DNA from: Candidatus Cloacimonetes bacterium ADurb.Bin211
GTDB lineage: Bacteria; Cloacimonadota; Cloacimonadia; Cloacimonadales; Cloacimonadaceae
Assembly: GCA_002070045.1 (NCBI GenBank)
Contig: MWCN01000160.1
Location: 1 to 34,232 of the forward strand
DNA length: 34,232 nucleotides
Reading direction: 5' to 3'
Shown here: one piece after another, positions 1-34,232 of the stretch
How the letters are laid out: the number at the start of each line of letters is the position of its first letter
Position numbering within the stretch: the stretch's first letter is position 1
Translations under genes and position numbers: made by a program
The notes under the pieces: model-generated
What the model was told of the DNA's origin: nothing
Database searches by the model: none
Seen by the model: only the letters and a program-made list of their open reading frames with translations

Positions 1-71
1 TCATCAAACATATTTAACATCGTGCTCATCGGGTTAATCTCAGAAGTTCTACGAGATGGTACTAGTTTCAT
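1..71 (-). CDS. Probable small heat shock protein (Hsp20), 5' end only
   Basis: The gene runs off the left edge. Only 23 complete codons are visible, reading MKLVPSRRTSEINPMSTMLN and then MFD. An N-terminus with a basic/Arg stretch followed by an NP-M...M-LNxMFDD pattern is typical of bacterial Hsp20 proteins, but no part of the alpha-crystallin domain is in the window, so the product is inferred. The start is well supported: an AGGAGG Shine-Dalgarno (minus strand, 78-83) lies 6 bases before the ATG. A CIRCE-like inverted repeat at 145-171 independently suggests a heat-shock gene. If correct, the product is an ATP-independent holdase chaperone under HrcA control. Confidence 0.5.
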   Translation of the reverse strand, partial: MKLVPSRRTSEINPMSTMLNMFD

Positions 72-108
72 TTTATACCTCCTTCTCCATTTATTAATTT
101 CTACTATT

Positions 109-136
109 AATATAATGGAAGTGAGAGAAAAAGCAA
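109..136 (-). promoter_or_regulatory. Candidate sigma-70-type promoter for the hsp20-like gene
   Basis: On the minus strand TTGCTT (131-136) is followed after 16 bases by TATATT (109-114), about 38 bases before the start codon. It lies immediately downstream of the CIRCE-like repeat, which would let a repressor bound there interfere with polymerase. The surroundings are AT-rich, so chance matches are possible. Confidence 0.4.
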
Positions 137-144
137 ATAAAAAA

Positions 145-171
145 TTAGCAGTCCCCAGTTATGTCTGCTAA
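145..171. promoter_or_regulatory. CIRCE-like operator (HrcA binding site)
   Basis: The sequence is TTAGCAGTC, nine bases, then GTCTGCTAA. This is exactly the 9-9-9 layout of CIRCE (TTAGCACTC-N9-GAGTGCTAA), with 15 of 18 arm positions matching. The arms are symmetric at 8 of 9 positions, and both carry the same C-to-G change at arm position 7, which suggests a lineage-specific variant. It lies 73 bases upstream of the hsp20-like start codon and 8 bases from the candidate -35. CIRCE is known to bind the repressor HrcA and to control groESL, dnaK and sometimes hsp20. HrcA control here is inferred. Confidence 0.6.
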
Positions 172-421
172 AAATATTCTGTGCTTAAGCCTTGAAGCAG
201 GGTTGTTTGGTTAATAAAGCTAAATTTTACAGTTTAGAACTATATAATAATAGAGAGAAAAGAAAATGTAGAAACTTTTAAAAGATAAAAAGTAACTGTA
301 GATTTCTTCGTTTTTTTGCCAGAAATAATCTTTGTTACTGGAACAATTAAAATTTAAATCTTATAAAATTACCGAAGATGATATACTATAATTTCTCCTA
401 TTCTATCTTCCAGATTCTATA
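172..421. other. AT-rich intergenic stretch
   Basis: This lies between the CIRCE-like element and the stop codon of the AEC permease gene. I see no convincing ORF or RNA gene. The only local structure is a weak 5-bp hairpin at 332-346 (TTGTT-ACTGG-AACAA), too poor to call a terminator for the leftward operon. Confidence 0.5.
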
Positions 422-1321
422 CTAATAGAAGAAATTTATAAGTAATGGTATAGTAAAGAGAGCTATAAAAGTTGAGATGGAAACTACGGTTGCAGCAAAA
501 TCACGGTCCATATTTTCTCTATCAGCCAAGATAAGGGTATTAAAACCAGCGGGAAGTGAGGAGCAGACAATAACTACGATTTGAGCTGTCCCATGTAATC
601 TAAAAACAATGGTCAATAGATAACCTATAATGAGACCCGCTCCCATTCTCAATATTACGGCAATCAGAGCTTTCCCAAGATGTTTTAGCTTAGGTTCACA
701 GGTTAATCCAAGAGCTACCATCATCAAAATTCCGGTAGGATTGCCTAGAAGTTCCAGAAATGAGATGACTGGATTAGATAGTTGTATTGGGGAAATTTTA
801 ATCAAGACCGCAAAAATAATGGCATATAAAGGAGGAAGTGTTAGAAACTTTTTTAGCTGGATTTTTTCTTTATTAGCAGAACTTCCATATTTGATTGCTT
901 GATAATAAGCAAAAGTAAAAATCATTATGGTGTTTCCAATATCAAAAAGGGAGGCACGAGCCAGTTCTTCACTGCCAATAACTTTAAAATAAGGTAGGGC
1001 GAAAGCTGTGTTCATTATCATAGTTGCTACAAGGAAACTTCCGAATGTTTGAGGTTCCATCTTCAGCTTTTTTCCTATAGCAGAAGAGATAAAATAGATA
1101 ATAACCATCACCAGCATTGCGCAGAAGGCTACTAAAAGTAAATCCAGGGCTAAAGTAGCACGGTAAATAGCCAGAATCATTAGAGGAGGGATACAGACAT
1201 TTAGAACAAAACGAAGAAGGATATGTGCATCCTCTTTATGTAACAGTTTCAGCTTTTTCAAGATAAGACCGATAAGGAAACATAAAATAAAGGTGAGATT
1301 TGGTCCCTGAAAGAAATTCAT
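422..1321 (-). CDS. AEC family (auxin efflux carrier-like) permease
   Basis: This is a 299-residue integral membrane protein with about ten hydrophobic segments arranged in two halves, the usual size and shape of the AEC/BASS-like transporter family (PF03547). Characterised members move malate, malonate or other carboxylates, or auxin in plants; the substrate here is unknown. Family-like features are the conserved proline in PPLMIL within an early helix, the NTAFALPYFK stretch in the middle, and SSLPAGFNTLILA near the C-terminus. It starts 16 bases after the phosphate transporter stop codon and is probably the last gene of that leftward operon. No clear Shine-Dalgarno precedes the ATG, so translation may be coupled to the upstream gene. 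The permease call is firm; the function is open. Confidence 0.8.
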   Translation of the reverse strand: MNFFQGPNLTFILCFLIGLILKKLKLLHKEDAHILLRFVLNVCIPPLMILAIYRATLALDLLLVAFCAMLVMVIIYFISSAIGKKLKMEPQTFGSFLVATMIMNTAFALPYFKVIGSEELARASLFDIGNTIMIFTFAYYQAIKYGSSANKEKIQLKKFLTLPPLYAIIFAVLIKISPIQLSNPVISFLELLGNPTGILMMVALGLTCEPKLKHLGKALIAVILRMGAGLIIGYLLTIVFRLHGTAQIVVIVCSSLPAGFNTLILADRENMDRDFAATVVSISTFIALFTIPLLINFFY

Positions 1322-1337
1322 AGTTGGTATAATTTTT

Positions 1338-2834
1338 TTAGAGATTATTGTTATCAGGTGGAAGATAGAAGACTTTATATAGAATTTCTAAGTCCGATTT
1401 TAGATCTTCATTATGTTTTTTATCTGCTTCAGATTGTGGTGGCTCAATCAATTTCCAGTCTGAGTATTCGGATAGAGCTTGAGCTAAATTCCATTTTCGC
1501 TTAAATTTTTTCCCATCCAATTCAGAGAGTGCTTTAAGTTGTTCATCTGTGAAACGACGGTTGAGGCCACCTTTATAAAGAAGATCTACATTGACCTGAA
1601 GAGGATAATTTTCGCATATTTGAATGATAATTTTAGCTTCTTCAGGAGAATAAAAATCTTCTGCTATAAGTTCTTTATAGAGTTCTCTTTCAGTTTTAAA
1701 GGTTCGTAAGTTGACAAATGATAGATGATTGGTGTCTATTCCGCGGCTTTCTATTTCTTTCACTGCCGCTTTATCAACTGTATAAGTGATAGGAAGTCGT
1801 ACCTGAAGCTCAAACACATTCTGACTTATGAAAAGCGCTACAAAGGAAAGAAGGAAAGCCATCAAGGGCGCAACAATCCAAGCCAGTGTTACTTTCCCCA
1901 GTACATTGTATTTAATATTTTTTCCCCCCTTAGCCAGGCCTATACCCAGTACAGCACCGACCATAGCCTGAGTGGAAGATATAGGAACTAAAGGTATAGC
2001 AGGCAAACCGATAGAAAGGAGGATATTTTGTAATCCCCGAGAAGAAAATAGAAACAGGACAAAAGTTTCCGCTAAAAGAGCTACCAACGCAGTAGCTGGT
2101 GAAAGTTTATAGATATCGTGTCCCACAGTTCCCATTACTTTATGTGAATAGGTATAGATGCCTAAAACTACCGAAAGAGCACCTATCAGATATAATTGTT
2201 GGACTCCAGTAAGGGAAAACATAGAACTAATAGTCAAATCCTTAAAAGGAGTAACTGGTACAAAAACTCCGATAGCATTAGCGATAGTGTTTGCACCTAA
2301 GAAATAAGCGGCAATAGCTCCAAATACAATTAAGGCATAACGGATAATCATATCTTGTTCCAGAAGATGAAGCCTGGAACGATTAATCCACCATCGTATA
2401 GGATAAAAGAATAAAGCAGCAATGGCAGCAGAGACAATAAAGGCAATAATCCAGCTACTGGCAATAGTAATCAGAGAATTAAAATCGGTAATATGTCCAG
2501 AAAAGTAGTTCCAGCCAATTATTGCTCCTACAATAGTTTGAGAAACAGCAACTGGAATACCAAAACGAACGATTGCCACAATGGCTAAAGCAGCCGCTAA
2601 AGCAACAGTAAAAGCACCTCCAATAGCGTCTATAGAACCCAATCTTCCAAGAGTACCAGAAGGTCCACTTCCTTCCAGAAAAGCACCTAAAGTATAAAAG
2701 ATAGATGCAATCAGGGCAGCTTGACGAAATTTAATCATACGGGTGGAAACGGCAGCACCAAATATATTACCGGTATCATTTGCTCCCATTGACCAACCGA
2801 TGAATAGACCACTTAGAAGAAAGAAATAGACCAT
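1338..2834 (-). CDS. PiT family inorganic phosphate transporter with C-terminal extension
   Basis: This is a 498-residue membrane protein of the PiT family (PF01384), cation-coupled low-affinity phosphate uptake. The N-terminal signature GANDTGNIFG begins at residue 17. A second half-signature GANTIANAIG lies near residue 179, showing the family's inverted duplication, although the Asp usual in the second repeat is Thr here. Transmembrane segments continue to about residue 365. A hydrophilic tail of roughly 125 residues follows that is not part of the minimal family and that I cannot assign. The PhoU-like gene ends 13 bases upstream, a pairing (DUF47-PiT) common in bacteria and archaea in which the PhoU-like partner is thought to control transporter activity. 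There is no strong Shine-Dalgarno, so translational coupling is likely. Confidence 0.9.
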   Translation of the reverse strand: MVYFFLLSGLFIGWSMGANDTGNIFGAAVSTRMIKFRQAALIASIFYTLGAFLEGSGPSGTLGRLGSIDAIGGAFTVALAAALAIVAIVRFGIPVAVSQTIVGAIIGWNYFSGHITDFNSLITIASSWIIAFIVSAAIAALFFYPIRWWINRSRLHLLEQDMIIRYALIVFGAIAAYFLGANTIANAIGVFVPVTPFKDLTISSMFSLTGVQQLYLIGALSVVLGIYTYSHKVMGTVGHDIYKLSPATALVALLAETFVLFLFSSRGLQNILLSIGLPAIPLVPISSTQAMVGAVLGIGLAKGGKNIKYNVLGKVTLAWIVAPLMAFLLSFVALFISQNVFELQVRLPITYTVDKAAVKEIESRGIDTNHLSFVNLRTFKTERELYKELIAEDFYSPEEAKIIIQICENYPLQVNVDLLYKGGLNRRFTDEQLKALSELDGKKFKRKWNLAQALSEYSDWKLIEPPQSEADKKHNEDLKSDLEILYKVFYLPPDNNNL

Positions 2835-2847
2835 ATCAACTGAAAAT

Positions 2848-3492
2848 CTATAATTGCCTTTTTATAGTGTAGATAGCGAGTCTATCACAGACTGCTTGAG
2901 CATAATCAGAAATCTGTTCAATATGAATAGCAAACCAGCGTAGCTGACTTTTAAGGGCAAGGTCTATATCCAGAGCAAAGATTTGACGGCGTAGTTTTTC
3001 GCCTAATTGGTCGGCTTCTCTTTCAAAGAAATAGACCTTATGAATGAAGTTATTGACCTGACTGAGGTCACGGAAGAAGGAACGAACAGCAAAGACCAGT
3101 TGTTCTACAGCAGCAGTAGAAGCGGTAGTAGTTTGCATCCAGAGATCATCCAGGACTGAAGGAATCTCTGGATTTTCTATAGAAAACTGCATCAAAGAAT
3201 CCTTCATATGGTCCATAACTTCATCCGTATTTTCCAGTATAGCCAGGACATCTCCCCGATTTTCTGGAATTAAAGTTCGTTCATATAGATAGCGTTCTAC
3301 TGCTATTCTGAGGTCATCCACCTTCTTTTCGTTCTCTCTAATTAGATTCAATCTTTCTTCAAATTGCTCGGTTCTTTCCTGTAGATAATCATCCACCGCA
3401 AAACGGAATATTAAAGCGGAATCACTAATAATATCCAGAAAGGTATCAATCTGAGATTCTACAAATTTAGTGGTTTTTAAGACCAGAGCCAT
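2848..3492 (-). CDS. PhoU-like DUF47 phosphate transport regulator
   Basis: This 214-residue, almost wholly alpha-helical protein belongs to the DUF47/PhoU-like family (PF01865), which accompanies PiT transporters. Helices rich in Glu and Asp, with motifs such as FFEREADQLGEKLRRQIF and HIEQISDYAQ near the C-terminus, match the E/D-x-x-x-D metal-binding helices of PhoU-type proteins. The frame is open upstream to 3588. I chose the ATG at 3492 because a good AGGAGA Shine-Dalgarno (minus strand, about 3496-3502) precedes it, the family similarity begins there, and the best promoter lies inside the longer frame. It is first in the leftward operon with the PiT and AEC genes. It probably modulates phosphate uptake; direct proof is absent. 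Confidence 0.85.
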   Translation of the reverse strand: MALVLKTTKFVESQIDTFLDIISDSALIFRFAVDDYLQERTEQFEERLNLIRENEKKVDDLRIAVERYLYERTLIPENRGDVLAILENTDEVMDHMKDSLMQFSIENPEIPSVLDDLWMQTTTASTAAVEQLVFAVRSFFRDLSQVNNFIHKVYFFEREADQLGEKLRRQIFALDIDLALKSQLRWFAIHIEQISDYAQAVCDRLAIYTIKRQL

Positions 3493-3528
3493 TATTTCTC
3501 CTAGGATAATCTTAAATTTCAAATTTAA

Positions 3529-3557
3529 TAAATATTTATAGTTATGTATTTTGTCAA
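3529..3557 (-). promoter_or_regulatory. Promoter for the phosphate-transport operon
   Basis: On the minus strand a perfect TTGACA (3552-3557) is followed after 17 bases by TATTTA (3529-3534), about 37 bases before the ATG at 3492. No Pho-box pattern is recognisable. Confidence 0.5.
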
Positions 3558-3615
3558 GAGTAAGCTGCAAAACTCCTTTTTTAACCATACCTATTTAAAT
3601 ATCAGGGATTTAATA

Positions 3616-3644
3616 TTGACAGTTTAATCAGAATAAGAGATTAA
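3616..3644 (+). promoter_or_regulatory. Weak candidate promoter for polA
   Basis: A perfect TTGACA (3616-3621) is followed after 17 bases by GATTAA (3639-3644), a poor -10 match. The polA ATG is 37 bases further on. It is back to back with the phosphate operon promoter. Confidence 0.35.
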
Positions 3645-3681
3645 GAAAAAAGAAGCTAAGTTTAAGAAAGGAGAAAAGATA

Positions 3682-6438
3682 ATGCGCAAAAAACTTTACT
3701 TGATTGATGGCACAGCTCTTTTGTATCGGTCTTATTATGCTTTTGTTAATAATCCGCTAATAAATAGCAAAGGTGAAAATACCAGTGCTATATATGGTGT
3801 GGTCAATTCTTTCTTGCATTTACTGGATTCTAAAAAGGCAGAAAATTTATTGATAAGCTTTGACCGCAAAGCACCCACTTTTAGACATGAACTTAGTGAA
3901 GCCTATAAAGCTAATAGGCCTCCAATGCCAGATGCACTTCTGGAACAGGTAGAACCAGTTCAAGAGTTTTTTCGGATAATAGGTCTGAAAGAAATATCCT
4001 TAGATGGTTATGAAGCAGATGATGTTCTTGCAACCTTAGCAGAGCACTTTAAACAAGATTATGATATTGTTTTTGTTACCATTGATAAAGATTATGCACA
4101 ACTGGTTGATGACAATGCAGTAATCTATGACCCAATGAAGAACATTACTCTGGATAAAGAGGCAATTTATAAAAAATATGGGATACTCCCGGAACAATTT
4201 GTTGATTTTCTGGCATTAGCAGGAGACCCCAGTGATAATATACCGGGAGTGAGGGGCATTGGAGAAGTCACAGCTGTTAAGTTACTTAAGCAATATTCCA
4301 ATCTGGATGAAATTTATGCTCATCTGGATGAAATCCCGGAAAAATTACGCATAAAGCTGATTGAAGGTAAGGATAATGCCTATCTTTCCAGACAGCTTGC
4401 CACGATAATTAGAGATGTACCTATTGAGATACCTCCGCTAGAAGCTCTAAAATTTAATACAGAATCTTTACATAAGGCAAAGGATTTTCTAACTCGTTAT
4501 GAGATAAATACGCTGAAGAGATTGATAGATAATAGATATGGACAGAAAATATCAAATTCTATACCTTCAGAGGAGCCAGATAAATTCGTACAAGGTGATA
4601 TCTTTGAAAGTGAAAATATCGTTTACTCCAGAATGGAAGATAAGAAATTTCGGGCGATACTGGCAACAGCGGAAAACTATTCTAAGCTGCTGGAAGCTTT
4701 GAAAAAGGTTAATCTGGTAAGTCTTGATACCGAGACCACTTCTGAAGATGCTATGCGAGCTAATTTAGTGGGTATTTCCTTATGCTTTAACCCTAATGAA
4801 GCCTGGTATATACCAGTTGGACATAAAGATCAAGAAAATCTACCGAAAGAAAAAATATTTAAAGAATTAAATGAAGCTTTACAGGGGAAATTGATTCTGG
4901 GACATAATATTAAATATGATATGATCGTTCTTCATCAAGCAGGTTGGAACTGGGATAATGAAATCAGAGACACTATGATTGCCGCTTATCTTTTAGACCC
5001 CGGAACCAATCAATATTCTCTGGATACCTGTGCTGCTAAGGAACTTCAATATGAAATGACTACTTTTTCCAGTTTAATTAATAAAAAGACCTGTCCCAGC
5101 TTTGATTTACTGGAAGTAGAAAAGGCTTGTGAATATTCTGCAGAAGATGCCTGGGTGGTCTATATGCTCTATCCTATCTATCTGAAAAGGCTGGAAAATA
5201 CAGGTTTAAAAGAGTTGTATGAAAATATAGAAATTCCTCTGATCCCAGTTTTACAACAGATGGAAGAGAATGGAGTAAGCATTGATACAGAAGTATTAAA
5301 GGAGATTTCCCGAAATATCAATAAAGAACTGAAAAAACTCACCGAAGAAATCTATTCCTATGCAGGTTATGAGTTTAATATCAATTCAACTCAGCAATTG
5401 GCAAAAGTTCTTTTTGAAGAAAAGAAATTACCTGCTAAGAAGAAGACGAAAAGTGGCTATTCTACCGATAGTGCGGTGCTGGAAGAGCTGGCAGAAAAAT
5501 ATGAAATTGCTGAGAAACTTCTGCAATACAGGATGTTAAGTAAACTGGAATCCACCTATGTAAGTGCTTTACCGAAACTTATCAATCCGAAAACAGGTAG
5601 AATACATTCCTCTTTTAATCAGACCGTAGCCTCAACTGGAAGACTTTCCTCTTCCAATCCAAATCTTCAAAATATACCGGTCAGAACAGAATTAGGTAAG
5701 ACTGTTCGTAAAGCCTTCATTGCTACTGACCCGGATTGGGAACTTATGGATGCGGATTACTCCCAGATAGAATTGAGATTACTGGCATTAATGTCTGGAG
5801 ACCAGGTTCTGATAGATTCTTTTAAACAAGACTTAGATATCCATCGTCAAACTGCTGCGTTAATTACCGGTAAACCCTTGAATGAAGTTACTGATGAAGA
5901 ACGGAGAAGAGCAAAAGTTATAAATTTTGGTTTGCTTTATGGAATGGGACAAAAGAAACTATCACGCGAACTGGGAATTTCTCAAGAAGAAGCCAAAAAA
6001 CTGATTGATGAGTATTTTCATCGTTTTCCAACTATCCGTGCTTTCATTAATAATTGCAAAGCAGAGGCAAGATTACATGGCTTTTGTCAGACCCTATTTG
6101 GCAGGAAGCTCTATCTTAAAAATATAAATAGTAGCAATCAAGGATTAAGATCAGAGGCAGAAAGGGTGGCAGTAAATATGCCTATTCAGGGCACTGCCGC
6201 AGACCTTATCAAGATAGCTATGATTGATATACATAAACAAATTAAGGATAATCCCAGCATTAAGATGATACTACAGGTTCATGATGAACTGGTCTTTGAG
6301 ATAAATAAAGGATTTTTGCCAGAAGCAGAGAAGCTGGTTAAAAAAGCGATGGAAGAGGCTTTACCCGAAAAATACAGTCGTATTGTTGCTTTAAAAGTAG
6401 ATATTGGACACGGTCATAGCTGGTTTGACGCTCACTGA
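3682..6438 (+). CDS. polA: DNA polymerase I
   Basis: This 918-residue enzyme is full length and has all three PolA modules. The 5' nuclease domain (about 1-290) has acidic residues at D9, D113/D114, D135, D137, D182 and D185. The 3'-5' exonuclease domain (about 330-520) keeps its catalytic set: D349 and E351 in LDTET, N409 and D413 in GHNIKYD, and Y485 and D489 in YSAED. Proofreading is therefore predicted to be active, unlike in many PolA proteins of anaerobes and thermophiles. The polymerase domain has motif A (D692 in ADYSQIELR), motif B (K745, F749, Y753 in KVINFGLLYG) and motif C (H867, D868, E869 in QVHDEL). The Phe in the O-helix is the E. coli-like residue that discriminates against dideoxynucleotides. 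It works in Okazaki fragment maturation and repair synthesis. A clear AAGGAGA ribosome site precedes the ATG. It appears monocistronic. Confidence 0.97.
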   Translation: MRKKLYLIDGTALLYRSYYAFVNNPLINSKGENTSAIYGVVNSFLHLLDSKKAENLLISFDRKAPTFRHELSEAYKANRPPMPDALLEQVEPVQEFFRIIGLKEISLDGYEADDVLATLAEHFKQDYDIVFVTIDKDYAQLVDDNAVIYDPMKNITLDKEAIYKKYGILPEQFVDFLALAGDPSDNIPGVRGIGEVTAVKLLKQYSNLDEIYAHLDEIPEKLRIKLIEGKDNAYLSRQLATIIRDVPIEIPPLEALKFNTESLHKAKDFLTRYEINTLKRLIDNRYGQKISNSIPSEEPDKFVQGDIFESENIVYSRMEDKKFRAILATAENYSKLLEALKKVNLVSLDTETTSEDAMRANLVGISLCFNPNEAWYIPVGHKDQENLPKEKIFKELNEALQGKLILGHNIKYDMIVLHQAGWNWDNEIRDTMIAAYLLDPGTNQYSLDTCAAKELQYEMTTFSSLINKKTCPSFDLLEVEKACEYSAEDAWVVYMLYPIYLKRLENTGLKELYENIEIPLIPVLQQMEENGVSIDTEVLKEISRNINKELKKLTEEIYSYAGYEFNINSTQQLAKVLFEEKKLPAKKKTKSGYSTDSAVLEELAEKYEIAEKLLQYRMLSKLESTYVSALPKLINPKTGRIHSSFNQTVASTGRLSSSNPNLQNIPVRTELGKTVRKAFIATDPDWELMDADYSQIELRLLALMSGDQVLIDSFKQDLDIHRQTAALITGKPLNEVTDEERRRAKVINFGLLYGMGQKKLSRELGISQEEAKKLIDEYFHRFPTIRAFINNCKAEARLHGFCQTLFGRKLYLKNINSSNQGLRSEAERVAVNMPIQGTAADLIKIAMIDIHKQIKDNPSIKMILQVHDELVFEINKGFLPEAEKLVKKAMEEALPEKYSRIVALKVDIGHGHSWFDAH

Positions 6439-6516
6439 AAAGAAACTTGACATTATACCCTATATAATATGTTTAGAATTAAGAGCATTGAAACTTAGTT
6501 TTTTAGGGAATATCGT

Positions 6517-6522
6517 TATAAT
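6517..6522 (+). promoter_or_regulatory. Candidate -10 box for the dikinase-like gene
   Basis: A perfect TATAAT lies 35 bases before the TTG start at 6558. The matching -35 region (around 6494-6499) is weak. A TTGACA at 6447 just after polA has no -10 at proper spacing. Confidence 0.35.
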
Positions 6523-6557
6523 CTATTTAAAATCCTAAATAATATTTGAGGATAACT

Positions 6558-9500
6558 TTGGATAAAATACAGTCTCAGGCTTTAGCCGAAAACCTGGCAC
6601 AAACACAGGTAAAAGAAATTGTTCTCTCACCTGAAAGTCAGTGGTTATTAAAGCAAAGTGCCAATTATTTTGGTATACAACAGAGAACTAAACAATTTTT
6701 AGAAGAATTCCATCATCCTTATGCTAATTGGGATGAGGTGCTATTTTTGCTAAGGCAGAGCGTGGTTGGAGATTTATGGTTCTATCTTCAGTTATCAGAA
6801 AGAGATAAGGCTCTATCCATTATCCTTGGAATCTTTGAAGAAATCTTTCAAAAAGCAGAGAAAAAAGAAACCAGACAGAAAGCTATAACCGAATTTCTAT
6901 CTTTCGTAAGTGCTTTAGCCAGTCAGGAACAGGTTCCTCAAATAGTACTTGAACATTGTCGGGAAATCTTAGAAAAATGGCATAAAGATTGCCCGAGTTT
7001 ATTTATTCCGCTTACGGGACAATGTTATAGCACATTTAAGCTTCTTTCCAACAGAATATCCCATCCAGAAAGATTACTTTCTCTATTAATATCTATCTAT
7101 CAATCTTCTCTGGAATTATGGAAATCCAGTTCTTCCATTGAGGAATGGTATGATAAATATGCTGATTTAATTACTCTAAGTCGCAGTTATCTTACGCGAA
7201 CCATAGGCACCAGATTTTATAACCAGCAATTAAACCGATTGGGCAAGATTAAAAGTATTGAGGAATTAAAAGAGATTCCTTCTTTTACCGAGATAGCTGT
7301 CCGTCATAGAGATTTGCTGGCTAAATTCCCAAGTTTACAAGAGAAAATTCATTATATCTTTTATCTTTTGAGTTTACCCACTATGAGTGGTCTCACTGAC
7401 CACCTTTTATGGGATTTTAACCGGATCTTAGGACATTTAAGAGAAACCTTGTCTGCTAAAGATATAAATGCACTCTTAGATTCTGTTTTTGAATACCTGG
7501 CTGAATATAGGGATGTGCATACCAGTATTGTGTTGGATTGTGTCCTCACTATTGGCAAAGCAGTGCTTGACCCTCAAGAGCCAGAACTGGGAAAAAGATT
7601 AATACGGAAGATAATAGACCTTGGTTTTATTCCGCCCGGGGAAATTAAAATTAACCGTGACTGGCAAATTATTGCCAATAAAAACCACATCAAAAATATA
7701 CGGGTCTGGCTTCAGCTTATCAGTATTGATCCATCATTTTGCAAGGATTTATTAGCTGCTTTAACCATATCTATAATCCAACAGGGAATCTTTGTTTCTG
7801 ATACCGATCTGTTCCAGAAAGATGTATCCTCATTTCTAAATAGCGAGATCAAACCTATTTATGTGCAAGCTAAGCATCTCCTAAGGCTTCTACCTGTCTT
7901 CTATAATGAGATTGGAGCAGAAGGTGAAATAAGGGATTTAAGCACTGAAATTGATGAACTTTGCTATCGTAAAGATTTATTGATGCACTTTGTCCGCAAA
8001 CAGGTGCACACTGAAAGTAATAATACTCAGATTCAGCTTTTACAAGAGATTTTAAATTACTGGATAGACCTTGACCCGAATCATCTGAAAGGATTGGTAC
8101 CTGAGGATGTGGAAAAATATATTAGTCATCCTGATGAACTTAATCAGAAACAGCATCAAGCAGTTAATAAGTTTTTAAACGACCATAACTTAGATGTAAA
8201 GACCCTCCTTAATCAATCCTGGCAGAGTATTGCTCCATTTTTCAAATCAATCAAAAATGAAGATATCCCCCTTAAAAAATTAGAATTGCTCTGCCGTATT
8301 TATTATTTACTATTGGATAAATATCAGCTGGACCCTTATGATATAACAAAGTTTCTCAGCCGATATAACTGGTTTGATCAGAAGGAACAACTTCGTTTGA
8401 AACAGAGCCTGGGAAGAAATGACTATGATAGCAGCATCCATCAGATGCTTAATTATATAGGCAGATTAAATAAAATCGTGCTTGACCCTCAACCCACTCA
8501 AGCCTGGGAAAATATATACTATAAAAGACATATTGCTGCTGGCATTCCTTCTATGTATGGTCAATATAGAGAACCAAAATTAGAGGCTATGGGAATAATA
8601 TTCCGTCTGGAAAATTTGGTGGAAAGACTGATTGAAAAAAGTATCAAGCAGCTAAATCTGGAATATCTGACCGCTAAGACCCTCAAGCGTATTATACATA
8701 TTCTTGAATTATATGAATTAGGACTGACTCACGAAGGTTATTCAGTTAGTGCTTTTTCCAATGCACTGGAGATGTTAAAATCCAGTCAGCGTGTTGTCAG
8801 ACTTTCCTTAGACCAATATCTTGACCTCTTCAAACAGATAAAAGATAGTATCACTGATTTGATCAATGAACATTTTTATCGTTTCTATGAACAGGAACTT
8901 AGCCATTCTCCCGTCAAGGGAGTCCCAGGAAAGTATAAAAAACAAACCTACCAGCAGATGTTCGCTGAAGAATTTTTCCGTAAGCTACTGGGAAGCTCAT
9001 TTTTAGTCCAATCAATGGACAATTTTATCTCTCAAATCATCACATCTTTGAATTCTATGAAGACTATATTTGCCCCCGAAGACCTCACTAAAGTTATGAG
9101 TTATGACCCTGATTTGCTGTTTGTGCCGCTACATACAAATAATCGGCGTCTGGATAATCAGGTGCTTTTAGGAGCTAAAGCTTATTTCCTTAAAAAAATG
9201 ATTCAGTATGAATTCCCCATACCTGCGGGAATTGTTATTACTACAGAACTTTTCCGTGCTCGTAATATAATTAATGCTCATCCAGAGATTGAGAAGGAAC
9301 TGGATGAAAAAATCCGCTTCAATGTTAGTCGCATAGAAAATTATACTGGATTGGAATATGGCAATCCAGAAGCTCCTCTATTGCTATCCGTTCGTTCTGG
9401 AGCACCTATGAGTTTACCTGGAGCGATGAGCACTTTTCTCAATATCGGGATGAATGATGAGATTACTCTTAAACTAAGCACTATGCCTAATTTTGGATGG

Positions 9501-10625
9501 ACTGCCTGGGATTGTTATCGTCGCCTTTTACAAAGCTGGGGAATGGCATATGGTATAGACCGGGATGAATTTGATGCGGTTATGATTTCTTATAAACGTC
9601 GGTATAAAGTGCAGCTAAAGACTCAGTTTACACCAGAGCAAATGAGAGATATGTGCAATTCTTATAAAAAAGTTTTAGCACTTCATAAGGTTTCCTTTGA
9701 ACAGGATGTGTTCCTTCAGCTTAAACAGGCTATAAATCATGTTTTAGATTCCTGGAACACGGATAGAGCACGTTTATATCGTCAAAAACTTCAGATTGCA
9801 GATGATTGGGGCACAGCCGTTCTTATCCAGAAAATGATTTTAGGTAATATCAGTCTTGATTCTGGCACGGGTGTAGCATTCACTTATGCAGATTGGAGTA
9901 AAGAACCAGGAATAACTCTGAATGGTGATTTTACCTTATGCAGTCAAGGAGAAGATGTAGTAGCAGGATTGGTGTATACCCTACCTATATCCGAACAGCA
10001 AAGGAAACTATCCAAATCACCTGTGCCGGTTTCTCTGGAAAAAGACTTCCCGGAAATTTATGCTCGCCTATTATCTCTAGCTCGCCAATTGATAAAAGAA
10101 CGAGGCTATCCTCATCAAGAGATAGAGTTCACTTTTGAGGGACCTCGTAAAGAGCAATTGTATATTCTGCAAACTCGGAATCAACTGATAACCAAAGTTA
10201 AACAATATACTGTGTTCAATGTACCAAAGCGTGAACTGAAACTATTAGGCAATGGAATTGGAGTGGGGAAGGGTGTCCTGAATGGAATCATTGTCATTTC
10301 TCGTAAAGATATAGATGAACTCAAAGATATGAATTTACCTTTAATTCTAGTTAAACCGGATACAGTTCCTGAGGATATGGAACTATTATTTGACTGTCAG
10401 GGCTTGCTAACTTCTCGTGGTGGTGTCACTTCTCATGCTGCGGTAACAGCCGTCCGCCTGGGAATTATAGGTGTAGTTAATTGTCGTCAACTCAAGGTAT
10501 TAGAAGAAGAAAATATTTGTCGTATCGGAGATTATATACTGCATCCCGGCGAAAAAATAGCTATTGATGCTTCCAGTGGTTCAATCTATCTTGGACATTA
10601 CCCGGTTGAAACCATACCTGGTTAA
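6558..10625 (+). CDS. Dikinase-like protein: large helical N-terminus plus PPDK ATP-grasp and phosphohistidine domains
   Basis: The protein is 1355 residues from a TTG start; a GAGGA ribosome site sits 5 bases upstream, and there is no in-frame ATG before the upstream stop. Residues 1 to about 865 are predominantly helical and resemble no family I know. From about 868 the protein follows pyruvate phosphate dikinase closely: the ATP-grasp module has SVRSGAPMSLPGAMSTFLNI, later DDWGTAV, SGTGVAFT, and SQGEDVVAGL. In the GEF stretch of PPDK the Glu is Asp (NGDF). The phosphohistidine module has TSRGGVTSHAAV with His about 1293. It ends there: the C-terminal PEP/pyruvate-binding barrel is absent, so it cannot be an ordinary PPDK or PEP synthase. 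It probably passes ATP phosphate through the histidine to another acceptor, perhaps bound by the N-terminal region (inference). A GAPDH-like gene follows after 35 bases. Confidence 0.8.
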   Translation: MDKIQSQALAENLAQTQVKEIVLSPESQWLLKQSANYFGIQQRTKQFLEEFHHPYANWDEVLFLLRQSVVGDLWFYLQLSERDKALSIILGIFEEIFQKAEKKETRQKAITEFLSFVSALASQEQVPQIVLEHCREILEKWHKDCPSLFIPLTGQCYSTFKLLSNRISHPERLLSLLISIYQSSLELWKSSSSIEEWYDKYADLITLSRSYLTRTIGTRFYNQQLNRLGKIKSIEELKEIPSFTEIAVRHRDLLAKFPSLQEKIHYIFYLLSLPTMSGLTDHLLWDFNRILGHLRETLSAKDINALLDSVFEYLAEYRDVHTSIVLDCVLTIGKAVLDPQEPELGKRLIRKIIDLGFIPPGEIKINRDWQIIANKNHIKNIRVWLQLISIDPSFCKDLLAALTISIIQQGIFVSDTDLFQKDVSSFLNSEIKPIYVQAKHLLRLLPVFYNEIGAEGEIRDLSTEIDELCYRKDLLMHFVRKQVHTESNNTQIQLLQEILNYWIDLDPNHLKGLVPEDVEKYISHPDELNQKQHQAVNKFLNDHNLDVKTLLNQSWQSIAPFFKSIKNEDIPLKKLELLCRIYYLLLDKYQLDPYDITKFLSRYNWFDQKEQLRLKQSLGRNDYDSSIHQMLNYIGRLNKIVLDPQPTQAWENIYYKRHIAAGIPSMYGQYREPKLEAMGIIFRLENLVERLIEKSIKQLNLEYLTAKTLKRIIHILELYELGLTHEGYSVSAFSNALEMLKSSQRVVRLSLDQYLDLFKQIKDSITDLINEHFYRFYEQELSHSPVKGVPGKYKKQTYQQMFAEEFFRKLLGSSFLVQSMDNFISQIITSLNSMKTIFAPEDLTKVMSYDPDLLFVPLHTNNRRLDNQVLLGAKAYFLKKMIQYEFPIPAGIVITTELFRARNIINAHPEIEKELDEKIRFNVSRIENYTGLEYGNPEAPLLLSVRSGAPMSLPGAMSTFLNIGMNDEITLKLSTMPNFGWTAWDCYRRLLQSWGMAYGIDRDEFDAVMISYKRRYKVQLKTQFTPEQMRDMCNSYKKVLALHKVSFEQDVFLQLKQAINHVLDSWNTDRARLYRQKLQIADDWGTAVLIQKMILGNISLDSGTGVAFTYADWSKEPGITLNGDFTLCSQGEDVVAGLVYTLPISEQQRKLSKSPVPVSLEKDFPEIYARLLSLARQLIKERGYPHQEIEFTFEGPRKEQLYILQTRNQLITKVKQYTVFNVPKRELKLLGNGIGVGKGVLNGIIVISRKDIDELKDMNLPLILVKPDTVPEDMELLFDCQGLLTSRGGVTSHAAVTAVRLGIIGVVNCRQLKVLEEENICRIGDYILHPGEKIAIDASSGSIYLGHYPVETIPG

Positions 10626-10660
10626 AATATTATATCATAAAAATAGATAAGGAGAAAAAA

Positions 10661-11914
10661 ATGAACATCCAACCTAAAGGTCAAAAGCTACTTGGAATCA
10701 ATGGATTGGGCAGAATAGGCAAGCTTCTGCTCTGGAATCAGATTCATCTGCGTCATTTTGATGGCATTGTCATTAATTTTGGCAGAGAAGTAGGAAAAAG
10801 CCTGGATGACCTGATTCAGGTTATGGAAATGGATTCCACCTATGGAAGTATCCACAAATTCCTGTATGGAATAGTTGGAAAAAAGGCAGAAATTAAGGTT
10901 ATAGACCCGGAAAAACCTGTTCTGGAGATTGAAGGAATGCCTATCACGGTATTACGTACCGCTCGTGACCCTAAGGATATTAACTGGTTAGAAGAAGGCG
11001 TGCGTATAGTAGTTGATTGCACTGGTAATTTTTTAGACCCCAATATCTCTCCAGAAAAAGGAGTGCCCTGCCTGAGAGGTCATTTAGCAGCAGGGGCTCT
11101 CAAGGTCATTTGTTCAGCTCCTTTCAAAAGTAAGGCAGCGGTGATGGAAGATAATCCAGATACTATAACGATGATTTATGGTATTAATCATCTCAATTAC
11201 GACCCTCAAAAACATCATATAATCTCAGCTGCAAGCTGCACTACTACCGGTCTGGCTCATATGATAAAACCACTTCTGGAACATAAAGAAACTGCCAGTA
11301 TAATGACTGCATCTATGAGCACTATTCATGCTGCAACCAATTCTCAAAGTATACTGGATTCTGTCCCTAAGGCTGGAGCTTCCGATCTTCGTAAAACTAG
11401 AAGTGTGCTGAATAATATCATCCTTTCTACTACTGGTGTATCTAAGGCTCTGGAACTGGTGATGCCAGAAATTAAAAATATAGGTTTTATGGCTGATTCT
11501 GTGCGAATTCCTACTAACACTGTTTCTCTTATTAACCTTAATGTAACTTTCCACGCAGAACTAAATGAACTGGGACAACCCAATATCACCAGAAAACTAA
11601 TCAATGACATTTATAAACAAGCTGCAGAGGGTCCACAAAATGGATTATTGATGTATACTGAAAGACAAAATGTATCAGCTGATATGATTGGCACGATGGC
11701 CGCAGTTGTGATAGAAGCAAATGAGACTCACACCCGCACGAGTTTTATTGCAGTTCCACCTAAAACCCTGAAAGAATTAGGTGCACCATATGATAAAAGT
11801 GTCTATATGCCAGTAACTCACGCTAAAATCTTTGGCTGGTATGATAATGAGCTCGGTTCATACACCAATTGTCTTTCTCGCCTGGTAAATTATATAGATG
11901 AGACCACGCCTTGA
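10661..11914 (+). CDS. Divergent glyceraldehyde-3-phosphate dehydrogenase paralogue
   Basis: The protein has 417 residues, against about 335 for canonical GAPDH and 332 for the second copy at 23436. The Rossmann motif GLGRIG (15-20) and the catalytic pair C193 (SAASCTTTGLA) and H223 (STIHAATNSQ) are retained, as is the C-terminal WYDNE. Differences are notable. The Asp that grips the NAD ribose in canonical GAPDH (AINDI) is replaced in VINFGREVG. The Asn after SCTT is Thr, and insertions lie around 60-90, 125-145 and 365-385. A dehydrogenase acting through a thioester is likely, but cofactor choice (perhaps NADP) and substrate may have changed. A strong AAGGAG site precedes the ATG. It is 35 bases downstream of the dikinase-like gene and probably co-transcribed. 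The superfamily call is secure; the exact reaction is not. Confidence 0.85.
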   Translation: MNIQPKGQKLLGINGLGRIGKLLLWNQIHLRHFDGIVINFGREVGKSLDDLIQVMEMDSTYGSIHKFLYGIVGKKAEIKVIDPEKPVLEIEGMPITVLRTARDPKDINWLEEGVRIVVDCTGNFLDPNISPEKGVPCLRGHLAAGALKVICSAPFKSKAAVMEDNPDTITMIYGINHLNYDPQKHHIISAASCTTTGLAHMIKPLLEHKETASIMTASMSTIHAATNSQSILDSVPKAGASDLRKTRSVLNNIILSTTGVSKALELVMPEIKNIGFMADSVRIPTNTVSLINLNVTFHAELNELGQPNITRKLINDIYKQAAEGPQNGLLMYTERQNVSADMIGTMAAVVIEANETHTRTSFIAVPPKTLKELGAPYDKSVYMPVTHAKIFGWYDNELGSYTNCLSRLVNYIDETTP

Positions 11915-11927
11915 GTTTAAGCTCAAG
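11910..11927. terminator. Weak hairpin between convergent genes
   Basis: CTTGAG-TTTAAG-CTCAAG forms a 6-bp stem overlapping the GAPDH-like stop codon, between it and the convergent copper ATPase gene. There is no run of T on either side, so terminator function is doubtful. Confidence 0.25.
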
Positions 11928-11929
11928 AT

Positions 11930-14158
11930 TTAGAGATGGCGTAATTCACGACGCAATAGATTAGCATTACTAACCACCGTTACTGAGCTGATAGCCATAG
12001 CTATTTCAGCGATAATAGGATGTAACGCACCAAAAATAGCTAAGGGGATGGCAATAACATTGTAAAAGAAAGCCCAAAATAAATTCTGCTTAATCTTCTG
12101 GAAGGTTGCTAGCGAAAGCTTTATAGCCTTGGGGATGAGCTCTAATTTATTGGGAACGATTACTATATCTGCTGATTCTATGGCTATATCTGCTCCCTGA
12201 CCAAGAGCTATACCAATATCTGCTTGTTTAAGTGCTGGAGCATCGTTGATGCCATCTCCTACCATTGCTAAAGCACCATATTCTTTCTTTAATTCTTTAA
12301 TGATACGAGCTTTATCCTGGGGAAGTGCATCTGCTATAAATTTATTGATACCACATTCTTTCGCAATGCTGGCTGTAGTCTCTTGATTATCACCACTCAA
12401 TAAAATACTTTCAATTCCCATTTCTCTTAGAGTATTCACTACACTAAAAGCTTCAGGACGAATGGTATCTGCTAGATACAGAATACCCAAAACTTGCTCA
12501 TTATCCATTAAAAATACAGAAGTGGCATAAGGATAGGGATTATCTTTTAAACTAAGTTCATCTGTTTTAATGCCCTTTTCTATTAACAGAGCAAGATTTC
12601 CCAGATAGTAGGTCTGACCATTTATTTTAGCCGAAATCCCTTTTCCACTATAGTTAGTAAATTCTTCAATAGGCAAAGCTTTCAGATTACGAACCAGAGC
12701 TTCTGAAATAATAGCTTTAGCCAGAGGATGTTCACTTCCTTGTTCCAGACTGAAAGAAATCTGTAATATCTCTTGCTCAGAAAGTTTTGGACTCATTATC
12801 TTTAAAAGTTTTAAGTTCCCATAAGTTATAGTGCCTGTTTTATCAAAAACTATAGCTTTTACATCTTTCATCCTTTGTAAAGCTTCTCCATTCCTAATAA
12901 GAATTCCTCTTTCAGCTCCAACACCACTTCCCACCATTAGAGCTGTAGGTGTGGCTAGTCCCAGAGCACAGGGACAGGCAATCACCAGCGTTGCGATTGC
13001 TGCCATCAAGGCTGCAGCTAAGCCATAATTGGCAGAACTTAGAGGAATAATTGTCCTGATTGCATCGCTTATATTACTCATAAAGGATGGAAATAGTAAC
13101 CAGGCAAAAAAAGTCAAAACAGATAACATCAAAACAACTGGAACAAATACAGATATTATCTTATCCGCTAGTAACTGAACTGGAACTTTGGAATGCTGAG
13201 CGTCCTCCACCATTTTTACTACTTGAGCCAGAAAACTGTCCTTACCTACTTTTTCGGTCTGCACTTTAATAAAGCCATCAAGGTTTAAAGTTGCGCCCAA
13301 AACTCTATCGCCAGTTTGACGATATACTGGTAAAGATTCTCCCGTGGCAATAGATTCATCAAGATTAGCACTTCCTTCAATAATAATTCCATCTGCTGGA
13401 ACTTTTGCTCCTGCTTTTACCAGAAAAATATCCCCTACCTTAAGTTTATGTACTGGAATCTCTCTCTCTTCACCATCTATGAGCACAATTGCAGTTTTTG
13501 CTCCCAAATTTATAAGTTCCCTAATCGCTGAAGAAGCTTGACCTCGTGCTTTTGTCTCCAGGTATCTACCAGTTAAATGAAATGCTAAAATCATTGCTGC
13601 AATTCCACTAAAGTCCTCTGCTCTTATCCCTTTCACGATTAAAGATAAAGGTACCACCAGCAAGGAGGCAATTGTGCCTATTGCTATCAATACATCCATA
13701 TTTGTACCACCAGTACTTATCGCCTTAAAAGCAGAAACATAGACTTTACGAGCAGGAAAACACATCCCCAATATAGTTAAAGAAAATATTATCCAGTTTG
13801 CTGTTTGATGCCAGGAAGCCATATCTTGAGGTATCATCATTAGTAACATTATCACCATCACAATGATAGCTACTATCCACATCTGAATCATATTCTTCCT
13901 GGCTATTTGCACTTTCTGTATCTGTTCATTTTCTGTCAGTATAATACTTTCCCGCACAGAATAGCCAAGAGATTCTATGGTTTTTTCGATATCTTCAACC
14001 TTAAGATATCTATCATCATATTCAATAGAAGCTTCTTCCAGTCCCAGATTTACACTAGCTGAAATCACCCCCTTTAAACTGGATAGAGCTTTTTCTACTC
14101 GTGCACTACAGGCTGCACAATGCATTCCATCAATTCCAATATTTATCTGTTGTTTCAT
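11930..14158 (-). CDS. copA: Copper-exporting P1B-type ATPase
   Basis: This 742-residue enzyme starts with one heavy-metal-associated domain (GMHCAACSARV, C14 and C17). It continues with transmembrane helices, the actuator TGES motif (ATGESLPV) and the CPC transport motif in ACPCALGLATP at about residue 395. The phosphorylation motif DKTGT is at about 440, followed by the SEHPLAKAI His-Pro motif and GDGINDAP. The last helices contain FFYN and MAISSVTVVSNA, the Tyr-Asn and Met-x-x-Ser-Ser pattern of Cu(I)-specific P1B-1 pumps, so Cu(I) (or Ag(I)) export is favoured over Zn, Cd or Pb. It acts in the cytoplasmic membrane. The start has a proper AGGAG site. It stands alone between two plus-strand genes; I see no CsoR or CueR gene or obvious copper operator nearby. 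Confidence 0.95.
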   Translation of the reverse strand: MKQQINIGIDGMHCAACSARVEKALSSLKGVISASVNLGLEEASIEYDDRYLKVEDIEKTIESLGYSVRESIILTENEQIQKVQIARKNMIQMWIVAIIVMVIMLLMMIPQDMASWHQTANWIIFSLTILGMCFPARKVYVSAFKAISTGGTNMDVLIAIGTIASLLVVPLSLIVKGIRAEDFSGIAAMILAFHLTGRYLETKARGQASSAIRELINLGAKTAIVLIDGEEREIPVHKLKVGDIFLVKAGAKVPADGIIIEGSANLDESIATGESLPVYRQTGDRVLGATLNLDGFIKVQTEKVGKDSFLAQVVKMVEDAQHSKVPVQLLADKIISVFVPVVLMLSVLTFFAWLLFPSFMSNISDAIRTIIPLSSANYGLAAALMAAIATLVIACPCALGLATPTALMVGSGVGAERGILIRNGEALQRMKDVKAIVFDKTGTITYGNLKLLKIMSPKLSEQEILQISFSLEQGSEHPLAKAIISEALVRNLKALPIEEFTNYSGKGISAKINGQTYYLGNLALLIEKGIKTDELSLKDNPYPYATSVFLMDNEQVLGILYLADTIRPEAFSVVNTLREMGIESILLSGDNQETTASIAKECGINKFIADALPQDKARIIKELKKEYGALAMVGDGINDAPALKQADIGIALGQGADIAIESADIVIVPNKLELIPKAIKLSLATFQKIKQNLFWAFFYNVIAIPLAIFGALHPIIAEIAMAISSVTVVSNANLLRRELRHL

Positions 14159-14355
14159 TATATTTTATTACTCCTATTCTTATTAAAAACTTATACAAAA
14201 AAATTGGAAAGTCAATTTCTTTTTACTATGAAGGAAGAAGAGGCTTTCCTTGAAATATCCTGTTCGCCTGTCACCAATAAAAATATTTATTTTTGCACCA
14301 TTTTTTGCTTATTCCTAACAAGATATAAATTCCTGATTATTAAAGGAAATAACTT

Positions 14356-17300
14356 ATGCCCCTAAAAAATTATATATATTTATCTCTGATACTTATATTA
14401 TCGGCTCCAATTTTTCTAATGGCTGAAAACTTTTTTAATATCATTAACACCTCAGACAACTCTATCCAAATTCACTTTGAGCTCCCTTCTTGGTCTATGG
14501 AAAGAAATGAAGCTAATAATCTATCCAGCGTTAAAATAGATGATGTTCCCTATCTTTTTCTGGAAGAAACTGAAACTCTTCCTGTGTTTAGTACTATGAT
14601 TGCCATTCCTTGCCAGGGTGGAGTAAGTATTCAGATAAACTCAACTCAACAAAATATTCAGAATCAAATTAAACTTAATTTTGACTCGTTACTTAGTTCT
14701 GAGAAAGCAAACGGAAGATATAATGAAGAATTATATCCTGCTAGTTCAGTAGTTATTTCAGAACCTCAGATTATGCGTGATTTTCGTATTGTCACTTTAA
14801 ATATCTATCCCTTCCAGTATGACCAGAGTAAACAAACTTTATCCATCTTAGAATCAATTGATATTCAATTAAATTATGATAATCAACCTTCTATCAATGA
14901 AATAGATCCTCCCTTGAATTTATCTCCTGCCTTTGCTAATATTTATCCCGCTTTGATATTGAATTATGAACAGTTTATTACTCGTGATGAAATAACTTAT
15001 TCTCGTCCTAGAATGTTAGTTATATATGGAAATTATTCAGAAACTACATATCAAACTCAGGTTAATAACTATATTACCTGGAAAAAACAGAAAGGTTATT
15101 TGATTAATGCTGTCAGTACTGCAATCACAGGAACTAATACCAATTCCATAAAAAATTACATCCAGAGCCAGTATGATAATCCTAATACTCGTCCCGATTA
15201 TATTGTCCTCATTGGTGATACATCTGGTAATATGTCAATCCCCAGTTATAGTAGTTATATTGATTACTACTACACCTGGTTAGCTGGAAATGATAATCTG
15301 GGCGATGCAGCTATAGGACGAATATCCGTGGAGACCACAGCCGATATGGTAAATTATATGGCAAAGGTCTATGCTCTGGAACAAGATATAAATATTAGCA
15401 ATGCTTCCTGGCTTAATAGAATGGTCCTCGTTGGAGATTCTGGAAGTTCTGGTATTTCTACTATTTATACCAATAGGTATATACACGACCATTCCTTGAT
15501 GATTAATCCTTCCTATACTTACACTGAAGTTTATGGAACTTCTCCTTCTTCCACCACTATCAATAATGCTATTAATCAAGGAGTGGTTTTTTATAATTAT
15601 CGTGGATACATAGGAATGAGCGGATGGCCCAGTACTATCAATCAACTAAATAACGGTTATAAGCTATTTCATAGTGTGTTCATTACCTGTAATACTGGTA
15701 CCTTTAATAGTGGAACGAGTACTACTGAAGCAGTAGTCCGCTTTGGAACTGCCGCAACTTTAGGAGGTGCTATAACCTCTATCGGGATGGCTACTTCCTC
15801 AACTCATACACCTATGAATAACTGTCTGGATGTGGGAATCTTCCATAGCATTTATCCTCTTGGAATGCGTAATATGAGCGAAGCATTGCTTTATGCTAAA
15901 CTCTATCTTTATGCTGTTTATGGTGTCAGTCATCCCACTCAGGCTAATAATTTCGCTGGCTATTGCAATCTTATAGGAGACCCTACTGCTGCAGTTTATG
16001 TGGGTATTCCTTCCACATTTACTTGCAATGCACCTACTTCCATTGCAGCTGGAACTTCCAATCTGGAAATAACAGTTCTTAATAACTCTAATCAAATAGT
16101 TTCAGGTGCTTCTGTAGTATTAAGTAATGCCAACGGACAGCAAGCTTTAGCGTTCACCAATGCTCAAGGTAAAGCCTATCTGGAATTTGCTTCTAATCTT
16201 TCTGGTTCTTTAACCTTAACTATAAATAAAGATGATTTTAAACCTCTAGTCTCAACTATTAATATCGCATCTACTGGGGGAATAGTCTATAATAATGTTG
16301 AGATTAACGATAATATAGGGGGAAATGGCAATGGTCTGATAGATGCAGGAGAGCCTATTGATTTGTTTGTGTTTCTGAAAAATACATCCACTCAAGTTTT
16401 GAATCCTTCTGGCAATGCCTATTGTTCTGATCCCTATATTACCTTAATCAATGCGGATAGAATAGAATACAATAACATCAATCCTCAAGCTATCGGTGCC
16501 AATATAGAACCTATAATCATCCAAATTGCACCCGATTGCCCCGATCAACATCAATTTTCTTTAAAATTCGTTGCTGAAACAACAGCAGGTAGCTGGGAAG
16601 TATTTATTCCCTTTACTGTGCATAATGGTAATTTAAATATAACCTCTTATACTTTTATCGGTGCTCCCAACAACTGTATTTCTCCGGGTGATAATTTACC
16701 TATGTCTATCAATCTATCAAATGTTGGTTCACTAGCTTTAAATGGTATAAATGCAAGACTCCGCTCTTATGATACTTACTTTGTGGTATTAGATTCTACT
16801 GGAACTTATGCTTCCATCCCGGTTGGTTCAGCTGTTGCTAATAATTCTGACACTTTTAGCGTTTTTGCTCGCAGTACCTGTATTGATGGTATGGTTATAC
16901 CTCTGGAACTTTATCTCTACAACTCTGTTGGTTATAAGGAAACTATCTATTTTACCGTCACCATTGGACAAACAACAGTACACGATCCATTAGGACAGGA
17001 TGCTTACGGATATTTTATCTTTGATCAGGGGGACACTGGTTATACTCAATGTCCAACCTATAATTGGATTGGGATAGCACCTGCCGAAGGAGGTAATGGA
17101 ATTCTATTAGCACTTACTGATCCGGGAAATTCAAGTGATGAAGGAGATCAGACTTCAGCTGTAGCTATAACTACGGTAAATCTTCCCTTCCCTTTTAAAT
17201 TCTATGGGATAGAATACTCTCGAGCTTCCATTTGTTCAAATGGGTTCATTGCTTTCGGCCAAACTCAAGATGCGGATTGGCGTAACTGGAGAATCCCTGA

Positions 17301-20300
17301 TGCAGGTGGTCCAAGTCCTATGGTTGCTGTCTTTTGGGATGATTTAACTCTTGGAACTGGAAGTGGCGTCTATACTTATTATAATTCCACAAGTCACTAT
17401 TATGTGGTGGAATGGTATCATTTGATTTCCGGCTATAATAATAGCTCTCTGGAAACCTTTGAAGCTATTTTATATGACCCGGTCTATTATCCTACTGCTA
17501 CTGGTGATGGTCAAATAAAATTACAATATCAACAATTTAATAATATAGACATAGGTTCTGGTGATACTTTCCCACATGGCAATTATTGCACTATCGGAAT
17601 TGAAGATCATACGGAAACTATAGGTTTGGAATACACTTTCAATAACACTTATCCAACTGCAGCTGCCGCTCTTTCCAATAATTCAGCCCTGTTTATTACT
17701 ACTCGTCCTATTTTGCCTGACTTTCCTTATATAGTATTAGAACAGGTATCAGTGATAGATCCTAACGATAATCACTATTTAGAACCAGGAGAAAATGCCG
17801 ATCTTTCCATTCGTCTGGGAAATCGTGGTTTAGTTGATGCTTCTGGTGTCTCTGCAGTCATCACCTGTTCTGATTCTTATGTAACTATCCTGAATTCCAG
17901 TGCTAACTATGGAACTATACCAGCTCAAAGCAGTGTCTATCCTCAAACTAATTACTCTTTATTTGTATCACCTGATTGTCCTGCCCATCATCTAATCATT
18001 TTCACTATAAATATTACTTCTGATACATCAAACTGGACTTATAATTTCCAGCTGGAAGTAGTCATTCCAGAACTTGGTTTTAATAATATGACCATCAATG
18101 ATAGTGGTGGAAATAGTAATGGCATATTAGACCCGGGAGAAACCGTTACTGTTAATATTCATATTGTAAATATAGGACTGATTCCAACTCCTCCCGGAAC
18201 TGCTACTTTATCCTGTAATAATTCTGGAATTACAATTATTAATGGGTCAAATAGCTTCCCTGTACTGGCAGTCGGTGCTTTTGAACCTTTATCTTATACA
18301 ATAAGCTCTGCTTCCAGTATTAGTAGTGGAACATTAATTAACCTGATATTTAATGCTGTAGCAGGAACTACTACAGCTCAACATACTGAAATTGTAGAAG
18401 TGGGAGCACCTATTCCCATAACGATAGGAACTGGAACAGGGACTCAATCCTATCCCCTGGATAGATATTATAATTATTGTGCTCATGAAGCTATTTATTT
18501 AGCCAACGAAGTTGGCACTGCTTGTACTATTAAAAACCTCGCTTATTACAAAGCCAGTGGAACTGATGTCAGTCCTATTCAGCCAGTAACCATATATATG
18601 AAAAATACCACTGCTTCCTCTTTAAGTTCTGGAAATTATAGCACCAGCGGTTACACTCAAGTTTATAGTGGTTCTTTCCCTAATGACTCCAACCCTGGCT
18701 GGATGGAAGTCACTCTCTCTCCTATGTTTGTCTATGATGGAGTTTCCAATCTTTCTATCTTAATCGTTAAGGGCTATCAACAATGGATATCAAATTATCC
18801 TATGTGGACCTATACTTCTACCGGTACCACCCGGGCAAGACAAAATAGAAGCGATTCTTCTGCCCCTACAAATTTGTCTTCAACAAACAATCTTCCCAAT
18901 TTAAGGCTAAAAATATTCCCGCAGGTACAGAGTTTACTGCCTCCTCAAAATTTTACTGCTATTCCCAGTCATCAATCTGTTTATCTTTCCTGGTCTGCTC
19001 CAGTGTCAGGAAATCCAACCGCTTATAAAATATTCAGGAATTCAGTTTCAATAGCTAATGTAACCACTTTAAATTATACCGATTTCTCTGTTACCGATGG
19101 AGTTTCTTATTCTTATTATATTATTGCCGTCTATTCCAATGGAGAATCCTCTCCTACTCCTACTTTAACTGTTATACCTAATACCTATCCTCCTACCAAT
19201 CTTACTGCTATAGCGGGAAACGCAATGGTGTCTCTAAGCTGGAATTCCGCGGAAGGTCGTAGCAGTTCAGGAGATAATACTAAAGAAAGATTGATTAGCA
19301 GTTATAGAGTTTATCGTAATGGATCTGCAATTCAGGATGTTACGGAAAATACTTATCAGGATACGGGACTAGTTAATGGCATCACATATTCTTATTATGT
19401 AACAACTATTTATACTAACCCAGCAGGAGAATCAGCTCCTTCTAACACCGTGGAAGCCACTCCAGTTATGGTCTCAACTGTAGTTTTAGGAACTGGCACC
19501 TCGGTTAGCACAGGGGCGCAAAACAGTCCTTTAAATATCTGCAATAATAGTGTTCATGGCCAATCTGTCTATACGGCTGCCGAATTGAATGCTGCAGGAC
19601 TAGTTGGTCCCTTAAGAATCACTGCCTTAGGATTTTATGTGGTTACAACTCCAGCTCTGCCTTTACCTCAATTTGTAGTACGAATGAAACATACTACCGC
19701 CACGGATGCGTCAAACTGGCATACTGCAGAAAATCTTTTAACCACTTACTCCAATCCCTCTTATATGCCAATTGCTGGCGGATTTGATATGATGACCTTT
19801 AATACTCCTTTTGAATGGAATGGAACAGATAATATTTTAGTGGACACTGCTTTCAGTCTGGTAGAAACTGCAAGTAACACCGGTACTCTGCAATATACTC
19901 CAATAACCAATGGCTATCGTTTCACCTGGGATAATACCGTAGACCAGACTAATATCTTTACTGGAGGAATGGTTGTAGCTCGCAGATATAACATTCAAAT
20001 ATATCTGCAACCTATTTTACACGCTCCCGATATAACAGTTTTCCCACTTTCTTTGAATTTCGGCGAAATTGAAGTCGGTACCTCAGCAATTCAAAACTTT
20101 ACGATCCAGAATAACGGTGATGTAAATCTTACCGGGACCATCACTACTCCGCCGGAGTATTCAATTTCTCCTTCCGATATAAGGTCTTCAATTGCCTCTT
20201 CCACCAAAAAAATTACTAATTTGGAAAGAAATACAATTGACTTTAATATTTCTCCTGGAAATTCCTCTATTTTCAACATAACTTTTGCTCCTCCCGCGGT

Positions 20301-20604
20301 AGGAATCTACAATGGTGAAGTAGAAATCGCCAGTAATGACCCCGAGGAGAGCTTGATAAATATCTCAGTATCCGGAGCAGGATTTATATATAACCTCATT
20401 CAACCGGTGGTAAATATCTCACTAATAACGGAGGGAACCGTTATCTCCTGGCAATCTGTACCCTATGCCACCTCTTATCAAATCTGGACCTCTGATGATC
20501 CCTATGGAACTTACACTCTTTTACAAACCATAACTGAGATTAGTTATCTGGATACTCGTAATTTATCTAAAGTCTTTTATAAGGTTATTGCTATCCGAAA
20601 TTAA
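14356..20604 (+). CDS. Giant secreted gingipain-family (C25-like) multidomain protein
   Basis: The protein has 2082 residues and a signal peptide (about 1-23, cleavage after LMA). Residues 25-200 resemble the C25 propeptide and about 215-560 the gingipain-type catalytic domain. Cys445 in FITCNTGTFN matches the nucleophile, but where gingipains have the His of GHG this protein reads NYRGYIGMSGW (414-424), so activity is uncertain. Next come several beta-sandwich repeats marked by GNGNGLIDAGE or SNGILDPGE (about 655 and 1255). A nidogen-like module spans about 895-1120. Two related jelly-roll-like modules cover about 1353-1525 and 1708-1892. Two fibronectin III-like domains lie at about 1527-1710, a HYDIN/ASPM-like domain (LNFGEIEVGTSAIQNF) at about 1893-2010, and a final fibronectin-like domain ends in FYKVIAIRN. 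Such C-terminal domains often serve export or anchoring in this group of bacteria. An AAGGAA site precedes the ATG. Surface adhesion or polymer degradation is inferred. Confidence 0.75.
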   Translation: MPLKNYIYLSLILILSAPIFLMAENFFNIINTSDNSIQIHFELPSWSMERNEANNLSSVKIDDVPYLFLEETETLPVFSTMIAIPCQGGVSIQINSTQQNIQNQIKLNFDSLLSSEKANGRYNEELYPASSVVISEPQIMRDFRIVTLNIYPFQYDQSKQTLSILESIDIQLNYDNQPSINEIDPPLNLSPAFANIYPALILNYEQFITRDEITYSRPRMLVIYGNYSETTYQTQVNNYITWKKQKGYLINAVSTAITGTNTNSIKNYIQSQYDNPNTRPDYIVLIGDTSGNMSIPSYSSYIDYYYTWLAGNDNLGDAAIGRISVETTADMVNYMAKVYALEQDINISNASWLNRMVLVGDSGSSGISTIYTNRYIHDHSLMINPSYTYTEVYGTSPSSTTINNAINQGVVFYNYRGYIGMSGWPSTINQLNNGYKLFHSVFITCNTGTFNSGTSTTEAVVRFGTAATLGGAITSIGMATSSTHTPMNNCLDVGIFHSIYPLGMRNMSEALLYAKLYLYAVYGVSHPTQANNFAGYCNLIGDPTAAVYVGIPSTFTCNAPTSIAAGTSNLEITVLNNSNQIVSGASVVLSNANGQQALAFTNAQGKAYLEFASNLSGSLTLTINKDDFKPLVSTINIASTGGIVYNNVEINDNIGGNGNGLIDAGEPIDLFVFLKNTSTQVLNPSGNAYCSDPYITLINADRIEYNNINPQAIGANIEPIIIQIAPDCPDQHQFSLKFVAETTAGSWEVFIPFTVHNGNLNITSYTFIGAPNNCISPGDNLPMSINLSNVGSLALNGINARLRSYDTYFVVLDSTGTYASIPVGSAVANNSDTFSVFARSTCIDGMVIPLELYLYNSVGYKETIYFTVTIGQTTVHDPLGQDAYGYFIFDQGDTGYTQCPTYNWIGIAPAEGGNGILLALTDPGNSSDEGDQTSAVAITTVNLPFPFKFYGIEYSRASICSNGFIAFGQTQDADWRNWRIPDAGGPSPMVAVFWDDLTLGTGSGVYTYYNSTSHYYVVEWYHLISGYNNSSLETFEAILYDPVYYPTATGDGQIKLQYQQFNNIDIGSGDTFPHGNYCTIGIEDHTETIGLEYTFNNTYPTAAAALSNNSALFITTRPILPDFPYIVLEQVSVIDPNDNHYLEPGENADLSIRLGNRGLVDASGVSAVITCSDSYVTILNSSANYGTIPAQSSVYPQTNYSLFVSPDCPAHHLIIFTINITSDTSNWTYNFQLEVVIPELGFNNMTINDSGGNSNGILDPGETVTVNIHIVNIGLIPTPPGTATLSCNNSGITIINGSNSFPVLAVGAFEPLSYTISSASSISSGTLINLIFNAVAGTTTAQHTEIVEVGAPIPITIGTGTGTQSYPLDRYYNYCAHEAIYLANEVGTACTIKNLAYYKASGTDVSPIQPVTIYMKNTTASSLSSGNYSTSGYTQVYSGSFPNDSNPGWMEVTLSPMFVYDGVSNLSILIVKGYQQWISNYPMWTYTSTGTTRARQNRSDSSAPTNLSSTNNLPNLRLKIFPQVQSLLPPQNFTAIPSHQSVYLSWSAPVSGNPTAYKIFRNSVSIANVTTLNYTDFSVTDGVSYSYYIIAVYSNGESSPTPTLTVIPNTYPPTNLTAIAGNAMVSLSWNSAEGRSSSGDNTKERLISSYRVYRNGSAIQDVTENTYQDTGLVNGITYSYYVTTIYTNPAGESAPSNTVEATPVMVSTVVLGTGTSVSTGAQNSPLNICNNSVHGQSVYTAAELNAAGLVGPLRITALGFYVVTTPALPLPQFVVRMKHTTATDASNWHTAENLLTTYSNPSYMPIAGGFDMMTFNTPFEWNGTDNILVDTAFSLVETASNTGTLQYTPITNGYRFTWDNTVDQTNIFTGGMVVARRYNIQIYLQPILHAPDITVFPLSLNFGEIEVGTSAIQNFTIQNNGDVNLTGTITTPPEYSISPSDIRSSIASSTKKITNLERNTIDFNISPGNSSIFNITFAPPAVGIYNGEVEIASNDPEESLINISVSGAGFIYNLIQPVVNISLITEGTVISWQSVPYATSYQIWTSDDPYGTYTLLQTITEISYLDTRNLSKVFYKVIAIRN

Positions 20605-20618
20605 TATTATAAGTCAAA

Positions 20619-20728
20619 TATTCCACCTTACTGTATTCCCTTAGAGCCCCTTACTCTCTCTTGACTCTTTCTTGCCTAAAGTGTTAAGAGAGAGTTAAGT
20701 AGGAGACAAGAGACAAAAGTGCGGAATA
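20619..20728. repeat. 110-bp imperfect palindrome in the intergenic region
   Basis: The ends are TATTCC (20619-20624) and GGAATA (20723-20728). The core is a long hairpin. Positions 20650-20670 (CTTACTCTCTCTTGAC, then TCTTT) pair with 20678-20699 (AAAGTGTTAAGAGAGAGTTAAG) with one bulge, one wobble and one mismatch around a 7-base loop. The outer 28-29 bases pair only loosely. No T-run follows, so it is not a classical terminator. It may be a mobile palindromic element (REP or MITE type), a large RNA hairpin protecting the 3' end of the upstream transcript, or a degenerate terminator. The rest of this 347-base gap (20605-20951) holds only the rmuC promoter and ribosome site. Confidence 0.6.
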
Positions 20729-20856
20729 ATAATTTAAAATCTATAGTGTTATAACGCTTTCTTCTCTACTTATTTATTACTTTCTTTAACGGAATACCTT
20801 AAAATAATAGCAATGATAGTTTAAAAATGATAGCCATTTACTCTTTCAATTTATGC

Positions 20857-20885
20857 TTGACGGATGAATTGAATAATATTATGGT
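20857..20885 (+). promoter_or_regulatory. Promoter for rmuC
   Basis: TTGACG (20857-20862), a 17-base spacer and TATGGT (20880-20885) lie 67 bases before the rmuC ATG. Confidence 0.45.
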
Positions 20886-20951
20886 ATTTATTTAATAATT
20901 TCTTTCTGGAAAAAAGACATTTAAAGTTTTTTTGATAAAGGAGCATAATTA

Positions 20952-22382
20952 ATGAATATCATTGTGTTTTTATGCATTCTGATAGCAATCTTAAGTATTG
21001 TAGGGATTATTATCTTATTACGAAAAAATCAAGGATTGTCTGATTTGAAAGAATCCTTTAATCACCAATCTGTACTAATAGAATCCTTTGAACGGAATCT
21101 TAGAGATGATATCCAGCGTTTGCGTACTGACTTATCATCATTGCAATCGGACACCCGAAAAGAATTGATAAATATATTAAATCAACAAAATGAAGCTATC
21201 AGCAAAGAAAATAGAAGTAATCGGGAAGAAATATCATCTTCTCTAACGAAAATGAATCAACAGATGAATGAAGATGCAGCTAAAAACCGGAATGAATTGA
21301 GCAATTCTTTGCGAGAATTATCCGACTCCTTATCTCGTAGACTTCAAGAACTGGTTAGCACAGAACAAACTCAATTTGATTCATTAAAAACGGCAATGGA
21401 AGGAAAAATGGAACAGATTCGTACCAGTAATGAGAACAAATTGGAAGAAATGCGAAAAACAGTTGATGAGAAGTTGCAGGACACTTTGGAAAAACGCTTA
21501 AGCGCATCTTTTCAGCAGGTAAGTGAAAGATTGGAACAGGTATATAAGGGTTTAGGTGAAATGCAGAATCTGGCTAATGGTGTGGGTGATTTGAAAAAAG
21601 TTCTTTCCAATGTTAAAATTAGAGGAATGCAAGGAGAATATCAGCTGGAAGCTATTTTAGACCAGATATTAAGTCCAGGTCAATATGTAAAGAACTGGAA
21701 ACCGGATAAACATAAAAATGAGGTAGTGGAATTTGCTATTTGTTTACCTGGAAAAGAGGATACTAAAGAAAAGGTTTATCTGCCTATAGATGCAAAATTT
21801 CCTCTCGCTGATTATAATACCCTGGTTGATGCCTGGGATAAAGGTGATTTAGCCGCTGTAGAAACTGCCAGAGCAGCCCTTAGAGATAGAATATTGAAAT
21901 GTGCTAAAGATATCCAGAAAAAATATATTTCTCCACCCTTGACCACAGATTTTGCTTTGCTCTTTCTTCCTATAGAAGGTCTATATGCAGAAGTTTTACG
22001 AGATCCCAATCTCTTTGATGAATTGCAGAAATATCATATAGTAGCAGTTGGTCCTACAACTATTTCAGCTATTTTAAACAGTCTACAATTAGGATTTCGC
22101 ACTTTAGCCATTCAGCAACGTTCCAATGAAGTTTGGAAAATTCTTGGAGCTATAAAGACTGATTTTGCCAGATTTGGTGATTTACTGGATAAAACCCAGA
22201 AAAAGTTGCAAGAGGCGTCTAACACCATTGAAGATGCCAGCCATCGTAGTCGTCAAATTCAGAAAAAGCTTAAAAGTGTGGAAGAACTTCCAATTGAAGA
22301 AAGTTCAGTGATATTAGAATTAACAGATGAAAAAGATTATGAGGTACAAATGCAAGAAGATATGGATGAGGATTTAACTTGA
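20952..22382 (+). CDS. rmuC: RmuC family DNA recombination protein
   Basis: This 476-residue protein has the RmuC layout. One N-terminal membrane helix (about 3-23) is followed by a long coiled coil (about 28-205) rich in Asn, Glu and Ser heptads. The RmuC domain (PF02646), about 215-400, includes VKIRGMQGEYQLEAIL, YLPIDAKFPLADY and FALLFLPIEGLYAEVL. A second coiled coil and an acidic tail end the protein. RmuC is known to limit DNA inversions at short inverted repeats and is predicted to be a restriction-endonuclease-fold nuclease. An AAGGAG site precedes the ATG. The stop codon lies 62 bases before the aldolase gene, so some read-through into glycolytic genes is possible, though the products are unrelated. 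Recognition is firm; biochemical action is poorly known for the whole family. Confidence 0.92.
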   Translation: MNIIVFLCILIAILSIVGIIILLRKNQGLSDLKESFNHQSVLIESFERNLRDDIQRLRTDLSSLQSDTRKELINILNQQNEAISKENRSNREEISSSLTKMNQQMNEDAAKNRNELSNSLRELSDSLSRRLQELVSTEQTQFDSLKTAMEGKMEQIRTSNENKLEEMRKTVDEKLQDTLEKRLSASFQQVSERLEQVYKGLGEMQNLANGVGDLKKVLSNVKIRGMQGEYQLEAILDQILSPGQYVKNWKPDKHKNEVVEFAICLPGKEDTKEKVYLPIDAKFPLADYNTLVDAWDKGDLAAVETARAALRDRILKCAKDIQKKYISPPLTTDFALLFLPIEGLYAEVLRDPNLFDELQKYHIVAVGPTTISAILNSLQLGFRTLAIQQRSNEVWKILGAIKTDFARFGDLLDKTQKKLQEASNTIEDASHRSRQIQKKLKSVEELPIEESSVILELTDEKDYEVQMQEDMDEDLT

Positions 22383-22424
22383 CAGTCTCTATTAAATTTA
22401 AAAATAAAGTTTTACTTATATAAT
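22379..22424 (+). promoter_or_regulatory. Candidate promoter(s) for the aldolase-GAPDH operon
   Basis: TTGACA (22379-22384) overlaps the rmuC stop and has AATAAA 18 bases later. A perfect TATAAT at 22419-22424 sits only 20 bases before the ATG, with a weak -35. Either could serve. Confidence 0.35.
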
Positions 22425-22444
22425 ATAGTAAGAAGGAGGTTGAA

Positions 22445-23419
22445 ATGTTTCTGACAGGACAACAGATGAAAGAGGTGTTCCTTAAAGCAAAAAAACAGCG
22501 TTTTGGCATTATTGCTTCCAATGTTGTATTTGATATGCAAGTGCGAGCTATAGTTCAAGGTTATAATGCCGTAAAATCTGATGGTCTTTTGCAAATGAGC
22601 ACTGGAGCTTGTAAATATGCTGCTGGAGAAACTCAAGATATTAAGGCTGGAGCCCGTTTTATATCCGCTATGACAAAGGTCTTCACTGAACAATTTCCGC
22701 ATTCTGGAGTAGGATTACATATAGACCATGCCACGCCGAAATATTTTGACTTTATCGTCTATTGTATTGAAAATAATCTGGTCAGCTCGGTGATGATAGA
22801 TGCATCTAAAGAGAGTCTGGAAGAAAATATCAGAATTACTAAAGAAGTGGTAGATATTGCCCATCGCTATGGGATCATAGTTGAAGGTGAGATTGGCTAC
22901 ATTAAAGGTTCGGAAGATGAGATAGTTTCAGAAACAGAACTTTATACTAAGCCAGAAGAAGCTCTGGAATTTGTGAAAAAGACCAATGTTGACCTTTTTG
23001 CCGCTTCTGTGGGTACTAATCATGGTGTTACTAAAGGTGAAAATTTAGTTCTGCGTCTGGATTTGATTAAGGAAATAGATGACCTGCTTATTGCTAATGG
23101 AGTTGAAAGAGGTCTGGTTTTACATGGTGCTTCCGGTTTAACTGATGAACAACAAAAAACTGCTATAGCCAATGGAGTGGTAAAACTTAATAAAGACACA
23201 CATTATCAGATGGATATAGCAGCAGCAGTGCAAGCTTACTGGGAAAAAGAAAAAGATGCTATAGTCTGTCCTCCAGATGTTTCACCGGATGTCTATATGC
23301 CAGATAAGAATAGATTTGATCCTCGGAAATGGCTCATTAAGGCAGAACAGAGGATGCAAAATACCGTTCAGAGTTTTTGCCTGATGTCTGGAAGTGCTGA
23401 TAATAGTATATTATTATAA
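22445..23419 (+). CDS. fba: Class II fructose-bisphosphate aldolase
   Basis: This 324-residue enzyme splits fructose 1,6-bisphosphate into dihydroxyacetone phosphate and glyceraldehyde 3-phosphate using a divalent metal. LHIDHATP supplies the catalytic Asp (D94) and a zinc ligand (H95). E149 in VEGEIGYIKG, H193 in SVGTNHG and H227 in LHGASGL complete the metal site, and NKDTHYQMD (249-257) corresponds to the phosphate-binding NxDT strand. The protein is shorter than E. coli FbaA (359) but in range for the class II superfamily, which also includes tagatose-bisphosphate aldolases; linkage to gapA favours the glycolytic role. An AAGGAGG site precedes the ATG, and the gapA ATG follows 16 bases after the stop, so the two form an operon for consecutive steps of glycolysis or gluconeogenesis. 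Confidence 0.88.
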   Translation: MFLTGQQMKEVFLKAKKQRFGIIASNVVFDMQVRAIVQGYNAVKSDGLLQMSTGACKYAAGETQDIKAGARFISAMTKVFTEQFPHSGVGLHIDHATPKYFDFIVYCIENNLVSSVMIDASKESLEENIRITKEVVDIAHRYGIIVEGEIGYIKGSEDEIVSETELYTKPEEALEFVKKTNVDLFAASVGTNHGVTKGENLVLRLDLIKEIDDLLIANGVERGLVLHGASGLTDEQQKTAIANGVVKLNKDTHYQMDIAAAVQAYWEKEKDAIVCPPDVSPDVYMPDKNRFDPRKWLIKAEQRMQNTVQSFCLMSGSADNSILL

Positions 23420-23432
23420 AAAGGAGAAATAG

Positions 23433-24432
<1,000 letters not shown>

Positions 24433-24434
<2 letters not shown>

Positions 24435-24480
24435 AGAAAGAATTAAGGGCGGTTAGATTTTTCTTCCGCCCTTTCTTTAA
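24433..24480 (+). terminator. Rho-independent terminator after gapA
   Basis: AAGGGCGG (24445-24452) and CCGCCCTT (24466-24473) form a GC-rich stem around a 13-base loop, followed by TCTTTAAAT. An outer AAAGAAA/TTTCTTT pairing (24433-24439 with 24472-24478) can extend it past a bulge. It ends 2 bases before the next start codon. Confidence 0.8.
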
Positions 24481-24482
24481 AT

Positions 24483-25250
24483 ATGGCTCGCTATTTTTAT
24501 ACGGATAAAGGAAAAACTCTCGGTCCGGTAAATCCAGACCAGATATTAAACCTTATTTTGAACGATGTGCTTAGCTTGGATTCCCTGGTTATGGACACAC
24601 GTTCTCCACGCTGGATTAAAATCCGTGATATTCCTGAATTAATGCGCTTTCTTTATGAATCCGACATCCAGATATCTGATTGGGCTGAAGAAATTGCCCT
24701 TTCAGGTGAAAATAATACATCTATCCCCCTATTTTTTCATATCCCCACCTCTCGTTTAATTACCTTAAGCATTGTTTCATTGGGCTGGTATGAAATCTAC
24801 TGGTTGTATATGAACTGGCGTTATTTGCATTATTTCCGCAAAAATAGTACTTCCAGAGCCTTCTGGCTGGCTTTAATCAATCCGCTCGCGATAATGAGAA
24901 TCTTTCAAAACATCAGCAATGATAAAGAACTGAGTATTCAAAAAGAAGAACGAGATTTCACTTTTAATGGAATAATATGGATTCTGGCGTTGCTTATTTT
25001 ATTTATCTTTGCCAGTGGAATTATTAACTATCTTGCCCACATCCCTTTCTTGGTTAGTATTTTTGTCTCTTTTGCTGCCTTAACTTTGTCTCTTTGCTGT
25101 ATCGTGCCTGTACAAAACTATATTAATACTGCTAATAATCAATATAATAAGAAATTATCCACTCATACCTTCGGCCATTATCTGACAATAATTCTGGGTA
25201 TTTTAACCTGGATTTATGTGCTAATTCTCTGGATACCAGCACTATTATAA
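24483..25250 (+). CDS. GYF_2-domain membrane protein
   Basis: This 255-residue protein begins with a GYF_2-type domain (about 2-55: RYFYTDKGKTLGPV at the N-terminus, then SLVMDTRSPRWIKIRDIPEL), a small fold thought to bind proline-rich or other peptides. About four membrane helices follow. The segment LSIVSLGWYEIYWLYMNWR resembles DUF4234-type membrane proteins. The function is unknown. The ATG is required by the domain, since an in-frame stop lies at 24453, yet no Shine-Dalgarno precedes it because the gapA terminator occupies that space. Translation initiation is therefore unusual: leaderless, coupled to read-through, or inefficient. It is convergent with the lipoprotein gene, with 2 bases between them. 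Confidence 0.75.
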   Translation: MARYFYTDKGKTLGPVNPDQILNLILNDVLSLDSLVMDTRSPRWIKIRDIPELMRFLYESDIQISDWAEEIALSGENNTSIPLFFHIPTSRLITLSIVSLGWYEIYWLYMNWRYLHYFRKNSTSRAFWLALINPLAIMRIFQNISNDKELSIQKEERDFTFNGIIWILALLILFIFASGIINYLAHIPFLVSIFVSFAALTLSLCCIVPVQNYINTANNQYNKKLSTHTFGHYLTIILGILTWIYVLILWIPALL

Positions 25251-25252
25251 TT

Positions 25253-26086
25253 CTATTCTAAATCCTTTTCTTTACTACTTTCTTCAAGATTCATTGTAGG
25301 CGGATATTGCTGATTTTCTGGTTCTTGATTATGTTCAATAGCTTCCTGGAGATGGGAACGATGTCTAATTTTAACTAACCAGTTAATGAAGAACACCAGA
25401 AGTAAAATTGCCAGTGCAATTATAACCCAAACAATCCAGCTTATCCCTTTTTTCATTTCCACAGACATTACTTCAGATTTATTCCACATTTGTTCGGTGT
25501 CAAATTCCCAGCTAACCGTTTTATCCTTATAATCTATTTTATCAGCAGTAGTACTGGCAGAGATTATTTTCCAGGGAAGATGAATTATATATGTCCATTT
25601 AGGATGGTCTTTTTGTTGCTTTTTAAAGATGTTTGCCAGAATATCATCAGGATCAGCAAGTTGATTAATGTCAATAGAATCACTTTCCACTCCAGGTTCC
25701 AGTATCTTTGAACCACCTAAGGAAATATTTCTTTTATAAACGATATGACCTTCGGCATTTTTATTTATTGATATCTGTCCCAAAAAATCTACTGGAGTAG
25801 GTTCTTCGTTTATGCTATTGAAGGATTCTATATTATCAAATTTGAAAGTTACCTTATAGACCATAAAGGGTCCATTTTTCTGCACCTGGGAACTAATAAG
25901 ATGAATTCCCGGTAATTCAGATTTTCTCATTATCTCCTGTGTATTAGCATAGTTGGAACGATGGACTAAACGCAAAGAGACTTTTCCTGAACCATCAGGA
26001 TTTAGCCACATTTCTTCATTGTACTCCACACAGCCAGCTAACAGGAATAACATTATGATTAAGAGAGGTAACAGTTTTTTCTTCAA
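25253..26086 (-). CDS. Membrane-anchored lipoprotein of unknown function
   Basis: This 277-residue protein begins at TTG (26086), with GAGGA 6-8 bases upstream on the minus strand; no in-frame ATG fits the signal peptide. The N-terminus KKKLLPLLIIMLFLLAGC is a lipoprotein signal with lipobox LLAGC and lipidated C19. The extracytoplasmic region (about 20-210) starts VEYNEEMWLNPDGSGKVSL, reminiscent of DUF3153-like lipoproteins, though I cannot confirm the family. A transmembrane helix (about 215-238) and a charged cytoplasmic tail follow, so the protein would be held at both ends. It is convergent with the GYF_2 gene and divergent from the oxidative-stress run. Function unknown. Confidence 0.75.
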   Translation of the reverse strand: MKKKLLPLLIIMLFLLAGCVEYNEEMWLNPDGSGKVSLRLVHRSNYANTQEIMRKSELPGIHLISSQVQKNGPFMVYKVTFKFDNIESFNSINEEPTPVDFLGQISINKNAEGHIVYKRNISLGGSKILEPGVESDSIDINQLADPDDILANIFKKQQKDHPKWTYIIHLPWKIISASTTADKIDYKDKTVSWEFDTEQMWNKSEVMSVEMKKGISWIVWVIIALAILLLVFFINWLVKIRHRSHLQEAIEHNQEPENQQYPPTMNLEESSKEKDLE

Positions 26087-26227
26087 TTTAGAATCCTCAT
26101 TACAATTAACTTATGTTTTCCTATTTAAAGAAAATCCATTTTTTGGCAAGGAAAATATTTTTTATCGGAAATTATAGATCTAATTCAAAAATCTTTTAAA
26201 AAAGAGTTTCTTTTTTAGCAGATAGAA

Positions 26228-26242
26228 TTATTATAATTATAA
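26228..26242. promoter_or_regulatory. PerR/Fur-box-like operator
   Basis: TTATTATAATTATAA matches the PerR consensus TTATAATNATTATAA at 13 of 14 defined positions. It lies 91 bases upstream of the -35 for the desulfoferrodoxin operon. A poorer match (11 of 14) is at 26292-26306, nearer the promoter. Base composition here is very AT-rich, so chance is a real concern, but the placement ahead of peroxide and superoxide defence genes fits known PerR targets. Confidence 0.4.
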
Positions 26243-26249
26243 CCAGAGT

Positions 26250-26271
26250 TTTTTCAGTAACTGCTGAAAAA
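26250..26271. repeat. Small inverted repeat upstream of the oxidative-stress run
   Basis: TTTTTCAG-TAACTG-CTGAAAAA forms an 8-bp stem beside the PerR-like box. It could be an operator or a weak hairpin; nothing further can be said. Confidence 0.3.
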
Positions 26272-26332
26272 GGAGATCTGTAAATTAAGGATTATAATAA
26301 AATTAAATGTATTAAATAAAGTGAAATTTATA

Positions 26333-26362
26333 TTGACAAAAAAGGCAAAATAACAGCATAAG
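26333..26362 (+). promoter_or_regulatory. Promoter for the desulfoferrodoxin operon
   Basis: A perfect TTGACA (26333-26338) with an 18-base spacer to CATAAG (26357-26362) lies 31 bases before the ATG at 26393. Confidence 0.45.
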
Positions 26363-26392
26363 AAAAATCATAAATTGATAAGGAGTTATAAA

Positions 26393-26770
26393 ATGATTGC
26401 ATTACGTCAGCTTTATCATTGCACTATTTGTGGCAATGTGGTAGAAGTTACTTTTGTTGGAGGAGGAGAATTAGTCTGCTGTGGTAAACCAATGGAATTA
26501 CTTGAAGGCAATACTGTAGATGCTGCAACGGAAAAGCATGTGCCTGTTTTGATTGATTTGGGTGATAAAGTAAAAGTAACCGTTGGTTCTGTGCCACATC
26601 CTATGGAAGAGAAACATTATATTACGATGATTGAAGTTCTTACAGAAAAGAAGGTTTTACGTTATGAACTTAAACCAGGGGAAGCTCCTGAAGCAACTTT
26701 CTGTGTGAAAGCGGAAGAAGTTATTGGTGTCCGTGAATACTGTAATATCCACGGATTATGGAAAGCATAA
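26393..26770 (+). CDS. dfx: Desulfoferrodoxin (two-iron superoxide reductase)
   Basis: This 125-residue protein reduces superoxide to hydrogen peroxide without making oxygen, the usual strategy in anaerobes. The N-terminal desulforedoxin domain has its four cysteines (C10, C13, C29, C30) for the FeCys4 centre. The catalytic domain has the complete His4Cys set (H49, H69, H75, H120 and C117), and E47-K48 before H49 are the residues that assist catalysis. I chose the ATG at 26393 over an upstream TTG at 26375 because AAGGAG (26380-26385) is properly spaced for the ATG and the family begins there. It leads a run of rubrerythrin, rubredoxin and ferritin-like genes, which gives its likely electron donor (rubredoxin) and the next enzyme (rubrerythrin, which removes the peroxide produced). 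Confidence 0.96.
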
Positions 26771-26795
26771 TCATAAAAAATAGAAGGAGGAAAAA

Positions 26796-27386
26796 ATGGC
26801 ATTTAAAGATAGTAGAACAGCTGATAATCTAATGAAATCATTTGCTGGAGAAGCACAAGCTCGATTGCGTTATCAATATGCAGCACGCGTTGCAGAAAAG
26901 GAAGGATTTATTCAGATTAAGAATATCTTCAATGAAACCGCAGACAATGAAAAAGAACATGCTAAACTCTTTATCAAACATCTAATAGCTAATGGACTGG
27001 AAGGAGAAGCCAGAAATATTATGGCTTCTTATCCTATAGGTTGGTCTCCCGATAGCACGCTAAAAAATCTTCTCTATGCAGCAAATGGTGAAAAGGAAGA
27101 ATGGAGCGAGCTCTATCCAATGTTTGCTGAAATAGCAGAAGAAGAAGGTTATACTGATATAGCTAATACCTGGCGACAGGTGATCAAGGTAGAACAACAG
27201 CATGAGAAGCGCTATCGTAAACTATATGAGAATGTTAAAAACCAAATGGTCTTCAAGAGAAATGAGAAGGTTTACTGGAAATGTAATAATTGTGGCTATA
27301 TCCATGAAGGCACAGAAGCTCCATTAACTTGTCCCTGTTGTCAGCATCCACAAGCCTATTTTGAAGTCCTTTGTGAAAATTACTGA
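26796..27386 (+). CDS. rbr: Rubrerythrin
   Basis: This 196-residue peroxidase reduces hydrogen peroxide to water at a diiron site. The four-helix domain has E19 in FAGEAQARLRY, E52 and H55 in NEKEH, E99 and E102 in GEKEEW, and E133 and H136 in VEQQHEKRY. The C-terminal rubredoxin-like domain has C163 and C166 (KCNNCG) and C179 and C182 (CPCC). It is thus a classical long rubrerythrin with both electron-relay and catalytic parts. An AAGGAGG site lies upstream. It follows dfx by 25 bases and precedes the rubredoxin gene by 12, so the three are co-transcribed and functionally linked in oxygen defence. Confidence 0.96.
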   Translation: MAFKDSRTADNLMKSFAGEAQARLRYQYAARVAEKEGFIQIKNIFNETADNEKEHAKLFIKHLIANGLEGEARNIMASYPIGWSPDSTLKNLLYAANGEKEEWSELYPMFAEIAEEEGYTDIANTWRQVIKVEQQHEKRYRKLYENVKNQMVFKRNEKVYWKCNNCGYIHEGTEAPLTCPCCQHPQAYFEVLCENY

Positions 27387-27398
27387 GGGGAGGATAAT

Positions 27399-27539
27399 AT
27401 GCAAAAATATCAATGCATAGCCTGCGGTTATATCTATGATCCAGCAGAAAATGATGACATCCCATTTGAGCAACTTCCAGATGACTGGACTTGCCCGGAA
27501 TGTGGAGTCGGCAAAGATATGTTTGAACCGATAGACTAA
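27399..27539 (+). CDS. rd: Short-loop rubredoxin (46 residues)
   Basis: The translation has two Cys pairs, C6/C9 in [11 protein letters not shown] and C32/C35 in [10 protein letters not shown], the FeCys4 site of rubredoxin, plus LPDDW and a C-terminal MFEPID. Ordinary rubredoxins have 52-54 residues; here the loop between DPAEND and [10 protein letters not shown] is about seven residues shorter, as in the 45-residue rubredoxin of Desulfovibrio desulfuricans. A GGGGAGGA ribosome site precedes the ATG. Its short length means a minimum-length ORF filter would miss it. As a one-electron carrier placed directly after dfx and rbr it is the probable donor to both. Confidence 0.95.
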
Positions 27540-27554
27540 TAAACACTAAACTAG

Positions 27555-27583
27555 AGGAAAGCCTGCTTGACGCAGGCTTTCCT
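27555..27583 (+). terminator. Strong hairpin after the rubredoxin gene
   Basis: AGGAAAGCCTGC and GCAGGCTTTCCT form a perfect 12-bp stem with loop TTGAC. Only TGTATAAA follows, so it may be a partial terminator or an mRNA-stabilising hairpin that tunes expression of the next gene. Confidence 0.6.
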
Positions 27584-27599
27584 GTATAAAAGGATAAAA

Positions 27600-28046
27600 A
27601 TGACAGCTCAAGAATTTCAAAAAATAATTGATTTTGCTATCGCTCGGGAAGAGGAATCTATCAAGTTTTATCAAGACCTCCAGAATGAAACTAAATTCCA
27701 GGGTCAGTTAGCTATGTTAAAAGAATTGGAGTCAATGGAAAAAGCTCATAAAGCCGCTCTGGAAAACCTTCACTATACTAACGATTTTCATATAGATAAA
27801 GTGCCCAATCTACATATATCTGAATATCTGACTGACGATGTGGAAAATCTTGACCTCAACTATCCAAATTTACTTATTATGGCTATGAAACGTGAGGATA
27901 TATCTCTACACCTTTACACTGAACTCAGCTTTAGATTCGCCGATGAACAGATAGGCACTCTTTTCCGTAAACTTGCTTCTGAGGAGGCAAAACACAAACT
28001 CTGGTTTGAAACTTTATATGATGAGTGGTTAAAACAGGGTAATTAG
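27600..28046 (+). CDS. Ferritin-like/rubrerythrin-like diiron protein without rubredoxin domain
   Basis: This 148-residue all-helical protein is of the COG1633 ferritin-like type. Helix motifs are E18/E19 in REEESIKFY, E47 and H50 in MEKAH, the KREDISLHLYTEL helix, and EEAKHKLWFE, which supplies a second Glu-x-x-His pair; together they would bind two irons. It lacks the C-terminal rubredoxin domain of true rubrerythrin, so it would need an external reductant such as the neighbouring rubredoxin. I take the ATG at 27600 (AAGGAT upstream) rather than a TTG at 27567 that lies within the hairpin loop. It lies 60 bases after the rubredoxin stop. A peroxide-handling or iron-binding role is inferred. 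Confidence 0.85.
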   Translation: MTAQEFQKIIDFAIAREEESIKFYQDLQNETKFQGQLAMLKELESMEKAHKAALENLHYTNDFHIDKVPNLHISEYLTDDVENLDLNYPNLLIMAMKREDISLHLYTELSFRFADEQIGTLFRKLASEEAKHKLWFETLYDEWLKQGN

Positions 28047-28050
28047 AGTT

Positions 28051-28722
28051 TTGAAAATAGCTCTTGATACTTCTCAATCCTCTGGTTCCATCGCTTTATG
28101 GGATAAGGGTAAAACAGTCTGGTCTGCCTGTTTTGATATCCGTATTACTCATAGTGAGACTTTAATGCCTCAAATTGATGCCGCTATGAAATTCTGTGGC
28201 TACCAACCAGCTGATATCAAGACGGTTCTTGTCACCAGTGGTCCCGGCTCTTTTACTGGATTAAGAATTGGTCTTGCTACTGCTAAAGGTATAGCCTATG
28301 CTTTAAAAATACCACTTTTAACTTATACCAGTCTCCAGCTTTATGCTCTACAACGATATCACTGTAGTAAGAATATTCTGGTGATGCTGGATGCTAAAAT
28401 GCAAGAGGTGTATGCTGCTCTTTATAATGAAAATCTGGAAGAAATATATCCTCCTCAGGTCTCCACTCTGGAAGATATACTATCCTGGGAATTTGGAGAT
28501 TGTTATCTTATTGAAAGGGGAATAAAATCCTTAGAGTTGTTTTCCCAGGAAAAGAATAAACCTTTTATCTCTGTTCCTGATTTACCTGTCAGTGCAGCAG
28601 GATTGTTTTTACTGCAAGAAATCTTCCCTCAACCAGAAGTTTACAATCTGGATTATATTGCCAATCTGGAACCTGAGTATTTGAGAGAATATACTGCTCA
28701 GGTTCAAAAGAAACAAAAATAA
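28051..28722 (+). CDS. tsaB: tRNA t6A biosynthesis protein TsaB
   Basis: This 223-residue protein is of the TsaB/YeaZ type, an ASKHA-fold partner of TsaD in the threonylcarbamoyl-adenosine (t6A) modification of tRNAs reading ANN codons. Diagnostic features are KIALDTSQSSGSIAL at the start, THSETLMPQID, and TSGPGSFTGLRIGLATAKGIA, the conserved TsaB signature. The length matches E. coli TsaB (231). The start is TTG at 28051, 4 bases after the ferritin-like stop; its ribosome site is weak (TAGAG), so translation is likely coupled to the gene before. Placement at the end of an oxygen-defence run is probably chance co-transcription. No other tsa gene is in the window. Confidence 0.93.
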   Translation: MKIALDTSQSSGSIALWDKGKTVWSACFDIRITHSETLMPQIDAAMKFCGYQPADIKTVLVTSGPGSFTGLRIGLATAKGIAYALKIPLLTYTSLQLYALQRYHCSKNILVMLDAKMQEVYAALYNENLEEIYPPQVSTLEDILSWEFGDCYLIERGIKSLELFSQEKNKPFISVPDLPVSAAGLFLLQEIFPQPEVYNLDYIANLEPEYLREYTAQVQKKQK

Positions 28723-28758
28723 GCTAATCGGATATTACAAGCTACTAAATTTTGAAAA

Positions 28759-28780
28759 GGATAAAGCAGCTCCTTTATCC
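28759..28780 (+). terminator. Possible terminator hairpin after tsaB
   Basis: GGATAAAG-CAGCTC-CTTTATCC gives an 8-bp stem 36 bases after the tsaB stop, but no T-run follows and the stem is not GC-rich. Confidence 0.4.
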
Positions 28781-28799
28781 ATAATGTATTATATTCAAT

Positions 28800-28815
28800 T
28801 ATTCATATGTGAATA
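28800..28815. promoter_or_regulatory. Palindrome, candidate operator upstream of the purine operon
   Basis: TATTCA-TATG-TGAATA has perfect 6-base arms. It lies 14 bases upstream of the TTGACA of the ssnA promoter, where a dimeric regulator could bind. It does not match the CRP or FNR consensus well. Confidence 0.35.
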
Positions 28816-28829
28816 TGATGTTTTTCTGA

Positions 28830-28858
28830 TTGACAGAAAATAGAATATATATTTTTAT
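28830..28858 (+). promoter_or_regulatory. Promoter for the ssnA operon
   Basis: A perfect TTGACA (28830-28835) with a 17-base spacer to TTTTAT (28853-28858) lies about 30 bases before the ssnA ATG. The downstream genes are close or overlapping, so this may drive the whole cluster. Confidence 0.45.
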
Positions 28859-28888
28859 AAAAATAAATAAGATTAAGGGATAAAGAAA

Positions 28889-30217
28889 ATGCAACCCTAT
28901 TTAATAAATGGCGGAATAATTTTGACTTTTAATCCAGAACTGCCCTTACTGGAAGATTATTCCTTACTGGTAAACGATGGGAAAATAAACCAAATCTTGA
29001 AAGATACAGAGATAGAATCTTTACCCTATGAGAGATTGGATGCCCAAGGAAAAATTATAATGCCTGGCTTAATCAACGCTCATCATCATTTTTATAGCAC
29101 TTTAGTAACAGGCTTGACTAAAGCAACTCCCGCTAAAGATTTTCTGGGGGTGCTGGAAAATCTATGGTGGCGTTTAGATAAACAACTTACTGCAGAAGAT
29201 ATTTATATCAGTGCTTTAATTTCTGCAATGAATGCTATTAGAAAAGGCTGCACTACAATCTTTGATCATCATTCCAGTCCTGGCACAATCAAAGGTTCTT
29301 TATCTCAAATTGCTAAAGCCATTCAGGAAAGTGGAATTCGTGCTTCTCTTTGCTATGAGGTTTCCGATAGAGATGGAATAGATAAATGCGAAGAAGGTAT
29401 TCTGGAAAATGTGACCTGGTTGCAACAAGTCTCTCAGGAACAAAATCCCAGACTTAAAGGACTTTTTGGAATGCATGCAGCATTTACCCTTTCTGATGAT
29501 TCTTTGCAGGAAATAGCAGATTGGGTGGATAAACTCAACTGTGGTATTCACATTCATATAGCTGAAGGGGAGTATGATGAACTTTTTAATATTCAGCACT
29601 ATGGGCAAAGAGTGATTGAAAGACTCTGTGATTTTGACCTCCTGAATTGTCATAGTCTTCTGGCACATGGAGTTCATCTAAATGCCAGAGAAATGATGTT
29701 GATAGAAGAAGCTGGTGCTGCTGTTATTACAAATCCTCAATCCAACTTGAATAATGCTGTAGGAATAGCAGATATATGCAAAATGGATGAATTAGGTATC
29801 ACTGTAGGATTAGGAACAGATGCTATGACCACTAATATGCTGGAAGAACTGAGAATTGGAATCTGGGCACAACATCTGAAACAAAACAATCCTTCTGCAG
29901 GTTTTAAAGAAATGACTAAAACCCTACTTTTCAATAATCCTTTAATTGCTCAAAAATACTGGGGAGAATATTTTGGCACTATAGCTGAAGGAGCACCAGC
30001 TGATATTATTCTGATAGATTATGAGCCTCCTACTCCCTTAAATGAAGAAAACTGGATTGGACATATAGTTAATGGCATCTCTCAAGCTAATGTAAATACT
30101 ACTATTTGTGCTGGAGAGATTCTAATGTGGAATGGTCAATTGATGTTACCTGTAGATGAGAATGAAGTTCGGAAAAGAGGTTGTGAACTTGCCAGTGCTT
30201 TATGGGAAAGATTTTAA
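28889..30217 (+). CDS. ssnA: SsnA-type aminohydrolase
   Basis: This 442-residue amidohydrolase-superfamily protein has the same length as I recall for E. coli SsnA. MPGLINAHHHFYST carries the metal HxH (H65, H67). Later metal and catalytic motifs are FGMHAAFTLS, HIHIAEGE and GLGTDAMTTN (the Asp of the superfamily). The LWWRLDKQL stretch after the HxH motif is typical of SsnA/guanine-deaminase-like enzymes. SsnA occurs with ygeY and molybdenum hydroxylase genes in selenium-linked purine catabolism. Its exact substrate is debated; it is presumed to hydrolyse or deaminate a purine-derived ring or amidine. It is the first gene of a tight cluster (10 bases to the next). A weak AGGGA site precedes the ATG. 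Confidence 0.9.
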   Translation: MQPYLINGGIILTFNPELPLLEDYSLLVNDGKINQILKDTEIESLPYERLDAQGKIIMPGLINAHHHFYSTLVTGLTKATPAKDFLGVLENLWWRLDKQLTAEDIYISALISAMNAIRKGCTTIFDHHSSPGTIKGSLSQIAKAIQESGIRASLCYEVSDRDGIDKCEEGILENVTWLQQVSQEQNPRLKGLFGMHAAFTLSDDSLQEIADWVDKLNCGIHIHIAEGEYDELFNIQHYGQRVIERLCDFDLLNCHSLLAHGVHLNAREMMLIEEAGAAVITNPQSNLNNAVGIADICKMDELGITVGLGTDAMTTNMLEELRIGIWAQHLKQNNPSAGFKEMTKTLLFNNPLIAQKYWGEYFGTIAEGAPADIILIDYEPPTPLNEENWIGHIVNGISQANVNTTICAGEILMWNGQLMLPVDENEVRKRGCELASALWERF

Positions 30218-30226
30218 GGAAGATAA

Positions 30227-31420
30227 ATGTATCTAAAGATTTTAGAAAAAGCCCAAGAATATGAATCTGAAAACATTCGTTACCTTACAGATATGATTCG
30301 CATACCTGCTTTTTCCACTAAAGAAAAAGAATTAGCAGAATATATCTTGCAGGAAATGCAAAAAGCAGGATTTGATGAAGCTTTTATAGACCCTCTGGGA
30401 AATGTTATAGGAAAAATAGGTAATGGGAAAAATATAATTGCTTTTGATGCTCATATAGATACCGTCTATCCAGGAGACCTTTCTTTATGGAATTTTAACC
30501 CCTTTGAACCTCAGGTAAAAGATGGAATGATTTGGGGAAGAGGAGCTGTTGACCAGGAAGGTGGAATGGCTTCAATGCTTACAGCTGCTCGCATTATAAA
30601 AGAGTTAAATCTAAATTCAAAGTTTAGCATTTATTTTATGGGCACAGTTATGGAAGAAGATTGTGATGGACTTTGCTGGCAGTATATCATAAGAGAAGAT
30701 AAAATAGTGCCTGAATTGGTAGTCATCACGGAACCCACCAATATGAATATATATCGTGGACATCGTGGCAGGATGGAAATGAAAGTTTTTGTTCAGGGTC
30801 GTTCCTGTCACGCTTCAGCTCCAGAAAGAGGAGTTAATGCTATTTATAAAATTAGTCGTATTGCTCTGGAAATAGAGAAGCTTAATGAACATTTACGCTA
30901 TGATGACTTTCTGGGAAAGGGTACTATTGCGGCTACGGAAGTTTATTTTACAGGACCTTCACAATGTGCTATTCCCGATAGTGCCAATCTGCATCTAGAC
31001 CGCAGACTCACCCAGGGTGAAAACAAAGAAATTGCAGTAGAAGAAGTTAAAGAAGCCTGTCAATTGGCTGGAGAATCAGATGCACGCATCCAGCTTTTAA
31101 CCTATAGTGAACCTTCATATACGGGATTGGTCTATCCAACCGAAAAATATTATCCTACCTGGGTTACTCCCGAGGATTCCCCCTATCTTAAAATTGCTGA
31201 GTCAGTCTATAACCAAACTTTAGGGCGAAAACCTATAATTGATAAATGGACATTTTCCACCAATGGTGTTGCCATTGCAGGAATGCACCATATACCCTGT
31301 CTTGGTTTAGGTCCTGGCAATGAAGTTTATGCTCATGCCCCTAATGAAGCTACTCCTATTATCCATCTAACCGAAGCTGCAGCTTTTTATGCCGCTTTAA
31401 TCTATGCTTTAAATCAATGA
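30227..31420 (+). CDS. ygeY: YgeY-type M20 family hydrolase (selenium metabolism-linked)
   Basis: This 397-residue protein is of the M20 metallopeptidase/deacylase family. Metal-site motifs are AFDAHIDTV (H76, D78), WGRGAVDQEGG (D109), MEEDCDG (catalytic E143 and metal E144), TEPTNMNIYRGHRGRMEM and, near the end, an HAPNEATP stretch with the last His ligand. The long IYRGHRGRMEM segment and conserved cysteines fit the YgeY subgroup rather than ArgE or DapE. YgeY is part of the anaerobic purine-degradation cluster of E. coli and gut anaerobes, where it is thought to cut an amide of a ring-opened intermediate. A GGAAGAT site precedes the ATG. The next gene overlaps its stop by 4 bases (ATGA). 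Confidence 0.88.
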   Translation: MYLKILEKAQEYESENIRYLTDMIRIPAFSTKEKELAEYILQEMQKAGFDEAFIDPLGNVIGKIGNGKNIIAFDAHIDTVYPGDLSLWNFNPFEPQVKDGMIWGRGAVDQEGGMASMLTAARIIKELNLNSKFSIYFMGTVMEEDCDGLCWQYIIREDKIVPELVVITEPTNMNIYRGHRGRMEMKVFVQGRSCHASAPERGVNAIYKISRIALEIEKLNEHLRYDDFLGKGTIAATEVYFTGPSQCAIPDSANLHLDRRLTQGENKEIAVEEVKEACQLAGESDARIQLLTYSEPSYTGLVYPTEKYYPTWVTPEDSPYLKIAESVYNQTLGRKPIIDKWTFSTNGVAIAGMHHIPCLGLGPGNEVYAHAPNEATPIIHLTEAAAFYAALIYALNQ

Positions 31421-32574
31421 GTTTTTTTTATAAGTGGCGCTGTACCAATTGTGGCACTGAATATGAATTGGATGAGGTCCATTATCTTTGCCCTCAATGT
31501 AGCAAAAAGTGGATTGCTTGTTCTCCTCTAATAGGAATTTTAGAAGCTACATTTGATTATCCAGCGATTAAACAGGAATGGGATATGAAACCTAATCCCA
31601 GATTATTCAGTGTTCTTGAGGAAAAATTCTATCCTCCTCTTCCTGTTGGTAATACACCCATTTTTAAACCGGAAAGACTAAGTCAAACCCTGAATTTGCC
31701 TAATTTGTTTATTAAAAATGACGCGCTTAATCCTAGCGGTTCTTTAAAAGACCGTGCCTCCGAATTAGTGGTGGCAGATGCCATTAGATTAGGAATAGAT
31801 AGAATTGTCTGTGCTTCCACTGGAAATGCTGCTTCCTCTCTTGCCTGTATTTGTGCAGCTGCAGGAAAAGAAGCTATAATATTCGTTCCCCAATCCATTC
31901 CAGAGGGAAAACTTATTCAGATTAAGGTGCATGGAGCTAAGCTTTATACTGTATCTGGAACCTATGACGATGCCTTCAATTCTGCCCTTGCTTATTCTGC
32001 TAATAATGATTGTTTAAATAGAAACACCGCATTTAATCCGCTTACTATTGAAGGAAAAAAGTCTGCAGGAATAGAAATATTTCTTCAATTAAAGGATATT
32101 CCTGATTGGATTATAATACCTGTTGGCGATGGTGTTATTCTGGGAGGTATTTATAAAGCTTTCATAGACTTGAAATCTGCTGGTATAATAGAGAAATTAC
32201 CTAAACTTCTTTCCGTTCAATCAGAAAGCTCTGATGCTATCACTTCCTACTGGGAAACAGGAACCTATCATAACGCCAATCATCCTCACACTATAGCTGA
32301 TTCAATCTCAGTTAAAACTCCCGCTAATGCACACTGGGCAGTTGAAGCTTTGTACCAAACGCAAGGAAAATCAATCCGTGTTTCCGATGATGAAATACTT
32401 TCAGACCAGAAATATCTGGCACAAACGACTGGAATCTTTGCTGAACCTTCTTCTGCAGCAGTTTTCTCAGGATTGAAAAAGGCTTTAACCCAGCAATGGA
32501 TTAAACCAGAAGAGAAGGTTGTTCTGCTCATTACAGGAACTGGCTTAAAGGATATCAATGCCGCTAGATTATAA
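31417..32574 (+). CDS. Threonine-synthase-like PLP enzyme with zinc ribbon
   Basis: This 385-residue fold-type II PLP enzyme begins with a zinc ribbon (C9/C12 in CTNC and C25/C28 in CPQC), seen in a subset of threonine synthases. The PLP lysine is K111 in NPSGSLKDRAS. STGNAASSLACI and PVGDGVILGGIYKAF are the phosphate-binding and glycine-rich loops. By sequence it would be called threonine synthase (phosphohomoserine to threonine). Its setting between ygeY and amidohydrolase genes, with 4-base and 17-base overlaps, instead suggests an ammonia-lyase step of purine degradation, the position held by YgeX (diaminopropionate ammonia-lyase) in E. coli. The sequence is clearly not YgeX itself. The fold is certain; the substrate is inferred from context only. 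Confidence 0.8.
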   Translation: MSFFYKWRCTNCGTEYELDEVHYLCPQCSKKWIACSPLIGILEATFDYPAIKQEWDMKPNPRLFSVLEEKFYPPLPVGNTPIFKPERLSQTLNLPNLFIKNDALNPSGSLKDRASELVVADAIRLGIDRIVCASTGNAASSLACICAAAGKEAIIFVPQSIPEGKLIQIKVHGAKLYTVSGTYDDAFNSALAYSANNDCLNRNTAFNPLTIEGKKSAGIEIFLQLKDIPDWIIIPVGDGVILGGIYKAFIDLKSAGIIEKLPKLLSVQSESSDAITSYWETGTYHNANHPHTIADSISVKTPANAHWAVEALYQTQGKSIRVSDDEILSDQKYLAQTTGIFAEPSSAAVFSGLKKALTQQWIKPEEKVVLLITGTGLKDINAARL

Positions 32575-33535
32575 ACCTTCAGGAATCTGTGATTTTCATG
32601 TCCATATCGGCGAAAAAATAAACGGATATGATTTACGGGATGATTTTTCTGATCTGGAAAGAATTGCTATAGTCAATGGAATTGCTGGAATTGGCGCTTT
32701 TGTTACTGAAGAACCAGGTCTTTCTCTTACTGATAAATTTAGAAAGATGCAAGAAAAAGCGAGACTCAATTTTAAAGGAAAAGTTCACTGGCATCTAACT
32801 CCAATTCAAGCTGAAATAGATGAATTGTTTCCTCTTCTGCAAGAAGGATGGGATTTAAAATTCTATACCACCTATCGTGAATCTGGTTTGTACAGCTCTT
32901 ATGAACAAATAGAACACTGGATGGAAAATCTATCGGATATTAAAACCAGAATTTTAGTCCATTGTGAAGATGACCGGATTATTGCTCAGGCTTCTGCTGA
33001 GCATCCTTTTCGCACCCCTTATGACCATACTCTCAGAAGACCGGAACTAGCAGAAATAGTTGCTGTAGAAAAAGTCTTGAATTTAGCTATAAAACATACT
33101 TATCCAGTACATATAGTTCATATTTCTTCACCTAAAGCTGCAATTATGGTTAAAGAAGCTAAGTCTGAATATCCCTTTATAACCTGTGAGACTGCACCTC
33201 ATTATCTTATATATAATGAAAATAGATTGTCGGGCATAAATGCTCATCGCTGGCTTTGCACACCACCATTCAGAAGTGAAAAATCTCGTAGACTTTTAGT
33301 AGAACTCCTGCAAGATGGATATTTTGATATTATAGCCAGTGACCATTGTCCTTTTAAAATTGAAGATAAAGACCGCTTTAAAGATAATCTTCCACTGGTG
33401 CCCTGTGGTATCCCTGGTTTGGAAACACTTTACTCCAGTATGTACAACAACTTTGTGGAACCAGAAATTATCTCTCAAGCATATCTGGATGAAATGACCA
33501 TTTATAAACCGAAGACTTTAATGTCCTGCTTTTAA
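32558..33535 (+). CDS. Minimal amidohydrolase related to dihydroorotase/hydantoinase
   Basis: This 325-residue metal-dependent amidohydrolase has DFHVHIGE (H14, H16), the carboxylated-lysine candidate K101 (WDLKFYTT), HIVHISSPKA, CETAPHYL and the catalytic Asp D262 (ASDHCPF), so the binuclear site is complete. Dihydroorotases and dihydropyrimidinases normally have 400-460 residues, with a beta-sandwich built from about 50 N-terminal and 60-90 C-terminal residues. Here the HxH motif starts at residue 14 and the protein stops about 60 residues after D262, so the sandwich is missing at both ends. The stop is only 10 bases before the next ATG. It occupies the hyuA position of the E. coli cluster and probably opens a hydantoin- or pyrimidine-like ring (inference). 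It overlaps the preceding gene by 17 bases. Confidence 0.82.
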   Translation: MPLDYKPSGICDFHVHIGEKINGYDLRDDFSDLERIAIVNGIAGIGAFVTEEPGLSLTDKFRKMQEKARLNFKGKVHWHLTPIQAEIDELFPLLQEGWDLKFYTTYRESGLYSSYEQIEHWMENLSDIKTRILVHCEDDRIIAQASAEHPFRTPYDHTLRRPELAEIVAVEKVLNLAIKHTYPVHIVHISSPKAAIMVKEAKSEYPFITCETAPHYLIYNENRLSGINAHRWLCTPPFRSEKSRRLLVELLQDGYFDIIASDHCPFKIEDKDRFKDNLPLVPCGIPGLETLYSSMYNNFVEPEIISQAYLDEMTIYKPKTLMSCF

Positions 33536-33545
33536 GAGTATTAAT

Positions 33546-34232
33546 ATGAAAAAAGCTTTCAGAAATGATGCTCGCGCAAAAGTTACCGGTCAGGCTATTT
33601 ATACTGATGACTTAAAATTGCACGAGATGTTACACGCAGTCCCTGTTTATAGCGAATTACCCCGAGCAACACTCATCTCTCTTGATACTTCTGCTGCTTT
33701 AAAACTACCAGGTGTCGTTGCCGTTATTACTGCTAAAGATATTCCTGGAAACATCCGTTATGGACAGATAATAAATGATTATCCGGTGCTGGCAGATAAA
33801 GATATCAATTCCACCGGTGATGTACTGGCATTAGTTGTGGCTAAAACGCGTGAACAAGCTATAGCTGCTGTTCCCTCTATAAAGATAGAACTTCAACCTT
33901 TAAAACCTATTTTAGACCCCGAAGAAGCAATGAAGCCAGATGCTGAGATTCTTCATCCTTTTTATGGTTCAAATCTTACTAATTATCATCGGATCCGCCG
34001 TGGAGATGTAGCCAAAGCAGAAAAAGAAGCTGATATCATCATTGAAGAAGAGTTTTCTACTCCGAGAGTGGAACATTCCTATTTAGAGCCTGAATCAGCC
34101 GTATGTCATTTGCGTCCCGATGGAGTTATGGAAGTCTTCGGCAGTATGCAACATCCCTTTTCAACTCGTCGTTTCGTTGCCTCCACTTTAGGAGTAGAGC
34201 TAAAGGATGTGGAAGTTAAACCTTTAACCTGT
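33546..34232 (+). CDS. Molybdenum hydroxylase large subunit (xanthine dehydrogenase family), 5' part
   Basis: The gene runs off the right edge; 229 codons are visible from the ATG at 33546. MKKAFRNDARAKVTGQAIYT begins the a/b hammerhead domain of aldehyde oxidase/xanthine dehydrogenase. SLDTSAALKLPGVVAVITAKDIPG and PVLADKDINSTGDVLALVVAKT complete it (to about 125). EEFSTPRVEHSYLEPESAVC and MQHPFSTRR open the molybdopterin-binding part. The enzyme would hydroxylate purines such as hypoxanthine or xanthine. Selenium-dependent relatives lie in the same setting as ssnA and ygeY, and XdhD is the E. coli counterpart. Iron-sulfur and FAD subunits are not fused in front, so they should be separate genes, perhaps downstream. 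The ribosome site is weak (AAGAG). Confidence 0.88.
   Translation, partial: MKKAFRNDARAKVTGQAIYTDDLKLHEMLHAVPVYSELPRATLISLDTSAALKLPGVVAVITAKDIPGNIRYGQIINDYPVLADKDINSTGDVLALVVAKTREQAIAAVPSIKIELQPLKPILDPEEAMKPDAEILHPFYGSNLTNYHRIRRGDVAKAEKEADIIIEEEFSTPRVEHSYLEPESAVCHLRPDGVMEVFGSMQHPFSTRRFVASTLGVELKDVEVKPLTC

Follow-up and report, generated by a model that had tools for sequence, protein, structure and literature searches.

Within the window, by which we mean the whole stretch of 34,232 nucleotides analysed here (Candidatus Syntrophosphaera, Cloacimonadota), a large gene for a protein resembling pyruvate phosphate dikinase (PPDK) and devoid of the PEP/pyruvate barrel, here called PPDKL, is immediately followed by a gene for a divergent GAPDH, here called GAPDHL (Table 1). 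The initial annotation had described the dikinase from its reading frame: the frame is real and encodes 1,355 residues, and the portion without a recognised family comprises about 862 residues rather than the 865 given there. The mechanically called frame would permit an alternative start four codons earlier, at 6546. Shuffled sequence yielded promoter-like matches at least as often as the real one.

Table 1. Positions of genes, domains and sites at the PPDKL locus, numbered along the window.
Feature	Position	Strand	Remarks
GAGG ribosome-binding-like site	6548..6551	+	Ahead of the TTG start at 6558; read from sequence
PPDKL, PPDK-like dikinase without barrel	6558..10625	+	1,355 aa plus stop; TTG start
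N-terminal region, residues 1-862	6558..9143	+	Alpha-helical; without a recognised family or fold; putative acceptor or partner module
Best-conserved N-terminal stretch, residues 415-490	7800..8027	+	Invariant D415, D417, F419, Q420, EIGAEGE, R459, H477, R480, K481, H484
Beta hairpin, residues 650-674	8505..8579	+	Invariant loop KRH-A-GIPSMYG-Y-E-K; low pLDDT, sequence invariant
PPDK_N ATP-grasp domain, residues 871-1213	9168..10196	+	K874, R946, E1188, E1190, Q1205, R1207 kept
PEP-utilizers mobile (phosphohistidine) domain, residues 1263-1341	10344..10580	+	
His1293 codon of TSHA	10434..10436	+	Corresponds to the catalytic His of PPDK; predicted to carry the phosphate
AGGAG ribosome-binding-like site of GAPDHL	10650..10654	+	Inside the 35-nt intergenic gap
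GAPDHL, divergent 417-aa GAPDH, partner gene	10661..11914	+	
GAPDHL catalytic Cys193	11237-11239	+	Invariant in the clade
GAPDHL His223	11327-11329	+	Invariant in the clade

Domain architecture of PPDKL

The resemblance of PPDKL to PPDK is confined to residues 866-1347, which comprise an ATP-grasp and a phosphohistidine domain. The Pfam scan returned PPDK_N (871-1213, 2.1e-25) and PEP-utilizers (PF00391; 1263-1341, 2.1e-13) as its only matches. The PPDK model TIGR01828 aligns with an E-value of 3.3e-102 and 343 bits, short of the 843 bits required of a full-length equivalog, and PEP synthase models reach 61-72 bits, far below the 343 bits of the PPDK model. Characteristic motifs are located at residues 944-955 (SVRSGAPMSLPG), 1129-1138 (SQGEDVVAGL) and 1291-1296 (TSHAAV). 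Across 76 homologues K874, R946, E1188, E1190, Q1205 and R1207 are invariant, as is H1293 in all 74 homologues long enough to cover the position. Counterparts are present for the ATP-grasp residues K22, R92, D321/E323, Q335 and R337 of PPDK, with Glu occupying the position of D321. The finding of both Pfam domains, together with the retention of all catalytic residues, bears out the earlier claim that these modules are well preserved. From the residues kept, PPDKL is predicted to be active as a dikinase that converts ATP to AMP via a His-phosphate intermediate.

The loss of the barrel, likewise claimed from the sequence initially, is upheld by the HMM search recommended at the time: PF02896 is absent from PPDKL, the protein terminates after the His domain, and a PEP/pyruvate barrel is recognised neither by sequence nor by fold. 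A cryptic barrel in the N-terminal region finds no support: a single clear beta hairpin is the one predicted departure from helix there. Local truncation of a complete PPDK is rejected, given that the architecture recurs in orthologues from several phyla and from every one of the 13 genomes in the genus group, one of which holds contig-edge pieces only. A separate PPDK with its barrel is encoded on contig 36 of the same genome, and such coexistence recurs in related genomes.

Residues 1-862 are helical with confidence in the AlphaFold prediction, and fold comparison of the model revealed no solved structure resembling either the whole region or its conserved core (residues 318-700). There was no convincing sequence match of the region to solved structures, and rifampin phosphotransferase (RPH) did not appear among the best 50 fold matches. 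Pfam gave no match in this part of the window's protein and no consistent family among 58 members, sporadic weak matches occurring in other members only. These results agree with the original view of an N-terminal family lacking recognised relatives; its description as helical applies to most of the predicted structure, the exception being a conserved hairpin at residues 650-671. An N-terminal peptide with invariant S6, A8, L9, N12, L13 and T16 is modelled at low confidence. Because the fold has no known relative, it lends no support to small-molecule binding, and the predicted helical array would suit protein binding equally well.

Distribution and association with GAPDH

Full-length PPDKL orthologues occur in Cloacimonadota, Bacteroidales, Geobacteraceae, Desulfobacteraceae and other groups. 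Most host lineages are anaerobic; many are uncultured and a few are cultured, and they include syntrophic propionate oxidisers, Geobacteraceae, the deltaproteobacterium NaphS2 and Bacteroidales.

The gene-neighbourhood survey that the initial annotation had proposed brought out the strongest functional evidence, a link to GAPDH that this annotation had missed. A GAPDH homologue adjoins PPDKL in 68 of 74 informative loci, placed downstream on the same strand in 42 (including locus L027), upstream and divergent in 19, and upstream on the same strand in 7; the next commonest neighbour family is found at 7 of 81. Other candidates for conserved neighbours, namely polA, LepA, isocitrate dehydrogenase, citrate synthase and RlmN, are lineage-local only. 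Three types of GAPDH stand beside PPDKL: most lineages have the 417-aa form, a Bacteroidales clade has canonical GapA, and others have a third type in addition. The type of partner is swapped while the adjacency is retained. The upstream GAPDH paralogue at locus L076 has the catalytic Cys, within the motif GTCTGNC. In GAPDHL itself, Cys193 and His223 are invariant (19 members) and the phosphate-site regions are retained; the type I model TIGR01534 scores 302.9 bits, under its equivalog cut-off of 367.2.

Co-occurrence is similarly tight. Among 125 Cloacimonadota genomes, PPDKL and GAPDHL are both present in 49 and both absent from 71 (Fisher p 8e-29, uncorrected for kinship). The single genome with PPDKL only holds a decayed copy. 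Of the four with GAPDHL only, two carry the 3' part of PPDKL at a contig edge, and in the other two the contig is cut beside or inside GAPDHL. In Geobacteraceae the corresponding counts are 8 with both, 39 with neither and one with PPDKL only. Membrane pyrophosphatase, considered as a discriminating co-occurring gene, was uninformative because it is found nearly everywhere (113 of 125 Cloacimonadota genomes). A search of 26 named genomes with PPDKL detected phosphoglycerate kinase (PGK) in every one, and among Cloacimonadota PGK is no rarer where PPDKL is present.

Discussion

From the adjacency of PPDKL and GAPDH a functional link can be read, but not the reaction. The association suggests an enzyme that operates where GAPDH does in sugar metabolism, and our preferred hypothesis is that the two genes make up a conserved metabolic module. 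An acceptor other than pyruvate, as envisaged initially, is probable; the repeated tight association points to the GAPDH/1,3-bisphosphoglycerate step rather than to the generic phosphorelay offered along with it.

We tentatively propose that PPDKL is a two-step dikinase in which phosphate passes, in one direction or the other, between His1293 and the carboxylate of 3-phosphoglycerate, in partnership with a dedicated GAPDH. Judging by the residues kept, the C-terminal half would use ATP to phosphorylate His1293 with release of AMP and PPi (or Pi), in the manner of PPDK. The swivelling His domain would then present its phosphate at a site within the helical N-terminal region in place of a pyruvate barrel. 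Least certain is the last step, for which we infer 3-phosphoglycerate as acceptor, so that the partner GAPDH would receive 1,3-bisphosphoglycerate (1,3-BPG) or, in the opposite direction, supply it. The net reaction would be 3-phosphoglycerate + ATP (+ Pi) <=> 1,3-BPG + AMP + PPi (or Pi), and PPDKL would represent an AMP/PPi-linked counterpart of PGK dedicated to the neighbouring GAPDH. Conversion of ATP to AMP and PPi amounts to about -46 kJ/mol and formation of 1,3-BPG to about +49, so that the proposed reaction would lie near equilibrium. Substitution for a missing PGK is rejected: PGK coexists with PPDKL, which is therefore no simple replacement of it, and no inverse pattern is seen in Cloacimonadota.

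A regulatory role is somewhat unlikely: PPDKL might regulate or organise GAPDH at the protein level, the N-terminal region docking onto the tetramer and the His-phosphate or ATP/AMP/PPi state switching GAPDH on or off, possibly by phosphorylation. Adjacency to three different GAPDH types would fit this role, a large helical array is the usual build of protein-binding modules, and the invariant, low-confidence N-terminal peptide could be a docking segment. However, the dikinases known from this superfamily have small molecules or polymers as acceptors, an interface retained across about 30% identity would be needed for the change of partner to canonical GapA, and the invariant residues of PPDKL are rich in H, R, K and E, as in a catalytic pocket. 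That PPDKL instead phosphorylates another three-carbon compound (e.g., glyceraldehyde, dihydroxyacetone or glycerate) to furnish a substrate for the adjacent GAPDH would still account for the link, and the barrel-less RPH, HpeHI and phenylphosphate synthase do phosphorylate hydroxyl groups (PMC4844700, PMC12167813); yet the neighbourhood of PPDKL shows no recurrent transporter, aldolase or dehydrogenase that would handle such a substrate, and we regard this as distinctly unlikely.

It is highly improbable that PPDKL serves as a second PPDK whose pyruvate site has been relocated to a non-barrel fold. Of the models searched, that for PPDK is indeed the one nearest to the ATP-grasp half, but a separate PPDK exists in the same and related genomes, and the link runs to GAPDH, not to pyruvate genes; moreover, we know of no PEP/pyruvate enzyme of the PPDK group without the barrel. 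That PPDKL is an artefact of fusion or truncation, or a PPDK paralogue in decay, can practically be dismissed: one decayed copy exists (genome G022), whereas frames are open, full-length and conserved in more than 70 loci from several phyla, with catalytic residues invariant, which already refutes it.

Taken further, PPDKL could be a phosphoglycerate dikinase whose acceptor fold is new and which, together with its own GAPDH, interconverts glyceraldehyde-3-phosphate and 3-phosphoglycerate via AMP/PPi (or AMP/Pi), not ADP/ATP, in energy-limited anaerobes; that the central step of glycolysis and gluconeogenesis is crossed in such an undescribed manner is conceivable, if rather doubtful. A literature search for dikinases acting on phosphoglycerate or linked to GAPDH returned nothing relevant, and no description of PPDKL was found. 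If PPDKL does act on 3-phosphoglycerate, a step of central metabolism thought universal would have an extra option of energy currency, and estimates of ATP yield for the host organisms would change. The finding opens the way to a defined enzyme assay.

Among known systems, glucan water dikinase and phosphoglucan water dikinase share with PPDKL the C-terminal ATP-grasp and phosphohistidine modules, an N-terminal extension and the lack of a barrel; the N-terminal carbohydrate-binding modules of these enzymes, starch-binding in glucan water dikinase, were not detected in PPDKL by the Pfam search. With PPDK (TIGR01828; C. symbiosum 1KBL) it has in common the ATP-grasp domain followed by the His domain and all ATP-site and His residues, and differs in lacking the C-terminal PF02896 barrel, in its 862 extra N-terminal residues and in the linkage to GAPDH. 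Dikinases have repeatedly acquired new acceptor domains, and the characterised cases act on new substrates. RPH, HpeHI, CreHI and PpsAB combine the dikinase mechanism, predicted for PPDKL from its residues, and a swivelling His domain with a non-pyruvate acceptor domain of their own fold (PMC4844700, PMC12167813). In RPH the acceptor domain lies between the ATP-grasp and His domains, whereas in PPDKL these two are contiguous and the extra region is N-terminal; the RPH model NF041857 matches the His domain only, weakly (22.6 bits against a cut-off of 999). GAPDHL retains the two-domain build, catalytic Cys/His and phosphate-site residues of type I GAPDH, and departs from it in its 417-aa length, its insertions and an N-x-G-R replacing the NAD-selecting Asp region. 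The proposed pair would parallel aspartokinase/aspartate-semialdehyde dehydrogenase and N-acetylglutamate kinase/ArgC, in which a kinase makes the acyl phosphate for a reductase of GAPDH fold.

Results

The dikinase encoded in the window keeps the ATP-grasp and phosphohistidine modules of pyruvate, phosphate dikinase (PPDK), as the initial annotation had proposed. A Pfam scan returned no domain besides PPDK_N and the PEP-utilizers mobile domain, in line with the loss of the PEP/pyruvate barrel asserted earlier. The PPDK model TIGR01828 matched the same half (3.3e-102), reaching 343 of the 843 bits required, and residues 866-1347 match PPDK among solved structures. Alignment to C. symbiosum PPDK assigns K874, R946, E1188, E1190, Q1205, R1207 and H1293 to the ATP site and phosphohistidine; the first six are invariant among 76 aligned homologues, and His1293 is kept in all 74 rows covering its position. 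Judged from sequence, the dikinase engine is intact and the pyruvate site absent. The only PF02896 barrel of the window genome lies within a separate, ordinary PPDK on contig 36, the two halves of which are in separate frames here, a split that may be an assembly frameshift.

Features of the window and of related loci
Feature	Position	Strand	Remarks
Dikinase ORF, 1,355 residues	6558-10625	+	TTG start, GAGG site upstream
PPDK_N	residues 871-1213 of dikinase		Pfam
PEP-utilizers mobile domain	residues 1263-1341 of dikinase		Pfam
GAPDHL	10661-11914	+	417-aa GAPDH type
2,082-aa protein	14356-20604		gingipain-type peptidase C25 domain and propeptide, then Ig/fn3-like repeats
RmuC-family protein	20952-22382		NCBIfam match to ZorA weak, looks spurious
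SsnA, YgeY, threonine-synthase-like genes	28889-32574		consecutive; selenium-metabolism-like
Ordinary PPDK, window genome	G000:C36 / L001:700-900		313-aa and 635-aa open frames
Decayed dikinase (L118)	G022:C38:1500-7000		
PGK matches (L112), order of the window's genome	G021:C1:920700-922150		very divergent
GAPDH paralogue upstream of dikinase	L076:8978-9976		Cys and His kept (GTCTGNC, LHPY); LAAQ instead of usual TNxQ
Three GAPDH genes or fragments flanking one dikinase, Chloroflexi-labelled MAG	L051:362-7898		one upstream, 417-aa type downstream, canonical one convergent

Local truncation of a PPDK, with complete PPDKs as close homologues, had been considered from the outset and is ruled out: proteins of the same architecture (39-95% identical) occur in most of the 41 relatives searched, together with ordinary PPDKs some 906 aa long. 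Scanning named genomes yielded at least 435 dikinase loci, and the analysis used the 80 best. These derive from Cloacimonadota, Bacteroidales, Lentimicrobium, Geobacteraceae, Desulfobacteraceae and deltaproteobacterium NaphS2, as well as from MAGs labelled Calditrichota, Chloroflexi, Chlorobiota and CSSED10-310. Among the named genomes, that of Candidatus Syntrophosphaera thermopropionivorans is the closest. The distribution is patchy: the dikinase occurs in 50 of the 125 Cloacimonadota genomes, in 9/48 of a family sample centred on one of the Geobacteraceae and, in a broad phylum sample of 396 around a Bacteroidetes member, in the centre genome alone.

The N-terminal region (residues 1-862) had been described as helical and of no recognised family. 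The latter stands: 58 diverse members share no consistent Pfam match, a profile search of solved structures gave only weak matches to unrelated helical proteins, and Foldseek against the PDB returned only generic helical repeats (best E 9e-4; query-length TM-scores 0.08-0.20). The AlphaFold2 model from the 58-row alignment (mean pLDDT 87, pTM 0.79) has more than 40 predicted helices, but also one beta hairpin at 650-671. The most conserved core, 318-700, modelled alone (pLDDT 90, pTM 0.86), found no fold match below E = 1. Invariant residues cluster at 415-488 (D415, D417, F419, Q420, EIGAEGE 451-457, R459, D466, R471, D473, H477, R480, K481, H484, N488) and at 656-674 (KRH, A, GIPSMYG, Y, E, K), the latter on the hairpin loop of low predicted confidence. 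Being invariant, charged and partly flexible, the two clusters resemble a putative active or binding site.

A neighbourhood survey covered 81 loci (the 80 and the window), seven of them uninformative owing to contig ends. A GAPDH homologue adjoins the dikinase in 68 of the 74 informative loci, lies within three genes in two and is absent nearby in four; any other neighbouring family occurs in at most seven of the 81. The 68 include L027, where a spurious overlapping ORF masked the GAPDH-like gene and tblastn revealed it, and L101, where the sole intervening ORF is 90 aa on the opposite strand. In most lineages GAPDH lies downstream on the same strand, sometimes overlapping by a few bases (in the window, a 35-nt gap); in a Bacteroidales clade it is upstream and divergent, and in a third arrangement it precedes the dikinase in the same orientation, usually with another GAPDH following. 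Three partner types occur: the distinctive GAPDHL (414-419 aa), canonical GapA (about 335 aa) and one with HPxTNNQ. In the dikinase tree, a large Bacteroidales clade has GapA in place of GAPDHL; its searched genomes yielded no GAPDHL and retain, at another site, a further GAPDH comparable in length. The Lentimicrobium locus L084 has no adjacent GAPDH, and GAPDHL lies on another contig. Because adjacency is kept despite changing GAPDH type and gene order, the dikinase-GAPDH link is stronger than conserved order alone implies, and we regard it as well supported.

Among the 125 Cloacimonadota genomes, the N-terminal profile matches 50 and the GAPDHL profile 53; both genes are found in 49 and neither in 71. 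Of the five mismatches, G049 and G064 have the dikinase 3' part directly upstream of GAPDHL at a contig edge, and in G090 and G103 the contig breaks off within GAPDHL or next to it. In the fifth, G022, the dikinase has decayed, recognisable only at residues 148-294 and 896-987, and GAPDHL is absent: the two were lost jointly. The Geobacteraceae sample has 8 genomes with both, 39 with neither and one with the dikinase only. Fisher values (8e-29 and 2e-8, respectively) ignore kinship and overstate independence. Catalytic Cys193 and His223 of GAPDHL, and the phosphate-binding surroundings (TxxQ, TG, RxPT, WYDNE), are kept in 19/19 members. An N-x-G-R-x-x-G motif after the second strand, replacing the N-D of NAD-dependent GAPDHs, suggests a possible preference for NADP.

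Discussion

On sequence grounds, the dikinase has a new conserved N-terminal region and a dedicated GAPDH as partner. Phosphate would pass from ATP to His1293 and from there to an acceptor, for which the N-terminal region would provide the binding site. Our leading candidate for the acceptor pair is 1,3-bisphosphoglycerate/3-phosphoglycerate (1,3-BPG/3-PG), since known metabolism brings GAPDH and a phosphotransferase together at this point, and since further reductases of the GAPDH fold have partner kinases that make their acyl phosphate. The GAPDH link might instead reflect regulation of GAPDH by the dikinase, which we consider somewhat less likely, at perhaps one chance in four; action on another three-carbon acceptor seems less probable still. 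With 3-PG/1,3-BPG, textbook energetics would place the dikinase reaction near equilibrium if PPi is the co-product, and it could therefore run both ways; it would pull gluconeogenesis harder than phosphoglycerate kinase (PGK). PGK is present in the dikinase-carrying genomes searched, and the dikinase-GAPDH module would therefore be an alternative to PGK, not a replacement.

Some PGKs are very divergent (about 235-300 bits vs 480-570 elsewhere), namely those of the order to which the window's genome belongs, that of NaphS2 (G142) and one of the copies in G135. The motif in G021 reads NDAFGSWQAHSST at a position where canonical PGK has a conserved Arg. Tandem PGK pairs occur in some genomes (G028, G084, G100).

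The dikinase family is real and conserved, and apparently undescribed: neither NCBIfam nor Pfam has a model naming it, and a literature search of partial coverage found no description, an earlier account in a subscription journal being possible. The previously unmentioned GAPDH link provides a strong functional lead. Rifampin phosphotransferase (RPH) and HpeHI belong, with their relatives, to a large group of dikinases that act on small molecules, carry acceptor domains of their own and have been little explored (PMC4844700, PMC12167813). The dikinase has its mechanism class in common with that group, whereas domain order and, as far as searches show, the acceptor fold are different.
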